This document shows positions 1-28,222 of a stretch of DNA of 28,222 nt, in pieces. Numbering within the stretch: position 1 is the first letter of the stretch; every line of letters starts with the position of its first letter. This DNA is from a virus. The DNA is taken from IMG/VR virus record IMGVR_UViG_3300025592_000588, positions 1 to 28,222 of that record; one strand, given 5' to 3'. Made by a program: the position numbers and the translations under genes. A model generated the notes under the pieces. That model was not told the DNA's origin. It did not search any database and was given only the letters and a program-made list of their open reading frames with translations.

Positions 1-125
1 GATTGTATAAACAACACATTATTACATTCAGGATCATCACACCGTACGGTATCTGCTTTCGATAAATCTACCTGTGGTTGTGCTTGTCGTGGCTGTTGGA
101 ACTGTCTTTGTGGTTTTGTACTCAT
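1..125 (-). CDS. Small Cys-containing phage protein, 5' part only
   Basis: This is the first 41 codons of a gene that leaves the window at its left edge. The ATG at 125 follows an excellent ribosome binding site (AAAGGAG, 5 nt upstream) that overlaps the glycosyltransferase stop codon at 136-138, so it is the next gene of the same operon. The visible protein has a Gln/Pro-rich N-terminus, then a segment with C-D-D-P-E-C, which looks like half of a zinc-binding knuckle. It resembles small conserved proteins of T4-like marine phages that carry paired cysteines, but this is recollection and the second half is missing. Function unknown. Confidence 0.75.
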   Translation of the reverse strand, partial: MSTKPQRQFQQPRQAQPQVDLSKADTVRCDDPECNNVLFIQ

Positions 126-135
126 TTTAACTCCT

Positions 136-1398
136 TTATATTTGTTTCTTTATATCATTAATAACTTTATTGATACTTATCTTTTTGTAAATCTTATTTA
201 TCTCTTCCTGAAACTGATAAATAAACTTATTTCTATAATATAAATATGATTCACCAGATTTTACCAATATTTTATCCAAATCTTGTTCTGTAAAAAAGTT
301 TGGTTTCCAATCATCATAGAATTTTCTTTCATAAAAATATTTTTCAATGTTATTTCTCATTGTCCAATAATCAAGTTGATAGGCCGTTAACTCTGAATTA
401 TTAATATATGCTTCAGAACTATCATGTAATGTTTGTGTCATACTACCATCAAAAACTCTTGGTTTTTCTAATCTATGTATATGAGTAAAATTTGTTTTAT
501 CATTATATTTTATAACACAATTATTCTTCACAGCTTTAACTATTATAGCCTGCTCTTCTTGTGGTTGAATTCCAATTCCACCTAAATCATTATAAATTTT
601 AGCTCTAAATGTTTTAGGCCAAAATTCAGTACCATCGTCTACCCTGTACAATAAATTTTTATCTAAACTAACCCCTTCATCTTTTTTAATTCCCCACACT
701 ATGTCAAAATTATTATAATACCATTTTCCCAACAATCCGTTCATAGTTTCTATTTCATTTATATAAGGTTTTAACTTTGAAATATCAATTACACTCTCTA
801 AACTTGTAAAATTATAAGTATCACATTTCGTTACTAATATATCTAACCTATCTTCACCCAAACCTATTGGATTTAATTGATGTGGATTTTCATATTTAGA
901 TGGATTTTTGAAAGTTTTTAATACTTCTTCAACATAATGATTTTCAAATACATTATCTGCACCAAAGAATGCAACTATTCCATCATTAAAATCATCATAC
1001 TTACTCCATCTATGTAATGCAACATCTATTCCAAATTTTGCAGCTAAGGCTGCACCTTGTATTTCATTGGGAAATTTTACATTTATTAAATGTATATTAT
1101 CATATTTGTATTTATCTAATTTTTCTTTAACTACTATTTCAGTATTATCTAATTCTTCTTCTATTGAACAATTATTTACAATTAATACTTCAAATTCATA
1201 AGGTGAAGTTGTTTGATTAATAAGTGATTCTACACAATCACCTATAAAACTCTCTTCTCTATACGCAATTATAATTAGTTGATATTTTACAAAATCATAT
1301 CTTTCCTGAGTTCCGAAGGGCGCAGGTAGAGCGTTATTAACTAAACTTTTATATTCTTGTTTATACTCTGGTGGAATTTCTTTTAAATAGTCGTACAT
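136..1398 (-). CDS. Family 2-like (GT-A) glycosyltransferase
   Basis: A 420-aa protein with a GT-A nucleotide-sugar fold near its N-terminus: a beta-strand plus YREE loop (KYQLIIIAYREES, residues 38-50), a second strand ending VLIVNNCS (71-78), and AFFGADN (143-149) where family 2 enzymes carry the metal-binding DxD. Here the DxD is reduced to A-D-N, so metal use is uncertain. The C-terminal half (about 200-420) is rich in Tyr, Asn and Lys and I recognise no domain in it. It should transfer a sugar from an activated donor; the acceptor could be DNA, a virion protein or host envelope glycan. The start overlaps the 46-aa gene before it by 16 nt, and a new small gene begins 11 nt after its stop. 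Last recognised gene of the polymerase operon. Confidence 0.8.
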   Translation of the reverse strand: MYDYLKEIPPEYKQEYKSLVNNALPAPFGTQERYDFVKYQLIIIAYREESFIGDCVESLINQTTSPYEFEVLIVNNCSIEEELDNTEIVVKEKLDKYKYDNIHLINVKFPNEIQGAALAAKFGIDVALHRWSKYDDFNDGIVAFFGADNVFENHYVEEVLKTFKNPSKYENPHQLNPIGLGEDRLDILVTKCDTYNFTSLESVIDISKLKPYINEIETMNGLLGKWYYNNFDIVWGIKKDEGVSLDKNLLYRVDDGTEFWPKTFRAKIYNDLGGIGIQPQEEQAIIVKAVKNNCVIKYNDKTNFTHIHRLEKPRVFDGSMTQTLHDSSEAYINNSELTAYQLDYWTMRNNIEKYFYERKFYDDWKPNFFTEQDLDKILVKSGESYLYYRNKFIYQFQEEINKIYKKISINKVINDIKKQI

Positions 1399-1523
1399 AA
1401 TATATCTTTATAATTACTAACTCTATTAAAATTATCCACTTCGCCTATACAACCATCACAAACATCTCCATTATCTCTTATTTCAGAATATCTAAATGGT
1501 GATACACAAAATCCTTTTCTCAT
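1383..1523 (-). CDS. 46-aa SPASM-like Cys-rich small protein
   Basis: A 46-codon ORF linked by overlaps to both neighbours. Its ATG overlaps the TGA of the clamp loader (ATGA at 1520-1523) and its last 16 nt overlap the glycosyltransferase start, the arrangement expected for translational coupling. The protein contains FCVSPF, then an I-x-x-N-G-D-V-C-x-x-C core with cysteines at 6, 22 and 25. That layout matches the auxiliary cluster-binding (SPASM) tail of radical SAM proteins (C-x-x-P-F, dG-x-V, C-x-x-C), but with no radical SAM barrel. It may be a free metal- or cluster-binding peptide or the remnant of a larger gene. The ORF and coupling are seen directly; the SPASM comparison is inference. 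Confidence 0.65.
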   Translation of the reverse strand: MRKGFCVSPFRYSEIRDNGDVCDGCIGEVDNFNRVSNYKDILCTTI

Positions 1524-2443
1524 TTTATTTTTCCAATTACCTCAACGAACATAGCCATAATATTAATCTCTTTATCCACTACTATAGCATCACTTTGTTG
1601 ATATTGACTTAATGTTAAAATACATTCTGCAACATGACCTCTACCCCAATCATCTACTGTGTCAAATAGTAATCTAAATAAATCACTAAAGTCTGTTATT
1701 TTGGAATCTGCCAATACTTGTCTAATGTTTTTAAACGAATTCTTTTTATCTTGTGTTTTTAAAATATCTAATACTTGGTTCTTGTAGTCATTCTGTATTG
1801 CCATTCCCTCATCAATAACAAGTTTACCATTTACAACTTGTCGTTGTATAGAATTTATAACTCTTCTTATATCTGGATAACCACCATTAACTATCGTTAC
1901 AATGTCATCTACTGTTGCATCCACCTTTTCATTCTGTAAAATATTTGAAACATGAAGTGCAACTTGTTTCCTATCTGGTGGTATAATTTGAAAAGATTGA
2001 CATCTCGATTGAATTGGGTCTATAACTCTCTCTACGAAATTGCAGGTTAGAATGAATCTACAATGTTTACTAAATGTTTCCATCAAGTTACGAAGTGCTG
2101 CCTGTGCATTTGGTGTGATGTAATCACACTCATCTAAAATGATAATCTTCATCTCTGCAAACCCAAGTGTTGAGGCAAAGTTCTTTACTTTATCTCTAAC
2201 TATCTCTACACTATTCTCATCTGATGCATTAATATATAGATAATCACAATCTATATTATTAACAAGTAGTTTTGCGAGAGTGGTCTTACCTGTACCAGCT
2301 CTTCCGTACAGTAAAAGATGTGGTAAGTCGCCACTCTCCAGATAAACCTTAACCTTACTCTTTAGATGTTCATTTCCAATGTAAGTGTCAAGGTTTGAAG
2401 GCCGATATCTTTCCGTCCAAAGTGAATTTTTAATTTCATCCAT
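1520..2443 (-). CDS. 44: Clamp-loader ATPase (gp44/RFC small subunit-like)
   Basis: An AAA+ ATPase that loads the sliding clamp onto primer-template DNA. Numbered from the upstream TTG (residue 1 at 2464), it shows WTERYRP at 16-22, Walker A GRAGTGKT at 54-61, Walker B IIILDECD at 107-114, a sensor-1 strand ending TCN, and the SRC arginine-finger motif at 153-155. I place the start at the ATG at 2443, where TAATG overlaps the stop of the methyltransferase gene; this gives 307 aa, close to T4 gp44 (319 aa). The longer 2464 start would use TTG without a clear ribosome binding site. The small subunit gp62 that partners gp44 in T4 is not visible in this window. Confidence 0.93.
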   Translation of the reverse strand: MDEIKNSLWTERYRPSNLDTYIGNEHLKSKVKVYLESGDLPHLLLYGRAGTGKTTLAKLLVNNIDCDYLYINASDENSVEIVRDKVKNFASTLGFAEMKIIILDECDYITPNAQAALRNLMETFSKHCRFILTCNFVERVIDPIQSRCQSFQIIPPDRKQVALHVSNILQNEKVDATVDDIVTIVNGGYPDIRRVINSIQRQVVNGKLVIDEGMAIQNDYKNQVLDILKTQDKKNSFKNIRQVLADSKITDFSDLFRLLFDTVDDWGRGHVAECILTLSQYQQSDAIVVDKEINIMAMFVEVIGKIK

Positions 2444-3672
2444 TATAATTTTTTCCAAATCCAAATTGGTTCACAAAATCTTTTATCTTTGGTTTCTTCT
2501 GCCTTCTTAATCGTAGAGCCATGAAACCTTTCATCTGATGCTCTTGCCATTCCTGCTCCACCACTATTTGGTCGTTTAGCCATTTCCATTCCAATACAAC
2601 CTTGATACTCTGAATCACTAAATGTTGATAAAAAATCATTCATAGGATTACAAATCTCTACCATATTTCTTTGTGTTCCAGTTCTAGCAAATACATCAGC
2701 AATATTCACTAATAAATATCCACCACTCTTAATAGAAACCCATAAATTTTCAATAGTTTTCTGTAAAAAGTTTTTATTCCAATCATCTATTTCTTTATAT
2801 CGTACCCAACTTTGAGTATCTTCATAACTATATCGTTCAACTGAAAAATATGGTGGTGATGTGAATACGGTATCAAATATATTTTCATACTCTTTGAAAT
2901 CCACATCCTCTGCGGGGGATTCAATAAATTCACAATCCTTATCGACTTCAAAAAACATATTTCTATGTTTTTCATAGAACTCTTTTTGTTCTCTGTAGAT
3001 AGGATGGTTTTCTTTTCTTGGATCTATTCCAAGATAATACTTACCACTTTCACTACCATAGAATCCTGCTAATCTATCACCCCAACCTGCACTAAAATCA
3101 AGTATATTTTGACTACCTAACTTATCGTATAGTACTTTTGCCACATTTGGTTTAAACTGTGAACAAATGTACTTTCTCAAACTTATCATAACTCTAAGAG
3201 CACCCTTATTTATTTTGGGAAGTTTTAAAGTATATGCGGCACCCATTAATGTAGTCATAAACTTATAACTACCCCAAGTTCTAATTGGTCCTGGTGCTAT
3301 TGTTCCATCCACACTCCATCGATTTTCTTGTTGAAAGTAATTACTTGAAGCGTTACCTGTATTGATTCGTTTAAAGTATTGTTGTTTACCTTCGAATGTT
3401 AAATCATAACGATACTTTGTACCCTCTCGTGCAAACCACTCACCATCTACCAATAAATCATTATGTCTCATACCTTTAAGTTTCTGTAACTCTTTGTATG
3501 CTCCATTTTCTGAAATGTTCATGTATGGTGGTGGATATGTCATTGCAACTTTTGCAAGACTTTCTCGTACATCTTGTTTTTCAAAGGTGTTCTTTATGTA
3601 TTCCCATTCTTTCTCTTCTATTGAAAGATAAGGCTCCATATCATAGAACTTATCAAAGTAAGATAGGTACAT
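2443..3672 (-). CDS. Methyltransferase-like protein with SPPY motif (paralogue 1)
   Basis: A 409-aa protein with the two hallmark motifs of amino-methylating DNA methyltransferases: an AdoMet-binding motif I, LDFSAGWGDR, at 191-200, and the catalytic-loop motif TSPPYF at 271-276. Motif I precedes SPPY. The roughly 180 residues before motif I are unlike standard methyltransferases and could be a DNA-recognition or accessory domain. It is a distant paralogue of the gene at 14537-15670, sharing GWG-R, FTSPPYF, TQS and GYLLVNIA. It sits between clamp and clamp loader with TAATG overlaps at both ends (3670-3674 and 2441-2445), so it is co-translated with the replisome. It probably methylates adenine N6 or cytosine N4 in phage DNA. 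A non-DNA substrate is possible. Confidence 0.75.
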   Translation of the reverse strand: MYLSYFDKFYDMEPYLSIEEKEWEYIKNTFEKQDVRESLAKVAMTYPPPYMNISENGAYKELQKLKGMRHNDLLVDGEWFAREGTKYRYDLTFEGKQQYFKRINTGNASSNYFQQENRWSVDGTIAPGPIRTWGSYKFMTTLMGAAYTLKLPKINKGALRVMISLRKYICSQFKPNVAKVLYDKLGSQNILDFSAGWGDRLAGFYGSESGKYYLGIDPRKENHPIYREQKEFYEKHRNMFFEVDKDCEFIESPAEDVDFKEYENIFDTVFTSPPYFSVERYSYEDTQSWVRYKEIDDWNKNFLQKTIENLWVSIKSGGYLLVNIADVFARTGTQRNMVEICNPMNDFLSTFSDSEYQGCIGMEMAKRPNSGGAGMARASDERFHGSTIKKAEETKDKRFCEPIWIWKKL

Positions 3673-4403
3673 TAGCTAACTTGTTGTGTTGCAACCAAAT
3701 AATATTCTGATTTGTATTCATCCACATTAAAGTTTATTTTACTCAAACCTGATTCACTAATCTTTAGAGAAGCACCTGTACACTCTTTATTTGCACTCAA
3801 TATATTTGAAAACATATTAGCATTAAATGAGATTGGTTCAATTTCTGTATATTCTTCAACTTCAACTGGAATTGTAATACGATTACTTGCAACATTACTA
3901 TAACCTATAACAACACTAACCTTTCCATCTTTTGTTATTATTGTAAAAGATTCACTATCTGTAAGAGCACCCTTACCCATAATGAATGTATTTATAAAGT
4001 AAGAATTTACTTTAATATCTAAATCAAATTCACTTGGTAAGTTTTTCAACGCTGGTGGTGTTGGTATTACACTTAAATCACTTAACATATACTTTGAAGT
4101 AGTATTATATTTAGTGTCTTTCATGTCAATACTAATAAACTTATCACCCGAAGATGTTAATTTAAACTCTACATCATCACTTAAAACTGATAATAATGCT
4201 AAAAGTTGTGGTGTATTATAGACTCCTAATTCTGATGCATCTACTCCAGAGAATTTATCTACTACTACCGAACCAACTACTGATTTATCACCTGAGATAA
4301 ACCTTGTTGATAGTTTTGTTCCATCACTAACCCACTTAACCGATTTTATTTCTCCGCCAAGTGCATATTTGTTAATATACCTAATTAGTTGTGTTTTATT
4401 CAT
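3672..4403 (-). CDS. 45: Sliding clamp (gp45-like processivity factor)
   Basis: A 243-aa protein of the size and layout of T4-type sliding clamps (T4 gp45 is 228 aa), which trimerise around DNA and tether the polymerase. Sequence signatures in this family are weak. The call rests on length, the repeated beta-rich pattern (for example LSDLSVIPTPPALKNLPSEFD near the inter-domain linker) and position between polymerase and clamp loader. The ATG at 4403 has AAGGAA about 9 nt upstream. The stop overlaps the start of the methyltransferase-like gene. Its likely partner motif is visible at the polymerase C-terminus (QQSIERFF). Confidence 0.85.
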   Translation of the reverse strand: MNKTQLIRYINKYALGGEIKSVKWVSDGTKLSTRFISGDKSVVGSVVVDKFSGVDASELGVYNTPQLLALLSVLSDDVEFKLTSSGDKFISIDMKDTKYNTTSKYMLSDLSVIPTPPALKNLPSEFDLDIKVNSYFINTFIMGKGALTDSESFTIITKDGKVSVVIGYSNVASNRITIPVEVEEYTEIEPISFNANMFSNILSANKECTGASLKISESGLSKINFNVDEYKSEYYLVATQQVS

Positions 4404-4466
4404 AACCGTTTGTTCCTTATGTATGTTATTGTTCCTATATATACATATATATAAGATTGTTCAAAA
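4404..4466 (-). promoter_or_regulatory. AT-rich spacer, possible secondary promoter for the clamp
   Basis: The 63-nt gap between polymerase and clamp contains alternating TATATATA tracts at about 4436-4453, similar in style to those upstream of the RNR gene and RNA unit B. It could be a second-class phage promoter with a TATA-like -10 element, but no -35 is apparent. The clamp ribosome binding site AAGGAA lies at its downstream end. Confidence 0.25.
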
Positions 4467-6968
4467 TCAAAAAAATCTTTCAATACTTTGTTGTTTATCA
4501 ACTACTGCTTCCCATCCCATGCTTTCATAGAACATACCGAGTTTTTTACTCATAGCCTGTTCGAACATTCTACTACTATCTATCTTATTTTTAATTAATT
4601 CTAATATTTCTTTTGGGTCTTCATAACCTTTATAAGCTATGGTATCAAATCCAAACTCATTATCTTTTAAATACACCCATTTAATCTTTGTTCCGTTGGA
4701 TATCTTTTCATATTTTCTACCCTCATACCAATAATCCAATAATGAATTATAATTTATGGCTGATTTAACATGAACTGGCGCACCCTTTTTATATTTACTG
4801 AATGATGACTCTTCATCTTTAGAAATATACTTACCAATACCCTTTACACCGATAGGATTTGCCATTACATCATAAGATAGATTGTGCATATTTCTTTTGA
4901 ATATTGATATTCTCTCATCAATTTTTTCTTTTGGTACTTTTGCCAATATATCTTCTAAAACTTTACTTAATAAGTCTTTCATAGCTACTGCAAAATTACT
5001 ACGAACTGTATCTAATCCTTTTACTTGGATCTTATTTACTTTTCTACCAGCATCATTAATAATATGTAAACCATATCGTTTTTTCACAATAAACAATGCT
5101 GTTTTCGCAATAACTTCTTGTTTGATATCAAACTCGTGTTTATCAACATTAAGAAACTTCTTAGAAAAGAAATCATAACTTTGATTCAAATAGTCCTGTA
5201 CTTCACCACACACTTCCATAATTCTCTGTGTCATCATTGTTTCTGATAGTTTCTCGTTTGGAAATCTATGTTCAATCAATGGTACTGCGGATGCGAAAAT
5301 AGAGTCTGTGTCGATATAGATAACATAATCCTTATCAGTACCTAACTCTTTATTATAAAAGTGGTTAGTAATCTTCTTACTGAACTTAATCAATGATTGA
5401 CCTGTAAGTGTGGTTGCTTCAGCATTATCAATATCATAAAATCTAAATACTGGTAAACCCAATACACCATATAATGAGTTTAATAGAATCTTCTGTAGAT
5501 ATTGTCGTCTATCAAAGTATTCTTGTTTTTTAGTATCACCTTGTTCATGAAACTTCTTTACAAGTTTTCTCATCTCTACTCGTTCATTAAACCACTTTGT
5601 TAATAGTGCTGGAATCAATCCTTGTCTATCTGTACGATACATTATACCATTACTTGATATACTTATTTTTTGACTTTCTAAATAATCTTTTAATTCTATT
5701 TCAGATAATTTACCAACCTCTTTTCCATTCCTATTTTTAACTTGATATGTTTGTTTATGAGATTTTTTTATATATTCATTTGCATTCCAATTTTCAACCT
5801 TACCAATCTTGGTTTCGGGTGAAATGTTTAAACTACGAATAACACTTGGATACATTGATGTAATATCTAAATCAAATACCCACTCGTGTCTACCTCGTTG
5901 TGGTGATTGTACATAAGCACCTGCAAATTTATCTTCAAGCTTCTTTTTAGGTCTTGGTGGTTTATTGGGTGCCACCACACCAATCTTTTTCAAATAAACT
6001 AATATCGCACCCTCAAGATATCTTGAACTCATAAACACATCTTCATATGGTACATGACCAATATGAGCTATACCACGAGCAATATCAATGAAATCCAATT
6101 TTTCATCTAATTCCACGAGTATTTGAACATCTCGAATATTATAATTTACAAACTTCTGTAAATCTTTCTCATACAAATCATTAAGTGTTCCATCATACTC
6201 AATTTTCTTCATACCAACTTCAACTTCACCAATGTAATCTAAACGATAACTTGATTGTTGGATGGGTGAAAACTTTCTATATAAATGTAAATAGTCCATT
6301 TGATTAACTCCAGCAATAGTATACTTTTTCTTGTATTCACTATAAAAAATTTGGCCAATTGGTGATAACATACTTGCTACATCTTTACCCAATACTCTTA
6401 CTGAACGATTATATAAATAAGGAATATCAAAACTATCACTATTCCACCCACTTAATATTGTTGGTTGTATTTCCGAATATTTTCTATAAAATGAAGTTAA
6501 CATTTCATACTCTGTAATATAAAACTCAACTATCTGATTATCTTTTGTATAATTCTGAATTTGTTTTTTCTCATCCAACACATACGCAAAATATGTCTTA
6601 GTTATCTCGTCATATAATGAAATTGAAGTTATTTTATTTGGAGCTTTCATTGGATCAGGAAATCCCTCTGTAACCTCTACCTCAATATCAAAAAATATTT
6701 TTCTATTTCCAATGGATGGTTCATCTGAATCCATATATTGGTCAACTAAAAATCTTGTAGTTTGTGGTACATCACTTTCGTGTAAACCAGGAGTGTTATC
6801 TTCCCAATGGAAAATCTTTTTAACTTTATCACCATCAAGTGTAAAGTGTTGTCCTGTTGAATTTTTTATATAAGCGTATTTTTTATATGGGATTATGAGA
6901 TATCCCTTTTTATCATCCCACAGATGAATTTTCTGCTTTCTCATTTCAAAATATATTGATTGATACAA
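4467..6968 (-). CDS. 43: Replicative DNA polymerase, family B (gp43-like)
   Basis: An 833-aa family B polymerase with an active 3'-5' exonuclease. Exo I is FFDIEVEV (D94, E96), Exo II is GWNSDSFDIPYL (174-184) and Exo III is YNIRD (Y276, D280). The polymerase motifs are A, DITSMYPS (368-375); B, KILLNSLYG (493-501); and C, YIDTDS (551-556). The protein ends in QQSIERFF (826-833), a textbook PIP-box-type clamp-binding peptide. The start is a TTG at 6968 with GGAG about 10 nt upstream; the next ATG is eight codons later and would cut the conserved first beta-strand. It is the first gene after promoter P1 and heads the polymerase-clamp-clamp loader operon. It is complete and unsplit, with no intein or frameshift. 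Confidence 0.97.
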   Translation of the reverse strand: MYQSIYFEMRKQKIHLWDDKKGYLIIPYKKYAYIKNSTGQHFTLDGDKVKKIFHWEDNTPGLHESDVPQTTRFLVDQYMDSDEPSIGNRKIFFDIEVEVTEGFPDPMKAPNKITSISLYDEITKTYFAYVLDEKKQIQNYTKDNQIVEFYITEYEMLTSFYRKYSEIQPTILSGWNSDSFDIPYLYNRSVRVLGKDVASMLSPIGQIFYSEYKKKYTIAGVNQMDYLHLYRKFSPIQQSSYRLDYIGEVEVGMKKIEYDGTLNDLYEKDLQKFVNYNIRDVQILVELDEKLDFIDIARGIAHIGHVPYEDVFMSSRYLEGAILVYLKKIGVVAPNKPPRPKKKLEDKFAGAYVQSPQRGRHEWVFDLDITSMYPSVIRSLNISPETKIGKVENWNANEYIKKSHKQTYQVKNRNGKEVGKLSEIELKDYLESQKISISSNGIMYRTDRQGLIPALLTKWFNERVEMRKLVKKFHEQGDTKKQEYFDRRQYLQKILLNSLYGVLGLPVFRFYDIDNAEATTLTGQSLIKFSKKITNHFYNKELGTDKDYVIYIDTDSIFASAVPLIEHRFPNEKLSETMMTQRIMEVCGEVQDYLNQSYDFFSKKFLNVDKHEFDIKQEVIAKTALFIVKKRYGLHIINDAGRKVNKIQVKGLDTVRSNFAVAMKDLLSKVLEDILAKVPKEKIDERISIFKRNMHNLSYDVMANPIGVKGIGKYISKDEESSFSKYKKGAPVHVKSAINYNSLLDYWYEGRKYEKISNGTKIKWVYLKDNEFGFDTIAYKGYEDPKEILELIKNKIDSSRMFEQAMSKKLGMFYESMGWEAVVDKQQSIERFF

Positions 6969-6989
6969 CTATGTAATTCTCCAATTTTT

Positions 6990-7032
6990 CATATCTGAAT
7001 ATACGAATAAAAACCTATACAAGTCAAGCTTT
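6990..7032 (-). promoter_or_regulatory. Promoter P1 (sigma70-like) for the polymerase operon
   Basis: On the minus strand a -35 TTGACT (7027-7022) is followed by an 18-nt spacer and a -10 TATATT (7003-6998). An A-rich AAATAAAG block lies just upstream of the -35. The same GCTTGACTT core recurs at 20205-20212 and 20526-20533, each time with TATATT 17-18 nt away. The expected transcript starts near 6990, about 22 nt before the polymerase TTG, and the promoter lies just downstream of the terminator of the TonB receptor gene. Confidence 0.75.
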
Positions 7033-7039
7033 ATTTGCA

Positions 7040-7056
7040 ATAAGTTCTCCGAACTT
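7040..7056 (-). repeat. Small inverted repeat between terminator and promoter P1
   Basis: TAAGTTC and GAACTTA form a perfect 7-bp stem around a 3-nt loop. On the minus strand it lies downstream of the TonB receptor terminator and directly before P1. It could strengthen termination or be an operator for the promoter. Confidence 0.4.
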
Positions 7057-7061
7057 AATAA

Positions 7062-7092
7062 AGTGGGGGAAATATATTCCAATCCCCCCCAA
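7062..7092 (-). terminator. Intrinsic terminator of the TonB receptor gene
   Basis: Reading the minus strand, a run of G (GGGGGGGA) about 11 nt after the stop codon pairs with TTCCCCC across an AT-rich loop of about 11 nt, and is followed by CACTTTATT. This is a strong GC stem in an otherwise AT-rich gap; the trailing T-tract is imperfect. Confidence 0.65.
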
Positions 7093-7102
7093 ACTCTACT
7101 TT

Positions 7103-9910
7103 TTAGAAATTAACACTTAACCCTAAGTTAAAGTATCTTGGTGTACCAAGAAATACTTCAGCGTTATGTGCTGAGTGAGTTTTACTCCCATAGCTATTGT
7201 ATTGACTATGATCTACTGCATCTTGTACATATGTTTCGTCTAAAGCGTTAAACACATGAGCAAATAAAGATATGTCATATCCACTAACTGGTAGTAAATA
7301 TGAAGCATGTAAGTCCACCTTTGAATAAGATGGTGCTTCCCATACTTGTTCTCTGTCTGCATCTTCATCTGAACCATCGTATTCACGAGAATCAGGACTC
7401 CAATCACTATAGTTCTTATCATAAGAATTCCATAGTGCTGAAATTACTAATCCCTTTACAGGAAAAATGGTTGCACCAAGTGCATATGAAGTCTGTGGCA
7501 TATCACCAACATTCAACCCGTCAAGGGCGTATTGATAATCTGTAGTGGTTAAACCAGTTACATTACCATCATCATCATATTCATTTGATTGATACTTTCC
7601 ATGAGCATCACCATCAAACTTCCAAGTACCAAGACTTACTGCTGCATCTATACGAACCAATTTATGTAGTTGTGTAGAAGCTTCAATCTCAAGTCCTTGA
7701 TGTTTTTGTTGAATACCTGTTAAGAAAATGACATCAGTATCTCCTGAATCACCTTGTCCTGTGGTTACTGCTTTAGTAAGGTTTCTGTCTTTCCAATCTG
7801 TATTGTAAACATTTGCCTTAACAGCAAATCTTTCAGATTCGAAATTGACACCAGCTTCTGAACTAATGAAACTTTCATTATTTGGATCAGAAGCAACCGT
7901 ACCATCAAAGTAAATCACATTATCCATGATAGGTGGTTTTTCAACATATCCAATGTTAGCAAAAAGACTAACATTATCATCTATGTCGTACATTGCTCCA
8001 CCTTTGAACTGAGCAGCATAAATAGCATCAGCTTTTATTACTTCATCAGCAACTGAAAAGTGGTCTTGGTAAGAATACTTAATACTTGATAATCCACCCA
8101 TACCATATAGATTTAGATTATCTTTACTATAATTACCTTGTACAAATCCACCCAACCAATCAACGGTAGTTTCATTGTGATAAGCGATTATATCACCTAA
8201 CCCAACTCTTTTACCATCTGGTGCGTTATCATCAGCAAAATCCAAATAATAATCTCCACCTAATAAATCACGAACTTCTCGTGCGTGTTCTATACCTGCG
8301 GTTCTCCAATCAATACCTACTTGTAACTTAAACTCATCACTAATATCGTAATTAAGTTTAGAAATTACACCATAAGTATTTTGACGATTGATACTATTAC
8401 GAAGAATACCAACTGATTGATTATTATCAACACCATGTGTTCGTGTAAGAGCTGACTTATCTACATATACTACTGAATCATCTCCAGAATTATATGCTAT
8501 AAGACTATTCCAATCACGAGTCCAGGGACCACGACCATAATAAAATTTATAGTCATCATCACCAAGATTACCATCAGCATCAAATGTAGGAATCTTACCA
8601 TAAGTTCCTGTTCCACCACCAGAACCACCTGACCAATAAAAGACTGAACTTAAACTTGTCTTATCATCTATTGTCCAAAAATGATTTAGATTTACTAATG
8701 GTTTGTGAAAGTAGTTTTCTCTTTCGTTTAGATAATCACTTGCGTGTCTATCTTGTAGTCCACTATCAAAAAGTCCACCTACACCATACATATACCAGTA
8801 TTGTTTACCTTTATATGATGGGTCAACTGGTGACCAGTTTTGATTAAACTTATGTCCTACATCTGCGAACTTACCATCTTCACCAAGTGCTTCAGTATCA
8901 TATCCATCTACACTTGCAGCAAAATCAGCGTCATAAGCACCGATATTCTGTTTGTATAGATTTTGTCCATGTCGCTGTGGAGCACCGATTGCATATAATT
9001 CCAATCGATGGTCAGCATTTACTTGATAACTTGAACCAAAATAATATGCCCAAGCGTCTGTCCATGTCTTGTCAATGACACCATCACCTGTTTTACGAAC
9101 TACAGTACCACTTAGGGCGAATTTATCACCAATAAGTCCTGAATTGTAATTCAATGTGGTTTTCAGAAAACCCCCTGCACCACCTTCCTGTTTAAACTTA
9201 CCACCTTTTGAAGCGGAAGCAGGATTTGTGATTATGTTCATCGTACCACCAATTGAGGGGGCAGCCAAGTTAACGGCACTTAATCCACGCTGCATCTGGA
9301 TAGATTGAGCTGCATCTGCAACTCCATCCCAGTTAGACCAATAGACCCAACCGTTTTCCATATCGTTTTGTGGAACTCCGTTTATCATTACTGCTACATT
9401 CCTCTGATTAAACCCGCGAACATTGATACGGGCATCACCCGCACCCCCACCTTGTTGCGTAGCATATACACTTGGTGTAGTATTTAAAGACATTGGTAAG
9501 TCTTGTGAACCAAGACGAAATTCAATTTCTTCTTTACTAACTGTAGTATAAGCAACAGGTGTTTTATCATCAGCCCTTGAAGCTAAAACTTCAAGTGCAG
9601 ACATCTCAAGTGCAGATATTAAAAGTGAGAAGTCTACGGTACTAGCCGTTCCCTCTACCACTTCAACCTCTACTGTATGGGATGCATATCCAATTGAAGA
9701 AGCTTTAATTGTATAAGTTCCTGCCCCTAAATCAATAGAGTAAGCTCCATCTGCATCAGCAGATGTACCTAAATCAGTTCCTTGTACTACAATATCAGCC
9801 CCAATCAATGGGTTCTTTTCTGTATCTGTAACTGTTCCGACTACCTGCCCATATAAGAACATTGGCATCATCATTGTTAAAAATACAGATATTAGATTAT
9901 TTTTTTTCAT
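7103..9910 (-). CDS. TonB-dependent outer-membrane receptor with CarboxypepD_reg-like N-terminus
   Basis: A 935-aa outer-membrane active-transport receptor, unexpected in a phage genome. It has a signal peptide (residues 1-21, KKNN then a hydrophobic core ending FLYG), a carboxypeptidase-regulatory-like beta-sandwich (about 22-98, with GTVTD, NPLIGADIVVQGT, DADGAYSI), a plug domain (about 115-230, with INVRGFNQRNVAVMINGVP at 162-180 and GGTMNIIT at 221-228), and a long Tyr/Asp/Gly-rich beta-barrel ending in GLSVNF. The terminal Phe is typical of Bam substrates. The frame is intact and the start has GGAG 8 nt upstream. It begins 78 nt after the B12-dependent RNR on the same strand. By eye the codons look less AT-rich than those of neighbouring genes, fitting recent capture from an FCB-group host. 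The substrate cannot be read from sequence; cobalamin, siderophore or glycan are all possible. A role in superinfection exclusion is an alternative. Confidence 0.93.
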   Translation of the reverse strand: MKKNNLISVFLTMMMPMFLYGQVVGTVTDTEKNPLIGADIVVQGTDLGTSADADGAYSIDLGAGTYTIKASSIGYASHTVEVEVVEGTASTVDFSLLISALEMSALEVLASRADDKTPVAYTTVSKEEIEFRLGSQDLPMSLNTTPSVYATQQGGGAGDARINVRGFNQRNVAVMINGVPQNDMENGWVYWSNWDGVADAAQSIQMQRGLSAVNLAAPSIGGTMNIITNPASASKGGKFKQEGGAGGFLKTTLNYNSGLIGDKFALSGTVVRKTGDGVIDKTWTDAWAYYFGSSYQVNADHRLELYAIGAPQRHGQNLYKQNIGAYDADFAASVDGYDTEALGEDGKFADVGHKFNQNWSPVDPSYKGKQYWYMYGVGGLFDSGLQDRHASDYLNERENYFHKPLVNLNHFWTIDDKTSLSSVFYWSGGSGGGTGTYGKIPTFDADGNLGDDDYKFYYGRGPWTRDWNSLIAYNSGDDSVVYVDKSALTRTHGVDNNQSVGILRNSINRQNTYGVISKLNYDISDEFKLQVGIDWRTAGIEHAREVRDLLGGDYYLDFADDNAPDGKRVGLGDIIAYHNETTVDWLGGFVQGNYSKDNLNLYGMGGLSSIKYSYQDHFSVADEVIKADAIYAAQFKGGAMYDIDDNVSLFANIGYVEKPPIMDNVIYFDGTVASDPNNESFISSEAGVNFESERFAVKANVYNTDWKDRNLTKAVTTGQGDSGDTDVIFLTGIQQKHQGLEIEASTQLHKLVRIDAAVSLGTWKFDGDAHGKYQSNEYDDDGNVTGLTTTDYQYALDGLNVGDMPQTSYALGATIFPVKGLVISALWNSYDKNYSDWSPDSREYDGSDEDADREQVWEAPSYSKVDLHASYLLPVSGYDISLFAHVFNALDETYVQDAVDHSQYNSYGSKTHSAHNAEVFLGTPRYFNLGLSVNF

Positions 9911-9938
9911 TTATAATCTCCTCTGTTTGTTTGTTTGA

Positions 9939-9962
9939 GACGCATTTTTTCATAGGTGCGTC
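9939..9962 (-). promoter_or_regulatory. Hairpin in the leader of the TonB receptor gene
   Basis: GACGCA and TGCGTC form a perfect 6-bp stem around a 12-nt loop, in the 78-nt gap between RNR and the receptor. No U-tract follows on the minus strand, so it is not a standard terminator. It lies about 20 nt before the ribosome binding site and could stabilise, process or regulate the receptor message. Confidence 0.45.
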
Positions 9963-9988
9963 AACTGCCTATTCGGGTATGTGAAATC

Positions 9989-12900
9989 TTAGTTTGCATA
10001 ATCTTGATCATCGTTATCTCCACTTAATGGTTGAATCTCACATGAATCATTATTGCAAAATTTATCTATTTCAGCCTCTTCATTTTTAATTACACCAAAT
10101 GAAAGAGGTTTTAATTTTTTTAATTGTTTATTATAAGTTTTCTCATCTATTGCTTCATATGGCATTTGTTTGTAAGCTCCATAATCATGTCTTGGTAATA
10201 ATGAAATTCCTTTTAATCTATATTGAAAATAATTCAATACATATGGTAGTTCTTCAGCTTCTGTTTCAGGATTGAATGTTGCCGTACAACTAACTTGGTT
10301 ATCTGCCCAATGTCGTTGTAAGAACGCGGCTAAACTGAATTGTTCCCAAATCGAAAGTTCAGCCGCAGTTCTTATACCTTCTCCAACATCTACTGGAACA
10401 TCTACAACCATAGTTGTATTCTCCGAACCAAATGCTGGCTCTAACTTATAACCTGCTTTTTTCAATGGTTCTATTAATTCAGATTGATTTGATAATCTTA
10501 CTCTCCGAATATAGAAACGACTTTCGGGATAATGTAATCCTGGAGTTGCTCCTGCTAATAATGAAACCGTTCCACTTGGTTTAACACTTGTGGTTTTAAT
10601 TGATTTTGGTATGGCGAACCAATCAGAATATAATTTATCCCATTCTTGTATAACATCATATCCATCTTCTAACCAAGTTTTTAATTTATCTAATCCATGA
10701 TTAGTAATGAATTGTGCAACTCCACTAACACTACATCCAATTCTTCTATTTCTCAACATAACTCTATTTGTATCACTCCAATGAGTTCTACCAAGTGTTA
10801 CCGTTTTAGCATACAGATAAGCATATTTAAGTGTTCTTTGATAGTCCTCTAATGAGTCGTGATTGTTTGGAAATGTTTCTACAAGACAACAAAGTTCATA
10901 ACTTTCCAAACTTTGTTCCAGGCAATTATGGATAAACAAACCAGATGAATCTAAATATTTGTTGTCTTTTGTAGATGTTATCACACCAAAATTATGTGTA
11001 TCTTCAACAGTCATATCATAAACATCTTCATACCCATAAAACTCAACTGATACAACTTTATGATTCCAAATACCTTGATTTTCCATACTTCTTTTAACAT
11101 TAGAACAAGAATGACTGCAAGTTTTTCTTTTGGAAGCTTGATATTCTGTAAGTGTCTTATGTTCATTACATACTGGACAGTTCCAATCAACCCACGCAGT
11201 TCTTGATTTTTTTATGTCGGATAAATGTTTTTTTACTTCATTGGTCATACCATTTTTAATCGATTCAATCATAAAATCTCGTTGATTTTCCCAATTTTTA
11301 GTTGATTTTTTACCAATAGATTTTAATGCAGAATCTTTGTGATTTTTACCGTACATACCATTTCGCTCACCGTAATGACCACCATTAATACGAGTAGTTT
11401 CTTTCATCTTTTCTACATTTACAGGGTTATGCATTGGATTTTTATCTAATCTATGTAATCTACTATGTTCTGATTGAGTAATAACATCTAAATTATCCCA
11501 TGAATCATTTGTCTTATCAAAATCTATATGATGAATAGCATACTCTTTGGCGGTAGGCATATAACCAAGTTCTGATTCTGTGATTAATCTATACTGTCTT
11601 AATCCACTTGCTTTTTTCCCGGTACCTCGTATGTTTCTATAACCTTTATTACTAAAACTATTAAATGGAAATACTGATTCATCTTTTTGTAAATCTCTAA
11701 GTTCTTTATATTCACCACTTCGTAACATAATTTTATGGTCAGGTGTTGCTAATAAATTAGAACCATCATCCAAAGTAAGTTTCCACACTTCTGTATTTTC
11801 TTTTGTTTTCCAAGTTTTAATTGATTGTTTGATGACTACTTTTCCATTTTCATCAACTGAATAAACTGGGTATTGAGTATCTACTAAATCTTTAATTGGA
11901 ACTGTATTTCTACCATCAGCTACTGCTACTAATGTTTCACCAACAATACAAGGATTTCCACCCATAACTCTATGGTCTTTATTATCTCCACCATTTTGCA
12001 TACGAGAAAATTTCCTCATATTTTCTAACCAAGCTAAACCAGGTTCTCCATTATCTACGATTCGTTTTGAAACTTCTGTATAATCCATACCAAGTTCTGC
12101 AAATATACTATTGTTTGAAGTCCACCCATATTGTTCTCTGTCTGGATTAACTTTATAATTTTTTAAATCTAAATATTCATCATCATGGGGATCACCGAAC
12201 ACAATCTCTGCTGTTCGTCTTACATTCCCTGCTACGACACATTTACCAATTAGGTTCATTATATCCACAATTGTAGTTACGGTAATTAGTTCTCCACTAT
12301 TCTTTTCTAATACTTTTCTTATATCTTCGTGAACTTCTTCTAATGGGTCTGGACCACTTGAAACACCGCCAAATCCTTTGATTGGTTCTCCTAATGCTCT
12401 AATCTTTGTATAATCAAACTCTACTGGGTGTGAACCATGAAAATAACTTTCTAATAATAACCTTAACGAATCTACCCAACCTTCTCTTGTGTCTGGAATC
12501 TGAAATATTGTTGAATCCCTATCTTTATCTATACCTTTAACAAGTATTTCACCAGCACCCTTACAGTCAAATCCAACACCAACACCTAACATACTTGCAT
12601 CCATTAGAAAACAGAATGGTTTTGAGTAATCTTCTTTAAGTGTTTTAGTAGATACGAATGCACAATTATTTAGAGCTGCATATAATTTCTTTTCTTCTGT
12701 GATTGATGTTCCCATTGCCCATAAACCACGACCAGGTGGTAAAAATTTCATATTGAATATTCTATCATACATATCTTGTGCAGATTTCTGTGCTTGCCAC
12801 GGATTCCAACCTAATTGATGAGAATTAATCCAATTCCATTGCATTGAATATGTTCCCTCTACAACTCTTTGGACGGTTTCCCACCATCTCTCATTTTTTC

Positions 12901-13024
12901 CATTCTCTTTGATACGGGAATAGGTTCTCATATAAACCAGTTCACCTAACCCATTAAAACCAAACGGTGGTTTTTTTCTTTTATATTTGTCGATAAAATT
13001 TTCCGATAACTTAAACTTTTCCAC
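9989..13024 (-). CDS. nrdJ: Adenosylcobalamin-dependent (class II) ribonucleotide reductase with intein
   Basis: A monomeric ribonucleoside-triphosphate reductase of the Lactobacillus RTPR type, making deoxynucleotides for phage replication with coenzyme B12. The precursor is 1011 aa; removing the intein (359-700) leaves 669 aa. Landmarks: NNC (C121, redox partner), GVGVGF (147-152), GFGG-SSGP, VVAGNVRR (263-270), the active-site C-L-E after the intein (C701 thiyl site, E703), TTSVKPSGTVSLLAGA, and a C-terminal C-x4-C redox pair (KFCNNDSCE). The start is GTG at 13024 with AGGAG 5 nt upstream. No NrdA/NrdB or class III gene is visible. It follows a terminator-like hairpin after the helicase and precedes the TonB receptor. 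Class II enzymes need no oxygen but need B12, so the neighbouring receptor may matter. Confidence 0.95.
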   Translation of the reverse strand: MEKFKLSENFIDKYKRKKPPFGFNGLGELVYMRTYSRIKENGKNERWWETVQRVVEGTYSMQWNWINSHQLGWNPWQAQKSAQDMYDRIFNMKFLPPGRGLWAMGTSITEEKKLYAALNNCAFVSTKTLKEDYSKPFCFLMDASMLGVGVGFDCKGAGEILVKGIDKDRDSTIFQIPDTREGWVDSLRLLLESYFHGSHPVEFDYTKIRALGEPIKGFGGVSSGPDPLEEVHEDIRKVLEKNSGELITVTTIVDIMNLIGKCVVAGNVRRTAEIVFGDPHDDEYLDLKNYKVNPDREQYGWTSNNSIFAELGMDYTEVSKRIVDNGEPGLAWLENMRKFSRMQNGGDNKDHRVMGGNPCIVGETLVAVADGRNTVPIKDLVDTQYPVYSVDENGKVVIKQSIKTWKTKENTEVWKLTLDDGSNLLATPDHKIMLRSGEYKELRDLQKDESVFPFNSFSNKGYRNIRGTGKKASGLRQYRLITESELGYMPTAKEYAIHHIDFDKTNDSWDNLDVITQSEHSRLHRLDKNPMHNPVNVEKMKETTRINGGHYGERNGMYGKNHKDSALKSIGKKSTKNWENQRDFMIESIKNGMTNEVKKHLSDIKKSRTAWVDWNCPVCNEHKTLTEYQASKRKTCSHSCSNVKRSMENQGIWNHKVVSVEFYGYEDVYDMTVEDTHNFGVITSTKDNKYLDSSGLFIHNCLEQSLESYELCCLVETFPNNHDSLEDYQRTLKYAYLYAKTVTLGRTHWSDTNRVMLRNRRIGCSVSGVAQFITNHGLDKLKTWLEDGYDVIQEWDKLYSDWFAIPKSIKTTSVKPSGTVSLLAGATPGLHYPESRFYIRRVRLSNQSELIEPLKKAGYKLEPAFGSENTTMVVDVPVDVGEGIRTAAELSIWEQFSLAAFLQRHWADNQVSCTATFNPETEAEELPYVLNYFQYRLKGISLLPRHDYGAYKQMPYEAIDEKTYNKQLKKLKPLSFGVIKNEEAEIDKFCNNDSCEIQPLSGDNDDQDYAN
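10925..11950 (-). other. HNH-endonuclease intein in the RNR active site
   Basis: The insertion runs from C359 (CIVGETLVA) to N700 (GLFIHN), 342 aa, with catalytic Cys701 of the reductase as the +1 residue. Splicing features seen are the N-terminal Cys, a block B-like TPDH (427-430), and the C-terminal H-N followed by Cys. Inside is an HNH homing-endonuclease core (IHHIDFDKTNDSWDNL at 497-512, then SEHSRLH), followed by a C-x-x-C ... C-x3-C zinc-finger-like segment (616-640). The reading frame is open throughout, so the intein is probably active. It sits exactly where loss of splicing would kill the enzyme, which is typical of intein sites. Confidence 0.93.
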
Positions 13025-13044
13025 TACAACTCCTATTTCTGCTT

Positions 13045-13140
13045 GTTCACAACATTTATCTACTTCCTAATATACCTATAATATATATAATATTTTAAAC
13101 ACTATATATACATTTTTTTAGAAGTTTAAAAAACTTTTTC
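13045..13140 (-). promoter_or_regulatory. AT-rich leader upstream of the RNR gene
   Basis: The gap between helicase and RNR is almost pure A/T with TATATATA and TATTATATATATTATAG tracts. This is the right place for a promoter reading into the RNR gene after the helicase terminator. No TTGAC-type -35 is visible, so it may use a phage-modified polymerase or not be a promoter at all. Confidence 0.3.
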
Positions 13141-13151
13141 TTTGAAGTTTT

Positions 13152-13180
13152 AAAAAGTGAACACCAAGTGTGTACTTTTT
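13152..13180 (-). terminator. Terminator-like hairpin after the helicase gene
   Basis: AAAAAGT-ACAC pairs with GTGT-(TC)-ACTTTTT around a 5-nt loop, overlapping the helicase stop codon. The 3' arm is itself a T-run and is followed by AAAAC, so it can end transcription on the minus strand. The stem is AT-rich and has one bulge. Confidence 0.5.
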
Positions 13181-14552
13181 ATTCAAACCCTTCTCCGTCA
13201 AAATCTTTCTTCTTCTGTGCTAATGTTTTTCTAATATATTCATCAGCATTATTCATCTTTCCTTGTACTTCTTTACCACCTTGAGTATTAGTTTCATAAA
13301 TTTGTATATAACCTGTATTCGTATTAATGGTTGCTGGGAATGTAATTCCATCAGGACCAAAACGATTTTTAATCACATGAAATCGACCTGTATTTGCGAT
13401 TTTATCTTCTACTTTTCTACTCATACTCATAACGAAATCTGCTGTCATAACCTTAGAGTAATCTTCTGATACTTTACTAGCATCAATTACATCTTCGTCT
13501 AATGATGAACGATTTGCTTGTGAAGCTGTCCATATCGGTATATCAAACTCACCTGCCATACCTCTTAACTCTTCATATACATGCCCAATCTGATGTCTTT
13601 TTTCTGTGAAGTTAGATGTTGATTTCATAATATCAGCGTAATCCACAATAACCAAATCTGGTTTTATTCCTTGTAATTCACATTGTTGTAAATGTGCAAA
13701 TATTGTGTTTACACTTGCTGTTCTCGTTGGATAATATTTGATAATAAGATTTCCCTTTAACTTATCAATTGCTCTCTGTACATCATCCTTGTAGTACTGA
13801 AGATTTCCTGTAGGTTGTCCACTTATAATACAATCATATCGTAACCCAACATAAGCCGCATTTAACTCCAATGTATAATGAATTACCGTTAATCCTTTTT
13901 TCATAGCATGTGTACCGATTGCCTGTAGTGTCCATGATTTACCAATCCCTGCTGGAGCAACTATCACTCCAAGTTCTCCACCTGCAAGTCCACCATCCAT
14001 TAAATCATTAACACTATCCCAACCCGTAGGTTGAGTATCTCGTGCTTGTTTTGTCATTCGTTCTTCAAACCCAGTAATGTATTCGTGTCCGATATCTCTT
14101 TCCATACCAGCAGTCATTGCTTTATCTATAATTCCCTTTATATCGTCATATTGTTGTGTTTCCAACAATTCTACCGATTGCATAATTGCATTTTTCATTA
14201 TTTGATTTTTACAAAACTCTAATGTTTTTTCTTTAACAAATTCTAAATCTGGATCTTCTCTATGTTGCCAAGCACCTCTCAATGAATCTACAATTGCTAC
14301 CTTTAATACATCATTCTCTACATCATCAACCATAACTTTAATACTTTCCATAGTTGGTTGTGATTTATATTTAGTAAAATAATCCTTAATTGATTTAACT
14401 AAAAATTTATTTGAATCTGTATCAAAATAACTTACTTCAAGAATATCAATAATTTGTTTTACAAACTTTACATCAGTTAATAAACTTGAAATAATTTTAC
14501 TCTGAAAGGAAGTTCCGTATTTTATTAATGATTCACTCATGGTGTTGCCCAT
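13179..14552 (-). CDS. 41: Replicative DNA helicase (DnaB/gp41-like)
   Basis: A 457-aa hexameric helicase of the DnaB/RecA-fold superfamily that unwinds the replication fork. The N-terminal helical domain (1-165) is followed by the ATPase domain: TGWDSVNDLMDGGLAGGELGVIVAP, Walker A APAGIGKS (199-206), Walker B DLVIVDYADIM (299-309) and the WTASQANRSS sensor. T4 gp41 is 475 aa. The ATG at 14552 has GGAG 7 nt upstream; an alternative ATG at 14540 forms an ATGA overlap with the upstream methyltransferase gene. A DnaG/gp61-type primase, which normally works with this helicase, is not present in the window. Confidence 0.93.
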   Translation of the reverse strand: MGNTMSESLIKYGTSFQSKIISSLLTDVKFVKQIIDILEVSYFDTDSNKFLVKSIKDYFTKYKSQPTMESIKVMVDDVENDVLKVAIVDSLRGAWQHREDPDLEFVKEKTLEFCKNQIMKNAIMQSVELLETQQYDDIKGIIDKAMTAGMERDIGHEYITGFEERMTKQARDTQPTGWDSVNDLMDGGLAGGELGVIVAPAGIGKSWTLQAIGTHAMKKGLTVIHYTLELNAAYVGLRYDCIISGQPTGNLQYYKDDVQRAIDKLKGNLIIKYYPTRTASVNTIFAHLQQCELQGIKPDLVIVDYADIMKSTSNFTEKRHQIGHVYEELRGMAGEFDIPIWTASQANRSSLDEDVIDASKVSEDYSKVMTADFVMSMSRKVEDKIANTGRFHVIKNRFGPDGITFPATINTNTGYIQIYETNTQGGKEVQGKMNNADEYIRKTLAQKKKDFDGEGFE

Positions 14553-15670
14553 CCATCATCTCCGTATGGATTTGGAACATTACTCTCAATATGTTTTTCC
14601 TTTTTGAATACAAAGATAGGTTCATACTTTGAACCTGAACCATCACCATCTCTGGCCATGGTAGATAAATTTAATCTAAGTGTGTTGATATGACTATAAC
14701 CTATTTTTTTTGCTATTTCTAAAGTACCGTTTTCAATATTTTTCCCACTCGAAGTGTTCGCTATATTCAATAATAAATATCCATTTACTTTCGTAGAATC
14801 AAAAGTATTTTGTAAAGTTTGAAATAAAAATCCATCTATCCATTCTTGTTCTGTTGGAAATTTAATATAACTTTGAGTAGGTTCATCCGCATACTTTTCA
14901 GTATTAAAATATGGTGGTGAAGTAAAACATAAATCTACTTTTTCTTTTGGTTTAAATACTTCACTACCAAGACAATGTAATTCTACTTCCTTACCAAGAT
15001 AACTAAACTCTTCTTTAATCTTATTCAATCCCTCAAATGTTTTTGTTGAAGGTTCTGTACCAATATACTTTTTAATTCTTTTAGATGAAAGTGCACCAAG
15101 TAATCGTCCACCCCAACCACAACTCATATCCCAAACAACTCCATCTCCACCATAAGTTTCATAAATGTATTTTGCAGCAGTAGGACGAAAGTTAGATACG
15201 GTTTGTGTTCCACCATATATCTTTATGTTCTGTCTGAATCTATTCTCTGTCCAATGTGGTTTATCACTATGATTGTAATGCCATTTAATTGTCTTCTTGA
15301 TAACCTCTTTCAACTTGTCATCATTGTGGAAATTTTCCATTGGTGTGGTTTTTGCATTACCACAAGGAACTTCCCAAAATTGTGGAAAATAACTCCAAGC
15401 CAACCTCAATCCATTCATAGTCTGAGTTATCTCATCACCATCAAGTATTTGTTCGTGTTTAAAATTCTGTAACTTTCTTATTTGTTCGTGTTTCTCTTCT
15501 TCACGAATTGTATAATGTGGGAATCCATTCTTTCTATAATACTTGAAGATAATCTCAACTGCATCTTCTATTTCTATTTTATCTAAACTACTACATACCT
15601 TATGATAATCTAAAGATAACTTATCTTCATCAAGAAATTTACTCAATACACTATAGTCTACTGAACTCAT
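14537..15670 (-). CDS. Methyltransferase-like protein with SPPY motif (paralogue 2)
   Basis: A 377-aa protein with an AdoMet-binding motif I (WDMSCGWGGRL, 180-190) and a catalytic SPPYF (251-255). It is a paralogue of the 409-aa gene at 2443-3672: both have (D)-x-S-x-GWG-x-R, FTSPPYF-x-x-E-x-Y, TQS, a conserved Trp, and GYLLVNIA. The N-terminal 175 residues are only loosely alike and may set specificity. It probably transfers a methyl group to an exocyclic amine in DNA. The start overlaps the 61-aa gene (ATGA) and its end overlaps the helicase, so it is again embedded in a replication operon. Which base is modified cannot be told from sequence. Confidence 0.75.
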   Translation of the reverse strand: MSSVDYSVLSKFLDEDKLSLDYHKVCSSLDKIEIEDAVEIIFKYYRKNGFPHYTIREEEKHEQIRKLQNFKHEQILDGDEITQTMNGLRLAWSYFPQFWEVPCGNAKTTPMENFHNDDKLKEVIKKTIKWHYNHSDKPHWTENRFRQNIKIYGGTQTVSNFRPTAAKYIYETYGGDGVVWDMSCGWGGRLLGALSSKRIKKYIGTEPSTKTFEGLNKIKEEFSYLGKEVELHCLGSEVFKPKEKVDLCFTSPPYFNTEKYADEPTQSYIKFPTEQEWIDGFLFQTLQNTFDSTKVNGYLLLNIANTSSGKNIENGTLEIAKKIGYSHINTLRLNLSTMARDGDGSGSKYEPIFVFKKEKHIESNVPNPYGDDGWATP

Positions 15671-15852
15671 TCCAAGTTCTCATACATATCATGTACCTTT
15701 TTATCATAAAATTCTTTTCTTTTCTTTTCACGATATCTTTCTCGAGCCTTTGATTTTATCGTATCTGAATTTCTTCTATAATGCTCCATTTGCCATCTCT
15801 TTTGAGCTTCTTTTTTTTCCTTTTTTGTTTTATATTTAATTTTTCTACCCAT
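15667..15852 (-). CDS. Small highly basic protein, 61 aa
   Basis: About 45% of the 61 residues are Lys, Arg or His, with heptad-like runs of charged residues predicted to be helical (KKEKKEAQKRW, RERYREKKRKEF). It has no recognisable domain; such proteins usually bind nucleic acid. The ATG has GGGAG about 10 nt upstream, and the stop overlaps the start of the methyltransferase-like gene by ATGA, so the two are probably translated together. Function unknown. Confidence 0.7.
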   Translation of the reverse strand: MGRKIKYKTKKEKKEAQKRWQMEHYRRNSDTIKSKARERYREKKRKEFYDKKVHDMYENLE

Positions 15853-15855
15853 TTT

Positions 15856-16029
15856 TTAATACTCCCCTGATTGACAAGTGTAACAGGGGCAATTCCCATA
15901 CTTATCGGGATCACCTTTGTATTCATTTACATACTCTCTAAAAGTTTTTATATCTTGTGAACCACCATATTCATATAACCATTTACCATATATGTGTTCT
16001 AATTGTTTTTCTGTATACTCCTTATCCAT
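15856..16029 (-). CDS. Small protein with C-terminal CPCxxC, 57 aa
   Basis: A 57-codon ORF that fills the gap between the exonuclease and the 61-aa gene. The ATG overlaps the exonuclease stop region (8 nt), has GGAG 7 nt upstream, and the stop is 3 nt before the next ATG. The body is acidic and Tyr-rich (EKQLEHIYGKWLYEYGG), and the C-terminus carries N-C-P-C-Y-T-C (cysteines 47, 49, 52), a possible metal-binding or redox site. No family recognised. The tight spacing and strong ribosome binding site make it a credible gene. Confidence 0.75.
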   Translation of the reverse strand: MDKEYTEKQLEHIYGKWLYEYGGSQDIKTFREYVNEYKGDPDKYGNCPCYTCQSGEY

Positions 16030-17092
16030 GAGTTTTCTCCGCCATGAAATTTAATCTATTAAATGTTGTTGCCAACCAACTATTTAAATTAGGTAGAGCT
16101 GTGTATAACTTATCTTCCAAAAACATTTTTTGAAATTTATGTTTAATAATTCTTTGGATTGGTTGTTCTAATTGATTCTTAACTCTTAACTTTGAACTGC
16201 CAGACATAATACCATCTGTTAAATCCATAAGTTTTTTATTCAAATGTAATTGTTCTTCTGAATCACTAATTATTTCACATACTTTATATTTGTCTTTATT
16301 TACTTGAGAACTTTTCAATATATCTTCTATTGTAATCTCATGTGGTGATTCAAGAAATGGAAACACTTTCAATAATGTTTTTAATCCTGCCCCTTTTATT
16401 CCTGGTATACCATCTGATTTATCACCATCCAATATTCTATACAATAAAAAGTTTTTAGAATTGACTCCATATTCATTTAAGATTCTCTCTTCATCATACA
16501 TTAATTTTTTTGTAGGTGAATAGACTTTGATATTTTCATCAACTAATTGTAGAAAATCTTTATCGGTTGACATTATAGTAGATTTTGAATCTTTGAATAA
16601 ATGTTTAGCACAATATCCAATCACATCATCTGCTTCTATATTTTCGATATTGGTAATGGTTAAAGGTAAACACTCAAGATATTCAATCACTCTATTTAAT
16701 TGAGCAATCATCATCTTGTGTTCATCTTCACGAGTAAGCGAAACACCAGTAGTTCTATTCAAACGAACTGACATCTTCCTGCCCATTTTATATTCTGGAA
16801 AGATTTTTCTACGGCGGTTAGACCCACCTTTACCATCAAAAACTATGATGGTTCGTGTGGGTCTTACCATATTAATAGTATAACCAATTGACCTTAAAAA
16901 ACCAACTATTCCACCAATGTGGATCCCGTCCTCATTAGTAGTTGGTATAGCGGAAAAAACTCTAATAAAAGTGTTTAATCCATCAATCAATAAAACCGAG
17001 TCATTTGGTTCACCACTATCAACCTTTCCGCCAGATTTTTTTATCTCTTCGAGTATAGATAAGTGTTTTTGATTAATCACCGATGACCTCAT
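16022..17092 (-). CDS. 5'-3' exonuclease / flap endonuclease (FEN/RNase H type)
   Basis: A 356-aa nuclease of the PIN-like FEN family, like T4 RNase H, which removes RNA primers and flaps from lagging strands. The acidic metal sites are all visible: LLIDGLN (D37), IVFDGKGG (D86), IEADD (E153, D155, D156), STDKDF (D177, D179) and LDGDKSDGIPGIKG (D222, D224, D227). The last begins the helix-turn-helix that grips duplex DNA. R-R-R-K at 93-96 is the usual basic patch near the arch. It overlaps the end of uvsX by 20 nt and is followed by two very small genes, so it is part of the gp32-uvsX cluster. Confidence 0.92.
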   Translation of the reverse strand: MRSSVINQKHLSILEEIKKSGGKVDSGEPNDSVLLIDGLNTFIRVFSAIPTTNEDGIHIGGIVGFLRSIGYTINMVRPTRTIIVFDGKGGSNRRRKIFPEYKMGRKMSVRLNRTTGVSLTREDEHKMMIAQLNRVIEYLECLPLTITNIENIEADDVIGYCAKHLFKDSKSTIMSTDKDFLQLVDENIKVYSPTKKLMYDEERILNEYGVNSKNFLLYRILDGDKSDGIPGIKGAGLKTLLKVFPFLESPHEITIEDILKSSQVNKDKYKVCEIISDSEEQLHLNKKLMDLTDGIMSGSSKLRVKNQLEQPIQRIIKHKFQKMFLEDKLYTALPNLNSWLATTFNRLNFMAEKTHG

Positions 17093-18173
17093 CTGTGAAC
17101 TCTACATCATCAATACCAAGTTTTTCTTGATATTTTAATATAACCTTATCACAAATGATTTGATACACATATTCTTTTATTTCATCGTTACTCGTAATTA
17201 ACTCTTCCCAATCTTTAGATAAGAATTTATGTTCTTTACCTTTTCCATCTGTGAGAGTGTACCATGCACCACCTGATTTAACTAACTTATGTTCTTTAAG
17301 TACAGTTAACCATGCACCATAATTATCTATTCCTCTATCGAAGTACATATCATAATCGGCATGTCTTAATGGTGGCCCTAATCTATTCTTAACAATCTGT
17401 GCTCTACATTTCATTCCCAATACATTTTTATCAGTATCTTTGATTTGCCCCATATTCTTTAAACGAATACGAGTTGAAGCGTGAAATGGTAATGCTTTTC
17501 CACCACTTGTAGTCCAAGGATCTCCAAACATAACACCAAGTTTTTGTCTGAGTTGATTTGTAAACACAAGAGCAATTTTCTCTCTACCAATCATTTGAGT
17601 AATCTTTCTCATAGCCTTCGAGATGATAATTGCTTTGGCTGTTGCCCAACCATCTTTATTAAAGTCCGCTTCTAACTCTACTTTTGTAGTAGCTCCAGCA
17701 AGTGAATCAACCATAATTGTTACCAATCTATCTTTATCTGATTCACGAACTTTTGTTACGATTTCTTCAATCGCTTCAAAGATATCTTCTACGGTTTCTA
17801 AATGTAGATATAACATCTTATCCATTTCAACACCTATTACTTCCAAAAACTCTTGTGAAACTGAAGTCTCTGTATCTATATAGACAGCGATTCCATCTTT
17901 CTTTTGAGTTTCTGCTAATATGTGGGCACCAAGTAGAGATTTACCACTTGATTCTAATCCATTGATTTCTGTAATTCTACCAACTGCAATTCCACCATCT
18001 GGTCTATTTGATATAGCCAAATCTAACATGGAACTACCAGTAGAAATAAAATCTTTGATATCGGTAGGTGTTGTATCCGTACCATCAAGAAAGTATGCTA
18101 CTTTAGTATCTTTGAACTTTTTATTTAGTGAGTCGGCTAATGTTTTAGCCAACACATCATTTACTGATGACAT
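17073..18173 (-). CDS. uvsX: RecA/UvsX-like recombinase
   Basis: A 366-aa strand-exchange ATPase for recombination-dependent replication and repair. Walker A is GLESSGKS (72-79), the segment YIDTETSVS (99-107) supplies the catalytic Glu, Walker B is IMVDSLAGA, and the DNA-binding loop is in FTNQLRQKLGVMFGDPWTTSGGKALPFHAS. The C-terminus is acidic (DDVEFTDEVIGD). The start has AGGAG 7 nt upstream. It lies between gp32 and the exonuclease, and a structured 100-nt leader precedes it. Confidence 0.95.
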   Translation of the reverse strand: MSSVNDVLAKTLADSLNKKFKDTKVAYFLDGTDTTPTDIKDFISTGSSMLDLAISNRPDGGIAVGRITEINGLESSGKSLLGAHILAETQKKDGIAVYIDTETSVSQEFLEVIGVEMDKMLYLHLETVEDIFEAIEEIVTKVRESDKDRLVTIMVDSLAGATTKVELEADFNKDGWATAKAIIISKAMRKITQMIGREKIALVFTNQLRQKLGVMFGDPWTTSGGKALPFHASTRIRLKNMGQIKDTDKNVLGMKCRAQIVKNRLGPPLRHADYDMYFDRGIDNYGAWLTVLKEHKLVKSGGAWYTLTDGKGKEHKFLSKDWEELITSNDEIKEYVYQIICDKVILKYQEKLGIDDVEFTDEVIGD

Positions 18174-18199
18174 TTTTTTCTCCTATCAATAATGTAATT

Positions 18200-18257
18200 G
18201 GGTGGTTAGGCGTACAATAACAGCCAACTCTTGTTCTCAATCTGTGAACTGCCACCC
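18200..18257 (-). promoter_or_regulatory. Three-way-junction-like leader before uvsX
   Basis: In the gap between gp32 and uvsX, GGGTGG and CCACCC form an outer 6-bp stem. Inside it GTTC/GAAC (9-nt loop) and GGC/GCC arms can form two side hairpins. The segment is GC-richer than the surroundings and ends about 20 nt before the uvsX ribosome binding site. No U-tract follows, so it is more likely a processing, stability or translational control element than a terminator. Confidence 0.4.
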
Positions 18258-18274
18258 AAGTACGGGGTTCTTAT

Positions 18275-19036
18275 TTATGAATTAAATAGATCATCGAAAG
18301 CATCTGATGTATCAGATACTTTAGACTTTTCCAATTCGGATGAAACAACAGTATCTACTTTAGTAGTAGATTCCTCTTCTTTTGCATCTTCTTTTGGATT
18401 CAACCATTCATTCAAAATCTCTGTCATATCATCATATGACAATTCTTGATAGATTTCTGTAATGTCCTGTTGTTTCTTTACGACCTCTAAGACTGTTGGA
18501 TCATCAGAAATAGGTGTTTGATTCGGTTTAACCCTAATGTTTGTTTTAGGGAAACTTGCACCTGTTTCTTCAGCTGATAGAAATTCTACCACGACATCAC
18601 GACCATTTACTGGGTCTGTGATATCACCATAATCTGGGTCAGCAATAATGGAAAGCAACTCTTGATAAACCGTTTTACCAAAACCCCAAAACTTCACACC
18701 TTGTGATTCTTCACCTCTAACTATTACTGGAGCAAAAGTTCTCATTTTAGCTTCCAACTTTCGAGAAAGTTGATAGTCTTCTTTACTACCACTTCCTCTT
18801 AGTTTTTGAGCAAACTCTTCAATAGGGTCTGGTCTACCAAAAGAAATTGGTGAAAGATAAGAACGGTTGTTCAAATTGTAGTGAAAGAATAACTCGATAA
18901 AAGGATTATCTTTATTAAAAGCGTAAGGTACGATTCTAATTTGTGTTTTTCCTGGTTGTGGTTTCCAAAGACTGGAAGTTCGAGTGTTTGTGGTTTGTAA
19001 CTGATTTAAGCGTTTTTTAATTGCATTTAAGTCCAT
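18275..19036 (-). CDS. 32: Single-stranded DNA-binding protein (gp32-like)
   Basis: A 253-aa protein with the gp32 layout: a basic N-terminus (LNAIKKRLNQLQ), an OB-like core with KTQIRIVPYAFNKDNPFIELFFHYN and an aromatic-rich VKFWGFGKTVYQELL, then a long acidic tail ending DAFDDLFNS that recruits partner proteins. It has no cysteines and so lacks the zinc subdomain of T4 gp32. It stands directly upstream of uvsX. The ATG has AAGGAG 8 nt upstream, and its leader holds one copy of the 18-bp promoter-like repeat. Confidence 0.9.
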   Translation of the reverse strand: MDLNAIKKRLNQLQTTNTRTSSLWKPQPGKTQIRIVPYAFNKDNPFIELFFHYNLNNRSYLSPISFGRPDPIEEFAQKLRGSGSKEDYQLSRKLEAKMRTFAPVIVRGEESQGVKFWGFGKTVYQELLSIIADPDYGDITDPVNGRDVVVEFLSAEETGASFPKTNIRVKPNQTPISDDPTVLEVVKKQQDITEIYQELSYDDMTEILNEWLNPKEDAKEEESTTKVDTVVSSELEKSKVSDTSDAFDDLFNS

Positions 19037-19093
19037 TGTTTAACTCCTTATGTATTATTATTATTTGTTATTTTTCATTTGTTAATCAAGTGT

Positions 19094-19111
19094 AACCTTG
19101 ATACAATAATA
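19094..19111 (-). repeat. 18-bp repeat copy 1, promoter-like, upstream of gp32
   Basis: AACCTTGATACAATAATA is identical to 19664-19681. Read on the minus strand (TATTATTGTATCAAGGTT) it lies about 60 nt before the gp32 ATG and downstream of the terminator of RNA unit B. Two exact copies placed upstream of two separate transcription units suggest a promoter or transcription start element of one regulatory class. Confidence 0.55.
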
Positions 19112-19137
19112 AGTATCATACCAATAGCTTAAAATGT

Positions 19138-19156
19138 GATCTATTTTAATTAGATC
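19138..19156 (-). repeat. Inverted repeat GATCTA/TAGATC after terminator
   Basis: A perfect 6-bp stem around a 7-nt AT loop, directly after the U-tract of the RNA unit B terminator on the minus strand. It may back up termination. Confidence 0.35.
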
Positions 19157-19229
19157 AAAAAAAAAAGGTTCATTTCGTTTTTAAGTCTATTATAAGTGGA
19201 AACTAAAAATCGGTGAGAACCTTTTTTTT
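19157..19229 (-). terminator. Terminator of RNA unit B (bidirectional in form)
   Basis: AAAAAAAAGGTTC and GAACCTTTTTTTT form a perfect 13-bp stem. Inside, CG-TTTTTA pairs with TAAAAA(T)CG. On the minus strand the stem is followed by T10, and on the plus strand the other arm also ends in T8, so the element can stop transcription from either side. It separates the noncoding locus from gp32. Confidence 0.7.
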
Positions 19230-19660
19230 AAATTTTGGAAATTTTAGGGAATGTAGGATTTGCATACCTACAACTTTCTGCTCAGATTTTATTGCCCTTG
19301 TACCTAACACCCACCAGTTATGGTGATTCTTCTCTGTCTGGTTAAGACTATCGAAGTGAGTACAACCTCTGTGTTATTGCCTTATCTCTCTGAGTTTAGA
19401 TTGATTCAGCCATGAAAGTAGGATTTCAGTCTTACCCTTACCTACAACAAGGTCTAAAGAATTGCTTCTTTATGTGTTCAGAAAGTACATTAGATGATTG
19501 ATGCCTCAACTACTTAACCATTCGGCCTTGTAGGTTCACCACGAACTCATCTTGGATTACCTTATGGGCTTCTAAAGTCTACCCATTATTCGGTCAATTC
19601 CATACAGAGTTAATTACTCCCTGTACTTTTCAAAATCCCAAATTGTCAAAAAACTTTTGC
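19160..19660 (-). ncRNA. Candidate structured noncoding RNA unit B (about 490 nt)
   Basis: No credible ORF exists here on either strand, but the sequence is full of stems. They include TAAAGAA-GCAA-TTCTTTA (19455-19472), a 7-bp stem capped by a GNRA tetraloop; a long-range CCTACAAGG with CCTTGTTGTAGG (19526-19534 with 19441-19452) that encloses it; CACCA-TAAC-TGGTG (19312-19325); TGTAGG/CCTACA with a 9-nt loop (19252-19272); and ATGGG/CCCAT near 19563-19585. GTAGG/CCTAC recurs five times, allowing alternative folds. The segment is GC-richer than the intergenic DNA around it. It has a promoter-like 18-bp repeat upstream and a strong terminator at its end. Size and style recall large ornate RNAs (GOLLD, ROOL, OLE), several of which occur in phages, but I cannot assign a family. 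Confidence 0.6.
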
Positions 19661-19663
19661 ATC

Positions 19664-19700
19664 AACCTTGATACAATAATATATATATATATAAAACCTC
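19664..19700 (-). promoter_or_regulatory. 18-bp repeat copy 2 with TATATA tract, likely promoter of RNA unit B
   Basis: AACCTTGATACAATAATA (19664-19681) is followed on the plus strand by a run of alternating AT. On the minus strand this reads TATATATA-TATTATTGTATCAAGG, entering RNA unit B. The identical 18-mer lies before gp32. No TTGAC -35 is seen, so this is a different promoter class from P1-P3. Confidence 0.5.
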
Positions 19701-19726
19701 AAAATACATTTTATTTTTATTTTTTT

Positions 19727-19810
19727 CAAAAAACTTTTGGTGATTCCAGAAGAAGTCGTCTGATCTGATTTCGGACTGCTAGCAGTGATTCTTAATCCTA
19801 ATCACCAAAA
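19727..19810 (-). terminator. Closing stem and U-tract of RNA unit A
   Basis: TTTTGGTGATT (minus strand 19810-19800) pairs perfectly over 11 bp with AATCACCAAAA (19745-19735), followed by GTTTTTTG. Inside are short arms GATT-AAG-AATC, ACTG-CTAG-CAGT and CAGA/TCTG, giving a multibranch junction. The U-tract after the closing stem makes it a plausible intrinsic terminator as well as an RNA domain. Confidence 0.55.
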
Positions 19811-20175
19811 ACTTGTGGTGTCGTGGTTTTCTAACGATTCAAGTCAAAAGACTACCTTTCGGTCAACACCAATTTTGTGGAAAGGTAAGGACTCGAACCT
19901 TACAGAAGCTTTCAATCGGTATAGTAGATTGATTAAATCTAACACCCTACTCACTCCACCATTATCTTGGTTGATTAATCATCTCAACCTTAACGACATA
20001 CATTCCAATTCTTTGAGATTTCAAATCGGTAGAAATCTCGAAACCACCACTTCGATTTCAAGGACTCGAAGCCCGTCCTAATTCTTGTGCCTTTACGCCC
20101 TTAGACACTTTTCAATCTTATCTCAATCTAATGAGTCGGGCTTTATCTAATTCAATCTTTATCATCCATTTCTTA
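19731..20175 (-). ncRNA. Candidate structured noncoding RNA unit A with tRNA-like T-arm
   Basis: Promoter P2 points into this roughly 440-nt segment, which has no believable protein gene. Stems seen: AAGCCCG/CGGGCTT (20143-20137 with 20075-20069), GAGATTTC/GAAATCTC with a 9-nt loop (20015-20039), GGTTGA/TCAACC (19969-19989), and GTAAGG-TTCGAGT-CCTTAC (19903-19885). The last is a 6-bp stem with a perfect tRNA T-loop consensus. A second TTCGAGTCCTT lies at 20070-20060. A full tRNA cloverleaf does not form: the acceptor partner of CCTTTCC is missing upstream, and D-arm spacing is wrong. It ends at an 11-bp stem with a U-tract. It may be a separate RNA or the 5' half of one 1-kb RNA with unit B. 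Confidence 0.55.
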
Positions 20176-20213
20176 TACTATAATATACAACATATATATG
20201 AGAAAGTCAAGCT
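20175..20213 (-). promoter_or_regulatory. Promoter P2 (sigma70-like) for the noncoding RNA locus
   Basis: Minus strand: -35 TTGACT (20210-20205), 17-nt spacer, -10 TATATT (20187-20182), with AAATAAAG upstream exactly as in P1. Transcription would start near 20175 and enter a region with no protein gene, which is the main reason to think the region makes an RNA. Confidence 0.75.
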
Positions 20214-20227
20214 TTATTTTCACTTTT

Positions 20228-20476
20228 TTAAGCTAATTCTAACATAGCAAAAGGAACATTATACAACCTACCATTCATATCAACAATAGCTCTCTTGATG
20301 TTCATCTTAGTGATAACACCAGGAGTTTTCTTTGTCTTCTGAACAACGAATACATTAGCTCCAACAGTTAGTGAAGTTTTACCCAACATAGTCTTACAAT
20401 CATTAACGAATCTTGATAATTCATTTAAATCTGATAGTTTGTCTAATTTCCTTATTTTGTTTTTTATGTTTACCAT
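20228..20476 (-). CDS. Small KOW/SH3-like protein, 82 aa
   Basis: An 82-aa protein with a helical, Lys-rich N-terminal 35 residues and a compact beta domain: VGANVFVVQKTKKTPGVI, then TKMNIKRAIVDMNGRLYNVPFAMLE. The pattern of G-x-x-V, a Pro-Gly turn, K-x-N-x-K-x-A-x-V and Y-x-V-P fits small KOW/SH3-like nucleic-acid-binding modules found in many T4-like marine phages. The ATG at 20476 has AAGG 9 nt upstream and stands about 20 nt downstream of the P3 start site, so it is the sole protein gene of that unit. Likely an early RNA- or DNA-binding regulator. Function unproven. Confidence 0.75.
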   Translation of the reverse strand: MVNIKNKIRKLDKLSDLNELSRFVNDCKTMLGKTSLTVGANVFVVQKTKKTPGVITKMNIKRAIVDMNGRLYNVPFAMLELA

Positions 20477-20494
20477 ATTTATAACCTTTTATTT

Positions 20495-20534
20495 ATACCT
20501 AAATATAACACTAAATGCCTATATAAGTCAAGCA
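20495..20534 (-). promoter_or_regulatory. Promoter P3 (sigma70-like) for the 82-aa gene
   Basis: Minus strand: -35 TTGACT (20531-20526), 18-nt spacer, -10 TATATT (20507-20502). The GCTTGACTT core is shared with P1 and P2. It follows the weak terminator at the end of the large upstream operon. Confidence 0.75.
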
Positions 20535-20614
20535 CTTTTTTACTTATTTTGTCCTAATTCTAATAATTCTCTAAAATTATCTATTTGGTGTAGTTGGTGT
20601 AAATGAATTCTCAT

Positions 20615-20637
20615 ATTAATATTATAAAAAAAACCTA
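20615..20637 (-). terminator. Weak terminator at the end of the thyX-to-113-aa operon
   Basis: CCTA-TTAT-TAGG followed by T8, overlapping the last codons of the 113-aa gene. The stem is only 4 bp, but the U-tract is good and promoter P3 follows, which fits an operon end. Confidence 0.4.
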
Positions 20638-20963
20638 ATAATAGGAAATATACCCCATACTACGATACATATTTTTAATAACCAAACAGCTGTTATTATT
20701 GGGGCCATAAAATAAATTCTTACTAATAAAGCCAATACCATTTTAAATCCCATATTCCAATCACGCAAAGGCCATGTGTGTTCATAATAAAGTACTTTTG
20801 GATACCATTGATCATTATATACAATATCCTTATCTTCATCATATGTTTCAAAATGAGTAAATGGCCAATCTTTTGTATATATTTTTTTCCAATGTCCTTT
20901 AGGCCAAGTTACTCTACGATATACCGTATCTGGTGTCTTAGGTAAAGAATCAACCCAACCCAT
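20622..20963 (-). CDS. Trp-rich membrane protein, 113 aa
   Basis: The N-terminal 70 residues are hydrophilic and rich in Trp, Tyr and Asp (WPKGHWKKIYTKDWPF, DQWYPKVLYYEHTWP). The last 40 hold one long or two short membrane segments (MGFKMVLALLVRIYFMAPIITAVW and LLKICIVVWGIFPIIRFF). The ATG is 1 nt after the stop of the lipoprotein gene. No family recognised. Possible roles are a holin-like or envelope-modifying protein; the Trp-rich part would sit at the membrane surface. Confidence 0.65.
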   Translation of the reverse strand: MGWVDSLPKTPDTVYRRVTWPKGHWKKIYTKDWPFTHFETYDEDKDIVYNDQWYPKVLYYEHTWPLRDWNMGFKMVLALLVRIYFMAPIITAVWLLKICIVVWGIFPIIRFFL

Positions 20964-20964
20964 C

Positions 20965-21567
20965 TTAGTTTCTTCTTGTTACTCTCCGTCCACCTGATGA
21001 ACTTGTTGAAGAAGAACTTGTTGAAGAAGAACTTGTTGAAGAACTTCTTGTACTTGATACATTAGAACTGTTAGTTTGACCACTATCGTTATTACTTGAT
21101 TCAGAAGTATTAGTTCTCGTTCTCGTAACAGTTAAATTTGTTCCAGGTGATTTAGTATCTCGTGTCCAAGTTCTTATTTTCTTTTCACCTGATTTATATA
21201 AATCTGTATAAGGTATGTGCATTGTATATCCACCTAAAGTATAACTATTATTATAGTATCCACCATTATAATTATAATATGGATTATAATAATTGTATCC
21301 GTTACCATATCCTGAAAAACCACTAAACCTATTATACATCGTTTGATATGCCATACCTAATGATTGTCCTGCTCCATCTTGAGCATATATCCCAACTGAC
21401 TTCATTGGCCCTGCAACAGAATAAGAATAGAATTCTTCACTATCATCATTTTCGATTTCTGGATGGAACATAGAGAGTTGTGTATAGCACCCTTGTGTGA
21501 AAAGTAGTATAATTATCCAAACTACTATAGACCACCATTTAGGTAATATGTCTGTATTAATTTTCAT
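20965..21567 (-). CDS. Putative lipoprotein with Gly/Tyr/Asn-rich and Ser-rich low-complexity regions
   Basis: A 200-aa protein with a hydrophobic signal (residues 11-24) ending LLFTQGC, a probable lipobox with Cys27 as the lipidated residue. After an acidic stretch there is a Gly/Tyr/Asn-rich zone (about 82-108) and a C-terminal Thr/Ser-rich tail (145-193, with SSSS-T repeats) ending in RRVTRRN. The tail is encoded partly by three exact 15-bp tandem repeats. The composition resembles cell-surface lipoproteins of marine FCB bacteria rather than phage structural proteins. It overlaps its neighbours by ATGA or 1-nt spacing. It may act in the outer membrane, for example in exclusion of competing phages or as an outer spanin. 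Function unknown. Confidence 0.65.
   Translation of the reverse strand: MKINTDILPKWWSIVVWIIILLFTQGCYTQLSMFHPEIENDDSEEFYSYSVAGPMKSVGIYAQDGAGQSLGMAYQTMYNRFSGFSGYGNGYNYYNPYYNYNGGYYNNSYTLGGYTMHIPYTDLYKSGEKKIRTWTRDTKSPGTNLTVTRTRTNTSESSNNDSGQTNSSNVSSTRSSSTSSSSTSSSSTSSSGGRRVTRRN
20999..21043 (+). repeat. Three tandem 15-bp repeats in the lipoprotein gene
   Basis: GAACTTGTTGAAGAA occurs three times in a row without mismatch. As a multiple of three it keeps the frame and encodes the Ser/Thr repeats of the lipoprotein tail, so copy number can vary by slippage without breaking the protein. Confidence 0.9.
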
Positions 21568-21755
21568 CAGTTTTTTCTCTGACTATTAAAAGTATCTTGT
21601 TGTGGTGTATCTTGTATTGGATACGGGTTAGATATTGTATATTCTATATTTGAGTAGTCAACCTTTTTAGCTGGTTGACCATCGGTTAATTCAACAACTA
21701 TAAGTGCTGAAATGAACCCTAAAGCGAAATATACAAAAGTTATGTGTGTAATCAT
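21567..21755 (-). CDS. Small single-pass membrane protein, 62 aa
   Basis: Residues 3-23 (THITFVYFALGFISALIVVEL) form one membrane segment, followed by a soluble, Gln/Asn/Pro-rich tail. Both ends overlap neighbouring genes by ATGA (with the lipoprotein gene and the 135-aa gene). Together with the following lipoprotein this recalls inner/outer spanin pairs, but the tail is short and lacks a coiled coil. Function unknown. Confidence 0.6.
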   Translation of the reverse strand: MITHITFVYFALGFISALIVVELTDGQPAKKVDYSNIEYTISNPYPIQDTPQQDTFNSQRKN

Positions 21756-22159
21756 TTTCCATGTTCTTTCACATTTATAATTTGAAAAATCTTTGTCGGT
21801 ATTATATTCAGTCCTGTCTCATTAGTAAGTATCAATGAATTCTGAAATTCAGTCCAATCAACCATAAACTTTTTATCCAATATCCCATTATTCTTAGAAC
21901 GAATCACTTCATTTAATGCATTAATTGTATATAATGTATTGGTTTGTTTCTTTCTATGCAGTGAGATTGTATCTATTATACCTTCTTGAAATCCATCATC
22001 AAACTCTACATTATAAGTACAGATTAATTGTGATGGATCATTTTGATTTGAAAATACATAAATCTTATCATATAAAATATCATTACACTCAATGATAATA
22101 TTAACAACATCTTCTAAGTCGGTTTGGCGAGTGAATGTACATAGTAGTTGAGTTTTCAT
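21752..22159 (-). CDS. Conserved phage hypothetical protein, 135 aa
   Basis: I place the start at the ATG at 22159, directly after the TAA of the 567-aa gene; a longer reading would use a GTG at 22180 inside that gene. The protein begins MKTQLLCTFTRQTDLEDVVNIIIE and contains LYDKIYVFSNQNDPSQLICTYNVEFDDG. It resembles a small conserved protein of T4-like cyanophages of unknown role. No membrane segment or catalytic motif is seen. It is translationally linked to the 62-aa membrane protein (ATGA). Confidence 0.75.
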   Translation of the reverse strand: MKTQLLCTFTRQTDLEDVVNIIIECNDILYDKIYVFSNQNDPSQLICTYNVEFDDGFQEGIIDTISLHRKKQTNTLYTINALNEVIRSKNNGILDKKFMVDWTEFQNSLILTNETGLNIIPTKIFQIINVKEHGK

Positions 22160-22160
22160 A

Positions 22161-23864
22161 TTATCCACCCCATTTCGCACTTAACATTTCAAGTGTTGCC
22201 TGTGTTGAACCATTAAATCGAATATTCATTTTTAAAGTACCAGTACCATATGCTTTATTGAAAACCTTAAACTCAAATACAACAGCTGCTGCAATATTAG
22301 TATCAGTAATATTAATCTTTCCTTTTAATTCTAATCCACCACTTGATTGATACTTTTGAACTTTAGCTCCTTTACCCGAAGTACTTCCTACTACCTTAAA
22401 AAAGGTAGGACTATAATCAGTAATTCCAAGAGCAAATGCTGCAGTATCTACAAATGTTGATTTACTTTGTTTTAATAAATCAGCCATAAACTTAAACATC
22501 TTTAGTGATGCATATTTTTGATATAAGAACTCAGCACTTTTAACACCAGTTAGTTTACCCTTATCATCTATTCCGATGTTAAAATCTGAACCATATTTAT
22601 AAGAATATCTACTACTATCTAATTTACCAGATATTTCTTTTCTCCACTCACTTATTTGGTCTGATACTGAAACTGCCCACCCACTTGGTTCTTCATCAGG
22701 TAATTCTTGTTCACCTTTAGTTAAATTATAATCAAATTTTGTTGTTAAAGAATCCCAACTCTTTAAATATCCTTTTCCTTTACCAGCTTGTGCTTTTGCC
22801 TGTTTTAAAGATACACCGACAATATTACCATCCGTAGCTCCCCAATCGGATACGAATAAATTATTTAATGGAGCAATTCGTTCTACTTCAGAATCACCCG
22901 TACCAGCACTTATTGTAGGTGAACCTTTTACAAGAAAAGCATCTGCTGGATTCCATTTATCAGGATGTAAACCTGTAATACCTTTTGCAGTACTTCTAGC
23001 AGAAGAATGTAATTTATCTCTATCCCACTTCCAAGAACCATAACTTGATTTACATTTTAATGCAATAGATAATGGGTCATTTAATTGATTTAAAATATCT
23101 TTTTTAGGTTTTTCTGTTGGTAATCCACTTAACCATTTCTTTATATCACTTTTTGTTTTAGAACTTTCACCTTGTATTCCACTTATATTCTTTATTAATA
23201 TAGAAAGAATTTTCTTTATATTTTGTGGTGTAACTGGAGATTTAACATCACTCTGAAACATTAAACCTACCATTCCCTCTTTCATATCAGTAGTAGTTGC
23301 ACCTGCAGCTTTACCTGTTTTCAATCCCTTAAATGCTATAAGAATATTAACATACTTTGGTCTCCATGGCAATTTACCACTTACTGATTGTGTATGTTTT
23401 TTCCATCCACCTTTTTGCAATCTAACTTTATTAATAAATATTTTTTGTGCAGCATCAACAACAGGACCTCTACTATCTCTACCAATTTCTTTTAAATCTA
23501 AAACTACTTGTACCGATGGTTCTTTTCCTTTTTTTAAGTTAACCACTTCCATACTTCTAATACTTACTTTTCCACCTGTACTTGAATCTTTAGCTAATCT
23601 TTTAACAAAATCATCTACATATTTTTTAATAGCATCGTGTGGATTATCACCTCGTTTATCACCATAAACTTCACCAAACCCACCACTATCAAATTTAGCC
23701 TCTGTAAGTGTTTTTATTAACTCGATACGAGCATCAGCAGGCCATTTGAATTCTTTCAACACATCATACAACTTAATCAAGTGTTGTTCATTTTCGAAAT
23801 CAGGACTTCCATCATGAACTCTATAACTTAACTCTGTAAGTATTTTTTTAATATCTGTTATCAT
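22161..23864 (-). CDS. Uncharacterised 567-aa protein with nuclease-like PAD...SLK motif
   Basis: I do not recognise a named family. The N-terminus (ITDIKKILTELSYRVHDGSP) is helical and resembles N-terminal segments of other marine phage proteins. The middle has KWNPADAFLVKG (303-314), then about 40 residues later NIVGVSLKQAKAQ (347-359). An acidic residue after a short strand followed by a strand ending S-x-K is reminiscent of restriction-like PD-(D/E)xK nuclease cores, with D308 and K354 as candidates, but the middle acidic residue of the motif is replaced. The C-terminal 150 residues are Lys/Ser/Gly-rich and beta-like. The gene overlaps the ParB-like gene by ATGA, so the two products may form one module. 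Alternatives are a virion internal protein or an anti-host enzyme. Confidence 0.7.
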   Translation of the reverse strand: MITDIKKILTELSYRVHDGSPDFENEQHLIKLYDVLKEFKWPADARIELIKTLTEAKFDSGGFGEVYGDKRGDNPHDAIKKYVDDFVKRLAKDSSTGGKVSIRSMEVVNLKKGKEPSVQVVLDLKEIGRDSRGPVVDAAQKIFINKVRLQKGGWKKHTQSVSGKLPWRPKYVNILIAFKGLKTGKAAGATTTDMKEGMVGLMFQSDVKSPVTPQNIKKILSILIKNISGIQGESSKTKSDIKKWLSGLPTEKPKKDILNQLNDPLSIALKCKSSYGSWKWDRDKLHSSARSTAKGITGLHPDKWNPADAFLVKGSPTISAGTGDSEVERIAPLNNLFVSDWGATDGNIVGVSLKQAKAQAGKGKGYLKSWDSLTTKFDYNLTKGEQELPDEEPSGWAVSVSDQISEWRKEISGKLDSSRYSYKYGSDFNIGIDDKGKLTGVKSAEFLYQKYASLKMFKFMADLLKQSKSTFVDTAAFALGITDYSPTFFKVVGSTSGKGAKVQKYQSSGGLELKGKINITDTNIAAAVVFEFKVFNKAYGTGTLKMNIRFNGSTQATLEMLSAKWGG

Positions 23865-24346
23865 TTAATTTCCTTACTCCACGGCGATACTTTTACTGGA
23901 AGATTATAACCCAATGCCACACCTAACATCAATCGTGTATTTCCACCTAATAAATATAAAGTTCCTTTATTATCTTTAATCACGATAGGTGGTGCAAATG
24001 GAACTTTCTTTTTAATACCATCTATAATTCTTTTATAATTTTTTTTATATTTTTTAGCCATTTCAATGGCCTTTTCCAATCTATCATCAGGATGAGTATC
24101 CAATATTTCACCTACATCAGTATTACTTATAGCCCTTAATTCTGTTTCATCAAAAAATTCGTATGGTGCAGTTTTTATACTGCTCCTACCATCATCTCTA
24201 TCTTTCCACATTTTTGGCAATTTGGATTGAGTATAATCATTTCTAAAATACTCATCTATTTCCTCTTCAATTTCATCATGTTTATATGGACGAAAATATT
24301 TGTAATTTTTTAATGATTCAATTAATATGTCTTTTAAACTATACAT
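23861..24346 (-). CDS. ParB/sulfiredoxin-like domain protein, 161 aa
   Basis: The C-terminal part reads FAPPIVIKDNKGTLYLLGGNTRLMLGVALGYNLPVKV (117-153), matching the ParB/Srx fold, where G-G-N-T-R replaces the usual G-x-H-R nucleotide-binding loop. This domain binds CTP or ATP in relatives and sometimes has nuclease or kinase activity. The N-terminus (SLKDILIESLKNYKYFRPY) is helical and acidic. It overlaps the polymerase-like gene by 8 nt and the 567-aa gene by 4 nt. There is no helix-turn-helix, so it is not a chromosome partition protein. Substrate unknown. Confidence 0.7.
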   Translation of the reverse strand: MYSLKDILIESLKNYKYFRPYKHDEIEEEIDEYFRNDYTQSKLPKMWKDRDDGRSSIKTAPYEFFDETELRAISNTDVGEILDTHPDDRLEKAIEMAKKYKKNYKRIIDGIKKKVPFAPPIVIKDNKGTLYLLGGNTRLMLGVALGYNLPVKVSPWSKEIK

Positions 24347-25604
24347 TAAATTTCTCTGTTATGTCTCGCATCTCATGATAGTTATCTCCCATTGATACTT
24401 TAGTTGGATATTTACCATCTTGTTCTAATATACCCTTTACTTTCTTTAGATAATCTAACCCATCTTCCTTATCAAAGTCAAGCAAAAAAGAATCGTAATT
24501 ATACAACACTAATCTACTAGCATACTCTCCATTCTCTATCTCTGGTAATAGAGTATTTAAAATCCTAATGTTATTTTCTGTTTCTAACAATTGTACTTTA
24601 TAATTAAATACTTTATTCGGATTCATAGATTGCATATTTTTCCTGTATATTTTCCGATAATAAATATCTGATTCTATGAAATCCTGTCTTTTATATACAC
24701 CCCACAAGTCCTTTATATACTCGTCTACCATACCAAAGAACGGGTTTTCTTTCATTTCAGTAGTTATACCACCATATAAATACTTGAAAGTTAATGATTT
24801 TCCTTCATCATAACTCAATCCATATGTTTTTGCTAAGTGTTCATGTGCCGAACCATTCGGGAATTCATAACCAATTAAATCTCCAATCAATCGTGGATGG
24901 TATGCATCAAAATCAAACTCAACCAATACTCCACCTTTATGTCTACTGATAAATTGTTTTCTACTTCCGTCTGATTTATTCAGAGCTGCGAAGTTCATAC
25001 CACCAAACCTATTACTTGGTCTACCCGTTGATGTATAGGGATTATATTCACTAAAAACCATACTATCTGTGGTTTTTATTCCATTCTTTTCTATTTTTAA
25101 TAAAACTTCCAAGATAGTTTGGTCATAATCTTTTTCAAAATTTCTAATTAAGTCTTCTGATAAATTACTAAAGTATTCGGCATGTTTTACTAATGGAATA
25201 ACATCATTTACATTTTCTTTCTCATAATGTAATCTATAATTATGATGATGTGCATTTGTTAAATGTTTATCAAAATCATATGGTTCATTTGTTTTCATAT
25301 AATGACACCAATTCAAATCATATACTTCTGTTGAATTTATCATTGAACAATGTTTATAAGATTTTAAATCAGATACAAGTATTGCTGAACTTGTATTCCA
25401 ATATAGTGTATCTTCTGAAAACCTTTCATTATGATGAACTGGTATAATATATTCATTCTGTAAAGTTCTAATATAATAACACGATACACGATTCTCTTTT
25501 GGATGTTTATTCACATCGGAATACATTTGTAAATATATAAGTGGTTGTTTCCGAATCTTCTTAAAAGTATCGGACAACTTTTCCATTGTGTTAATTATTA
25601 TCAT
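24339..25604 (-). CDS. Family A DNA polymerase-like protein with altered steric gate
   Basis: A 421-aa protein with the palm and fingers of family A polymerases and no obvious active exonuclease. TSTGRPSNRFGGMNFAALNK (191-210) matches the TSTGRLSS template-binding stretch. Motif A is VEFDFDAYHPRL (catalytic D231). Motif B is K269-x3-F273-x3-YG, exactly the spacing of the O-helix. Motif C is LYNYDSFLL (D371). In E. coli Pol I numbering the sugar-selecting Glu710 is His236, and the His before the motif C Asp is Tyr. The phage also has a complete family B polymerase, so this is an additional enzyme. Possible jobs are primer synthesis, lesion bypass or terminal transfer; the fold is well supported and the role is not. 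It overlaps the ATP-grasp gene by ATGA. Confidence 0.82.
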   Translation of the reverse strand: MIIINTMEKLSDTFKKIRKQPLIYLQMYSDVNKHPKENRVSCYYIRTLQNEYIIPVHHNERFSEDTLYWNTSSAILVSDLKSYKHCSMINSTEVYDLNWCHYMKTNEPYDFDKHLTNAHHHNYRLHYEKENVNDVIPLVKHAEYFSNLSEDLIRNFEKDYDQTILEVLLKIEKNGIKTTDSMVFSEYNPYTSTGRPSNRFGGMNFAALNKSDGSRKQFISRHKGGVLVEFDFDAYHPRLIGDLIGYEFPNGSAHEHLAKTYGLSYDEGKSLTFKYLYGGITTEMKENPFFGMVDEYIKDLWGVYKRQDFIESDIYYRKIYRKNMQSMNPNKVFNYKVQLLETENNIRILNTLLPEIENGEYASRLVLYNYDSFLLDFDKEDGLDYLKKVKGILEQDGKYPTKVSMGDNYHEMRDITEKFNV

Positions 25605-26491
25605 TGACCTATTTTGTGTTTAACATAAGTAACTATTTGTTCTGCAATATTTGTTTTACAATATTTATCCATTCCCTCAAATCCTGGTGAAGAATTAACC
25701 TCACATATACTATACGAATCCCCATCAAATAACAAGTCCACTCCTGCTATATCCAAACCAAGTAATCTTGCAGATTCACCACCCAACCATTCTATATCTG
25801 CATCAATTTGATATGGAATACCTTCACCACCTCTTGTGATATTAGCTCTGAAATCACCATCTACTGATTGTCTCATCATACAACCAACAACTTTACCATT
25901 GACAACAAGCACTCTCAAATCTTTACCATGAGAATCTTTAATAAATTCTTGAATGATAATATTGTAACTTGGTTTCGTTATCTCTGCCATTTTCAATAAT
26001 TGTTGTAATTGGTTTCTATTCTCACACAGAAATACACCTGCTCCAAAAGAACCACTAAGAGTTTTTATAATTGCAGGATATCCTATGTTCTTTTCTACAA
26101 ATTCTACATTAATTGGGTGTTTAACCAATAGTGTTTTTGGTACTGGTAGATTTGATTGTCCTAATACTTGTTGTGTGTATAACTTATCTTTAACATTATC
26201 TATCGAATCACTACCATTAATAAGTATCACTCCCAACCGCTCTAAATGTCGAATAATTGCTTTAATAAAGTAAGTTGTTCCACTACCTGTTCGTGGTATT
26301 ACAAAATCTGGAAGTGTTCTCGCCTTACCATCAACCAAAATACTTTTCCTATCATCTCTATCTACAAAAATATCTACAGCGTCTGGGTGCACTACTCGAA
26401 CCTTAATTTCTTGTTTCTCAAATTCTTCTATAAGTTTTTGAGTTTCCCAAGACTCTTCTATAGGATTTTTATATAATATCCAACCGTTCAT
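25601..26491 (-). CDS. RimK-like ATP-grasp ligase
   Basis: A 296-aa ATP-grasp enzyme that joins an amine to a carboxylate through an acylphosphate. Visible features: KDKLYTQQVLGQSNLPVPKT (101-120), the flexible nucleotide loop IGYPAIIKTLSGSFGAGVFL (136-155; K143), IIQEFI (179-184), KDLRVLVVNGKVVGCMMR (190-207), and the metal/ATP site ICEVNSSPGFEGMD (262-275; E264, N266). Closest in style to RimK, which adds glutamate to ribosomal protein S6, and to related peptide or coenzyme glutamate ligases. In a phage it could modify a host ribosomal or other protein, or build a peptide-like cofactor. It overlaps both neighbours by ATGA. Confidence 0.88.
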   Translation of the reverse strand: MNGWILYKNPIEESWETQKLIEEFEKQEIKVRVVHPDAVDIFVDRDDRKSILVDGKARTLPDFVIPRTGSGTTYFIKAIIRHLERLGVILINGSDSIDNVKDKLYTQQVLGQSNLPVPKTLLVKHPINVEFVEKNIGYPAIIKTLSGSFGAGVFLCENRNQLQQLLKMAEITKPSYNIIIQEFIKDSHGKDLRVLVVNGKVVGCMMRQSVDGDFRANITRGGEGIPYQIDADIEWLGGESARLLGLDIAGVDLLFDGDSYSICEVNSSPGFEGMDKYCKTNIAEQIVTYVKHKIGQ

Positions 26492-26994
26492 TTATTAACC
26501 TTTGTTATTTTTTCGTACCAGGGACTAAACCAATTCAATACATCTGTTTGACTTCCATACACTTTTAATAAATCTCTTTTCTTTAATAATAAATCTTGTG
26601 GTAATCTAATATCATGATTTTTATCAAAACACCATAATAATTCTGGTCTTAAATGATTTAACACATCATGTAAAGCTCTATGTCTTGGATGTCCGTACTC
26701 ACCCTGTTTGTTATGCGTTACTATCTTTGTATATTTTCTTTCTCTCAAAACTCTTAACAGTTCATAGATAAGTTTCTCTCTATAATAATCTTCACCACCT
26801 TTGTATCCAGTCCAATGTTCATATTCCTTTATACCTATAAATTTCATAGAATTTTTAAGTTCTTTTTTTCTAACTTCATTATGATATTCATCTACTACTA
26901 CAACTTTATATTCTTTTGGGTGTGATAATAATTCAGCTCCACCAAATAGTGCTTCATCATCTGGGTGTGATACAATCATTATCTTATCAATCAC
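26488..26994 (-). CDS. PIG-L family zinc deacetylase
   Basis: A 168-aa deacetylase with the PIG-L signature: SHPDDEALFGGA (9-20; His and Asp-Asp bind zinc and catalyse) and GEYGHPRHRALHD (96-108). The family removes acetyl groups from N-acetylglucosaminyl compounds. The start is a GTG at 26994 with AAAGG about 9 nt upstream, overlapping the nagB stop; an ATG five codons later is the alternative. The next gene overlaps by ATGA. Its position after nagB suggests shared amino-sugar chemistry, either salvage of host wall sugars or synthesis of a modified sugar for the glycosyltransferase. Confidence 0.88.
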   Translation of the reverse strand: MIDKIMIVSHPDDEALFGGAELLSHPKEYKVVVVDEYHNEVRKKELKNSMKFIGIKEYEHWTGYKGGEDYYREKLIYELLRVLRERKYTKIVTHNKQGEYGHPRHRALHDVLNHLRPELLWCFDKNHDIRLPQDLLLKKRDLLKVYGSQTDVLNWFSPWYEKITKVNK

Positions 26995-27658
26995 AATAAA
27001 ATACCTTTAAGTTATCATGTTCTTGTAAAAATGAAGCAGGGACTTCAGGAGTTATATCTCCATATATTGCCTTCTCTAAAATATCCTTTTTATGTTTACC
27101 TTGTGCTACTAAATAAATTCGTTTTGTATTCATAATAGTTTCTATTCCCATTGTTATTGCTCGTGAGGGAACTTCATCTATAGAATCAAAAAACCTACTA
27201 TTATCTTTAATTGTATTCTCTGTTAAATCAACCACATGAGTTTTTGAATCTCTTGGTGTGTTTGGTTCATTAAATCCTATATGTCCATTAGTTCCAATAC
27301 CAAGTATCTGTATATCAATACCACCATAAGCGTCTATTAAATCATCATATAAAGCTACTCCATTTACACTTGGAAAATATCGTTTTTTAAATGTTAAATT
27401 AGCAAATAGATGTTCATACATAAAATGATTGTATGATTGTGGATGCCATCCATTTAATCCAACATATTCATCAAGATTAAAAGTAATCGTATCAGAAAAG
27501 TTTGTATCTCTCATCTTAGATAGTTCTTGATAAATTCCAATAGGTGTTGAACCTGTCGCTAACCCCAATACTGAGGTAGTGTGAGTTTTTATTAAATCAC
27601 GAATATTTGATGCTATTAAATGACAAGCTTTTTGATATGTAACATTCTTAATCCTCAT
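26987..27658 (-). CDS. nagB: Glucosamine-6-phosphate deaminase (NagB-like)
   Basis: A 223-aa enzyme that converts glucosamine-6-phosphate to fructose-6-phosphate and ammonia. Seen are the phosphate loop LGLATGSTPIGIYQ (31-44), NLDEYVGL (61-68) with the ring-opening Asp, SYNHFMYEHLF, and GIGTNGHIGFNEP (120-132) with catalytic His126. The Asn before GH is a common natural variant of the Asp in E. coli NagB. It is slightly shorter than bacterial NagB (about 240-266 aa), and the C-terminal allosteric tail is reduced. It overlaps the end of thyX by 11 nt and is followed by the PIG-L gene. Rare in phages, so probably an auxiliary metabolic gene. Confidence 0.9.
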   Translation of the reverse strand: MRIKNVTYQKACHLIASNIRDLIKTHTTSVLGLATGSTPIGIYQELSKMRDTNFSDTITFNLDEYVGLNGWHPQSYNHFMYEHLFANLTFKKRYFPSVNGVALYDDLIDAYGGIDIQILGIGTNGHIGFNEPNTPRDSKTHVVDLTENTIKDNSRFFDSIDEVPSRAITMGIETIMNTKRIYLVAQGKHKKDILEKAIYGDITPEVPASFLQEHDNLKVFYCD

Positions 27659-28222
27659 TCAAATAAATTTCACTCCATAGTTTAGTGGTTTCAGGAAATA
27701 CATCTAACATTATTTTCTTTAATGCTCTTGCGTATTCTTGTATCTCTACTTGTGCTGTAGGTTCATCTCTTAACTCTATAAAATTCATCACAGATTGAAA
27801 TGAAGCTGTCCACCAAACTTGAGTGTATTGTGAAAGAGGTAAAACAATTCGAGCTTGTTCTTTTGCCATACCAGAATCAATCATTCTTTCATAAGTCATC
27901 TCTACTTGTCTCATATATTGTTTATAAATCTCAGACATTCGTTTTTGTTGTAAATCATCTAACTCACCTTCCGAAGCTTGTTTGTTATCATCAGACTGTT
28001 TTCTCCATACTTCAGGATAATAAAAATCTTCTACTTCCATATAACGACCACTAATCTCATTCCAAGCGTGGTCTTTTGTTGGATGATTAGATGTGGTTTC
28101 TATCCCAACGACATGCTTATATGCTTGTCTCATTACAAATTCGGGTGCCTTGATAATCAGCATAATGTGTTGATGCCGAAATGGTGAAAAGTGTTTGTGT
28201 TTGATTAAGAACTTAGACAACT
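27648..28222 (-). CDS. thyX: Flavin-dependent thymidylate synthase ThyX, 5' end cut by window
   Basis: ThyX makes dTMP from dUMP using FAD and methylene-tetrahydrofolate. The visible part has HFSPFRHQHIMLIIKAPEFVMRQ, NEISGRY, GMAKEQARIVLPLSQYTQVWWTASFQSVMNFIELR and EIQEYARAL, all standard. The reading frame is open to the right edge and the first possible start is only a TTG at 28220; compared with the usual 220-aa family, about 40 N-terminal residues are missing, so the gene continues outside the window. The signature RHRxxSxNExSxRY is changed to KHVVG, then an extra stretch of about 12 residues, then NEISGRY. It works with the class II RNR to supply DNA precursors. Confidence 0.92.
   Translation of the reverse strand, partial: LSKFLIKHKHFSPFRHQHIMLIIKAPEFVMRQAYKHVVGIETTSNHPTKDHAWNEISGRYMEVEDFYYPEVWRKQSDDNKQASEGELDDLQQKRMSEIYKQYMRQVEMTYERMIDSGMAKEQARIVLPLSQYTQVWWTASFQSVMNFIELRDEPTAQVEIQEYARALKKIMLDVFPETTKLWSEIYLNED

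Follow-up and report, generated by a model that had tools for sequence, protein, structure and literature searches.

The non-coding locus upstream of gp32

The question raised by the viral sequence analyzed here (IMG/VR record IMGVR_UViG_3300025592_000588, 28,222 nt, hereafter the window) is what is encoded on the minus strand upstream of its gene for a gp32-type ssDNA-binding protein, and whether this amounts to one RNA or more. An earlier, sequence-only reading had proposed a coding gap at 19037-20227 that begins at a TTGACT/TATATT promoter and holds a single 1-kb ornate RNA resembling GOLLD and ROOL. The gap holds: the ORF listing of the window contains no minus-strand ORF of at least 50 aa between these positions. 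A minus-strand structured non-coding RNA beside gp32 is likewise upheld, with comparative covariation far above chance and the gp32 gene recognized by PF08804. The minus strand at 19037-20227 is confirmed as a locus of structured non-coding RNA, consisting of two adjacent units, a module array and a double manA RNA, instead of one RNA. In minus-strand order, the main features are:

20182-20210, minus strand: sigma-70-like promoter of unit 1, TTGACT-17-TATATT (consensus scan, 10 of 12 matches)
20141-19736, minus strand: unit 1, a module array of H-type pseudoknots, a tRNA-like T-arm and hairpins, behind the sigma-70-like promoter
19664-19712, minus strand: probable promoter of unit 2 (AAAATGTATTTTG ... 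TATTATTGTATCAAGGTT), marked by a repeated 18-mer
19243-19628, minus strand: unit 2, a composite double manA RNA (386 nt, alignment A1)
19160-19233, minus strand: intrinsic terminator with the conserved apical part TTTTTAGTTTCCAC (compensatory stem replacement, T run)
18275-19036, minus strand: gp32-type ssDNA-binding protein gene, next downstream (Pfam PF08804, 1.7e-13; PHROG 1192)

The proposed promoter is present at 20210-20182, and in other phages the same TTGACT..TATATT block is found 5' of alpha, the first element of the array. Promoter-like matches in a scan of the window numbered 13 against a chance mean of 8.6, which is only mildly above chance. The 18-mer TATTATTGTATCAAGGTT has exactly two copies in the window, one before the double manA and one before gp32 (19111-19094), against a chance mean of 0.14 with up to three mismatches allowed. 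The box upstream of it shows parallel changes at both sites in relatives (e.g. L009 and L107), and the two candidate sites behave as promoters of one class would. Single-sequence folding energies gave weak evidence of structure (z of -1.96 and -1.46) and the single-sequence minimum free energy fold lacked the covarying closing helix described below; covariation was therefore used as the main evidence. Covarying stems were sought among homologues, and the outcome favours structure. Comparative analysis of this kind demonstrates the predicted anatomy of the locus together with selection on its structure.

Relatives and family searches

A gp32 query yielded 80 related IMG/VR contigs, and further contigs were added through pattern searches for conserved parts. 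Where gp32 exceeds about 80% identity, many contigs have a long non-coding stretch before the gene; near 70% identity, most have only ~100 nt there. manA scored over threshold in 16 of the 40 loci scanned, in all 16 cases upstream of gp32. The alpha pattern in two bacterial MAGs was not counted (L139 looks coding and L138 is cut by the locus end), and matches to TGACCGAAAGGTAGTC in L085, L087 and L090 were set aside as chance, lying in unrelated, apparently coding DNA.

At the gathering score, Rfam returned exactly one match, to manA (RF01745) at 19428-19248 on the minus strand (63 bits, gathering score 55.2). A relaxed search of 19000-20650 with all 4227 families at E ≤ 5 added a second manA match directly upstream (19625-19446; 18.8 bits, E 0.039 over 4227 families) and nothing credible besides manA. 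GOLLD, ROOL, OLE, HEARO and the group I intron gave no covariance-model match in 19000-20650 at E ≤ 5. For tmRNA, the locus gave no Rfam match, no ARAGORN call and no tag, and neither ARAGORN nor Rfam accepted a tRNA cloverleaf in it. None of the Rfam families matches the alpha or gamma/beta modules. When the array and its sister arrays were compared by BLAST with 50,697 phage records, no meaningful match came up, the short ones being near-threshold and unrelated, and none of the cultured phages in the collection searched carries the array.

A single ornate RNA of about 1 kb would fit the length, branching and phage context of the locus, which shares with GOLLD and ROOL the character of a large non-coding stretch in a phage. 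The likeness first suggested was not borne out, however, for either family: no Rfam match appeared even at E ≤ 5, nor any match in sequence or structure, and the locus is modular and separable. The double manA occurs without the array in L006, L009 and L016, and array modules occur without manA nearby in L117, L134 and L136. Because the two units separate in evolution, one large RNA of this kind is very improbable indeed, and we treat the locus as two units in what follows.

A double manA RNA under one closing helix

Unit 2 contains two manA cores, with the following parts:

19418-19625, minus strand: manA core A, including its 5' hairpin and the terminal one (Rfam, 18.8 bits in the window)
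19248-19428, minus strand: manA core B, Rfam extent (63 bits against a gathering score of 55.2)
19597-19601, minus strand: closing helix, 5' strand GGAAU, before core A; pairs with 19252-19248
19248-19252, minus strand: closing helix, 3' strand AUUCC, after core B; pairs with 19597-19601
19389-19394, minus strand: core B pseudoknot, loop strand CTCAGA; pairs with 19286-19281
19281-19286, minus strand: core B pseudoknot, strand TCTGAG; pairs with 19389-19394

Tandem manA cores at a spacing of 181-193 nt were aligned from 26 distinct relatives (alignment A1), and 18 helices, one pseudoknot among them, were drawn by hand, partly from the Rfam structure and partly from A1. Over the 79 pairs of this structure, 97.5% of the cells in A1 are paired, and two-sided changes are seen in 52 of the 79; none of 500 shuffles came as high, and slid controls were 35-45% paired. 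The covariation score is 0.51, compared with 0.20 for shuffled and 0.07-0.11 for slid controls; the slid control is somewhat favourable because the structure was drawn in part from the same alignment, and the margin is very large. Core A scores low in the window; for the equivalent copies in other phages, Rfam's own model gives 39.9, 37 and 28.4 bits (E 2e-10 to 5e-7). These scores fall short of the gathering score but speak for core A as a manA relative.

In all 26 rows the closing helix is completely paired. Two of its pairs covary, and no other column window equals it, the runner-up reaching 21 of 26. Its variants (GGGAU/AUCCC, GGAAU/AUUCC and GGGGU/ACCCC) retain pairing, and the 216-kb contig behind L132 also carries a tandem manA, with GGGGT/ACCCC. 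An outer helix belonging to each copy (model positions 18-22 with 184-188) was not found: the Rfam alignment from cmscan leaves both closing strands of core B empty, and the closing helix joins the 5' side of A to the 3' side of B. One outer helix around both cores in all 26 rows argues for one composite RNA, a variant of manA in which the two cores are predicted to fold as a single object of ~386 nt. The core B pseudoknot, which the printed Rfam model lacks, likewise pairs in every one of the 26 rows and has two covarying pairs.

In hairpin order, in the GACYGAAUAA..UAAGGU core and in the terminal GGUA..AAUCC hairpin, unit 2 agrees with RF01745; it differs in having two tandem cores under one closing helix and a dedicated terminator after them. 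The manA of cyanophage S-CREM1 is single, with its own closing helix, whereas that of the window is double. The composite form with a common closing helix was not described in the literature searched, which left out most subscription journals and supplements. While manA itself is already known, the predicted two-core form under one closing helix would be new.

Terminator, downstream genes and cis-regulation

The proposal that the locus ends in hairpins with U-tracts proved sound at 19233-19160, where a covarying stem is followed by at least seven T. Among ~30 distinct relatives the outer stem is replaced wholesale with full complementarity; stem and T run are those of an intrinsic terminator, with the pairing conserved rather than the sequence. 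A terminator scan missed it because its apical part is long.

This terminator stands between the double manA and gp32, as it would if unit 2 were a tandem riboswitch or other cis-regulator acting through it on gp32 or whichever gene comes next. manA has been a riboswitch candidate since it was proposed in 2010; Rfam lists it as cis-regulatory, and according to its discoverers it commonly lies in potential 5' UTRs, that of ibpA (Hsp20) included (PMC2864571). The double manA is close upstream of gp32 in most relatives found, although the search that brought in many of them started from gp32, and it precedes an Hsp20 gene in L145. However, a conserved antiterminator, pairing the terminator arm with upstream RNA, was looked for in relatives and none was found, and the terminator stem changes freely. 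Nor is the next gene downstream constant where the RNA and terminator are kept: the window has gp32 in this place, L102, L103 and L112 have a methyltransferase-like gene, and L147 encodes a 703-aa protein. In the window, a separate promoter-like site for gp32 follows the terminator. In S-CREM1, whose tRNA array has been described (PMC9964418), manA at 10215-10429 sits between a tRNA-Leu ending at 10213 and a tRNA-Asn starting at 10429. No paper settling the function of manA was found in the literature searched. The terminator, the changing downstream genes, the paired promoter-like sites and the S-CREM1 context favour a free-standing RNA, and regulation is also compatible with them. Cis-regulation by unit 2 appears unlikely to us, without being negligible, and a free-standing double manA RNA is the more likely of the two when set against a gp32 switch.

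The module array

Upstream of the double manA RNA, unit 1 is a chain of small structured elements:

20085-20141, minus strand: alpha, first array element, an H-type pseudoknot (GCCC:GGGC and GTGTC:GGCAC) whose loop 1 contains a hairpin (covariation)
20050-20079, minus strand: second H-type pseudoknot (AGGAC:GTCCT and CTTCGA:TCGAAG), between alpha and gamma (inspection)
20015-20047, minus strand: gamma, an H-type pseudoknot (GTGG:CTAC and GAGATTTC:GAAATCTC) (covariation)
19877-19959, minus strand: tRNA-like unit with acceptor-like stem GTGGAG:TTTCCAC and T-arm GTAAGG-TTCGAGT-CCTTAC at 19903-19885 (sequence)
19813-19872, minus strand: delta, stem GGTGT:ACACC and GNRA hairpin ACC-GAAA-GGT (kept as a unit)
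19736-19809, minus strand: epsilon, long hairpin GGTGATT:AATCACC followed by a T run, a possible end of unit 1 (inspection)

Across 13 distinct sequences, 98.8% of the cells of alpha are paired, with two-sided changes in six pairs; the second stem covaries and the first is invariant. Gamma and the related beta belong to one family of pseudoknots, in which 18 distinct sequences have 93.4% of their cells paired; covariation is strong in the second stem, and the first has one compensatory change. Because the first stems of alpha and gamma formed part of the search patterns, only the second stems count as independent evidence. The pseudoknot at 20079-20050 takes the same fold with GAGAC:GTCTC, two compensatory changes, in L126, L127 and L131. 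The closing stem of epsilon is different yet complementary in L002, L123, L117, L112, L059 and L126. Delta, in which the GNRA hairpin expected from the sequence was located, is kept as a unit in L002, L089, L092, L093 and L094 and missing from L096, with little covariation. The tRNA-like unit occurs only in the window and near-identical kin, whose copies lack variation, and so shows almost no covariation. Of two T-loops proposed earlier, that at 19903-19885 is a real T-arm-like hairpin, and the other is better explained by the H-type pseudoknot at 20079-20050, within which it falls.

Among near relatives the modules are reshuffled, and their presence, copy number and order vary: L002 contains one gamma but two betas, L092 places beta/gamma modules after delta, and L096 is without delta and epsilon. 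In other phages the same modules occur away from manA and gp32. Real tRNAs lie beside modules in contigs L112, L126, L127 and L131, and sister arrays carry tRNA-Gly or tRNA-Pro. In three of four complete phage tmRNAs, the pseudoknot nearest the 3' end is of the gamma type; one of the three belongs to the 120-kb contig on which L016 lies, closely related to the window phage. Alpha is built like tmRNA PK1, with a GUAAA loop. The array differs from tmRNA (RF00023), with which it shares gamma, in having no tag reading frame and no tRNA-like closing domain around it.

These links to tRNA and tmRNA, with the T-arm-like unit, would also suit a functionless relic of a decayed tRNA cluster or tmRNA gene. 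Against this, ARAGORN and Rfam detected no tmRNA, tag or tRNA in the locus, the same modules recur in many phages, and in diverse phages compensatory changes preserve the pairing of the alpha and gamma stems. Because the stems are preserved in this way, we consider it quite improbable that unit 1, here taken as a set of maintained modules, is such a relic.

Several further elements were seen in and around these arrays. The related marine phages L141, L142, L143 and L144 carry complete tmRNAs (60-94 bits), the tag frame of which appears to end in ...YAYA in three and ...YAYAA in L142. After the pseudoknots, sister arrays contain a conserved non-coding element of ~240 nt (AGAGTTCTRAACCCGTTARGTCG ... 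GGTAACTTCCTTTCCGA ... TGTACATSGTAGCTC) that has no Rfam match, found in L126 at about 910-1150 and in L112 and L133 (minus strand). In L133 and L136, alpha is followed by long tRNA-like elements with a T-arm and acceptor-like ends, in which ARAGORN accepted no cloverleaf. Just before the array in the window, an 82-aa protein with no Pfam or PHROG match is encoded at 20228-20476 (minus strand). In L117, L120 and L124, at a different place in the genome, the same protein immediately precedes an array of beta modules; it might be an RNA-binding partner. Among the upstream genes is a RimK-like ATP-grasp ligase at 25601-26491 (minus strand; Pfam PF08443, 2.8e-51).

Comparison with phage tRNA arrays and the T4 gene 32 leader

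RNA C and RNA D of T4 are stable RNAs in a phage tRNA array, and the array of S-CREM1 likewise holds wcaG, manA and abiF RNAs in addition to tRNAs. Unit 1 resembles both as a tandem of small RNAs in a non-coding stretch, and differs in having no true tRNA and in consisting mainly of pseudoknots and hairpins. In the stretch L140 1246-1930 (S-CREM1 9745-10429), the wcaG RNA, which is in the same S-CREM1 tRNA array as manA, has two H-type pseudoknot-like parts built much like gamma.

The pseudoknot of T4 gene 32 mRNA, inside the gp32 leader, serves autoregulation, and the window likewise has pseudoknots upstream of gp32. A T4-like autoregulation site in the array was rejected because the array lies before the terminator and occurs away from gp32 in other phages. 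The gp32 leader itself offers a better parallel at 19102-19081 (minus strand), where a conserved hairpin, ATCAAG-GTTACA-CTTGAT, has in its loop a GTTA that might base-pair with the TAAC that comes next, an H-type pseudoknot candidate like the T4 site. An A-rich leader follows, and no compensatory changes were seen in relatives.

A proposed system of stable phage RNAs

We think it rather probable, from the comparative sequence evidence, that the locus comprises two non-coding units that are both released as stable, trans-acting RNAs. Transcription itself we infer, and with it the separateness of the transcripts, their early timing, their stability and their action in trans. Unit 1 would probably be an early polycistronic non-coding transcript from the sigma-70-like promoter, a chain of individually folded modules gained and lost as cassettes. 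Its 5' part would consist of the alpha pseudoknot, which may protect that end; any processing into separate RNAs is conjectural. Unit 2, the composite manA RNA, would be separate from it, with a promoter-like element and a dedicated terminator to itself. Both RNAs would be trans-acting; during infection they would most likely bind a protein or ribosome-associated factor, and they would belong to the same repertoire as phage tRNAs and phage tmRNA.

The cassettes are unmatched in Rfam and in the cultured phages searched. Compensatory mutation has nonetheless preserved their stems, and phage tmRNA contains one of the cassettes; they point to a set of phage RNAs for which no assay was found in the literature searched. 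There is a chance that the array system is something new. It is possible, and we hold this more tentatively than the two-unit reading, that stable non-coding RNAs form a modular system in marine phages. Alpha would open it, its exchangeable cassettes, pseudoknots and tRNA-like elements, would be shared with the tmRNA of these phages, and a trans-acting two-core manA would be included. With two cores in one helix, a terminator of its own and interchangeable downstream genes, the label of cis-regulator may be wrong for manA, and this is now testable. If the modular trans-acting system is real, manA in general would be a trans-acting RNA of phages and not a riboswitch.
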